Below are positions 1-39,249 of a DNA stretch of 39,249 nt, one piece after another; within the stretch, counting starts at the first letter, position 1; each line of letters begins with the position of its first letter. The DNA comes from Candidatus Halobeggiatoa sp. HSG11. GTDB taxonomy: Bacteria; Pseudomonadota; Gammaproteobacteria; Beggiatoales; Beggiatoaceae. The stretch is from positions 1 to 39,249 of the forward strand of contig JAUCGL010000028.1 in NCBI GenBank assembly GCA_030378105.1, given 5' to 3'. The translations under genes were made by a program, and so were the position numbers. The notes under the pieces were generated by a model, which saw only the letters and a list, made by a program, of their open reading frames with translations, had not been told where the DNA came from and made no database searches.

Positions 1-1
1 G

Positions 2-97
2 ATTGTTTTGAGTTTAAGAACTTTAGTTCTCACTAATGGCAGATGGAAACAATTTTGGGATAAAATCAATCAATATGGTTTACCTTTAATTGCTTAA
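2..97 (+). CDS. C-terminal end of an unknown protein (partial)
   Basis: Reading frame 2 is open from the window edge to a TAA at 95-97 and gives 31 residues ending in ...WDKINQYGLPLIA. The protein begins outside the window, so neither its start nor its length can be judged. I do not recognise the family. The next coding-like sequence, an FGE-sulfatase remnant in frame 1, follows within 15 bases without a start codon of its own, so this tail may itself be part of a decayed locus. Confidence 0.35.
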   Translation: MVLSLRTLVLTNGRWKQFWDKINQYGLPLIA

Positions 98-111
98 ATT
101 TATACATTAAA

Positions 112-402
112 TGGAGGTCATACTCTGTATGGGAATGGTGTGCTGATGTTTGGAATGATAATTATAGAAAAGCACCAAATGATGGTAGTGTGTGGAAAAT
201 AGGTAGTAAACACCAAGTGTTACATAGAAAAGCACCAAATGATGATAGTGTGTGGGAAATAGACAGCGGATACCACCGAGTATTACGTGGTGGTTCATGG
301 ATTATTTTTTCTGACTATATTCGTGCTGCTACTCGTAGTCAAGGTTACCAATTTAGTCATAATACTGGGTTTCGTGTTGTTCGTAGTCTACCTATAAAAT
401 AA
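112..402 (+). pseudogene. FGE-sulfatase (SUMF1-like) C-terminal domain remnant
   Basis: Frame 1 reads WEWCADVWNDNY near 130-165 and then VLRGGSW, RAATRS and GFRVVRS, ending at a TAA at 400-402. These are the hallmark C-terminal motifs of the formylglycine-generating-enzyme/sulfatase-modifying-factor fold (PF03781 family). A full domain is usually over 200 residues, but only about 95 remain. There are in-frame stops upstream (34-36, 61-63) and no proper start; the only candidate is a GTG at 190 inside the domain. A ~60-bp tandem duplication interrupts the domain. The Lcl-type domain that follows is in another frame, so this looks like the 3' half of a broken FGE-Lcl multidomain gene. Proteins of this kind are often secreted or surface-associated ligand-binding or activation modules, but no activity can be expected here. 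Confidence 0.6.
165..286 (+). repeat. ~60-bp tandem duplication inside the FGE remnant
   Basis: TAGAAAAGCACCAAATGAT occurs at 165 and again at 225, followed in both copies by near-matching sequence that ends CACCAAGTGTTAC (211-223) and CACCGAGTATTAC (274-286). The offset changes from 60 to 63 bases, so a 3-base indel separates the copies. The duplication is in frame and repeats the RKAPND(G/D)SVW segment. The two copies differ at many positions, so it is not very recent. Confidence 0.8.
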
Positions 403-911
403 AAAAATCTTCAGAAATATTTCAAATTAAGTCACAAGATAAAATTGCAGAAACAAAACAAAAAGCTAAAATATCTCAAGTTGATCGTTATACAGACAAT
501 GATGATGGCACTGTTACAGATAACAAAACTGGATTGATATGGTTAAAAAATGCCAATTATTTTGGTAAGCAAAATTGGGAAGATGCTATGCAAAGTGCTG
601 TCAATCTGGCTGATGGGCAATGTGAACTTAATGATGGTTCAAAATCAGGTGATTGGCGTTTACCTACTAAAAATGAATGGGAAACTATGGTGGACAAAAA
701 ATATAATTGGCCAGCACTTTCTAATGCAGCAGGTACGGACAAATGGAAGGAAAGAGATATATTTTCGGATGTGCGATCATACAGTTACTGGTCGTCTACT
801 CCTTATATCATGGACGATGCTTGGTACGTAACCTTAAATTACGGCAACATGAACAACGTCGGAAAAATACACACACGCTATGTATGGCCAGTACGTGACA
901 TAAAAAAATAA
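387..911 (+). pseudogene. Lcl/DUF1566 domain, start codon missing
   Basis: This frame shows DDGTVTDNKTGLIWLKNA, then WRLPTKNEWETM, YWSST and YVWPVRD. These are the typical motifs of the DUF1566/Lcl (Legionella collagen-like C-terminal) fold. The recognisable domain begins at about 483, upstream of the only usable in-frame start (TTG at 534, which would cut off the conserved DGTVTD strand). The frame is open from 387 with no ATG/GTG/TTG before 534. It overlaps the end of the FGE remnant in a different frame, beside an A7 run at 401-407. A single-base shift at 387-400 would join the two into one FGE-Lcl polypeptide. If translated from 534, the product would be a 125-residue fragment. No signal peptide is visible. 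Confidence 0.55.
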
Positions 912-1017
912 GTTCGTAGATACTCTGTTGCTTGTCAAGCTAAATAGCTAAAAAAATTAAAAATAGTTAGATATTGTAAACAATAAATTATCCGGTGATA
1001 AAGCATCCTTAAACAAG

Positions 1018-1916
1018 ATGTTTGAGGTTGAGGGAGACTCAACTATTTTGCTTATTTTCTCTGATTTATTTGCACCTAAAAATCTTCAAGATGTGGCAAA
1101 ATATGAACCAAGAAAAATTGACTACAATTACAAATATTTTGAACCGGGTAAAATAAAAAATATCGTAGTTTTTGATGGTGGACCAAGAAACAAGAAATTT
1201 AGTAAAACAGCTTTTATGGTTGAAATTTTATTAAAGGTGCAAAAAGTGCTGGAGCAACAACAGTTTACTATAAACTAAGCAGACTTAATATTCACCGTTG
1301 TGATGGATGTTATACTTGTTGGACTAAAACTCCAGGTAAATGTATTCATAAAGATGATATGACAGAATTGAGAGACAAATACAGAGAAGCTGATTTGGTT
1401 ATATTTGTATCTCCACTATACATTTTTAATGTTACCGGTGTGTTAAAAACCTTTATGGATAGGCTATTGCCAATATTAAAACCTTATATGTTACTTGACG
1501 AAAAAGGCTATATAAAACACCCGGATCGTTTTCCTGAAAAAGGTGAGCAAGGTTTTATAGTGTTTAGTGCCTCTGGTTTTCCTGATGTAGAACATAATTT
1601 TGATGGTTTGCAAGCGATGTTTAGACTATGGGATTCACATAATGAAAATACTCATTTAATGGGGGAATTTTATATGCCTGCTGCGGAAATGATTACTCAA
1701 TCTGTTTATGAGAACCGCCGTAAAATGATTGCAGATGCTTGTTTTAATGCTGGAAGTGATGTTGTAACAAAGGGAAAAATAGCTAAAGAATATATGCAAA
1801 TTGTTTCATTTCCCGGAGTAACTCGCACTAAATTTCAAAAGCAAGCTGATTATTTTTGGGAAACATTAGATGGTAAAGGAAAATATTTAACAGAAACTCC
1901 AAAATTAAAAATATAA
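1018..1916 (+). pseudogene. Flavodoxin-fold / NADPH-dependent FMN reductase-like gene with a frameshift
   Basis: The first part (1018 to ~1233) reads KIKNIVVFDGGPRNKKFSKTAFM, a flavodoxin-like beta1-P-loop. The second part (in the frame ending at 1916) continues with GAKSAGATTVYYKLSRLNIH, the CDGCYTC cysteine motif, and ADLVIFVSPLYIFNVTGVLKTFMDR. Together they form a flavodoxin family oxidoreductase of the iron-sulfur-flavoprotein/NAD(P)H-dependent FMN reductase type. The frames switch at the AAA run 1233-1235: adding one A there restores the reading frame (LLKGAKSAG). Coding-like sequence also extends upstream of the ATG at 1018 to about 967 (LSGDKASLNKMFEVEGD), where an in-frame TAG at 964-966 stops it, so the 5' end may be damaged too. 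It is either a pseudogene or carries a sequencing error; the upstream stop makes true decay more likely. Confidence 0.65.
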
Positions 1917-1920
1917 CTCT

Positions 1921-1960
1921 ATAGCAATTATTAATTATAAATGGTTAATTATTAATTAAA
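1921..1960 (-). repeat. A/T-only dispersed repeat ending in ATTGCTAT
   Basis: On the minus strand this reads as TTAATTAATAATT blocks ending in AATAATTGCTAT. It lies directly after the flavodoxin stop codon. The same element, in plus orientation, precedes thiD (9341-9381) and the restriction-modification gene (23958-23995), in each case touching a gene boundary. Confidence 0.5.
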
Positions 1961-2006
1961 TTCTACAAAAATATCAATTATTTATTTTGTATTACTGTAA
2001 TCTATT

Positions 2007-2098
2007 TGGTAGTCCTCCATAAAGTAGTGATGACTCCAAAAAACCTGCTAGGTCTCAAATACCTAGCAGGTTTAACACTACATATTGGAGGACTACCA
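2007..2098. mobile_element. 92-bp MITE with 13-bp terminal inverted repeats
   Basis: TGGTAGTCCTCCA at 2007-2019 is perfectly repeated in inverse as TGGAGGACTACCA at 2086-2098. Inside lies a second perfect inverted repeat, AAACCTGCTAGGT / ACCTAGCAGGTTT. The element is flanked by TCTATT at 2001-2006 and 2099-2104, a probable 6-bp target-site duplication. There is no coding capacity. The right end is 30 bases from the TauE start codon, so it may influence that gene's promoter. Diverged relatives lie at 2974-3004 and 6827-6913, and 30149-30376 shares the terminal TGGTAGTCC. Confidence 0.8.
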
Positions 2099-2128
2099 TC
2101 TATTTAACCGGGAAATACTATACTTCTA

Positions 2129-2902
2129 ATGGATTTAAACTCAGAGATATTGATAGTCGCTGCATTTATATTCTTTTTTGCAGCCTTTATTCATGGAAGC
2201 ATTGGATTTGGATTTCCGATGATAGCAACACCCTTGTTAGCACTTGTTACTGATATTCACACAGCGATTATATTAACATTAATTCCAACGCTTCTAGTCA
2301 ACCTAGCTAGTATAGCAAGTGAGGGAAATATACTTTATGCCTTACGTCGTCACCTCTCACTGGCATTATTGGCAATGACCGGAAGTGCTATAGGGACTCT
2401 GATATTAATATTTACTAATTCTCATATTTTTGAAGCTCTTCTTGGTTTAGTAATTATCGCTTATTTACTTTCTGAAAGAATAAAAATAAACCTTTCATGG
2501 ATTTATATGTATCCACATCTATCGAAGGTTGTCTTTGGAATTTCAGCAGGAATACTGGGTGGGCTTACTAATGTTATGGCTCCAATTCTTGTTATATATT
2601 CACTGGAATCAAAATATACGAAAAGTGAAATAATTCAAGCGTCAAACTTCAGCTTTATGTTTGGAAAAACTGTTCAGTTAGTGTTATTTTCTGTTCACGG
2701 CAAATACAATCTAAGCGAGTTTTTGATTTCTTTGGTAATGCTCGTCGCCGTTTCACTCGCATTGTATCTTGGTATCAACATAAAAAAGAAAATTAATGCA
2801 AATATTTATAAAAGAGTTCTTAGAGCATTTCTGTCAGTCTTGGCAATGACTTTAATTATTAAGGTAGCATATAATTCAGGCATAACAATCGTATCCAATT
2901 GA
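2129..2902 (+). CDS. TauE/SafE family membrane permease (sulfite/anion exporter type)
   Basis: The 257-residue protein is almost wholly hydrophobic, with about eight membrane helices. It shows the TauE/SafE (COG0730) pattern: an N-terminal GSIGFGFPMIATPLLAL helix and the matching inverted-repeat helix ISAGILGGLTNVMAPILVIY in the second half. The family moves sulfonate-related anions or sulfite out of, or organic acids into, the cell; the substrate here cannot be read from sequence. Its length is normal for the family. The ATG at 2129 is the first in the frame and has only a weak purine-rich stretch (CCGGGAAA) upstream. It stands alone, with a MITE just upstream and convergent folE2 downstream. 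An exporter of oxidised sulfur species would suit a sulfur bacterium, but that is inference. Confidence 0.85.
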   Translation: MDLNSEILIVAAFIFFFAAFIHGSIGFGFPMIATPLLALVTDIHTAIILTLIPTLLVNLASIASEGNILYALRRHLSLALLAMTGSAIGTLILIFTNSHIFEALLGLVIIAYLLSERIKINLSWIYMYPHLSKVVFGISAGILGGLTNVMAPILVIYSLESKYTKSEIIQASNFSFMFGKTVQLVLFSVHGKYNLSEFLISLVMLVAVSLALYLGINIKKKINANIYKRVLRAFLSVLAMTLIIKVAYNSGITIVSN

Positions 2903-2973
2903 CCTCCGTCTCGCTGTGGCAATTGATGCAAGGTATTATCCAATTAAAGAAGAAGCTGGATATAAAAGCCATC

Positions 2974-3004
2974 AAAAAACCTAGTAGGTTTAACACTACA
3001 TATT
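2974..3004 (+). repeat. Half-copy of the 2007-2098 MITE
   Basis: AAAAAACCTAGTAGGTTTAA followed by CACTACATATT matches the right-hand interior of the intact element, with the left arm and the terminal repeat missing. It is a decayed remnant in the 334-bp gap 2903-3236 between the convergent TauE and folE2 genes. The rest of that gap holds only a hairpin and unassignable AT-rich sequence. Confidence 0.55.
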
Positions 3005-3047
3005 CAATGTTAAAATCAGAAGAAGCAATTTTGGAAGCTGTGAATAG

Positions 3048-3066
3048 CCACCGATGAAATCGGTGG
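3048..3066. terminator. Hairpin between convergent genes
   Basis: CCACCGAT (3048-3055) and ATCGGTGG (3059-3066) form a perfect 8-bp stem with a 3-base loop. No T-run follows closely on either strand, so it is at best a weak bidirectional terminator or processing site between TauE (+) and folE2 (-). It could also be a piece of a dispersed palindrome. Confidence 0.35.
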
Positions 3067-3236
3067 AATATATTAAGTCCTACCATAACTTTCAATTTTC
3101 AATTTTCAATTGTTTGCTATCCATAAATTAAGATACAAAAATTAGTCAAAATAGCTGTTTTTCGACAGGCTACTTATAGTCCATCTTTTGATTCTACCGT
3201 CTTCAAACAGTGGTAATTCAATTTTGCCAGTAATAA

Positions 3237-4019
3237 TTATTTTTTGATAATCATTGCATAAGCTGAATGGTTATGAATAGATTCAAAATTTTCTGACTCC
3301 ACCGAATAAGAAGAAACTCGTTTGTCTTTATTAAGTTTTGCAGCAATATCTCGCACTATATCTTCAACAAATTTAGGGTTGTTATAGGCTCGTTCAGTAA
3401 CATGTTTTTCATCTGGTCGTTTTAACAAACCATATAATTCACTAGATGCCTGTTTTTCAGCTAAATCAATAATATCCTCTATCCATAAAAAACCATTAGT
3501 TTCTACCATAATTGTTATATGAGAACGTTGATTATGGGCTCCAAAATCAGAAATTTGTTTAGAACAAGGACATAAGCTGGTAGCTGGAATAATAACTTTC
3601 AAAGTAATAACTGGAACTCCATCAACAAGTTTTCCTATAAATGTTACTTCATAATCAAGCAGACTTTTTACTTCAGAAATCGGAGCTGATTTTCTAATAA
3701 AATAAGTAAAGGTCATTTCTATATGTCCAGACTCTGCTTCTAAACGACCAGTCATTTCAGAAAGCATTTTTTTGAACGATTCAACCGTTATTTCATATTC
3801 ATGTTCATTAAGAATTTCCACAAATCTTGACATGTGAGTGCCTTTAAAATTATGTGGTAAATTCACATACATATTAAAATTAGCAATAGTATGCTGTTCC
3901 CTACCAGAACGGTCTTTAACTCGTACTGGATATTTGATGTCTTTAATCCCAACTTTATCAATAGCAATATTGCGTACGTCAGCACTACCTTGAACATCAG
4001 GCATAACTGTTTCAGTCAT
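3237..4019 (-). CDS. folE2: GTP cyclohydrolase FolE2
   Basis: The 260-residue product matches the FolE2 (COG1469, type IB GTP cyclohydrolase I) family over its full length. It starts [26 protein letters not shown], carries the metal/active-site region [18 protein letters not shown] (about residues 149-167) and ends with the [10 protein letters not shown] block. The family converts GTP to 7,8-dihydroneopterin triphosphate for folate or queuosine synthesis and tolerates low zinc, using other divalent metals. The gene lies 10 bp downstream of dxs on the same strand, so the two are almost certainly co-transcribed. A canonical folE is not in the window. The start is the ATG at 4019, supported by AAGGAA in the spacer. 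Confidence 0.95.
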
Positions 4020-4029
4020 TATAAATTCC

Positions 4030-5904
4030 TTAAGTGTTTTTTAATAGGGATGTTTCCCCTAAATAATTAGTTATGGAAGTTATTATTCCATTAACGTCTA
4101 ATCCGCATTGAGCTAATAATGTTGCAGTATCACCATGGTCAATAAAATTATCTGGTAAACCTAAATTCAATACTTGAGTTGAATTTTTATGAACATGCAA
4201 GCTTTCGTTAATCGCACTACCAGCCCCTCCCATCACAACGTTTTCTTCAATAGTAACCAGTAACTCGTGTTGTTGAGCCATTTGTAAAATCATATCAGTA
4301 TCTAATGGTTTGACAAAACGCATGTTGACAACAGTTGCATTAAGCTGTTTAGCTGCTTCTTTGGCAACGGTTAATAAAGTTCCAAATACTAAAAGAGCTA
4401 TTTTATCACCTTGCGAACATAATTTGGCTTTACCAATCGGTAGAGTAGTTAATTTGGATTCGACTGGTATTCCTATTCCACAACCACGAGGATAACGTAC
4501 TGCACTTGGGCCATCATGTTTAAAACCAGTGGATAACATTTGCCGACATTCATTTTCATCAGCCGGTGTCATAACTAACATATTGGGGACACAACGTAAA
4601 TAAGACAAATCAAAACAACCTGAGTGAGTTGGTCCATCAGCTCCAACTAAACCACCTCGATCAATAGCAAATAATATTGATAAGTTTTGTAATGCAACAT
4701 CATGAATTAATTGGTCATAAGCTCGTTGTAAAAAAGATGAATAAATTGCAACAACTGGTTTTAAACCTTCACATGCAAGTCCGGCTGCCAGAGTAACACT
4801 ATGTTGTTCAGCAATGCCGACATCAATATAACGATCTGGAAATAACTTAGAAAAATCAACAAGGCCAGAACCTTCTCGCATAGCCGGTGTTATCCCAATT
4901 AAATGTTCATCGTCAGTTGCCATGTCACATAACCAATTACTAAAAATTTTAGTATAAGTTGGGGCGACTGTCTTTTTTGCTATCATTTTTCCAGTTTTAG
5001 GATCGAAAGCTGTAACTCCGTGATAAACGCAAGGATTATCTTCCGCACTGGGAAACCCTTTACCTTTTTGAGTAATAATATGTAGAAACTGCGGCCCTTC
5101 TAATGCTCTCATATTTTTCAAAGTTGAAAGCAAAGTTGGTAAATCATGACCATCAATAGGTCCGATATAATTAAATCCCAATTCCTCAAATAAAGTTCCG
5201 GGAGCCATCATACCTTTCATATGTTCTTCGGTACGTTTGGCTAATTCTCGTATAGTTGGCATCCGTTTAAGAATTTGTTTACTACCTTCTCGTACTGAGG
5301 AATAAAATTGACTAGATAAAACTTTAACTAGATAGTTGGATAATCCCCCTACATTGGGAGAGATTGACATATCATTATCGTTTAAAATAACCAATAAATT
5401 AATGTCTTCTATATCACCAGCATGGTTTAATGCTTCAAATGCCATTCCGGCCGTCATAGCACCATCACCTATTATTGCTATAGCTTTTCGTTCTAACTTA
5501 AGTTGTCGATTAGCAATTGCCATCCCTAAAGCAGCACCTATGGAAGTACTTGAATGGCCAACTCCAAAACTATCATAAATACTTTCGCTACGTTTAGGAA
5601 AACCAGAAATCCCACCACTTTGACGTAAATTTGACATTTGGTCACGCCTACCAGTGAGAATTTTGTGTGGATAACTTTGATGCCCAACATCCCAAACTAA
5701 ACGGTCTTCGGGAGTATTGAAAATATAATGAAGAGCTATGGTTAATTCAACTACTCCTAAATTAGACGCAAAATGCCCTCCGGTACGACTTAAAGTTTCT
5801 ACCAAGAATTCACGTAATTCTTCTGCTAACTGTGGTAATTGAGGTTCAGATAAACTGCGTAAGTCATCTGGGGTTTGAATTTGTTCAAGTAAAGGTTGAG
5901 CCAT
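4030..5904 (-). CDS. dxs: 1-deoxy-D-xylulose-5-phosphate synthase
   Basis: The 624-residue protein is a full-length DXS, the thiamine-diphosphate enzyme that condenses pyruvate and glyceraldehyde 3-phosphate in the first step of the MEP isoprenoid route; its product also feeds thiamine and pyridoxal synthesis. Visible motifs: [14 protein letters not shown] near residue 75; the ThDP-binding [18 protein letters not shown] near 145-165 with the downstream [14 protein letters not shown]; and the central [15 protein letters not shown] and [15 protein letters not shown] blocks of the pyrimidine-binding domain. A C-terminal transketolase domain ends the protein. The start at 5904 gives the usual MAQPLLEQI-type N-terminus. 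folE2 follows 10 bp downstream. A thiamine gene (thiD) lies 3.5 kb away but is not in the operon. Confidence 0.96.
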
Positions 5905-5920
5905 TAATTAGTTGAAATCT

Positions 5921-5930
5921 ATATTATAAT
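5921..5930 (-). promoter_or_regulatory. Possible -10 element for dxs-folE2
   Basis: ATTATAATAT on the minus strand, about 17-26 bases upstream of the dxs ATG, contains a consensus TATAAT. The surroundings are AT-rich and no clear -35 box was picked, so this is a weak call. It sits in the divergent 138-bp region shared with the DUF302 gene. Confidence 0.3.
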
Positions 5931-6042
5931 ATTCATTAGCTGATAAATAGAGAGTTTTTAAAATACTTCAATATTTGAAGCAAATGTATTAAGGAACATT
6001 TCTTGCTCTTAAATATCAAGATAAAAATCTGAGGAAATTTTT

Positions 6043-6639
6043 ATGCAATACGTTAAATTCAAGATCAATCCAATATATTCGTTATTAGATAGTATAAAAA
6101 ATTTTTTAGCAGGATTAGGTTTTCTTTTATTGGCTGGATTAATGTGTTTATATTTTTATGGTTATCAAGTATCTGATTCATTCAATAATGAATTTGCTAG
6201 TTTTTTTGGTAAATTTGTTAAGCAAGTATTAAAAAAAGATGTTGCCAGTGCTATGGTCATAAAAATTGAACTAAAATCTGGAGTTACTATAAAACAAGCC
6301 AGTAGTGCTATGAAAAACTATGCCAATAAAATTAATGTTGAATTAGTTAATACTTATTCTCCATATAAAGAAGACCATCGATTTGTTAAAATATTTGAAT
6401 TTTCCAAGGTTGGAATAACTTCTTTATTAATCCACAATCCTGATTTTGCTGCTTATTTACCTTATAGAATTATTATGTATGAAGATAATAATAAACAAAT
6501 TTGGATTGCTGTTTTAGATGTTGGCTCATTACTTCAAGGTAATAAGAATATAGACCCTGATGTAAAAATGCAAGTCCTTAAAATTCAAGAAAGTTTATTA
6601 AAAATAATGAATTTTGGAGCATATGGTATTGAAAATTAA
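6043..6639 (+). CDS. DUF302 domain membrane-anchored protein
   Basis: This 198-residue protein has one N-terminal membrane helix (about residues 22-42, FLAGLGFLLLAGLMCLYFYG). The soluble region resembles DUF302: a helix near residues 85-105, then VKIFEFSKVGITSLLIHNPDFAAYLPYRIIMYEDNNKQIWIAVLD-type strands (about residues 110-165). DUF302 proteins are small alpha/beta domains of unknown function, often found near sulfur or redox genes in such bacteria. The ATG at 6043 is preceded by a clear GAGGAAA ribosome site. It is transcribed alone and divergently from dxs. I can assign no reaction; the domain call is by pattern and moderately sure. Confidence 0.65.
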   Translation: MQYVKFKINPIYSLLDSIKNFLAGLGFLLLAGLMCLYFYGYQVSDSFNNEFASFFGKFVKQVLKKDVASAMVIKIELKSGVTIKQASSAMKNYANKINVELVNTYSPYKEDHRFVKIFEFSKVGITSLLIHNPDFAAYLPYRIIMYEDNNKQIWIAVLDVGSLLQGNKNIDPDVKMQVLKIQESLLKIMNFGAYGIEN

Positions 6640-6751
6640 ATTTTTTAAATTAGGGGCTTAGTATATACTATAGTGTCCATTAATTCAATTCGATAATAGA
6701 CCTCTACCCTTCACCATGTTAAATCATGGTTTTTATGGTAATTACTCACTC

Positions 6752-6767
6752 CTCCTTAAATAAGGAG
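6752..6767. repeat. Small hairpin in the 6640-7018 gap
   Basis: CTCCTT (6752-6757) and AAGGAG (6762-6767) form a 6-bp stem with a 4-base loop. It lies in a 379-bp non-coding stretch between the DUF302 gene and amgK that also holds the next hairpin and a MITE relative. Confidence 0.35.
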
Positions 6768-6787
6768 TTTCGCAGAAATTTCATAAT

Positions 6788-6815
6788 GTTCACGGAACTT
6801 CCATATTCCGTGAAC
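6788..6815. terminator. Perfect 9-bp inverted repeat, possible terminator
   Basis: GTTCACGGA (6788-6796) and TCCGTGAAC (6807-6815) are perfect complements with a 10-base loop. The position, between the convergent DUF302 (+) and amgK (-) genes, suits a bidirectional terminator. There is no good T-run, so it may instead be part of the neighbouring repeat cluster. Confidence 0.4.
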
Positions 6816-6826
6816 CAATTAATTTC

Positions 6827-6913
6827 TGGTAGTCTTGTAATATGTAGTGTTAAACCTAGGTCTTTGAGACCTAGTAGATTTTTTGAAGCTATCACTACTT
6901 TGTTTGGGATAAT
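6827..6913 (-). mobile_element. Diverged copy of the TGGTAGTC MITE
   Basis: The sequence begins TGGTAGTCTTGTAATATG and continues TAGTGTTAAACCTAGGTC; it is homologous to the reverse complement of the 2007-2098 element, including the inner palindrome and the CACTACTTTG block. The far terminal repeat is degraded, so it should be immobile. Confidence 0.65.
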
Positions 6914-7018
6914 CACAAGGGATACTCGTACAAATCATTATTTTATGTAGGGAAATTTTTTATGGTTGCCCTCGACTTCGACTCTTTGCCTCTCTTTGTA
7001 GTTATAGTCAGAAATTTT

Positions 7019-8023
7019 TTACTTTAAATCCGGTTTAAAACTCAAAAATTTTGGTAGCACCTGTTCACTGACTAATTTATGTAAATATTTAAGTTCTGGA
7101 TATTTAGCACTCACTTCTACTATATAATTCAAAGTTCTAGGAATATCTTTTAAATACCCAGATTTACCATCTCTATGATATAAACGAGCAAAAATCCCAC
7201 TTGCTTTTAAATGCCGTTGAATACCCATTAAATCAAACCAACGTAAAAAATTATCCTTATTGATTGATTTAAGCATATTATTTTGGTATATTAGAATATA
7301 GTAATATTCTAACCATCCATGCAATTGTTTTTGTGGCCAACTGATATAACAATCTCGCAATAAAGACACTAAATCATAGGTTATTGGGCCAATAACTGCA
7401 TCTTGAAAATCTATAATTCCTGGATTATTTTTAGGAACAATCATTAAATTGCGAGAATGATAGTCACGATGAACAAAAACTTGAGGTTGCGAAAGAGCAG
7501 ATTCGATAAGTATCTCGAAACACGTTGCTAATTCAACCTGTTGAGTTTCAGACAATGACAAATTTAAATGCTGTTTAACTAACCAATCTGTAAATAAATT
7601 CATCTCATTGCATAATAAATTATAATTATAAGTTGGTAAATTATTGCTGGAGGTTTTGACTTGCATGGTAACTAAAGCCTTTAAAGCATCTTTATACAAA
7701 TAATCCGCTTGCTCTTTGGTCAAGTTTGGTAAGTATAATTCTGAGCCTAAATCAGTTAATAATAAAAAACCTTGTGTAAGATCACTGGCTAATATTTTAG
7801 GAACATTTAATCCACTTGTTGCTAAACATTGAGATATATTAACAAAAGGTTGACAATCTTCCTTATCTGGTGGTGCATCCATAACAATATGTTCGACACC
7901 GTTTACAACGACCCGAAAGTAACGCCGAAAACTAGCATCGTTGGTAATCGCTACTAGTTGAGGCTCAGGAATATTTAATTCTGTTTGTAACCAATTTTGT
8001 AATGTTTTAATTCGTTCAGGCAT
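7019..8023 (-). CDS. amgK: AmgK-like N-acetylmuramate/N-acetylglucosamine kinase (APH fold)
   Basis: The 334-residue protein belongs to the aminoglycoside-phosphotransferase/choline-kinase superfamily. It shows the N-terminal ATP-binding region NDASFRRYFRVVV (about residues 28-40), the catalytic loop VFVHRDYHSRNLM (183-194, D187) and the metal-binding IIDFQDAVIGPITYDLVSLLRD (203-224). That pattern and length fit AmgK, the anomeric sugar kinase of the peptidoglycan recycling shunt known from Pseudomonas. The expected partner murU (nucleotidyltransferase) is not adjacent: the downstream side holds only repeats and the DUF302 gene. The stop at 7019-7021 and start at 8023 are clear. A general phosphotransferase role cannot be excluded. 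Confidence 0.8.
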   Translation of the reverse strand: MPERIKTLQNWLQTELNIPEPQLVAITNDASFRRYFRVVVNGVEHIVMDAPPDKEDCQPFVNISQCLATSGLNVPKILASDLTQGFLLLTDLGSELYLPNLTKEQADYLYKDALKALVTMQVKTSSNNLPTYNYNLLCNEMNLFTDWLVKQHLNLSLSETQQVELATCFEILIESALSQPQVFVHRDYHSRNLMIVPKNNPGIIDFQDAVIGPITYDLVSLLRDCYISWPQKQLHGWLEYYYILIYQNNMLKSINKDNFLRWFDLMGIQRHLKASGIFARLYHRDGKSGYLKDIPRTLNYIVEVSAKYPELKYLHKLVSEQVLPKFLSFKPDLK

Positions 8024-8277
8024 ATAGTTATTAAATTAAGATTTAAAGTTAGCAAGATTAATTATTTTAAAAAAGATATAATTATGACCATGAAAATTGC
8101 AAGCATTTTATAAGTCATTAATTTTTTGTTCTCAATCTTCTTGTTGATTACAATTAAGTTAAGGATTTGTGTTAAATTGTCATTATCGTGAAAATATGAA
8201 CTTTTTTAATATTAAAAAAACTTGACTTTTTTACAATACTTGACTACAATACTCAAGAATATAATGGAGGAAATATT

Positions 8278-9162
8278 ATGTTACATAAATTACCTTTAAA
8301 TCAAACTCTTACTATTCCTGGTTCTAGTATTGAAAACTATTCACAAGCAATTAAAACTATTCCCATGCTAACTGTTGAACAGGAACGTGAATTGGCTAAA
8401 ATATTACAGGATAATAGTGATTTGGAAGCAACTAGCGATTTGGAAGCAGCTAAGGTTTTAGTTATGTCGCATCTACGTTTTGTGATGCACATCGCAAATA
8501 GTTATCGTGGTTATGGATTGCCTCAGGCTGATTTAATTCAAGAAGGTAATATTGGATTAATGAAAGCTGTTAAACGGTTTGATCCAAGTTTTGGAGTGCG
8601 TTTAGTTTCATTTGCTGTCCATTGGATACGAGCTGAGATTCATGAATATATTTTACGTAACTGGCGAATTGTTAAAGTAGCAACAACTAAATCACAACGC
8701 AAATTATTTTTTAACCTACGAAGTGCTAAAAAACGTTTAGGTTGGTTGACGCAAGCCGAAGTTGAAAGAGTCGCTGAAGATTTAGGTGTTAGCACCAAAG
8801 ATGTACGAGAAATGGAAAAACGCCTTAACAGTCATGATATATCATTTGATGGTCCATCTGACAGTGATGATGAGGAAGGAGAAACATATGCACCATCTGG
8901 TTATTTAGAAGATAATCGTTATGATCCAGCTATTTTAGTAGAGCAATATAATTGGAAAGATCGTGGTTATGGACATTTATATAATGCAATTAAAAAGTTA
9001 GATTTGAGGAGTCAAGATATTTTACAAAAACGTTGGTTAAGTGATAAAAAGGTTACTTTGCAAGAATTGGCTAAAGATTATCAAGTATCGGCTGAACGTA
9101 TACGGCAAATTGAAAGTAATGCAATTAAAAAATTAGGTAAAAATATTGCGTTTTTATTATAG
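8278..9162 (+). CDS. rpoH: RNA polymerase heat-shock sigma factor RpoH (sigma-32)
   Basis: The 294-residue sigma-70 family protein has region 2 ([20 protein letters not shown] to [18 protein letters not shown], residues 61-133), the RpoH-specific box [10 protein letters not shown] at 140-149 followed by KKRLGWLT, and a region 4 helix-turn-helix with the usual ERIRQIE recognition element (about 257-282). It directs polymerase to heat-shock promoters. A short in-frame repetition, [11 protein letters not shown], sits at 47-57, where family members usually have one copy. TGGAGG lies 8 bases before the ATG. ftsE/ftsX, often found upstream of rpoH in Gammaproteobacteria, are absent; the gene stands alone between amgK (divergent) and thiD. 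The 254-bp upstream gap is AT-rich and presumably holds its promoters, but none could be fixed by eye. Confidence 0.95.
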
Positions 9163-9340
9163 TGATATATTTATTAACTTAAGAAAAATTCAATATAAAA
9201 TAATCTACTTTCCTCGTTATTAATGGCTTTGGACGTTAAAAATCTGTTTGCTTATGTTTATTATAATTGGTAGATTCAATTGTTAATGAAAGTCAAAATT
9301 GTTCTACCAAAACTATATTAATATTTGATATTTCTTTTGA

Positions 9341-9381
9341 ATTTAATTAATAATTAAGCATTAATAATTAACAATTGCTAT
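9341..9381 (+). repeat. A/T-only dispersed repeat upstream of thiD
   Basis: TTAATTAATAATTAAGCATT followed by AATAATTAACAATTGCTAT, the same element as 23958-23995 and the inverse of 1921-1960. It ends nine bases before the thiD ATG, so it forms the 5' leader of that gene. Confidence 0.5.
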
Positions 9382-9389
9382 TAAAAAAA

Positions 9390-10160
9390 ATGAACCATCC
9401 ACCTACTGTAATAGTTATTGCCGGTAACGACCCTTCTGGTGGAGCTGGTTTATGTGCAGATATTCAAACACTTGCCCAACATGGTTGCCATGCCGCTCCA
9501 GTTGTTACTTGTACCACCACCCAAAATACTTCTCATGTATTGGCAAGCCTACCATTAGCCGGAAATTTGGTCGCTGATCAGGCTACAACTGTTTTACAAG
9601 ATATGACAGTTGCTGCTTGCAAGATAGGTTTACTTGGTAACATTGAAATTGTTGAAGCAGTACAATCAGTTTTGCAGAATTACCCTAACCTACCTATTAT
9701 TCTTGATCCAGTGTTGGCATCTGGTGATGGAAAAACTCTGACTCAAAAAAATATCTGTGCTGCAATTGTGAGTAAAATTTTACCATTGACAACTATAATT
9801 ACTCCCAATAGTTTGGAAGCTAGGCTTTTAACCAATGAAAATAATCTTGATACTGCTGCTCAAAAATTAATTGAATATGGTTGTAAACATGTTTGTATAA
9901 CTGGTACTCACGAAGAAACTGACATGGTTATCAATACTTTGTATGGAGAAAAATCATGGACTTGGACTCGTTTACCACATAGTTATCATGGCTCTGGTTG
10001 TACATTTGCGTCTAGTTTAGCTGGAAATATAGCTCAAGGTGAAAATATAACAACTGCTGTGCTTAAAGCTCAACATTATACTTGGAACAGTTTACAGCAA
10101 GGTTATAAACCCGGTCATGGCCAGCATTTACCCATGCGAGTTAAGATTGTTGTTGACTAA
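9390..10160 (+). CDS. thiD: Hydroxymethylpyrimidine (phosphate) kinase ThiD
   Basis: The 256-residue ribokinase-family enzyme has the substrate motif AGNDPSGGAGLCADIQTL (residues 11-28), the DPV of the central strand (106-108) and the C-terminal anion-hole/catalytic motif GSGCTFASSLAGN (201-213). ThiD phosphorylates 4-amino-5-hydroxymethyl-2-methylpyrimidine and its monophosphate in thiamine synthesis. An in-frame TTG at 9375 would add five residues (LLKK-type), but the ATG at 9390 gives the normal family N-terminus and is preferred. It is a single gene, without thiE beside it. The 3' side faces the convergent 1198-residue hybrid kinase across 116 bp, which contains an imperfect hairpin (about 10200-10236) that may end transcription. 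Confidence 0.92.
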   Translation: MNHPPTVIVIAGNDPSGGAGLCADIQTLAQHGCHAAPVVTCTTTQNTSHVLASLPLAGNLVADQATTVLQDMTVAACKIGLLGNIEIVEAVQSVLQNYPNLPIILDPVLASGDGKTLTQKNICAAIVSKILPLTTIITPNSLEARLLTNENNLDTAAQKLIEYGCKHVCITGTHEETDMVINTLYGEKSWTWTRLPHSYHGSGCTFASSLAGNIAQGENITTAVLKAQHYTWNSLQQGYKPGHGQHLPMRVKIVVD

Positions 10161-10276
10161 TCTGCTGGGTATTTAAGTTTTTTTCTGAGATTATTGTGCT
10201 TAATTTGAACGAGCAAGCTACTTTGCTTAAATTAACTGGGTGACGGTGTGCGGAACATTGAGTATAAACAATTATT

Positions 10277-13200
10277 TCACCGATACAACCAAACTCGCAT
10301 TAACGACATTAATTTATCTGAATCAACTGGTTTAGCCAAATAATCATTCGCACCAGCTTCAATACATTTAGCTTTATCATCTTTCATGGCTTTAGCAGTT
10401 AAGGCTATGATAGGTAATTTACGATATTTCATCTGTTTACGAATCTCTTGCATGGCTTCATAACCATCCATTTCTGGCATCATAATATCCATCAATACAA
10501 TTGCGGTATCACTGTGTTTTTCCAATAATTCCAAACCCTCTTGGCCATTGACAGCACACACAGTTTCCATATTATTCTCTTCCAATACAGTCGCTAATGC
10601 AAACACATTACGCACATCATCATCAACAATTAATATTTTTTTATTTTTTAGGATAGCTTCCTTGTCATGCACCATATGCAACATATCACGCTTGTTATCT
10701 GGCAATTTGGCTTCTATTTGATGCAAAAATAAGGTTGTTTCATCCAATAAACGTTCAGAAGAACTAACGGATTTAATTGGTATTGCATCAGAACAACGCA
10801 TCAATAAAATTTCTTCTTCGGTGGTCAGCTCACGGTCGGTATAGACAATAATTGGAGTTTGACAATGAGTTCGATCTTGGTGCATCATTTCAAGCAATTT
10901 ACCACCAGAACCTTGTTCTATATCTATGTCAAGAATAATACAATCATAAGGAACAGTTTGTAAATTTTGAAATGCAGAGTCAATTGTTAATTCCTGTTGA
11001 ATTTGAACCCCTTCTTCATTAATTAATTCAACAATTTTCTGTCTGTGCAAGTCAATATCTGCCACTATTAATAAATTTTTAACCGTCCTAGTTAAAAACT
11101 GTTCTATTCGCTTGAAAGCATCAGTCAATTTTTCCATGCTCACTGGCTTAAGCAAATAACCAATTGCTCCCATTTTTTTAGCATCTATACTTTGGTCAGC
11201 AGCAGACATAAAATGGACTGGAATATGACGAGTTTCTGGATTGTCTTTCAACCTTTCCATCACATTCCAACCATTCAATTCAGGCAAACCAATATCTAAA
11301 ATAATGGCACTTGGTTTATATTGTTCAGCCAATTGCACACCAGTTATACCATCCTCAGCTAAAAGATGTTTAAAACCTTTTTCAATAGATAAATCAGTTA
11401 AAATCTTAGAAAATTTCCTGTCATCTTCAATAAACAAAATGAATTTATCACCGGGTTTTAAATCGTCTCTATCATCTGGAATTGGCTTCGGTTTTGGTAG
11501 AGATTCCGACTTAACTGATGGGTAGTTTGATTTATTTAACAATGATTCTTCTATTGAAGCTGATGCCAATGTAACAGTTTCTAACTTTTCTGATTCTGCT
11601 GATTCAGGTAGATACAAAGTAAATACACTACCATTATCATCGCTGGTTAAAGTTAGCTCTCCACCCAATAATCTTGCCAATTGACGGGAAATAGATAAAC
11701 CTAAACCAGTTCCACCATATTTTCGACTGGTAGAACCATCAGCTTGTTGGAAAGCTTCAAAGATAGCTTGCTGTTTATTTTTTGGAATTCCAATACCACT
11801 GTCTATAATTCTGATAGCAATAGTTTTATTAAGTTCTAATTGTTTGCCTCCTATATTGGTTGGAACTTCAGATGGATGTTGAACAATGATTTTAATTGAA
11901 CCTTTGTTAGTAAATTTGAAAGCATTGGACAGTAAGTTGTTGATAATCTGTTTAACACGCTGACTATCAGTATGTTGAGTTGGATTAACATCAACGTCAA
12001 TAGTAGTGGTAAATTCCAGTTTTTTATTATCAGCAATTGGTTGAAATTTTTGCTCTATTGTTGTTAATAAGTTAGGCAATGATATATTTTCCCATTGCAC
12101 TTCAATCTTACCAGCTTCAACTTTGGACAGGTCTAAAATATCGTTGATAAGGGTCAGTAAATCCTTACCAGCACTGTTAATAGTTTTAGCATATTCAATC
12201 TGTTTTTCGTTCAAAGTACCTGGTTTATTATCTGCTAATAATTGAGCTAAAATAAGCAGACTATTCAATGGAGTACGTAGTTCATGTGACATGTTAGCTA
12301 GAAATTCTGATTTATACTTACTGGCTAATTCTAACTCCTCCGCTTTCAAGCTAATTGCTGCTTGAGTTTTTTCCATTTCAACTTGAATCTTTTCCATCTC
12401 AATCTGATTAGTTTCTAAAGCTTGATTTTTTTCTTGAACTTCAACTTTCTGTTGTTCCAAACTACGAGTTTGTTCTTCAAGTATTTCATTAGTTTGTCGC
12501 AATTCTTCTTGTTGAGATTGCATTTCCTCAGATTGACTTTGTAATTCTTCTGATTGACTTTGTAACTCCTCATTAGTTTGCTGCATTTCTTTTTGTTTTA
12601 ATTGCAATTCTTCGGATTGCTGTTGGCTTTGTTTAAGTAAAGCTTGCATTTTAGTTCGTGAATTGGCAGTATTCACCGCTATACCAATATTTGCCATAAC
12701 AGTTTCTAAAAATTTGCGTTGTATCTCCGTCAATTTCGTAGCAGAACCAATTTCAATAACACCTTTTAACTCGTTTTCATATAAAAATGGCAATAGTAAT
12801 ATGTGACGAGGCAAAGCTCCAGCTAAACCAGAACGGATAATTAAGGGGCATTCTTCTGGAGTTTGAAGCACTGAGATAACCTTCTTTTCCAGAGCTGCTT
12901 GTCCAACTAAAGATTCTCCTAAACCAAATTTATTAGGTGTATTTTCATTAATAGTGTAAGCATAACTAGCTATTATTTGTAATTTATCATCTTGTTTTAA
13001 CAAATAAAATAATCCAACTTGTGCTTCTACATAAGTAGTTAAAAAAGGTATAACATTTTTAGCTAATTCAATTATTTCTTGTTCGCCACTAGTTTTTTCA
13101 TTTAATTGAGCTTGGCCAGTTTTAAGCCAATCTTCTTGTTTATTTTTAGTAGTAACTTCTGTTATTTGATTCAGAAATTTATTAAGAGCCCGCACAATGG

Positions 13201-13873
13201 AAATACCATTAATTATGCCAAATAACAAAGCTGATACAGTTACTATTAACACAATAAGCAAAATATTTTTTTCATACTGATTTGCCATAATAAGTGATTT
13301 TTCAGTAAATTTTTCAATTTGTATAACAGAATTGGTTAATTCTTCATCCAATTCGTCCTCCAATAGCTCTACCGTTTTGATAAGGTTATTTAATTCAAGC
13401 TTTTGTTCTTTACCAAGCATATGAAATATTTTTGTTACTTGCTCAACATATTTTTTATGTTTTTGTTTGGCATCAGTTGTTAGTTGATTTATTTTATTAG
13501 CTTTTTTAACTGCTCTTGTATTTTCAGCAAAGTTACTTAATACCTTAGTGACAATAGTGGTAGTGATTTCAAAATCATCATTAATAGTTTTATTTAACTC
13601 AAAAAAAGCTTGTTTTGTTTCAGCAATATGTTGAGAATTTTCAGAAATATGTAAAACTCGTTCAAATAAAATTGCTTGCTTGAGTTGATTGATAGTTATT
13701 CGAGTTAGAACTTCAGTTAGGGGCATATCCTCTTCAACCATTTCTTCGAGTTCATAACCAATTTTATTGATTCCAATCAGGCTTGTTCCACCTATTGTGA
13801 ATATAAGCAACAATAGTAAAATGATTGTTATAGCAACTTGAGTAGTTAGTTTTAAATTTTTAAAAATGTTCAT
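10277..13873 (-). CDS. Hybrid histidine kinase: four-helix sensor-GAF-HisKA-HATPase-REC-REC-REC
   Basis: 1198 residues. Membrane helices at about 12-32 and 203-225 bracket a ~165-residue, all-helical periplasmic sensor of the four-helix-bundle MCP type (EEDMPLTEVLTRITINQLKQAI). The HAMP after TM2 is shortened and runs straight into a GAF domain (about 260-405). A long Gln/Glu-rich coiled coil (410-515) leads to HisKA with [11 protein letters not shown] (H530), then HATPase with DSGIGIP (691-697) and GGTGLGLS (720-727). Three receivers follow: REC1 with D860, REC2 (933-1045) with D982 but without the usual acidic pair (LLIVADIDL), and REC3 with IVDDD and D1129. It is an inner-membrane phosphorelay kinase that would pass phosphate through a separate Hpt such as the one at 30921-31274 (inference). 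Unlike its neighbours it lacks the 45-residue array. Confidence 0.93.
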   Translation of the reverse strand: MNIFKNLKLTTQVAITIILLLLLIFTIGGTSLIGINKIGYELEEMVEEDMPLTEVLTRITINQLKQAILFERVLHISENSQHIAETKQAFFELNKTINDDFEITTTIVTKVLSNFAENTRAVKKANKINQLTTDAKQKHKKYVEQVTKIFHMLGKEQKLELNNLIKTVELLEDELDEELTNSVIQIEKFTEKSLIMANQYEKNILLIVLIVTVSALLFGIINGISIVRALNKFLNQITEVTTKNKQEDWLKTGQAQLNEKTSGEQEIIELAKNVIPFLTTYVEAQVGLFYLLKQDDKLQIIASYAYTINENTPNKFGLGESLVGQAALEKKVISVLQTPEECPLIIRSGLAGALPRHILLLPFLYENELKGVIEIGSATKLTEIQRKFLETVMANIGIAVNTANSRTKMQALLKQSQQQSEELQLKQKEMQQTNEELQSQSEELQSQSEEMQSQQEELRQTNEILEEQTRSLEQQKVEVQEKNQALETNQIEMEKIQVEMEKTQAAISLKAEELELASKYKSEFLANMSHELRTPLNSLLILAQLLADNKPGTLNEKQIEYAKTINSAGKDLLTLINDILDLSKVEAGKIEVQWENISLPNLLTTIEQKFQPIADNKKLEFTTTIDVDVNPTQHTDSQRVKQIINNLLSNAFKFTNKGSIKIIVQHPSEVPTNIGGKQLELNKTIAIRIIDSGIGIPKNKQQAIFEAFQQADGSTSRKYGGTGLGLSISRQLARLLGGELTLTSDDNGSVFTLYLPESAESEKLETVTLASASIEESLLNKSNYPSVKSESLPKPKPIPDDRDDLKPGDKFILFIEDDRKFSKILTDLSIEKGFKHLLAEDGITGVQLAEQYKPSAIILDIGLPELNGWNVMERLKDNPETRHIPVHFMSAADQSIDAKKMGAIGYLLKPVSMEKLTDAFKRIEQFLTRTVKNLLIVADIDLHRQKIVELINEEGVQIQQELTIDSAFQNLQTVPYDCIILDIDIEQGSGGKLLEMMHQDRTHCQTPIIVYTDRELTTEEEILLMRCSDAIPIKSVSSSERLLDETTLFLHQIEAKLPDNKRDMLHMVHDKEAILKNKKILIVDDDVRNVFALATVLEENNMETVCAVNGQEGLELLEKHSDTAIVLMDIMMPEMDGYEAMQEIRKQMKYRKLPIIALTAKAMKDDKAKCIEAGANDYLAKPVDSDKLMSLMRVWLYR

Positions 13874-13923
13874 AAGTTTTGTTCAGTAATAACTTAATTT
13901 ATGTTGAGCAATCAGATATTTTT

Positions 13924-14114
13924 ACCTAGTTCCCAACGTCTTCGCTCATCGTTATACACAAATCAAAAATATCGAATGTAGGGTGGATAAGCGAAGCGTC
14001 ATCCACCTGTTATATGTGGTTTGGTGTATGACGCTACCGCTTATACACCCTACAATAAAATCAAGTACTTAAATACTTGTGTATAACGATGAGACGAGAC
14101 GTTGGGAACGAGAT
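13924..14114. repeat. ~190-bp nested palindromic element with REP-like core
   Basis: The outer arms TCCCAACGTC...CTCATCGTTATACACAA (13931-13962) and TTGTGTATAACGATGAGACG...GTTGGGA (14077-14107) are inverted copies with few mismatches. Nested inside is a second inverted pair: GTAGGGTGGATAAGCGAAGC at 13979 and the matching CGCTTATACACCCTACA at about 14037-14054. The inner pair belongs to the same REP family that flanks the RAYT gene at 27.0-28.0 kb. The element fills the 286-bp gap between the two hybrid kinase genes and has no coding capacity. Confidence 0.75.
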
Positions 14115-14159
14115 AATATTGCTCTGCGATATTCCTTTTATCTGTTGCAATTCTTGTAC

Positions 14160-17100
14160 TCACCGATACAACCAAACTCGTATCAATGACATTAATTTAT
14201 CTGCATCAACTGGTTTCGCCAAATAATCATTGGCCCCAGCCTCAATACATTTAGCTTTATCATCTTTCATGGCTTTGGCGGTGAGAGCAATGATAGGTAA
14301 TTTACGATATTTTGGCTGTTTACGAATTTCCCGTATCGTTTCGTAACCATCCATTTCTGGCATCATAATATCCATCAAAATTATGGCAATATCATCATTT
14401 GATTCTAAATTTTCCAAAGCTTCTTTACCATTGAACCCACAAATAACCTCAGCCTCGTGGTTTTCTAATATCGTAGCTAATGCAAAGATATTTCGTTCAT
14501 CATCATCAACAATCAAAACCTTTTTATGCTTCAAAATAGCCTTCTTATCATGCACCATGTGCAGTATTTCACGTTTATCATTAGACAAATTGTTTTCTAT
14601 TCTATGCAAAAACAAAGTTACTTCATCAATTAAATCTTCTGGTAAAGTAACGTATTTAATTGGAATGTCATCAGAACAAGACTGCAATAAAAATTCCTCT
14701 TTTGAAGTTAACTCACGATCAGCATAGACAATAACTGGTATTTTGCAGGAAATTTCTTGTTTTTCTTGCATTTTTTCTAACATTTCAGCACCAGAATTTT
14801 GTTCTAAATCCAAATCTAAAATAACACAATCATAAGTTGTTACTAATAATTTTTGACAAGCATCATTGCTGGTTGTGGATATTTCTATTTGTAAATCTTT
14901 ATCGGCTATTAAGTCCATAATTTTTTGTTGATTGGATTCATTATCCGCTACAATCAACATGTTTTTAACAGTTTTAACCAAAAAAGCCTCAATTTTTTGG
15001 AAAGCTTCTGTCAATTTTTCCATGCTTATTGGTTTGACTAAATAACCAATTGCTCCCATCCTTTTAGCAAATACACTGCGGTCAGTAGCAGACATAAAAT
15101 GAACTGGAATATGACGAAGGTCTGGATTATCTTTCAGTTTGTCCATCACAGTGAAACCGTCCATTTGCGGTAAATCAATATCCAAAATTATTGCTTTTGG
15201 TTTATATTTCGCAGCTAATTGAAGACCAGTTACACCATCATCTGCCAATAGGCATTTAAATCCATTATCTTTAGCTAAATCTTTAAGAATATTAGAAAAT
15301 TTAGAATCATCTTCTACTATAAGGATAGTTTTGTCATTAGATGATAAATTATCTCTATCATCAGAAGTAGAAGTCTTTTTAGGGGATTGGAATTCTTCTG
15401 TTAATAAAGGTGGTTCAGTTTGCAATGAAGGCTGTGGGACAGATTCTTGCTGTGGAAGCTCTTCCTGTGAAATGGGTTCTTCCGATGAAAATGATTTCTC
15501 ATGTTTTTCCGGCAAGTATAAAGTGAAGGTACTACCTTTATTTTCTTCACTAGTTAAGATCAATTCCCCACCCAATAAACGAGCTAACTGCCGAGAAATA
15601 GATAAACCTAAACCAGTACCGCCATAACTTCGACTAGTTGAACCATCGGCTTGTTGGAAAGCCTCAAATATGCTTTGTTGCTTGTCTTTAGGAATTCCAA
15701 TTCCACTGTCGGTCACGCTTATGGCAATAGTTTTACCTAACTCTAATATATCTATATTAAAAGGAATTTCATTTGGGCGTTGCACCATTAAATTAACGTC
15801 ACCTTTACTAGTGAATTTAAAGGCATTAGATAGCAAGTTATTAACAATTTGTTTAATACGTTGACCATCACTAACTAAAACTGGAGGAATATTATCCGCA
15901 ATAGTTAGATTGAATCCAACATTTTTATTATCTGCAATTGGGATAAATTTTTGTTCAATTGAGGTTAATAAACCGTTTAATGACACATCTTCCCACTGTA
16001 CTTCAATTTTACCTGCCTCTACTTTAGACAGGTCAAGAATATCGTTGATTAAAGTTAGCAGATCATTGCCAGCACTATTAATAGTTTTGGCATATTCAAT
16101 CTGTTTTTTATCCAAATTACCAGATTTATTTTCTTCCAATAATTTAGATAAAATAAGTAAACTATTCAAAGGAGTGCGTAATTCATGTGACATATTGGCT
16201 AAAAATTCAGACTTGTATTTACTAGCTAATTCCAATTCTTCGGCTTTAAGAGTTATAGCAGCTTGAGTTTTTTCCATTTCAATTTGAGTTTTCTCCATCT
16301 CAATTCGATTGGTTTCCATAACTAGATTTTTTTCTTGAATTGTTATTTTTTGTTGTTCCAAGTCCTTTGTACGTTCTTCAAGCACCTCATTAGATTGGCG
16401 TAACTCTTCTTGTTGAGATTGTAATTCTTCGGATTGACCTTGCAATTCTTCATTAGCTGTTTGTAACTTTTCTTGTTGGGATTGCAATTCTTCTGCTTGT
16501 TGCTGACTTTGTTGGAGTAATTCCTGTGTCTGAAAACGTGATTTAGCAGTATTAATTGCTACCCCAACAATTGACATTGCTTGAGTTAATAGCAATTTTT
16601 CATTTTCAGTAACAGTTTTAAAAGATGCAAATTCAAGTACAGCTTTCAGCTTACCTTCATAAATAACTGGTTGAATAAGCAAATTGTTTGGTAGTGCTGC
16701 CCCTAAACCAGAGTTGATATGCACGTTATAATCTGCTGGAACCTTAGTTATGTGTAGCTGTTTCTGTTCCAAGGCTGCTTGTCCAACTAATCCTTCGCCA
16801 GTTATAAATTCATGTTTAATACCTTTCCGACTAGTGTAAGCATAACTACTAATCAGTTTTAATTTATCTTGTTCACCACATAAGTAAAACAAACCAACTG
16901 ACATTTGCAAATAATTAGCTAGCAATGTTATGATATTTTTTGCCAATTGGGTCATATTCTGTTCACCACTAACAGTGTCATTTAATTGAGTTTGCCCAGT
17001 TTTTAACCAATTTTGAGTTATATTTTGATTGGTTGCTTCCATCAATTTATTTGCTGTAGTTTCCAATGCGGTTTTGATTTGAACAAAGTCACCCTGATAT

Positions 17101-18836
17101 TCAGCCTGAGTATTTACAGTCTGGCCCTCTGCTAGTTTTTGCGAAATCTGTACTATATCTATAACGACTGTGTTTAAGCTTATTAATGCAGTTTCCATGG
17201 AATCTTTTATCTGCATAAAATCACCTTGATATTCTGCATTTGGTTTAACTCGTAAATTGCCAATAGCTAAACCTTGGGAGATTTGTACAATGTCTTTAAT
17301 AACTAAATTTAGGCTAGATAAAGCAGTTTCCAGAGCATCTTTTATTTGGCTAAAATCCCCGTTATATTGTGTATTAATTTTGGTTCCAAGATTACCTGCC
17401 GCTAATCCCTGTGAAACTTGTACAACATCTGCTATAACCAAGCGTAAATTAACTAAACCGGTTTCTAAAGAATTTTTTATTCGGCCAAAATCACCTTGAT
17501 ATTCAGCTTCGGGGATAACGCTCAAATCACCGGTAGCCAATCCTTGTGACACGGAAGCAACATCATCAATTATTTTACATAAATTAGTTATCATCTGTTG
17601 AAAAGCTGTAGCCATTTGACCAATTTCATTGCTACTTTCTTTAACATCAACAGTTAAATTGAGATTACCGTTTGCTAATTGGCGAGCAATATTGGTCATA
17701 TTTTGGATTGGTTTAGCCAGACTATTACTAAATAAAAAAGCTATTATTACAATTAAGATAACTCCAATACCAATAATACCGAATAACCAAATTAACATTT
17801 GTTGGGTAGCAGCAAAGGCTTCCGCTTCATCAATTTGACTAATAACTGACCAATTGACACCAGAAATATTAGTTGGTGTATATGCAACTAAGGTTGACTT
17901 ATCTTGATAATCAATGGTTGTTAGTCCAGTTTGACCAGTACTGGCAGCACGAGTTGCCGCATTATCAATTTTTTGTTTAATAACAGTATCTTCTTGAAAA
18001 CGGGAATTTGAACGCAATAAAAAATCATCAGTACTAACCAGTATGGTTTCCCCAGTATCACCTAAACCAGTTTGTTCTTGCATAATGGCATCAATTGACT
18101 GCATTGAAAGTTGAAAAATCAATACTCCAATTAATTTAGTGTCGTGAAAAATTGAGGAAGCGACAAATGCTGCCGGTTTTTTAGAGGCTTCATAATAAGC
18201 AAAGTCTTCCAATAAAGTTACATCACGATTGTTTGCTTTTAATATCTTTTGGAAAACATGAGCAATACTTGTATTAGCATAAGGACCATTGATTAAAGAA
18301 GTGGTAAAATCGGCTTCTTTGCCAACACTGTAGATAATAGTTCCAGTATCTGGTTCTACTAAAAAAATATCATAGTATTGATAGGCATCCCTGTATTTTT
18401 TTAAGATTGGATGGTATTTAGCATGGATAGCACTATAATCGCTGTTATCATTTGCATCTAATAAGTCTGGTTTACCTTGATATAAAGGACGGTATTGTTG
18501 CATTGTCTTTGCTTCTGTATGCAAATCTGTACCTTGATTATGTAAGGTTTCCTCAAAATCTTTAACAGCATTAATAATAGTTGGATTTTCAGATAAAACG
18601 GTTATATCGGCCAAACGTTCATCAAAATAATTCGTTATTTGTTTGGCTTTAATATCACGCAATGCAACTAATTTACTAGTTATTTCAACTTGTAAGGCGT
18701 TTCTGGCCTGAGTATAAACTAATGTTCCAACAATAATAAGTGGGATAAGTGAAATAGCAAGAAATAGCAAAACAAGTTTGCCTCGTAAAGAATAGAAAAA
18801 ACTGATATTTGTTTCAGAAAGTGACGATATATTCAT
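14160..18836 (-). CDS. Hybrid histidine kinase: dCache-HAMP-4x HAMP-like repeat-GAF-HisKA-HATPase-REC-REC-REC
   Basis: 1558 residues. TM1 (about 20-42) and TM2 (348-370) enclose a large dCache-type extracytoplasmic sensor ([19 protein letters not shown], then the [12 protein letters not shown] strand). A normal HAMP (370-425, ending in [11 protein letters not shown]) is followed by four 45-residue HAMP-like repeats (VSQGL at 429, 474, 519 and 564). Then come GAF (about 620-765), a coiled coil, HisKA (H884 in [10 protein letters not shown]), HATPase (DSGIGIP 1043-1049, GGTGLGLS 1072-1079), a Pro/Ser/Glu-rich linker and three receivers with D1219, D1341 and D1489. REC2 is degenerate at the acidic pair (LIVADNE), as in the 1198-residue paralogue. 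From GAF to the end it is clearly a paralogue of that protein. Its start is divergent from the plus-strand sensor at 18999 over 162 bp. Confidence 0.93.
17037..17576 (-). repeat. Four 45-aa HAMP-like repeats in the dCache kinase
   Basis: Residues 421-600 hold four copies of a 45-residue unit with core (D)[12 protein letters not shown], then EYQGDFxQIK and a LETAL helix. The copies are more diverged from each other than those in the plus-strand sensors, suggesting that this array is the older one. Confidence 0.8.
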
Positions 18837-18998
18837 TGATTAATTGCTCAATTTGTAATTGTATGTAGAAATGAAAAAATGTTAATATACTCAACACATA
18901 ATTATAATATATTATGTTAGAGTTACAAAATTTTATTGAAATTGAATAATTGTATTCAGTTTTTTATCTTAACATTTTAATTAAGGAATGCCACTATT
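18837..18998. promoter_or_regulatory. Divergent promoter region of the dCache kinase and HBM-like sensor
   Basis: This 162-bp AT-rich gap separates two divergently transcribed genes of the same sensor family. TATAATATATTATG near 18904-18917 provides -10-like sequences on both strands. The last ~35 bases (TTTTTATCTTAACATTTTAA then TTAAGGAATGCCA) recur almost unchanged before the CHASE3 sensor start at 21509. No operator was identified. Confidence 0.4.
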
Positions 18999-21209
18999 AT
19001 GAATTTTTTTGATAATTTTAAAGTAGGTACTAAAATTTCTTCTGGTTTTATTATTATATTGATTTTAATGGGAATAATTGGAGGAATGGCTATATTCCAA
19101 TTTTCTCAGATTAAATCCACCGTTACTAATTTAGCCGATAATTTTGCTAAAGATCAGTATTTAGCCGAACAACTGGTTACACAAATTTTGTTAACCCGTT
19201 TTTATGCTAATAAGTATATTCGAGATCATAAAGTTGAAGATTTAGATCGTTTTAATGAAGAATTTGCCAATTTTGAAAAACTGCTGGTTGAAGCTGATAT
19301 TGAAATCACTAAAGGTGAACGAGTCAAAATGCTCGCAGAAATTAAAGCCGGAGTTGAAAAGTATGGTAAAAATTTTAGTCAAGTAACTAAATTTGTAGAT
19401 AAACGCCATGATACATTATCTAAGATACTTGATATTCAAGGGCCATTGGCGGAACAAAAACTAGAGCAATTGCGTGATAGTGCTTTCAAAGCAGATGATG
19501 CCATTGCATCGTTCTATGCGGGTAATGCTCAACGGGCTTTGCTATTGATGCGTTTAGATGCTTTTAAATATCTTGACAAAGGCGATATAAAATGGGTAAA
19601 AAAATTTAATGAACGTTATCAAGAAGCACAATCGGCCTTTAAACAACTTGATAAAGAACTGCAAGACCCAACTCGACAACAATTGGCTGAATCAGCTAAA
19701 GAAATCATTAATAAATATCATCAAGGGTTTATTAGTTTACAAGCTGATTATAAGAAACAAAATCAAATTATTGAGACTCAATTAAATGTTATTGGCCCCC
19801 AAGTACGTAAAACGGCTTCTAAAATGTCAGATAGCGTGACAGTTGATTTTGATGCAACTAATCAAAAAACCCGTACTTTAGTTGATAATACTCGCTGGCA
19901 ACTGTCTATTACTATGTTTGTAGCTATTTTGATAGGCATAATTCTTGGTTGGTTCATAGCACAGAGTATAACTGTTCCATTGGCAACGGTTATTGAGATG
20001 AGTAATAAAATGTCCAATGGTATTATGGCCCAAGATATTCAAAATCTAACCAAAGTAAATAGCATAATTAATCGGCAAGATGAAATCGGTAATATCGGTC
20101 GTGCTTATGACACTTTAGCTGATTATTTTAAAATGATTATTGAAGATATTGTACAAGTTTCACAAAATTTAGCTAATGGAAATCTACAAGCTATGCCGGC
20201 AGATAAATATAAAGGTGATTTTGTAAAAATAAAAGATTCTATGGAAACAGCTTTATTTAGCTTAAGTCTAGTAATTAAAGATATAGTACAAGTATCTCAA
20301 GGACTAGCTGATGGTGATTTGCGTACTACAACTAAAGCCGAATATAAAGGTGATTTTGTACAAATAAAAGATTCTATGGAAATTGCATTATCCAGTTTAA
20401 ATAAAGTAGTTAAAGATACCGTACAAGTTTCGCAAGGACTAGCTGACGGCAATTTGCGTGTTATTCCCAAAGCTGAATATAAAGGCGATTTTATTAAGAT
20501 AAAAAATGCGTTAGAAACAGTTCTTTTAGCTCAGTCGCAAGTTATCGAAGATATAGTACAAGTTTCGCAAGGATTGGCTGATGGTAGCAAAAATGTGGTA
20601 GCAAAAGCTGAGTATCTAGGTGATTTCATGCAAATCAAGACTGCTTTAGAAACTGCGGCAAATAAGTTATCAGAAGCTATGGCTCAAAATACCATTCAAG
20701 ATTGGTTAAAAACTGGTCAAACAGAACTGAGCAAAAAAATAAGTGGAGAGCTGGAAATAATTGACTTAGCTAAGAATATTTGTGATTTTTTAACTACTTA
20801 TTTAGAAGCACAAGTTGGAGCATTTTATATTGTTGAAGAGGAAACTCAAATTAAGCTAATCGCTAGTTATGCCTATGAACAACGTAAAGGTTTACCTAAT
20901 GAATTTCAGCTTGGAGAGGGGTTAGTTGGACAGGCAGTTTTGGAGAAACAGAAAATTTTAGTGACAGATGTACCAGAAAATTACATAAGTATTCAATCTG
21001 GAATTGGTGAAGCTGTTCCCAGAAATATTTTAGTTATGCCATTTATGTATGAAAATAGCGTGAAAGGTGCAATTGAAATTGGCTCTTTCCATGAATTTAC
21101 TTCAACTCAATTGGAGCTATTAGAACAAGTAATGCCTAATATTGGGATAACCATGAATACTGCGGAATCTCGTACTAAGATGCAGGCTTTGTTGCAGAGT
21201 GAAAGTTAA
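18999..21209 (+). CDS. Kinase-less membrane sensor: HBM-like-HAMP-4x HAMP-like repeat-GAF
   Basis: 736 residues. TM1 (14-33) and TM2 (303-323) bracket a ~265-residue all-helical extracytoplasmic domain. Its two-module layout (GPLAEQKLEQLRDSAFKADD near 148-167 and IGPQVRKTASKMSDSV near 265-280) resembles the helical bimodular (HBM) ligand domain of some chemoreceptors. HAMP (about 320-380, with RQDEIGNIGRAY) is followed by four 45-residue HAMP-like repeats (VSQ at 387, 432, 477, 522) and a GAF domain (580-725). The protein ends MQALLQSES, exactly where the hybrid kinases enter their coiled coil. There is no HisKA, MCP signalling hairpin, GGDEF or receiver. The stop is clean, with no kinase-like sequence after it. 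AAGGA lies before the ATG. A partner acting in trans is inferred. Confidence 0.9.
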   Translation: MNFFDNFKVGTKISSGFIIILILMGIIGGMAIFQFSQIKSTVTNLADNFAKDQYLAEQLVTQILLTRFYANKYIRDHKVEDLDRFNEEFANFEKLLVEADIEITKGERVKMLAEIKAGVEKYGKNFSQVTKFVDKRHDTLSKILDIQGPLAEQKLEQLRDSAFKADDAIASFYAGNAQRALLLMRLDAFKYLDKGDIKWVKKFNERYQEAQSAFKQLDKELQDPTRQQLAESAKEIINKYHQGFISLQADYKKQNQIIETQLNVIGPQVRKTASKMSDSVTVDFDATNQKTRTLVDNTRWQLSITMFVAILIGIILGWFIAQSITVPLATVIEMSNKMSNGIMAQDIQNLTKVNSIINRQDEIGNIGRAYDTLADYFKMIIEDIVQVSQNLANGNLQAMPADKYKGDFVKIKDSMETALFSLSLVIKDIVQVSQGLADGDLRTTTKAEYKGDFVQIKDSMEIALSSLNKVVKDTVQVSQGLADGNLRVIPKAEYKGDFIKIKNALETVLLAQSQVIEDIVQVSQGLADGSKNVVAKAEYLGDFMQIKTALETAANKLSEAMAQNTIQDWLKTGQTELSKKISGELEIIDLAKNICDFLTTYLEAQVGAFYIVEEETQIKLIASYAYEQRKGLPNEFQLGEGLVGQAVLEKQKILVTDVPENYISIQSGIGEAVPRNILVMPFMYENSVKGAIEIGSFHEFTSTQLELLEQVMPNIGITMNTAESRTKMQALLQSES
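20142..20678 (+). repeat. Four 45-aa HAMP-like repeats in the HBM-like sensor
   Basis: Period of 135 bp. Units 2-4 keep DNA stretches such as GAATATAAAGGTGATTTTGT almost unchanged, and the whole block matches the corresponding blocks at 22718-23257 and 28935-29474. The high DNA identity makes these blocks likely recombination or gene-conversion tracts. Confidence 0.85.
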
Positions 21210-21259
21210 AATATTCCGCTTAAAAATATGAATGGTTATGTAGGATGTACTGAAGCCGG

Positions 21260-21365
21260 GTAGGGTCGGTGTAACAACGTGAAACCGACCATTATGATAT
21301 AAAACAAACATATAAATTATTAATTGTACTGTTTGGTCGGTTTCATTTTATTGCACCGACCCTAC
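21260..21365. repeat. ~106-bp palindromic element (GTAGGGTCGGTG family)
   Basis: GTAGGGTCGGTGTAACAACG followed by TGAAACCGACCA at the left is mirrored by TGGTCGGTTTCATTTTATTG then CACCGACCCTAC at the right; the loop is AT-rich. It fills most of the 299-bp gap between two sensor genes. A partial copy of its right half is at 27976-28027, just upstream of the third sensor gene. Confidence 0.75.
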
Positions 21366-21382
21366 CATAACTACATAACTTA

Positions 21383-21415
21383 AAACCTACGAGGTTTCCA
21401 AAACCTCGCAGGTTT
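21383..21415. repeat. 15-bp inverted repeat hairpin
   Basis: AAACCTACGAGGTTT (21383-21397) and AAACCTCGCAGGTTT (21401-21415) pair at 14 of 15 positions with a 3-base loop. It resembles the inner palindrome of the TGGTAGTC MITEs (AAACCTGCTAGGT) but lacks their ends. Confidence 0.55.
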
Positions 21416-21508
21416 CACACGAATGTATATTAATGATGTGCTTCTACACCACTTATCCATAACTCCCCTTGATTTTTAATCTTAACCTTTTAATTAAGGA
21501 ATACCAGT

Positions 21509-23794
21509 ATGAAATTTTTCAATAATCTTAAAGTTGGTACCAAAATTATTTTTGGTTTTCTCATTATATTAACATTAATGGTTGGTATGGGAACAACATT
21601 ATTATTTAGTTTAGATAATTTAAAAAAGGGATTTGTTTTTTTAGTTGAACATGATCAACCAGTATTATCTAATGCACATGAATTAGCCAAGTTAGTTGTA
21701 GACATGGAAACCGGTGAACGAGGTTTCTTAATTACCGGTAAAGAAGAATTTTTGGAACCATATAACATTGGAATTCAAGCATTTGATTCGCTACTGAAAA
21801 TCGAAAAACAATTAGTTAGCGATAATCCATCTCAAGTTAACATATTGAAAAAAATAGAACAATTACATTATGAATGGATTAAACAAGCTGGTGAACCAGA
21901 AATTGCTAAACGACGTGAAGCCAAAAAAAATACAGTTAGTGCTGAACATTTGCAAGAGATATTAAAAGCTGGTGTTGGTAAAAATATCTTAGATAAATTA
22001 CGTGCTGTATTATCCCAATTAGAAACTAATTTAAGAGCAAAAAATGATTTAGAGAGTGTTATTTTAACCATTAAAATTGCTAAAAATATGGTTGATCAAG
22101 AAACTGGAGAACGGGGTTTTATTATAACCGGTGTAGATAGTTTTTTGGAGCCTTATTATGCTGGTCATAAACAGCTAGAAATTAATCTTGCAGCCTTACA
22201 GTCTCGTTTAACTGTTGCTGATGACTTGAAATTACTTGAACAAGTTAAATCACTTTCTAAACAATGGATAGAACAAGCAGCCAAACCAGAAATTGCTGCC
22301 AGACGTTCAATGAACACTAATTCGGTTACTATGAATGACATAATCAAGATGATTCAAATTGGAACTGGGAAAAAAATTTTGGATGAACTAAGAGTTCAAT
22401 TTAAGTATTTTATTCAAATTGAAAAACAATTAAATATTGAGCGTTCAAGTGTTGCTAAACTTAATGTTAGTTTTGTAAATAATTTAACATTATGGTTGAC
22501 TGTTATAAGTATGATAATTGGTTTATCACTTGCTGTATTTATTTCTCGTAATATAACTGTTCCACTACAAAAATTAACCATTATGACTAACAATATGGCA
22601 ATTGGAAATATACGACAAATAATTAGTTTGCAGAATGAAATAAACGAAATTACTATTCGGAAAGACGAAATGGGAGATATTGGAAATGCTTATAATACTT
22701 TAGCAACTTATTTTAAAGAAATTATTGAGGATATAGTATCGGTATCAGATGGATTAAAAAATGGTGATTTACAAGTTTCACCTAAAACCCAATATAAAGG
22801 AGATTTTGTTAAGATAAAAGATAGCTTAGAAAGTATTTCCTTTAATCTTTTAGCAGTGGTTAAAGATATAGTACAAACTTCTCAAGGATTAGCCGATGGT
22901 AATTTGCGTACTACAACTAAAGCCGAATATAAAGGTGATTTTGTGCAAATAAAAGATTCTATGGAAACCGCATTATTTAGTTTAAATAAAATGGTTAAGG
23001 ATACTGTGCAGGTTTCTCAAGGATTGGCTGATGGCAATTTGCGTATCACCCCCAAAGCCAAATATAAAGGCGATTTTGTTAATATAAAAAATGCGTTAGA
23101 GACTGCTTTGTTAGCTCAATCGCAGGTTATTGAAGATATAGTGCAAGTTTCGCAAGGATTGGCTGATGGTAGCAAAAATGTGGTGGCAAAAGCTGATTAT
23201 CAAGGTGATTTTATTCAAATTAAAACCGCTTTAGAAGCTGCGGCAAATAAGTTATCAGAATCTATGGCTAAAAATACCATTCAAGATTGGTTAAAAACTG
23301 GCCAAACAGAACTGAGCAAAAAAATAAGTGGAGAGCTAGAAATAATTGATTTAGCTAAGAATATTTGTGATTTTTTAACTACTTATTTAGAAGCACAAGT
23401 TGGAGCATTTTATATTGTTGAAGAGGAAACTCGAATTAAGCTAATCGCTAGTTATGCTTATAATCAACGCAAAGGTTTACCTAATGAATTTCAGCTTGGA
23501 GAAGGTTTAGTTGGACAAGCAGTTTTAGAGAAGCAGAAAATTTTGGTGACAGATGTACCAGAGGATTATATCAGTATTCAATCTGGAATTGGTGAAGCTG
23601 TACCTAAAAATATTTTAGTTATGCCATTTATGTATGAAAACAGTGTGAAAGGTGCGATTGAAATTGGTTCTTTCCATGAATTTACTTCAACTCAATTAGA
23701 ATTGTTGGAACAAGTGATGCCTAATATTGGAATTACTATGAATACTGCGGAATCCCGTACTAAGATGCAGGCTTTGTTGCAGAGTGAGAATTAA
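21509..23794 (+). CDS. Kinase-less membrane sensor: CHASE3-CHASE3-HAMP-4x HAMP-like repeat-GAF
   Basis: 761 residues. TM1 (about 14-34) and TM2 (326-346) bracket two successive CHASE3-type domains. Each carries the family signature METGERGFLITG / QETGERGFIITG (residues 66-77 and 197-208) followed by FLEPY and, about 50 residues on, a QWIEQAAKPEIAARR-like helix, so the sensor arose by internal duplication. HAMP (346-405, RKDEMGDIGNAY), four 45-residue repeats (VS or TS at 412, 457, 502, 547) and GAF (605-750) follow. It ends MQALLQSEN, the same end point as its two paralogues, with no output domain. The leader before the ATG (TTTTAATTAAGGAATACCAG) is shared with the HBM-like sensor, so coding and regulatory DNA were duplicated together. 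CHASE3 ligands are unknown. Confidence 0.9.
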   Translation: MKFFNNLKVGTKIIFGFLIILTLMVGMGTTLLFSLDNLKKGFVFLVEHDQPVLSNAHELAKLVVDMETGERGFLITGKEEFLEPYNIGIQAFDSLLKIEKQLVSDNPSQVNILKKIEQLHYEWIKQAGEPEIAKRREAKKNTVSAEHLQEILKAGVGKNILDKLRAVLSQLETNLRAKNDLESVILTIKIAKNMVDQETGERGFIITGVDSFLEPYYAGHKQLEINLAALQSRLTVADDLKLLEQVKSLSKQWIEQAAKPEIAARRSMNTNSVTMNDIIKMIQIGTGKKILDELRVQFKYFIQIEKQLNIERSSVAKLNVSFVNNLTLWLTVISMIIGLSLAVFISRNITVPLQKLTIMTNNMAIGNIRQIISLQNEINEITIRKDEMGDIGNAYNTLATYFKEIIEDIVSVSDGLKNGDLQVSPKTQYKGDFVKIKDSLESISFNLLAVVKDIVQTSQGLADGNLRTTTKAEYKGDFVQIKDSMETALFSLNKMVKDTVQVSQGLADGNLRITPKAKYKGDFVNIKNALETALLAQSQVIEDIVQVSQGLADGSKNVVAKADYQGDFIQIKTALEAAANKLSESMAKNTIQDWLKTGQTELSKKISGELEIIDLAKNICDFLTTYLEAQVGAFYIVEEETRIKLIASYAYNQRKGLPNEFQLGEGLVGQAVLEKQKILVTDVPEDYISIQSGIGEAVPKNILVMPFMYENSVKGAIEIGSFHEFTSTQLELLEQVMPNIGITMNTAESRTKMQALLQSEN
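22718..23257 (+). repeat. Four 45-aa HAMP-like repeats in the CHASE3 sensor
   Basis: 135-bp period. Unit 1 is the most diverged (SVSDGLKNGDLQVSPKTQYK); units 2-4 closely match the same-numbered units in the other two sensors. The correspondence is by position in the array, so the arrays were copied as blocks rather than expanded separately. Confidence 0.85.
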
Positions 23795-23844
23795 CACATA
23801 CTTGAAACCGGGTCACTGCCATTTGCGTTAAGGAAAATTTCCTT

Positions 23845-23905
23845 GTCATTCTCGTGCAAACGGGAATCTAGAATCTCTGGATACCCACTTTCGTGGGTAT
23901 GACAG
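23845..23905. repeat. REP-like element, GTCATTC...GGGAATCTAG type
   Basis: GTCATTCTCGTGCAAACGGG, then AATCTAGAATCTCTGG and the perfect hairpin ATACCCAC-TTTC-GTGGGTAT (23881-23900) ending in GACAG. This belongs to a palindrome class widespread in Gammaproteobacteria. A second copy begins at 39206. Confidence 0.7.
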
Positions 23906-23913
23906 TTTAGATA

Positions 23914-23956
23914 TGGGTTTCGGGAAATCCGTTTTACTCCATTCCCGAAACAACTA
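23914..23956. repeat. REP-like element, TTTCGGGAAATCC...CCCGAAACAACT type
   Basis: GGGTTTCGGGAAATCCGTTT, then TACTCCATTCCCGAAACAAC. Full inverted pairs of this family are at 38441-38533 and 38882-38975; this is a single arm. It sits between the CHASE3 sensor and the restriction-modification gene. Confidence 0.65.
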
Positions 23957-23957
23957 T

Positions 23958-23995
23958 CAATTAATCATTAACCATTAACCATTAATAATTGCTAT
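23958..23995 (+). repeat. A/T-only dispersed repeat abutting the R-M start codon
   Basis: CAATTAATCATTAACCATTA, then ACCATTAATAATTGCTAT, ending directly against the ATG at 23996. It replaces any recognisable ribosome-binding site, so initiation of the next gene may be leaderless-like or weak. Confidence 0.5.
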
Positions 23996-26900
23996 ATGCA
24001 AAACATAACTCCTAAACATAAAATAATTAAGAAGTATTATCAAGATTTAAAGTCTTTTGAACGAATTAATCAGTTACAAGAAGATACGGTTAAACAGGCG
24101 TTTCAGCATGTATTGGAATTTTATGCGGGGCAACGTAATTGGACTTTGATTCAAGAGCAAACTATATCATCTATTCGGTTGGATGGAACTGTGTTTGATG
24201 ATTCTAAGATTCCAAGGGGTTATTGGGAGGCGAAACGTGATTCTGTTGATTTGTCGCCAGCGATTCAGGAGAAATTATATGATAAGGGTTATCCAAAAGA
24301 TAATATTATTTTTCAAAAGCCAAGCCATGCTATTTTAATTCAAAATGGTGAGGAGGTTTTGGATGTTTCTTTGGATCAGCCGGAAAGTTTGATTGCGGTG
24401 GTTGAGAAGTTTTTTGATTATAGAACGCCGGAAAATGAGAGGTGGGATAAAGCGGCGGATGAGTTTAAGGATGTTGTACCTTTGTTGGGGGAGAAGTTAT
24501 TAAAAATAATAAGGACGGCATTGATTAAAGATAAGCCGTTTAAGAAAGCTTTTGATAGTTTTGCTAATCAGTGTCGGCAGTCTATTAATCCTGATTTGGC
24601 TGATGCTGCTATTGAAGAGATGTTGATTCAGCATTTGTTGACGGAGCGGATTTTTAGGAAGTTGTTTGATCATCCTGATTTTGCTAAGAGGAATATCATT
24701 GCTAGGGAAATTGAGAATGTTATTGAGAAGTTGACGGCTAAGTCTTTTAATCGTGATGCTTTTTTTGAGGATTTGCAGTATTTTTATCAGGCTTTGGAGT
24801 CGGTGGCGGCGACTATTCGGGATTATAGTTATAAGCAGCATTTTTTGAATACGATTTATGAGCGGTTTTTTCAGGGTTTTTCGGTTAAGGTGGCTGATAC
24901 TCATGGGATTGTTTATACTCCGCAGCCAATTGTTGATTTTATGGTGAGGTCGGTTGAGGAGATTTTGCAGAAGGAGTTTGGGAAGTCGTTGGTTGATAGG
25001 AATGTGCATGTTCTTGATCCGTTTGTGGGGACGGGTAATTTTATTACTAGGATTATTCGGGAGTTGGCAAATGGTAAGAAGATGGATTTGAATCGTAAGT
25101 ATAAGAAGGAGTTGCATTGTAATGAGATTATGTTGTTGCCGTATTATTTGGCTTGTATGAATATTGAGCATCAGTATATGGATTCTATGGGTAGGTATGA
25201 GCCGTTTAATGGGATTTGTTTGGCGGATACTTTTAAATTGGCTGATGAGCAGCAGGCGGATTTGTTTGCGAAGGAGAATACTGAGCGGATTAAGAAGCAG
25301 AAAGCAACTGATTTTTATGTGATTATTGGGAATCCACCGTATAATGCTTGGCAGGCTAATGAGAATGATAATAATAAGAATCAGACTTATAACACTGTTG
25401 GTGATTGGGTGAAAGATACCTATGCTAAAGATTCCAAAGCTACATTGAAAAATTCCTTGTCAGACCCGTATGTTAAGGCTATTAAATGGGCTTCCAATCG
25501 TATTAAAAATGAAGGGATTGTTGCGTTTGTTAGTAATAATGGTTTTTTGGATAACATAGCTTTTGATGGAATGCGAAAACATTTGGAACAGGATTTTACT
25601 AAGATTTATATTTTGGATTTAGGTGGTAATATTAGAAAGAGTCATGGTAAAACCTCTAATGTCTTTGATATTAAAGTCGGAGTTAGTATTAATTTATTTG
25701 TAAAGAATGATTCAGTTAAAAAAGGTATTTATTATGCAAAAATAGACGATTCTTTGAGCAAAGAAGAGAAATTATCTAGTTTAGAAAATCCTGTTGATTG
25801 GCAACAAATTATTCCTAATGATAAATATACTTGGCTAACTGAAGGTTTGCATTCAGAATTTGATGATTTTATTCCTTTGGGAACTAAAGAGGCTAAGAAG
25901 CAAAAAGGTATTACCGAAGATGTTATTTTTAAAATTTATAGTAATGGAGTAAAAACTAATCGTGATGTTTGGGCTTATAATTTTAACCAACAAATGCTTG
26001 AGCAAAATATGCAAAATATGATTGCATTTTATAATCAACAAGTTGAACAATGGTTAAATAAATCTGATGACAAATTAAGTATTGATAATTTTGTTGTGTA
26101 TAATGATAAACAAATTAAATGGAGTGGTGATTTAAAAATACATCTAAAAGCTGGTAGACTTGCTAAATTTTCTAACGACAAAATAAGAATATCTCTTTAT
26201 CGGCCTTTTACTCATTCATATCTATTTTTTAACAGAACTATGAATAATAGAGTTTATGTATTTCCCTCAATATTCCCAACTCCAGAAACAGAATTGGAAA
26301 ATAAGGTTATTTGTGTTACTGGAAATGGTTCGGAAAAACCTTTTACTCCTTTTATTTCAAATATAATTGTTGATTTAAATATGATAAGTCCGGGAGCTGG
26401 TGGAACTCAATGCTTCCCCTTCTATACCTACAACGAAGACGGCAGCAATCGCACCGAAAACATAACCGACTGGGCATTGAACCACTGGCAACAACACTAC
26501 CAAGATAAAAAAATCACCAAATGGGACATATTTCACTTTGTTTACGGTCTACTCCACCAACCCCAATACCGGGAAAAATACTCCCAAAACCTCAAAAGAG
26601 AACTACCACGCCTCCCAATGACCGACAACTTCTGGCAATACTCCAAAGCCGGAAAACAACTAGCAGACCTACATTTAAACTACGAAACAGTTGAACCATA
26701 CGAACTAGAGCTTATAGAAAATCCCAAACATCCATTTAGCCTTGACGTTGAAAAGATGCGACTCTCCAAAGACAAAACCGAGATAATCTACAACAAATTC
26801 CTAACCATCAAAGGCATCCCTGCACAAGCCCATGAATACAAACTCGGCAACCGCTCCGCCCTACAATGGATCGTTGACCAATACCGAATAAAAACCGACA

Positions 26901-27037
26901 AAAGAAGCGGCATCATAAACAATCCCAACCGCAAAGATGATGAAAATTATATACTGGATTTAATTGGGAAAATTGTTACGGTTAGTTTGGAAACGGTAGA
27001 AATTGTGGAAGGATTAAAAAACAGCAATATTTCGTAA
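23996..27037 (+). CDS. Single-polypeptide restriction-modification enzyme (Type ISP/IIG-like, nuclease-methylase-specificity)
   Basis: 1013 residues. The N-terminal domain has a PD-(D/E)XK-like site: an acidic stretch at 63-69 and GYWEAKRD (E78, K80). A helical linker leads to an adenine-N6 methyltransferase with motif I VLDPFVGTGNF (about 339-349), the upstream YTPQPIVDFMVRSV element (307-320) and motif IV IIGNPPYNAW (443-452). The C-terminal third carries the Type ISP C-terminal/target-recognition region (GGTQCFPFYTY, FHFVYGLLHQPQYREKY). No helicase motifs are seen, so it is unlike the longer LlaGI-type ISP enzymes and closer to Type IIG. It would methylate and cut the same target. It is a stand-alone gene beside REP elements and a RAYT. 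Its base composition changes sharply three times (see findings). Confidence 0.85.
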   Translation: MQNITPKHKIIKKYYQDLKSFERINQLQEDTVKQAFQHVLEFYAGQRNWTLIQEQTISSIRLDGTVFDDSKIPRGYWEAKRDSVDLSPAIQEKLYDKGYPKDNIIFQKPSHAILIQNGEEVLDVSLDQPESLIAVVEKFFDYRTPENERWDKAADEFKDVVPLLGEKLLKIIRTALIKDKPFKKAFDSFANQCRQSINPDLADAAIEEMLIQHLLTERIFRKLFDHPDFAKRNIIAREIENVIEKLTAKSFNRDAFFEDLQYFYQALESVAATIRDYSYKQHFLNTIYERFFQGFSVKVADTHGIVYTPQPIVDFMVRSVEEILQKEFGKSLVDRNVHVLDPFVGTGNFITRIIRELANGKKMDLNRKYKKELHCNEIMLLPYYLACMNIEHQYMDSMGRYEPFNGICLADTFKLADEQQADLFAKENTERIKKQKATDFYVIIGNPPYNAWQANENDNNKNQTYNTVGDWVKDTYAKDSKATLKNSLSDPYVKAIKWASNRIKNEGIVAFVSNNGFLDNIAFDGMRKHLEQDFTKIYILDLGGNIRKSHGKTSNVFDIKVGVSINLFVKNDSVKKGIYYAKIDDSLSKEEKLSSLENPVDWQQIIPNDKYTWLTEGLHSEFDDFIPLGTKEAKKQKGITEDVIFKIYSNGVKTNRDVWAYNFNQQMLEQNMQNMIAFYNQQVEQWLNKSDDKLSIDNFVVYNDKQIKWSGDLKIHLKAGRLAKFSNDKIRISLYRPFTHSYLFFNRTMNNRVYVFPSIFPTPETELENKVICVTGNGSEKPFTPFISNIIVDLNMISPGAGGTQCFPFYTYNEDGSNRTENITDWALNHWQQHYQDKKITKWDIFHFVYGLLHQPQYREKYSQNLKRELPRLPMTDNFWQYSKAGKQLADLHLNYETVEPYELELIENPKHPFSLDVEKMRLSKDKTEIIYNKFLTIKGIPAQAHEYKLGNRSALQWIVDQYRIKTDKRSGIINNPNRKDDENYILDLIGKIVTVSLETVEIVEGLKNSNIS

Positions 27038-27055
27038 TATCGTAAACTCGGATTT

Positions 27056-27206
27056 CGTAGGGTGGATAGGAGCGAAGCGTAAATCCACCAAAACCCAAAA
27101 ACCAACCAAAGCCCAAAAACCACATTTAAACCAACAATATCACCTGATAATAATGAGCTTTTGCGATGTTGTGGTGGATTTCCGCTTCGCTTCTATCCAC
27201 CCTACG
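27056..27206. repeat. Left REP pair (BIME-like) of the RAYT locus
   Basis: CGTAGGGTGGATAGGAGCGA then AGCGTAAATCCACC at the left is inverted as GGTGGATTTCCGCTTCGCTT then CTATCCACCCTACG at the right, with a ~70-base C/A-rich spacer. The same unit, including the spacer, is repeated downstream of the RAYT gene at 27757-27904. It begins 19 bases after the R-M stop codon and could serve as its terminator. Confidence 0.85.
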
Positions 27207-27262
27207 GTTTTTACCACGTTTTTTATAATTTTTATAGTTTTATGCCTTTTTGGAGGAGAAAA

Positions 27263-27733
27263 ATGTCTAATTATCGTAGATTTTATGTTGAGGGTGGCTG
27301 TTATTTCTTTACGGTTACTATTGCCAATCGAAAATTAAGTTTATTGACCGACAATATTGAGTATTTGAGAAACGCTTTCCGTGAGGTTATGCAAGCTCAT
27401 CCTTTTTTAATTGATGCAATTGTCATCTTGCCTGACCATCTCCATTGTATTTGGACTCTACCACCTAATGACTTCAATTACTCCATGCGATGGCGACAAA
27501 TTAAATCAAAATTCTCCTACCAATTACCACCAACCGAACAACGTTCTTTAAATCGACAAAAAAGAGGAGAACGAGGTATTTGGCAACGGCGTTTCTGGGA
27601 ACATACCATTCGCAATGAGCAAGACTATTTTCAACATATTGACTACACACACTACAACCCAGTTAAACACGGCTATGTCACACAACCAATAGACTGGAAA
27701 TATTCATCATTCAATCACAAAATAAACACATGA
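27263..27733 (+). CDS. REP-associated tyrosine transposase (RAYT, Y1/HUH family)
   Basis: The 156-residue protein is of the TnpA-REP type (IS200/IS605-related). It has the HUH metal motif in LPDHLHCIW (the H-L-H pair at residues 55-57), the GIWQRRFWEHTIRNE segment and the catalytic-tyrosine helix YFQHIDYTHYNPVKHGYV (about 121-138). TGGAGGAG lies 8 bases before the ATG at 27263, which fixes the start; the same frame is open further upstream through the left REP but that is not coding. RAYTs bind and cleave single-stranded REP palindromes and are domesticated, usually single-copy. The gene is framed by REP pairs on both sides, the arrangement expected for such an enzyme. It is complete, with no disrupting mutation. 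Confidence 0.93.
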   Translation: MSNYRRFYVEGGCYFFTVTIANRKLSLLTDNIEYLRNAFREVMQAHPFLIDAIVILPDHLHCIWTLPPNDFNYSMRWRQIKSKFSYQLPPTEQRSLNRQKRGERGIWQRRFWEHTIRNEQDYFQHIDYTHYNPVKHGYVTQPIDWKYSSFNHKINT

Positions 27734-27756
27734 AAATTCATAAAAAATATAAACCT

Positions 27757-27960
27757 GTAGGGTGGATAGGAGCGAAGCGTAAATCCACCAAAACCCAAAA
27801 ACCAACCAAACCCAAAACCATATTTAAACCAACAATATCGCCTGATAATAATGAACTTTTGCGATGTTGTGGTGGATTTCCGCTTTGCTTCTATCCACCC
27901 TACGGTTCTTACTTTTGCGATGTTGTGGTGGATTTCCGCTTCGCTTCTATCCACCCTACG
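27757..27960. repeat. Right REP pair of the RAYT locus plus an extra arm
   Basis: The unit at 27757-27904 is a near-identical copy of the left REP pair, followed by a third right-hand arm (about 27911-27960, CTTTTGCGATGTTGTGGTGG then ATTTCCGCTTCGC). The extra arm shows that single arms, with ~20 bases of the inner spacer, can be duplicated in tandem. Confidence 0.85.
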
Positions 27961-27975
27961 AATAACTTAAAATAC

Positions 27976-28027
27976 ATTAATTATTAATTGTACTGTTTGG
28001 TAGGTTTCATTTCATTGCACCGACCCA
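27976..28027. repeat. Partial copy of the 21260-21365 palindrome
   Basis: ATTAATTGTACTGTTTGG followed by TAGGTTTCATTTCATTGCAC and CGACCCA matches the right half of the element at 21260-21365. The left half is missing, and the 27757-27960 REP cluster ends in its place. Confidence 0.65.
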
Positions 28028-28109
28028 ACATAACTATATTGCGAGATATAAAGTATTATAAAATTCTCAACTATTCAGAAACTACATCAATATTCAATTT
28101 ATCAATAAA

Positions 28110-30008
28110 ATGAACAATAAATTCGTCACATACGTCATTCTAACTATAAGTTTGTTTATAGGCTATTTCCTATTAAGAGATGTTGCTTGGCAAGGTACAA
28201 AGCAATTACACACATTAATGGAAGTTATTGCTTCTTTATTAGCTTTGTTAATTGGGATAATGGCTTTATTACAATACTATAGTAAAAAAAATATCACTTT
28301 TTTATTCATTGGAACTGGTTTTTTAGGAACCAGTTGTTTAGATATCTACCATACAGTAGTCACTTCAACATTTTTTGACTTATATTTTCCTTCCCCACCT
28401 CCTTCATTAATTCCTTGGAGTTGGTTAGCATCACGGATGTTTTTAGCATTTTCACTGTGGTTAAGCTGGATAGTTTGGAATAGAGAACAAAAACTCGGTA
28501 AAAGCCAAGTTACCAATGAGTCTATTGTTTATAGCATTGCCATATTATTAACAATTGGCTGTTTTATCTTCTTTGCTTTTGTACCTTTGCCCAGAGCTTA
28601 TTATCCAGAATTATTTTTTCATCGTCCAGAAGAATTCATACCAGCAATATTTTTCTTATTAGCTTTAATTGGTTACCTAAAAAAAGGACATTGGCAAACT
28701 AACATTTTTGAGCATTGGTTAGTTTTATCATTGATAGTTAATTTTATGGGGCAAGTTATGTTTATGTCTTTTTCTGGCCACCTGTTTGATAATATGTTTG
28801 ACAGTGCTCATTTATTAAAAAAAGTTAGCTATATCTGTGTGTTAATTGGTTTATTATGTAATATTTATATTATGTATAAAAACTCTGAAAAATATACCAA
28901 ACAACTATCTGAAAATAATGAAGATTTACAAATTATGATTAAAGATATTGTTAAGATTTCACAAGGTATAGCTGATGGTAATTTACAAACCACTCCAAAG
29001 GCTGAATACAAAGGTGATTTTGTACAAATAAAAGCTTCTTTGGAATCGGCTTTACTAAGTCTTAATTCAGTTGTTAAGGATATAGTGCAAGTTTCTCAAG
29101 GATTAGCCGATGGTAATTTGCGTATTACAACTAAAGCCGAATATAAAGGTGATTTTGTGCAAATAAAAGATTCTATGGAAATCGCATTATCTAGTTTAAA
29201 TAAAGTAGTTAAAGATACTGTTCAAGTGTCTCAAGGACTAGCTGATGGTAATTTGCGTGTCATCCCCAAAGCTGAATATAAAGGTGATTTTGTTAAGATA
29301 AAAAATGCGTTAGAAACCACTTTATTAGCTCAGTCACAAGTTATTGAGGATATAGTACAAGTTTCGCAAGGATTGGCTAATGGCAGCAAAAATGTAGTAG
29401 CAAAAGCTGATTATCAAGGTGACTTCATTCAAATTAAAACCGCTTTAGAAGCTGCGGCAAATAAATTATCCGAAGCTATGGCTCAAAATACCATTCAAAA
29501 TTGGTTGAAAACTGGTCAAACAGAACTGAGCAAAAAGATAAGTGGAGAGCTGGAAATAATTGACTTAGCTAAGAATATTTGTGATTTTTTAACCACTTAC
29601 TTAGAAGCACAGGTTGGAGCGTTTTATATTGTAGAAGAGGAAACTAGAATTAAGCTAATTGCTAGTTATGCTTATAGCCAACGGAAAGGTTTACCTAATG
29701 AATTTCAGCTTGGTGAAGGTTTAGTTGGACAGGCAATTTTAGAGAAACAAAAAATCTTAGTGACAGATGTACCAGAAAATTATATAAGCATCCACTCTGG
29801 AATTGGTGAAGCTGTACCTAAAAATATTTTAGTTATGCCATTTATGTATGAAAATAGCGTGAAAGGTGCGATTGAAATTGGTTCTTTCCATGAATTTACT
29901 GAAACTCAGTTGGAACTATTAGAACAAGTGATGCCTAATATTGGAATAACCATGAACACTGCGGAATCTCGTACTAAGATGCAAGCTTTGTTACAGAGTA
30001 AAAATTAA
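28110..30008 (+). CDS. Kinase-less membrane sensor: MASE3-4x HAMP-like repeat-GAF
   Basis: 632 residues. About seven membrane helices in residues 8-255 form a MASE3 domain: HTLMEVIASLLALLIGIMAL (34-53), FIGTGFLGTSCLDIYHTVVTS (66-86) and PWSWLASRMFLAFSLW (102-117) are its signatures. A short helix leads, without a standard HAMP, into four 45-residue HAMP-like repeats (VSQ- or ISQ-type cores at 283, 328, 373, 418) and a GAF domain (475-620). It ends MQALLQSKN at the same position as the two other kinase-less sensors. MASE3 is usually linked to histidine kinases or cyclic-di-GMP enzymes; none is attached here. The C-terminal ~350 codons are nearly identical in DNA to those at 18999 and 21509. 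The start is the ATG at 28110; no strong ribosome site is seen. Confidence 0.9.
   Translation: MNNKFVTYVILTISLFIGYFLLRDVAWQGTKQLHTLMEVIASLLALLIGIMALLQYYSKKNITFLFIGTGFLGTSCLDIYHTVVTSTFFDLYFPSPPPSLIPWSWLASRMFLAFSLWLSWIVWNREQKLGKSQVTNESIVYSIAILLTIGCFIFFAFVPLPRAYYPELFFHRPEEFIPAIFFLLALIGYLKKGHWQTNIFEHWLVLSLIVNFMGQVMFMSFSGHLFDNMFDSAHLLKKVSYICVLIGLLCNIYIMYKNSEKYTKQLSENNEDLQIMIKDIVKISQGIADGNLQTTPKAEYKGDFVQIKASLESALLSLNSVVKDIVQVSQGLADGNLRITTKAEYKGDFVQIKDSMEIALSSLNKVVKDTVQVSQGLADGNLRVIPKAEYKGDFVKIKNALETTLLAQSQVIEDIVQVSQGLANGSKNVVAKADYQGDFIQIKTALEAAANKLSEAMAQNTIQNWLKTGQTELSKKISGELEIIDLAKNICDFLTTYLEAQVGAFYIVEEETRIKLIASYAYSQRKGLPNEFQLGEGLVGQAILEKQKILVTDVPENYISIHSGIGEAVPKNILVMPFMYENSVKGAIEIGSFHEFTETQLELLEQVMPNIGITMNTAESRTKMQALLQSKN
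28935..29474 (+). repeat. Four 45-aa HAMP-like repeats in the MASE3 sensor
   Basis: 135-bp period. Unit 1 (KISQGIADGNLQTTPKAEYK) differs most from its paralogues. Units 2-4 match the HBM-like sensor more closely than the CHASE3 sensor at several residues (MEIALSSLNKVVKD, GNLRVIPKAEY). Confidence 0.85.
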
Positions 30009-30148
30009 AACTTTCTGCTTTATTCAGGATTACGCCTATAGCAAAATAAAAATAGACATCTTTCCTAAATAGAGCAGTTCTCAAATTGACAAGAGCAGCA
30101 ACTAATCATCGTTAAACCGTAATTTTTGTGTTTACCTCAATAAACTTC

Positions 30149-30376
30149 TGGTAGTCCCTACAAACTGATACAGATATATTATCATAATTAAGTACAGCAA
30201 ATCGTTTGGTTCAAACATTGAAACTCTTTGGTTATGTGGACTGGAGATAAAATATTGAAAATCACAACAGATAAACTTGCTGCTTATTATTGATGCTCTT
30301 TCCAAACATTATAACAAATATTACGTACTTACAAATTATTAAAAACACTTTAAACATTGGTTTGTAGGGACTACCA
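30149..30376. mobile_element. 228-bp element with perfect 17-bp terminal inverted repeats
   Basis: TGGTAGTCCCTACAAAC (30149-30165) is perfectly inverted as GTTTGTAGGGACTACCA (30360-30376). The first nine bases match the ends of the 2007-2098 MITE, so both may be moved by one transposase family. The interior has broken reading frames with TTDKLAAYY then DALSKHYNKYY-like words, faintly suggestive of a decayed DDE transposase; that is tentative. No target duplication is evident. It makes up most of the 373-bp gap 30009-30381 and ends six bases from the stop codon of the minus-strand gene. Confidence 0.75.
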
Positions 30377-30381
30377 AAATG

Positions 30382-30918
30382 TTAAACAAATAATTCATTA
30401 ATTCCTTTTTGCAATCTTTGTATCGCATCAGGTCCTTCTATATCAACAATTTGTTGACTAATAAAACGATTATTTTGCATAATTATAGTGACTTGTTCTC
30501 CAAAATAACGCAAAAAATCAAATCCTGCCTCACCATCCTTAAAGTTTAATTCAGAATAATCTTCAGAGCGTTGATTCAACAAGTTAATAAAATCTTTTTT
30601 ACCTTCTGAATAACCAATATCTATTTGATTATCAGCTAAAGTATTTGCCACATGGATAGCTAAATTTGTAATAAAACTTTGACGTTGTTCAGTATCTAAT
30701 TGTTCATAAACTAATCTATCTGCAACTTGAATCAAAAAAATTAAAAATTCCTGAATAATTTGTAAACGTTGAGTTTGATCGTTGCTTTCATAACCATTAT
30801 TTTCTAATTCTAATAAACTGTTAGTTGCTATTTGCCAACTAATAAAACCCACAGCTTTAGCAATATCTTCTATAGATTGTGGTTTAGCACGTTTATTCCA
30901 TTTACTTTTAATACGCAT
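30382..30918 (-). CDS. Unrecognised protein co-transcribed with an Hpt gene
   Basis: This 178-residue protein is soluble and mostly helical by composition, with no signal peptide or membrane segment. The N-terminus is basic (MRIKSKWNKRAKPQ). Further on are a hydrophobic helix, LQIIQEFLIFLIQVADRLVY (about 53-72), and a C-terminal part rich in acidic and aromatic residues (FKDGEAGFDFLRYFGEQV). I recognise no family and no cysteine or histidine motif. Its ATG lies 2 bp after the Hpt stop codon, so translational coupling and a shared role in the phosphorelay are likely (inference). Its own stop is close to the end of the 228-bp repeat element. Confidence 0.75.
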   Translation of the reverse strand: MRIKSKWNKRAKPQSIEDIAKAVGFISWQIATNSLLELENNGYESNDQTQRLQIIQEFLIFLIQVADRLVYEQLDTEQRQSFITNLAIHVANTLADNQIDIGYSEGKKDFINLLNQRSEDYSELNFKDGEAGFDFLRYFGEQVTIIMQNNRFISQQIVDIEGPDAIQRLQKGINELFV

Positions 30919-30920
30919 AG

Positions 30921-31274
30921 TTATTGAGATTTTTTAGTGGTAAATGCCAATTTTACTTGAGGTTTAGTTTCTTTATAACAATCTGCTAATTGTTTAATTA
31001 AAGATTCGGATTGAGAACTTTCGGTTGTTTCTATTTCAACACATAACTGAGACAATTGTTCAGCACCAAAACCGGCCGCAGTTCCTTTTAATTGATGAAT
31101 ATCTTTGTTAATTTGGTCAAAATCTTTGTTTTCAAATGATAAATTAATTTTAATAATTAGTTCATATGAATGTTCCAAAAAATTATCCACCATAACCTCT
31201 AAAAATTCAGGACTACGTTTTGAAGTTGCTTTTTTAATTTTTTCAATGACATTAAAATTTAATAAATTTGGCAT
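30921..31274 (-). CDS. Stand-alone Hpt (histidine phosphotransfer) protein
   Basis: The 117-residue single-domain protein has the Hpt signature DIHQLKGTAAGFGAEQLSQLC, in which H60 is the predicted phosphoryl acceptor, within a helical-bundle-like sequence (FLEVMVDNFLEHSYELI before it, TTESSQSESLIKQLADCY after). Hpt proteins shuttle phosphate between the receiver of a hybrid kinase and a terminal response regulator. The hybrid kinases at 10277-18836 each have three receivers and no Hpt of their own, so this is a candidate partner (inference). The first gene of a two-gene unit; the ATG at 31274 is preceded by AAGGAA. No response regulator with a DNA-binding or enzymatic output is adjacent. Confidence 0.9.
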   Translation of the reverse strand: MPNLLNFNVIEKIKKATSKRSPEFLEVMVDNFLEHSYELIIKINLSFENKDFDQINKDIHQLKGTAAGFGAEQLSQLCVEIETTESSQSESLIKQLADCYKETKPQVKLAFTTKKSQ

Positions 31275-31453
31275 AATGTTCCTTAAATTATCAATGCCAT
31301 TAAGTTAAGACTTGGAGTACAAATCTTCAGACTTAAAAAATGGTTAATTTAAATATAAAAATAAACCAAAGCTGAAGCATTGAACTCCAACAGACTTTCC
31401 CTTATTTAATGACATTGAGTTTTTGTTATGGAGGTTGGGGAAGATTTAGTTAA

Positions 31454-32743
31454 TTAAGTATTACAATTGAGTTCACGAGTAGCAGCCAATAATGCCAAAC
31501 GTGCAATAACTCCATAAGCATAAAAACGGTTAGGATAAGCATTCGGAGCTTGGCGATTATCTGGAGTTACACAGGAATTAATACAGGCCAATGGTTCAAA
31601 CTGCATACCTGGGGCGTTTAAATTTTCATTAATTCCACGCTTAGTATGAACTCGATAAAAACCACCAACAACAAAATGGTCTATCATATAAATAACTGGT
31701 TCTGCTACCGCTTCATCATTTCCCCAAGTTTCAAATGTATAAACACCTTCTTGTAAAATAACTTGACTGATGGGTTTACCTTCTTTGGTTTTTGACATAC
31801 GAGTACGCTGTTTACGATTTAAAGATAGTATTTCATCAGCATCATGAACTGTCATAACCCCCATTCCATAACTACCAGCATCAGCTTTGATGATAACAAA
31901 AGGTTTATGGGGAACATCATATTCATTATATTTACGTTGTATATTATTAAGTATAGCATCAACATTATCAGCCAAACACTCATAACCCTCATTTTTCATA
32001 AAGTTAAGTTTGCCACAATTTCTGAACAAGGGTTCAATTAACCAAGAATCAATATCAATTTGTTCGGCAAATTCTTGAGCAACTTTATGATAATGAGTAA
32101 AATGAGTTGATTTTAAACGAGTCGCCCAACCAGAACTTAATGGTGGGATGATAGTTTGATAAACATCTTCAAAAATAGAAGGACTACCTAAAGATAAATC
32201 ATTATTCAACAATATAATACATGGAACAAACCCTTCAACACTGATACAATGATTTTTTTTAATTATCGGTTCTAAAGTTAATTTAGTTGATTGTAAATTT
32301 ATAGTAAGAGGTTCATGTAAATCTGGCAATAAAGAACCGATTCGTACTTTATAACCGGCTTGTTGTAAAATATTTTGCAAGGCTGCTAAACTTTCTAAAT
32401 AATATAGATTACGAGTATTATTTTCTGCTATCAACAATATTTTATAAGCAGTTTCTTTTAAACGCTCAATTGCAGATTGAACTGCTTGCACACATAATGG
32501 TAAAGTAGCTAAATTTAAATTATTAAAACCGGCTGGAAATAAGTTGGTATCTATTGGTGCTAATTTAAAACCAGCATTGCGTAAATCTACCGAAGTATAA
32601 AATGGAATTTTGGTATTGTGCCATTGATTACGTAGCCAATATTCAATTTTAGCTTGTTTACCAAGTAAATGTTTCTCTAAATGCTCTAATGGTTCATGCA
32701 GAGTCGTGTTAAGATGTGGGGCAATATTTTGATCAGAAATCAT
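31454..32743 (-). CDS. gshA: Glutamate-cysteine ligase (proteobacterial gshA_ferroox type)
   Basis: The protein is ~429 residues from the ATG at 32743 (MISDQNIAPHLN). An upstream TTG at 32779 would add 12 residues of poor coding character, so the ATG is preferred. It resembles the glutamate-cysteine ligase family first described in acidophilic and sulfur-oxidising proteobacteria (TIGR02049), not the E. coli GshA type. Visible blocks are FYTSVDLRNAGFKLAPIDTNLFPAGFNNL near the N-terminus, FVIIKADAGSYGMGVMTV (ATP-grasp-like lysine and glycine-rich loop) and the C-terminal RFYAYGVIARLALLAATREL. It makes gamma-glutamylcysteine, the first step of glutathione synthesis. gshB is not in the window. 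It is divergent from pilG, a neighbourhood in which gsh genes also occur in other Gammaproteobacteria. Confidence 0.88.
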   Translation of the reverse strand: MISDQNIAPHLNTTLHEPLEHLEKHLLGKQAKIEYWLRNQWHNTKIPFYTSVDLRNAGFKLAPIDTNLFPAGFNNLNLATLPLCVQAVQSAIERLKETAYKILLIAENNTRNLYYLESLAALQNILQQAGYKVRIGSLLPDLHEPLTINLQSTKLTLEPIIKKNHCISVEGFVPCIILLNNDLSLGSPSIFEDVYQTIIPPLSSGWATRLKSTHFTHYHKVAQEFAEQIDIDSWLIEPLFRNCGKLNFMKNEGYECLADNVDAILNNIQRKYNEYDVPHKPFVIIKADAGSYGMGVMTVHDADEILSLNRKQRTRMSKTKEGKPISQVILQEGVYTFETWGNDEAVAEPVIYMIDHFVVGGFYRVHTKRGINENLNAPGMQFEPLACINSCVTPDNRQAPNAYPNRFYAYGVIARLALLAATRELNCNT

Positions 32744-33232
32744 GTAATAATTTGTTGTGGAAAAATATATATTGTACAATTAGAATATAGAATAGCAACT
32801 ATTCTTAAATATTAAGATTATAAATGGTTTATAATAGACATAAATCAAGGAACATTTGGTATTTTAAATTTTTAACTTTTGTTTGTAGGAATAACGGTTA
32901 ATTAATATTTTTTGATATTTATTAATGCAACATAAGCATTATAGATTTAATTATAATTTTAAAAATCATAAAACTATAACTATGTTAGATATATATCTAT
33001 AAAATTGCTATCTTGAACATTAAAGTGGTAAACTATAAGAGGATGAACATATCAAAGTATATTAAACGTATTACTTAAGATTCTGTAATAATTAATAAAT
33101 CAAATGCTATTTGAAATAGTTAATTTGACAAAAATCTGTATTAAATTTAAACTATTATACTAAAATATTAAAAATAGTCTGTTAGGTTAATTAATAACCT
33201 AATAAATTTATATTTAAAGCAAGGTTAGATTT
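32744..33232. promoter_or_regulatory. 489-bp divergent intergenic region gshA / pilG
   Basis: The stretch is AT-rich, without an ORF, repeat family member or RNA gene that I can see. It must hold the promoters of gshA (minus) and pilGHIJ (plus). The only clear structure is the palindrome at 33182-33202. Confidence 0.4.
33182..33202. promoter_or_regulatory. Palindrome upstream of pilG
   Basis: TTAGGTT (33182-33188) and AACCTAA (33196-33202) form a perfect 7-bp inverted repeat with a 7-base spacer, 30 bases before the pilG ATG. Size and position fit an operator for a dimeric regulator or a leader hairpin. The sequence is AT-rich and chance is possible. Confidence 0.3.
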
Positions 33233-33634
33233 ATGAGTGATGTTAATTTAAAAAATATAAAAGTAGTTGTCATTGATGACAGTAAAACAATTCGACGCAC
33301 TGCTGAAACATTGTTAAAAAAAGCCGGTTGTACAGTTATAACAGCAACTGATGGATTTGAATCTTTATCTAAAGTTATGGAAGCAAAACCAGATATTATT
33401 TTTGTTGATATAATGATGCCAAGACTTGATGGTTATCAAACTTGTGCATTAATCAAGAATAATCCAGGTTTTAAAAAAATTCCAATTGTGATGTTATCAA
33501 GTAAAGATGGTCTGTTTGAACGTGCCAGAGGTAGAATTGTTGGGGCCGAATATTATATGACCAAACCTTTTACTAGAGAAGAATTGTTAAACACAATAAA
33601 AACCTATGTAGTAGAAGCTAAAACTGCTAGTTAA
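33233..33634 (+). CDS. pilG: Twitching-motility response regulator PilG
   Basis: The 133-residue CheY-like single receiver has the acidic pair D15-D16 (VVVIDDSKTIRRTAETLL), the phospho-acceptor D59 (IIFVDIMMPRLDGYQT) and the conserved K111 (YYMTKPF). The SKTIRRTAETLLKKAGC stretch and the LSSKDGLFERARGRIVGAEYYMTKPF block are typical of PilG. In the Pil-Chp system it acts with PilB to promote pilus extension and polarity, and feeds the CyaB/cAMP branch in Pseudomonas. It is first gene of the cluster, followed 20 bp later by pilH. The SD-like AAGG lies before the ATG at 33233. Confidence 0.94.
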   Translation: MSDVNLKNIKVVVIDDSKTIRRTAETLLKKAGCTVITATDGFESLSKVMEAKPDIIFVDIMMPRLDGYQTCALIKNNPGFKKIPIVMLSSKDGLFERARGRIVGAEYYMTKPFTREELLNTIKTYVVEAKTAS

Positions 33635-33654
33635 TTAACATTTTAGAGAGATAC

Positions 33655-34014
33655 ATGGCCAATATTTTAATAGTAGATGATTCACCTACAGATGCCGATA
33701 AAGTTAAAACAATCTTAGAAAAAGAAGGTTATCAAACTTCAGCAGCAATTAGTGGTGAAGAAGGTATTCAAAAAGCCCAAGAAGTTAAACCAGATGTTGT
33801 TCTTATGGATGTTGTTATGCCCGGTTTGAATGGTTTTCAAGCAACTCGTAAGATAACTAAAAATCCAGAAACTAAATCTATTCCAGTTATTATAGTTTCT
33901 TCCAAAAACATGGAAAGTGATAAAGCTTGGGCAAAAATGCAAGGAGCTACAGATTTTTTAGTTAAGCCAGTTTCAAAAGATGATTTATTAAATGCAATTA
34001 AAAAAGTATTATGA
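33655..34014 (+). CDS. pilH: Twitching-motility response regulator PilH
   Basis: The 119-residue single receiver (MANILIVDDSPTDADKVKTI) has acceptor D52 (VVLMDVVMPGLNGFQATRKI) and K104 (DFLVKPVS). The SSKNMESDKAWAKMQGA segment is characteristic of PilH, the retraction-side or phosphate-sink regulator of the Pil-Chp pathway. It overlaps pilI by four bases (ATGA, 34011-34014), implying coupled translation. Purine-rich AGAGAGA precedes the ATG. Confidence 0.94.
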   Translation: MANILIVDDSPTDADKVKTILEKEGYQTSAAISGEEGIQKAQEVKPDVVLMDVVMPGLNGFQATRKITKNPETKSIPVIIVSSKNMESDKAWAKMQGATDFLVKPVSKDDLLNAIKKVL

Positions 34015-34547
34015 CAACATCACCTTATAAATGGTTACAAGACCTTGAACGACGTGCTAAACAAAGAGCTAAAGGTTTACCACATCAATCCACAATTGAA
34101 CAGATTTGGCGAGGAATCGCTTTTCGATTAGGAAAAATCTATTTAGTTTCGCCTCTTAATGAAATATCTGAAATTATCCCTTACACCCATAATTTAGCTA
34201 AAGTTCCGGGAGCAAAATCGTGGATTAAAGGTTTAGCTAATATAAGAGGATTATTATTGCCAATAATAGATTTAAAAGCTTGTTTGGAAGGAGAATCTAT
34301 TGCAATAAATAATCGTTCTCGTATGTTAATCATCAACCAATCTGGTATTTCAGCTGGATTGTTAGTTGACGAGGTACTTGGCATTAAGCATTTTCCAGAA
34401 CATCTGATGGATTTAGAGACTCCATGCAAGGATGTTTTGATAGCCCCTTTTGCCAAAGGATTATTTGTCTACGAAAAAGATACATGGACAATATTTGATA
34501 TGCAAAAATTAACTAACAATAATGTATTCCTTAATGCAGCTCTGTAA
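34011..34547 (+). CDS. pilI: CheW-like adaptor PilI
   Basis: The 178-residue protein has a CheW domain: WRGIAFRLGKIYLVSPLNEISEII (about 29-52), VPGAKSWIKGLANIRGLLLPIIDL (64-87) and GLLVDEVLGIKHFPE (about 112-126). The N-terminal LQDLERRAKQRAKGLPHQ is typical of PilI. It links the receptor PilJ to the CheA-type kinase PilL/ChpA. It overlaps pilH and is followed by pilJ after a short gap. Confidence 0.93.
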   Translation: MTTSPYKWLQDLERRAKQRAKGLPHQSTIEQIWRGIAFRLGKIYLVSPLNEISEIIPYTHNLAKVPGAKSWIKGLANIRGLLLPIIDLKACLEGESIAINNRSRMLIINQSGISAGLLVDEVLGIKHFPEHLMDLETPCKDVLIAPFAKGLFVYEKDTWTIFDMQKLTNNNVFLNAAL

Positions 34548-34578
34548 ACTAAAAAACTAATTAAACACGGTGACTAAC

Positions 34579-36681
34579 ATGAATTTATCTTTTAAGGCTT
34601 TAGGTACTAAAAATACATGGCTTATTGCTCTTATCATTATCCTATTATTATCATTTGCATCACTTATTTTCGTATTTTCTACATTAGTCAAATATAATCA
34701 ATATGATGAAGAATATTTAGGCTATGTAACTAAGTTACGTTTGCTTTCTCAGCAAATAACTCAACAAGCTTCTCAGTCTGCTACTGGAAATGAAATTGGA
34801 TTTAAAAATATAGTTAAGTCTCAAAATGACTATAATAGACTTATAAGCAAACTAACTGATGGTAATCCAGATTCAGGAATGCCTAGTACCCCTGAACAGG
34901 TACTACCAACTTTAAGAACTTTAATTAATTTATGGAAAAAAGCTGAAACTAATACTCAAACAAGCATCAAGAATTTGTTATCCACCCAAGAAGCTGTTAT
35001 TCGACTTTATTCTGAATTAGCAAATTTACGAGACATGACCGTAGACTTAGTTGAAAAAACTGAGCAGATGATTAAAATTATGGTCGATGGAGGAGCTACT
35101 CAAGCTCAAGTCAGTTTGGCCACTAGAGAACTTATGTGGTTAGAACGGATTGCTGATAGCATTCGTTTATCATTTATTAATCACTCTGATGATTTAATAG
35201 CGGCTGGACAATTAGATGACGCTATTTTGAAATTTGGAGATATTTTATCAATTTTAATGGATGGTAGTGAAGAAGATGCTGATGTAACAGTAATGCCAGT
35301 GTCAAGTCCGATGGCACATCAAGTAATTGAAGAATTATATGAATTGTTTAATGAACGAATTGAAAAAATTGACTTTTTCCTAGAAAAATCCGAGGAATTA
35401 TATAAAGCTAAGGACGCTTTACAAGATATAATAGCACTTAATCCAAAAATCTTAAATAGTATTGAAGATTTACAAAAAAACTATGTGAAAGCAACCAAAC
35501 AACGCTTAATATCACCATATTTAAGCTATATATTGGCATTTATTGTGCTTGTTCTATTGGTAGTTTGTGGCTACCTTATTATCAGAATTAATAAATCCAG
35601 TTCTTTGGAAACTAGCTTGCGGTTAGAAGAAACCCAAGATGAACAGAAACGTAACCAAGAAGCTATTTTACGACTATTGAGTGAAATTTCTGACCTAGCT
35701 GATGGTGATTTAACAGTTAATGCTACAGTTACAGAAGATTTTACTGGTGCCATTGCTGATGCAATTAACTTTTCAATTGAAGCATTAAGAGATTTAGTTA
35801 TTAGTATTAACAAAGTTGCTGTACAGGTTTCCAGTTCAGCTCAAGGAACTCGTTCAACTGCCGGCCAACTAACACAAGCCAGTGAACGGCAAGCTCAACA
35901 GATTGCAAAAGCTGGCCAAGCAATTATTGGCATGGCCAACTCAGTTAAAAAAGTATCAGCAAATGCGATTGAATCAGCAGATGTAGCTAAAAAATCAGTA
36001 GATATTGCTAGTAAAGGAGCCAAAGCAGTAAGAGATACTATAGCTGGTATGGACTCTATTCGTGAGCAAATTCAAGAAACATCCAAACGGATTAAACGCT
36101 TAGGTGAAAGTTCGCAGGAGATTGGAGATATTGTTGGTTTAATTGATGATATTGCCGATCAAACTAATATTTTAGCTTTGAATGCAGCTATTCAAGCAGC
36201 TATGGCTGGTGAAGCTGGACGAGGTTTTGCAGTTGTTGCTGATGAAATTCAACGTTTAGCAGAACGTTCAAGTAATGCAACTAAACAAATTGATGCTTTG
36301 GTAAAAACTATTCAAGGTGATACTAATGAAGCAGTTAATTCAATGGAACATAGTACGGCAGGAGTTGTATCCGGTGCATCTTTAGCAGAAAATGCTGGTG
36401 AAGCATTAACAGAAATTGAACAAGTTTCAGTCCAATTAGCTGGTCAAATTGAAAATATTTCTCAGACTTCACGTACTCAAGCAGCAGTTGCTTCTAATAT
36501 TTCTGGTACTATGACAATTATTCAGGATATAACAACCCAAACTTCTGATGGTACTAACAAAACTGCTGCTTCTATTGAACAATTGGCAGCTCTTGCTAAT
36601 GAATTGAAAACTTCTGTATCTGGTTTTAATTTGCCAGATACTGCCAAACAAGAAATTGAAGCAATGAGTGATTCAGTTTAA
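34579..36681 (+). CDS. pilJ: Pilus chemoreceptor PilJ (methyl-accepting type)
   Basis: About 700 residues. TM1 (about 13-33) and TM2 (about 314-335) bracket a helical PilJ-type periplasmic domain ([16 protein letters not shown], and [27 protein letters not shown]). A HAMP-like stretch ([31 protein letters not shown]) and the MCP signalling domain follow. The hairpin [41 protein letters not shown] is intact. The GTG at 34570 would add three residues; the ATG at 34579 has GGTGA at good spacing and is preferred. PilJ senses pilus retraction or surface contact and controls the PilL/ChpA kinase. The next gene, where pilL is expected, encodes only its N-terminal region. Confidence 0.93.
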
Positions 36682-36741
36682 TAATTTAACATCAATATAG
36701 AGAAAAAGTTTTTACCTCTCTATTCAAAACAATTAATAATT

Positions 36742-38412
36742 ATGAAGTATTCGGCCCTGACATGGGTAAAAATAACAATTGATGAAAGTTTAAAGCAAAC
36801 ACGGCAAGCTTTGGAACAGTTTGTAGAATATCCTAGTGATACTGCTCCATTGCAACAATGTGTCGCTTGGCTACATGAAATTTATGGAACTCTTAAAGTA
36901 CTAGAATTACAAACGGCTGCATTATTAGTTCAAGATATTGAATTAACAATTAAAACTATACTAGCTGGTAAAATTGAGAATAATGAAGCGACCTATGATA
37001 TTTTGATGCGAGCTTTAATTCAATTGCCCAATTATCTAGATCATTTAGCAATTGTACAACGTGACATTCCTTTGGCTCTGTTGCCATTGTTAAATAATTT
37101 ACGAGCTTTACGAAAACAAAAGCCATTGACAGCTAACAGTTTGTTTACACCTGATTTGACTATTACTGTTCCTCATTTTAAACCAGTTAAATTGACAGAT
37201 GATAAACTAAAAAAATATATGCAGCAGATGCGAGCTGCTTATCAAAAAGGTTTGGCTGTACTATTTAAAAATCCTAAGCAACCGGCTGAAGGACTAAAAT
37301 TTATTTATACGGTGATGCAACGTTTACAACAAGCAACTGGAAATGCTCCAATAACTAAAGTTTGGTGGGCTACTGAAGGAGTTATGGAAGCTTTGTTACA
37401 AAAAGGTTTAGCTCTTAACAAACCAATCTTAAGTTTATTAAAGCAAGTAGATGGCTCAATAAATCAAGTGATGACGCATGGTAATGCAGCATTAAATATT
37501 GCACCACCAAAGGCATTATTAAATAATCTGTTGTTTTTTGTCGCTCAAGCTCGTTCTAAAGGTAAACAAACTGTAACTATTAAAACAGTGTTTCAATTAA
37601 ATGATTATTTACCATCAGAGGCCGCTTTAGCAGCAGCAAGATTAATGTTTGCTGGACCTGATATTGAGTTAATGAAAGTTGTGGTTACGTTATTGAAGGA
37701 CGATTTTGCCAGAGTAGAAGAAACTTTAGACATATTTAACCGAGCTGACAATCCATCCATTTCAGAACTTTCTCCATTGGTTACATTGTTACGAGATATG
37801 GCTAACACTTTGGGATTGCTTGGTTTATTAGTACAACGTAAGTCTATGTTGACTCAAGCTACATTATTTTTAGACATTACCGAAGGCCGTAAACCTTTAA
37901 AAATGCCAACTCTGTTGAAAATTGCCAACGCTTTGTTGAAAATAAGTGCAGCAGTGGATATTTTGTCAGTACAGGGAGTACATGCTAAACAGCGTTTACA
38001 GCAAAGCCCAGATACTGAATTTTCTGAAACTCCGCAATTTGGTATTATATTAGGAGTAGCAGTGGACGAAGCTAAAACTGAGTTAGCACAAGTTATTCAA
38101 CCAATAGTTAATTTTATTGATACCGGAACTCAAGATGATAATTTATTAGAGGTTCCATCTCGCTTAAAACAAGTAGAAGGTTTTTTATCTGTTGCGTCTC
38201 ATAATAGAGCAGCTAAACTATTAAGATTATGCAATGATTATATAGAACGAGTCTTTATTAAAGAAGCCACTGTACCACCAGAAGATAAGCTAAAATCTTT
38301 GGCTGATATTCTTATTGGAATTGAACTTTATTTAGATACTTTGGCTGGTAATCCTATGGATACTAAGGATATTTTAGATGGAACCGAAAAAAGATTATTA
38401 ATTCTTGGGTAA
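36742..38412 (+). CDS. FimL-like / ChpA (PilL) N-terminal-region protein without kinase
   Basis: 556 residues matching the N-terminal part of PilL/ChpA: YSALTWVKITIDESLKQTRQALEQFVE and LQQCVAWLHEIYGTLKVLELQTAALLVQDIE. These Hpt-like helices lack the HxxKGxA phosphorylation site (the histidine is in LHEIYGTLK). There is no canonical Hpt, CheA ATPase, CheW-like or receiver domain before the TAA at 38410-38412; a full ChpA/PilL is about 2000 residues or more. Both reading and length equal those of Pseudomonas FimL (about 557 residues), a scaffold homologous to the ChpA N-terminus. Alternatives: a truncated pilL, its remainder lost or displaced by the repeat cluster that begins 29 bases downstream, or a split gene continuing beyond the window. 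Confidence 0.8.
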   Translation: MKYSALTWVKITIDESLKQTRQALEQFVEYPSDTAPLQQCVAWLHEIYGTLKVLELQTAALLVQDIELTIKTILAGKIENNEATYDILMRALIQLPNYLDHLAIVQRDIPLALLPLLNNLRALRKQKPLTANSLFTPDLTITVPHFKPVKLTDDKLKKYMQQMRAAYQKGLAVLFKNPKQPAEGLKFIYTVMQRLQQATGNAPITKVWWATEGVMEALLQKGLALNKPILSLLKQVDGSINQVMTHGNAALNIAPPKALLNNLLFFVAQARSKGKQTVTIKTVFQLNDYLPSEAALAAARLMFAGPDIELMKVVVTLLKDDFARVEETLDIFNRADNPSISELSPLVTLLRDMANTLGLLGLLVQRKSMLTQATLFLDITEGRKPLKMPTLLKIANALLKISAAVDILSVQGVHAKQRLQQSPDTEFSETPQFGIILGVAVDEAKTELAQVIQPIVNFIDTGTQDDNLLEVPSRLKQVEGFLSVASHNRAAKLLRLCNDYIERVFIKEATVPPEDKLKSLADILIGIELYLDTLAGNPMDTKDILDGTEKRLLILG

Positions 38413-38440
38413 TTCCATAATTTTTTAAAAATAAATGAAT

Positions 38441-38533
38441 AGTTGTTTCGGGAATGGAGTGAAACGTATTTCCCAAAACGATTGCTTAATTTGGATTTCG
38501 GGAAATCCACTTCGTTTCATTCCTGAAATAACT
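38441..38533. repeat. Inverted REP pair (TTTCGGGAAT family)
   Basis: AGTTGTTTCGGGAATGGAGT then GAAACG at the left is inverted as CGTTTCATTCCTGAAATAACT at the right, with ATTTCGGGAAATCC in the inner arm. The pair is of the same family as 23914-23956 and 38882-38975. It lies at the truncated end of the FimL/ChpA-like gene. The region 38413-39249 (837 bp) has no gene, only repeats. Confidence 0.75.
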
Positions 38534-38697
38534 GTCAAATATGTGTTGAAGGCAGTAATAATTCCAAAAAAGCTGTTAGCTTTCAAAGACCTAACAGATT
38601 TAAAATTATATATTGTAGGGCTATTTATTTTTTAACTATATCCATACTACCTGAAATTTGGAATAAATATTTTTTAGTACAGGACAAAAATTATAGG

Positions 38698-38785
38698 CTG
38701 ATGGGTAGCAGGATAACAAAACCCAATAATTTATCAAGTTTTATCAAAATGTTGCTGGGTTTCCATTCGTTCTACTCAGTCTACG
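38698..38785. repeat. Inverted repeat, GGGTAGCAGG...CTACTCAGTC type
   Basis: CTGATGGGTAGCAGGATAAC then AAAACCCAATAAT pairs, imperfectly, with ATGTTGCTGGGTTTCCATTC then GTTCTACTCAG. It resembles the widespread GTTGGGTTTCGTTCC-type palindromes. No other copy is seen in the window. Confidence 0.5.
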
Positions 38786-38857
38786 TTTAATCATTATAAA
38801 CCAATATTATTTTTCTCCTACACAAAGATAAATATTGGGCATATTTACTATAAAATT

Positions 38858-39006
38858 AGGCATCCTTCAAAAGCAGTTGACAGTTGTTTTGGGAATAAAA
38901 CTTAAGTGAATTTCCCGAAACTGTTACTAAACATGGGTTTCTGGAAATCAGTTTTACTCCATTCCCGAAACAACTTTCACTACTTTTGCATTATGTAAGG
39001 ATGCCT
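38858..39006. repeat. Nested palindrome: AGGCATCCTT ends around a REP pair
   Basis: AGGCATCCTT (38858-38867) is inverted as AAGGATGCCT (38997-39006). Between them is a complete inverted pair of the TTTCGGGAAT family (38882-38975: AGTTGTTTTGGGAAT ... ATTCCCGAAACAACT). The structure parallels the nested element at 13924-14114: a REP pair inside another, longer palindrome. Confidence 0.65.
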
Positions 39007-39205
39007 TAAATTAAGAGATTTAATCGCTTAAGTGATATACATGGAATAATTTCTTAAATTTTGAATCAAGCCTGATAAGTTTTAAAAATTTATCAAGTTC
39101 ACCAATCGAACTTATTCCTTAAATAATAGGACTTACGCATTGACAAACATAATAAAGTGTGAATTGCATTAAAATCATATATTTATTACAATATAAACTA
39201 ATTAA

Positions 39206-39249
39206 TTGTCATTCCCACGAAAGTGGGAATCTAGCGATCTCAAAGATTC
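39206..39249. repeat. REP-like GTCATTC...GGGAATCTAG element (partial, runs off the window)
   Basis: TTGTCATTCCCACGAAAGTG, then GGAATCTAGCGATCTC. ATTCCCAC-GAAA-GTGGGAAT (39211-39230) is a perfect 8-bp stem. It is the second copy of the element at 23845-23905 and is cut by the window edge. Confidence 0.65.

Follow-up and report, generated by a model that had tools for sequence, protein, structure and literature searches.

In the Type I and Type IIG systems of Helicobacter pylori, target-recognition domains move from copy to copy through recombination in conserved flanks (DOMO; Furuta et al. 2011, PMC3077401), and the abstract of that work makes no mention of a compositional scar. Defence genes with a variable recognition domain between conserved flanks are also described as segmentally variable genes (Zheng et al. 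2004, PMC387263); that account, in the part drawn on here, concerns protein variability and does not mention base skew. At human meiotic double-strand breaks, the bases of the forward strand that mutate are A and C to one side of the break but T and G to the other, in asymmetric flanks of about 2 kb, while the central 100 bp on each side are symmetric (Hinch et al. 2023, PMC7615360). In mouse cells, in a single-strand annealing system, the processing of the break decides which base of a heteroduplex is kept, with no intrinsic base preference found in the part of the study used here (Pokusaeva et al. 2022, PMC9001825).

The loci described below resemble the DOMO genes in their conserved flanks and moving recognition domains, and the human breaks in their geometry of complementary flanks around an unskewed centre. 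The human signal, however, is a eukaryotic mutation rate collected over thousands of hotspots, whereas here a near-saturated composition, best fitted by transitions only, is seen at individual bacterial loci. A GT-rich 3'-ended strand beside the recombination point is likewise a property of GT-rich islands and RecA-preferred pairing sequences (Kim et al. 2013, PMC3763553). The titles of two papers cited there (Biaudet 1998; Colbert 1998) ascribe the E. coli islands to codon usage; here, unlike in those islands, codon usage reverses its sign inside one gene and by position.

The window gene, its product and its base skew

The window is the whole 39,249-nucleotide stretch of DNA that was analysed, from the genome of a giant sulfur bacterium. 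A gene on its forward strand (23996..27037) codes for a protein of 1013 aa with a nuclease-like N-terminal part, an ISP coupler, an N6-adenine methylase and a Type_ISP_C specificity domain. The Pfam matches were PF22240 (66.9 bits), PF02384 (47.5), PF07669 and PF18135 (347.9), and PADLOC labelled the protein REase_MTase_IIG. By similarity, the product is predicted to be a restriction-modification enzyme in a single chain, with PDB 7lo5 as a close match and the Type ISP enzymes as relatives. Residues 5-1022 of 7lo5 align with residues 10-1005 of the window enzyme (E 3.1e-200), and 7lo5 and 7lvv, which we take to be the Type IIG/IIL enzyme DrdV, have the same coupler, methylase and specificity domain. 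These parts are also found in the Type ISP enzymes LlaGI and LlaBIII (5ffj, 4xqk), whose alignment, however, begins only at residue 158 of the window enzyme. As in Type ISP enzymes, coupler, methylase and Type_ISP_C domain lie in one chain; as in the 7lo5-like Type IIG enzymes, a chain of about 1000 aa combines a predicted nuclease with methylase and specificity parts. Pfam detected no helicase family in the window enzyme, whereas the single chain of Type ISP enzymes includes a superfamily 2 helicase-like ATPase (PMC4666363).

The N-terminal part is a candidate nuclease by its similarity to 7lo5, with which it has RGYWE.K in common. Within this match GYWEAK (codons 75-80, 24218..24235, forward strand) contains candidate nuclease residues, presumably a motif of the PD-(D/E)XK nuclease kind. 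The methylase motif NPPY, read from the sequence, occupies codons 446-449 (25331..25342, forward strand).

We computed third-position composition in 240-base windows along the gene and set the borders of the skewed arms by a 50-codon threshold scan; open reading frames (ORFs) throughout are mechanical calls, not annotated genes. In the left flank, the K arm (24299..25435, forward strand), nearly all third positions of the coding strand are G or T (in windows within 24536-25405: A.01-.05, C.00-.01, G.36-.50, T.46-.59). The centre with the specificity (target-recognition) region (25436..26371, forward strand) is unskewed (A.25-.36, C.03-.07, G.07-.15, T.49-.56 over 25526-26395), and the other ORFs of the window have values near A.37, C.08, G.13 and T.42. 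In the right flank, the M arm (26372..26977, forward strand), third positions are mostly C or A (A.36-.42, C.35-.46, G.06-.09, T.07-.15 over 26426-26935).

The third-position G+T share peaks at 1.00 and falls to.12 within one gene, compared to a mean of.564 over 1,390,780 sampled bases. In a 799-kb subset that itself takes in several skewed genes, the highest 1% of 60-codon windows exceeded.88 and the lowest 1% fell below.25. The adjoining ORFs, 21509-23794 and 28110-30008, stay within.38-.66. The first-pass annotation had described a skew in three segments of one frame; the skew is real and stronger than described, and the borders given there are close to those of the threshold scan, the left one after NPPY and the right one at GGTQCFPFY.

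A Y1 transposase gene (IS200-like, RAYT-like; PF01797; 27263..27733, forward strand) adjoins the right flank. Its third positions shift from G/T-rich (.78) to C/A-rich (.28) in 40-codon windows, which is an association only.

Copies of the gene and exchange of the centre

Segments of the gene had different best relatives among the homologues compared. The flanks are closest to L009/L039, with identity of.80 over residues 101-460 and.78 over 793-994; in the centre (461-792) the identity to the same proteins is only.54. The best relative of the centre is L041 (.77), whose contig lacks the left flank. No single homologue was best at equal identity throughout, the outcome that the first-pass annotation had named as refuting its reading. 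We conclude from these comparisons that the specificity centre of the window gene has been exchanged.

Six further full-length copies in this genome (C275, C118, C62, C125, C326 and C77), at 31-63% protein identity, have the same skew profile. Where copies are near-identical, most of their differences fall in the centre. For example, C118 and C125 have a DNA identity of 93-100% over codons 1-600 in 40-codon windows (except 79% at 401-440) and of 95-100% over codons 841-1000, while their protein identity over 681-800 is 25-43%. Similarly, the flanks of the Eco57I-type genes L076a, L076b and L191 are mostly 88-99% identical, and their centres (601-900) 14-43% identical in protein. Both groups therefore display the hallmark of domain movement, near-identical flanks around a divergent recognition domain; C326 and C77 are a less clean case, as the first 280 codons diverge too. 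Flank identity tracked the bias in only three of five copy pairs. An intein or intron in the centre was rejected: the centres of relatives are instead split by small toxin-antitoxin-like genes, which are absent from the window gene.

The first-pass annotation had suggested that segments were exchanged between enzymes of different ancestry and that the skew marks this ancestry. Exchange is borne out for the unskewed specificity centre; a foreign origin of the skewed segments, on the other hand, is not supported, as the skew sits in conserved flanks common to the six other full-length copies.

Geometry and substitution type across loci

At many, though not all, Type I and Eco57I-type loci the specificity region has a G/T-rich left side and a C/A-rich right side, and the arms fade over about 2 kb and cross gene borders. 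Across 1.39 Mb, opposite domains within 3 kb of each other had the K-left/M-right order 22 times and the reverse order once (p=5.7e-6). Ten of the 22 pairs consisted of domains in different ORFs; pairs span different genes, some of them differing in direction. Complementary signs on the two sides of the centre, regardless of gene direction, were seen both in this count and in a mean profile of 12 loci, which ran from +.27 at the left edge through.02 at the centre to -.22 at the right edge. Bins of this profile contain 5 to 12 loci. Centre edges came from paralogue alignments (six loci), from the hsdS gene (four; L172 was entered as 3530-4726, its ORF being 3495-4688) or by analogy (the window and C62); in the last two the edges nearly coincide with the skew borders, so these two loci are not independent. 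At hand-labelled non-restriction loci the K-M order was found 10 times versus one; these loci enter the comparison by this order, while exchange of the centre was observed at restriction loci. One skewed gene was seen to have an FGE-sulfatase domain.

Position relative to hsdS sets the sign of the skew in neighbouring genes. An hsdM upstream of hsdS is G/T-rich (C143, C25, C105). In C127, where the order is reversed, hsdM downstream of hsdS is C/A-rich and the end of hsdR upstream of hsdS is G/T-rich. A skew that follows position in hsdM and hsdR, and that crosses gene borders, does not support the ancestry reading: it is a signature in the DNA tied to position and does not label ancestry.

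The strength of the pattern varied. Of 11 methylase genes, all in + orientation within their locus, eight reached a G+T share of.85, the others having.70 (L116),.73 (L121) and.82 (L124). Right arms of Type I loci were weak, with a right-flank share of.40-.57 in six of seven measured hsdS genes, a count that leaves out L194, L195, L209, L210, L217 and L230 (a neighbouring ORF was taken as core) and L193 (no core). For 43 of the 86 skewed domains no second copy turned up within the sampled part of the genome (27%); in this comparison all control pieces were 400 bases long and skewed domains 200 to about 1600. Among the loci measured, the strong pattern was limited to the genus and some relatives. 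Even in the same genus, hsdS L227 of G004 had a left share of only.43, and a 400-kb sample of a relative, G032, showed no K-M order (2 vs 3). A copy in Nostoc has a C/A-rich right arm (.18); wider occurrence by way of this copy was rejected, as 200 kb of the Nostoc plasmid were without paired order.

At four-fold sites, transitions only (A to G and C to T on one strand) described the arms better than an equal keto or amino preference, with log-likelihood gains of 563 in K and 299 in M arms, and the equal preference was rejected. The G share among G+T was.29-.63, compared to.09-.28 predicted by equal G/T preference. Six of the eight residues had G shares close to those expected from transitions alone; deviations were seen for Arg and Leu in K arms. 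A context-specific deaminase was rejected as well, since no motif stands out and the shifts are similar over neighbouring bases, the C-to-T shift being larger ahead of G and smaller ahead of C. Spontaneous deamination alone would be expected to yield far more C to T than A to G, but the log-odds shift, worked out by hand, was at least as large for A to G as for C to T.

In near-identical copies, silent transitions in the arms, polarised by majority rule, numbered 34 with the bias and 60 against it (20/38 in the IIG K arm, 11/14 in the ISP K arm, 3/8 in the ISP M arm), where a purely mutational bias at equilibrium should give similar counts in both directions. We base no conclusion on this tilt because the less skewed stretch between the arms (codons 481-640) gave 5 with and 8 against, and because saturation and mis-polarisation can produce such a tilt.

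Origin and meaning of the skewed flanks

The flanks bear an opposite, transition-type, strand-asymmetric bias, which sets in at either edge of the centre and weakens over about 2 kb. We consider it probable that this bias results from repeated homologous exchange of the centre combined with a strand-biased transition process on the 3'-ended flank strands. The central specificity segment of the defence methylase would be replaced repeatedly by homologous recombination through the conserved flanks. Exchange would begin at breaks or gaps in the centre, 5' ends would be cut back, and 3'-ended single strands (the upper on the left, the lower on the right) would invade another copy. On the 3'-ended strand A would tend to become G, and C to become T, either by single-strand damage or by biased resolution of G.T and A.C mismatches in heteroduplex. 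Many such events could saturate silent sites with G/T of the upper strand left of the centre and, on the right, with G/T of the lower strand, that is C/A of the upper. Amino-acid exchanges, given as keto-ward over amino-ward ratios, were.91 in residues 1-200, 1.16 in the K arm,.99 in the centre and.69 in the M arm; they lean the same way as the silent bias, which we count in favour of this explanation. We found neither a breaking enzyme nor a fixed break site. Against this explanation we also count the uneven strength of the pattern among restriction genes and relatives, the skewed domains that had no second copy, the large A-to-G shift, and the flank identity that followed the bias in only three of five copy pairs.

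Conversely, the bias could be the cause of exchange and not its scar, if GT-rich 3'-ended strands were selected for stabilising RecA filaments and so gave more swaps. RecA filaments are most stable on TGG- and TG-rich single strands (PMC3763553), on either side of the centre the strand rich in G and T is the presumed 3'-ended one, and the excess of silent transitions against the bias is as expected under selection or drive, weakly so given the similar ratio between the arms. Equal G/T preference mispredicts the G shares, however, though an unequal one could still fit, and the RecA preference is general, yet the strong pattern is confined as described. We regard such selection as unlikely; damage or biased mismatch repair fits better. 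Another strand process at the DNA level is quite improbable in our estimate: local converging synthesis, a single-stranded mobile intermediate or a reverse-transcription-based diversifier. Converging replication would also yield the K-left/M-right order, but we know of no 3-kb replication terminus. Retroelement mutagenesis changes adenines to any base, unlike the transitions of both kinds on one strand seen here. On the other side, the Y1 transposase gene that adjoins the window gene has a K-to-M profile, and the FGE-sulfatase domain of one skewed gene is of a type varied by retroelements (PMC7159879).

Selection on codon use or at the mRNA level in these genes in particular, or mutation coupled to their transcription, would agree with a signal measured at silent sites of coding sequence. 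We consider it very unlikely, as the sign flips inside one gene; gene-specific codon use was rejected by the reversed sign of hsdM downstream of hsdS, at one locus (C127), and domain pairs that span genes of different direction also argue against it. A mosaic of segments from differently composed ancestors could account for a centre whose best relative is unlike that of the flanks. As a source of the skew it was rejected and has hardly any probability left, for the copies, and unrelated enzyme families too, have skewed flanks whose sign follows from where they lie with respect to the specificity gene, and the skew fades across gene borders.

Under the exchange-with-transitions explanation, the opposite, near-saturated flank biases, arranged as around a repaired break, look like a lasting footprint of repeated domain swapping. 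More tentatively, diversifying defence loci may be under a recombination-hotspot regime, in which centre-initiated, strand-biased gene conversion would have pushed almost all silent sites of flanks 1-2 kb long towards the favoured base. This regime would be a bacterial counterpart of meiotic hotspots, legible from a single genome sequence, and would act on restriction specificity domains and, by annotation, on repeat regions of STAND, WD40, TPR-CHAT and similar proteins. If the exchange-with-transitions explanation is right, base composition alone would mark repeatedly swapped protein modules and the side on which each strand was single, and would offer a cheap finder for diversifying immune loci in unculturable bacteria. 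It would also be a natural record of the effect of recombination on base composition, with which one could probe whether frequent exchange follows from GT-rich strands or produces them.

Composition and exchange in the window gene

The ORF at 23996-27037 (+) encodes a 1013-residue restriction-modification enzyme in which Pfam detected a coupler, an N6-adenine methylase and a Type_ISP_C specificity domain. The solved enzyme 7lo5 matched it over nearly the full length in the alignment; the Type ISP enzymes LlaGI and LlaBIII align with it from its residue 158 on, and it lacks the helicase-like part that they carry as Type ISP enzymes. Based on the 7lo5 alignment and the absence of the helicase-like part, we filed it as a putative member of the single-chain Type IIG enzymes related to Type ISP. 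Its named relatives (six loci) come from Thioploca, Parabeggiatoa and another Thiotrichaceae genome.

Around the gene lie three similarly built sensor proteins that carry HAMP_2 and, at the C-terminus, a GAF domain (18999-21209, 21509-23794 and 28110-30008). Downstream, a Y1 transposase gene is bracketed by repeats of GTAGGGTGGATAGGAGCGAAGCGTAAATCCACC and of the inverse of this motif (27056-27220 and 27755-27970), which we take to resemble the REP elements of a RAYT.

The three-part change of composition described in the first-pass annotation was confirmed. Third positions are ordinary at first, almost only G or T at 24299-25435, ordinary again, and mostly C or A at 26372-26977. With A folded into G and C into T, the baseline predicts G and T at about.50 each; the six strongest G/T windows had G of.41-.50 and T of.46-.57. 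If instead T is folded into C and G into A, C and A are predicted at.50 each, and the C/A windows had C of.35-.46 and A of.36-.42. Baseline composition after such folding thus accounts for the numbers in the skewed windows. Antisense to the methylase runs an open frame of 223 codons (24500-25171, -), probably a mere by-product of the G/T-only third positions.

The same annotation read the skewed segments as exchanged between enzymes of different ancestry. Both flanks of the gene have their best relative in L009/L039 (.80 and.78), while the centre is closest to L041 (.77) and reaches only.54 with L009; therefore, exchange was correctly proposed, but for the wrong piece: it is the centre, which carries no skew, that was exchanged. 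Flanks were likewise near-identical and centres divergent between the copies C118 and C125 of the same genome, and also among three copies of Eco57I type, a head-to-head pair in C15 and a single one in C324. The C326/C77 pair fits less cleanly, since the N-terminal parts diverge as well.

The head-to-head Eco57I-type pair (L076 2-2920, + and 3436-6438, -) has near-identical flanks and different recognition regions; this arrangement could allow specificity switching by inversion. In L058 (3842-5705), extra partial 3' fragments of an ISP-like gene (C125 codons 949-1029 and 1002-1028) lie beside a larger piece and may represent silent cassettes or copies in decay. In relatives, small genes interrupt the ISP-like gene near residue 575, separating its methylase part from its specificity part: VapB and PIN in L042 (5001-8741; same as L020), PIN in L247, L249 and L252, UPF0175 and a gene without match in L250, RhuM/Fic in L248, and DUF2971 in L251. 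Different modules, often toxin-antitoxin-like, recur at the same spot in the exchange centre.

Distribution and geometry of the skew

Six further full-length copies in the genome, with 31-63% protein identity, show the same profile in the same places. We compared the left-minus-right difference in G+T share among ISP-like homologues, in most cases with a single locus from each genome. It was.53-.79 in the seven loci of this genome,.69-.76 in the same-genus L020, L024 and L042 (L020 and L042 being identical in sequence), and.35-.62 in L009/L039, L010, L011, L012, L035 and L038. The remaining family loci for which both sides were measured, 15 in number, had -.01 to.34. The one relative from outside the family had -.06; five of six plasmid controls ranged from -.18 to.09, and the sixth (Nostoc) had.37. 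This cyanobacterial gene (L241, Nostoc sp. MS1 plasmid) has a C/A-rich right arm (G+T share.18) without a left arm.

Type I loci are the sharpest test of position-dependent skew. Upstream of hsdS in C143, C25 and C105, hsdM is G/T-rich; in C127, the one locus with the order hsdR-hsdS-hsdM, the hsdR end is G/T-rich and hsdM is C/A-rich. For the seven measurable of nine own hsdS genes, the G+T share was.63-.98 in the left 900 bases and.26-.57 on the right. In relatives, the left flank reached at least.65 in 4 of 18 measured family loci (G002.83, G014.79, G032.75, G028.65) and in none of seven loci outside the family; in the same-genus G004 it was.43. The hsdM of G019 reaches.97. A G+T share of at least.85 in some 60-codon window was found in 8 of the 11 methylase genes examined and was not reached in L116 (.70), L121 (.73) and L124 (.82).

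A threshold scan of 1.39 Mb in 84 pieces of the genome gave 150 skewed domains, the upper strand being G/T-rich in 77 and C/A-rich in 73. Neighbouring opposite domains at most 3 kb apart were ordered G/T then C/A in 22 pairs, compared to 1 in reverse (p 5.7e-6), and 10 of the 22 pairs had their domains in different ORFs. Other thresholds gave 40 vs 10, 15 vs 0 and 14 vs 0; outside hand-labelled restriction ORFs the counts were 10 vs 1 (main threshold) and 24 vs 7 (lowest). The same scan did not show this order in 400 kb of the relative G032 (2 vs 3) or in 200 kb of the Nostoc plasmid (0 vs 1). Since reverse complementation leaves the pattern unchanged, it is independent of gene direction. Across 12 own loci, the mean G+T excess on the left was.27 at the edge,.15 at 1.2-1.5 kb and.08 at 2.1-2.4 kb, and the centre had.02. 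On the right it stayed at -.22 through 900 bases and was close to zero farther out than 2 kb.

Of 30 hand-picked skewed ORFs outside the main family (27 of them among 64 listed skewed ORFs, the others adjacent or similar to these), 28 matched some Pfam family. Besides MmeI-type and Type I restriction genes, these ORFs included nSTAND-WD40, TIR-WD40, WD40-caspase, TPR-CHAT, DUF4062-TPR, nSTAND-HEAT, Roc-COR, NACHT, CHAT, FGE-sulfatase, AAA-type and patatin proteins. Ordinary genes (RelA/SpoT, molybdopterin oxidoreductases, a NosZ-like protein) were also skewed, towards one end. According to Kaur et al. (PMC7159879), multicellular prokaryotes including Beggiatoa carry hypervariable conflict systems. 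A copy elsewhere in the sample was found for 43 of 86 skewed domains compared to 38 of 300 control pieces. The evidence for centre exchange comes from restriction loci, the skewed non-restriction loci being candidates. In one FGE-sulfatase protein (L171 8328-11153, -), an arm that is G/T-rich on the coding strand lies upstream of and extends into the FGE-sulfatase domain, which retroelements diversify in other systems.

Base changes and possible origin

At four-fold sites of strong G/T arms, the G share among G+T was near what transitions alone would give in six of the eight residue classes (observed/predicted: Thr.34/.30, Val.45/.41, Ser.41/.43, Ala.37/.35, Pro.60/.62, Gly.41/.36). The misfits were Arg (.63/.38) and Leu (.29/.45); the latter may reflect first-position C-to-T changes, which would turn leucine codons of the form CTN into TTR. 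In C/A arms, A as a fraction of A+C was likewise near the transitions-only prediction (Thr.29/.30, Val.45/.41, Ser.44/.43, Ala.37/.35, Gly.34/.36, Arg.34/.38, Leu.52/.45, Pro.69/.62). Amino-acid exchanges relative to less biased homologues, counted over sequence pairs that are not independent, lean the same way as the silent sites (N-terminal part.91, G/T arm 1.16, centre.99, C/A arm.69). Recent silent transitions between near-identical copies ran 60 against the bias and 34 with it in the arms; the stretch between the arms gave 8 to 5, so these counts do not separate drive from mutation bias.

In the proposed scheme, the centre would suffer a break or gap, the 5' ends would be cut back and the 3'-ended strands would invade, leaving the upper strand single-stranded on the left and the lower strand on the right. 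A study on human meiotic hotspots (PMC7615360) draws the same strand scheme, with mutational asymmetry on either side but none in the middle. The 3' strands might become G/T-rich through single-strand damage or through biased resolution of G.T vs A.C mismatches. The log-odds shift of A to G, worked by hand, is at least as large as that of C to T, and plain cytosine deamination is therefore disfavoured. Selection for RecA-favoured strands (PMC3763553) is a less likely third route; the transitions-only fit speaks against a form of it with equal selection for G and T. Biased conversion, judged from sequence, would fit both the A-to-G shift and the transitions-only pattern.

Among the titles and abstract openings listed in full-text searches, a scope that leaves subscription papers and preprints outside, there was no report of such composition scars in bacteria. 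Recognition-domain exchange is already known, as is strand-asymmetric mutation at breaks in humans; what we consider new is that the two combine, in a bacterial genome, into a saturated signature seen locus by locus.
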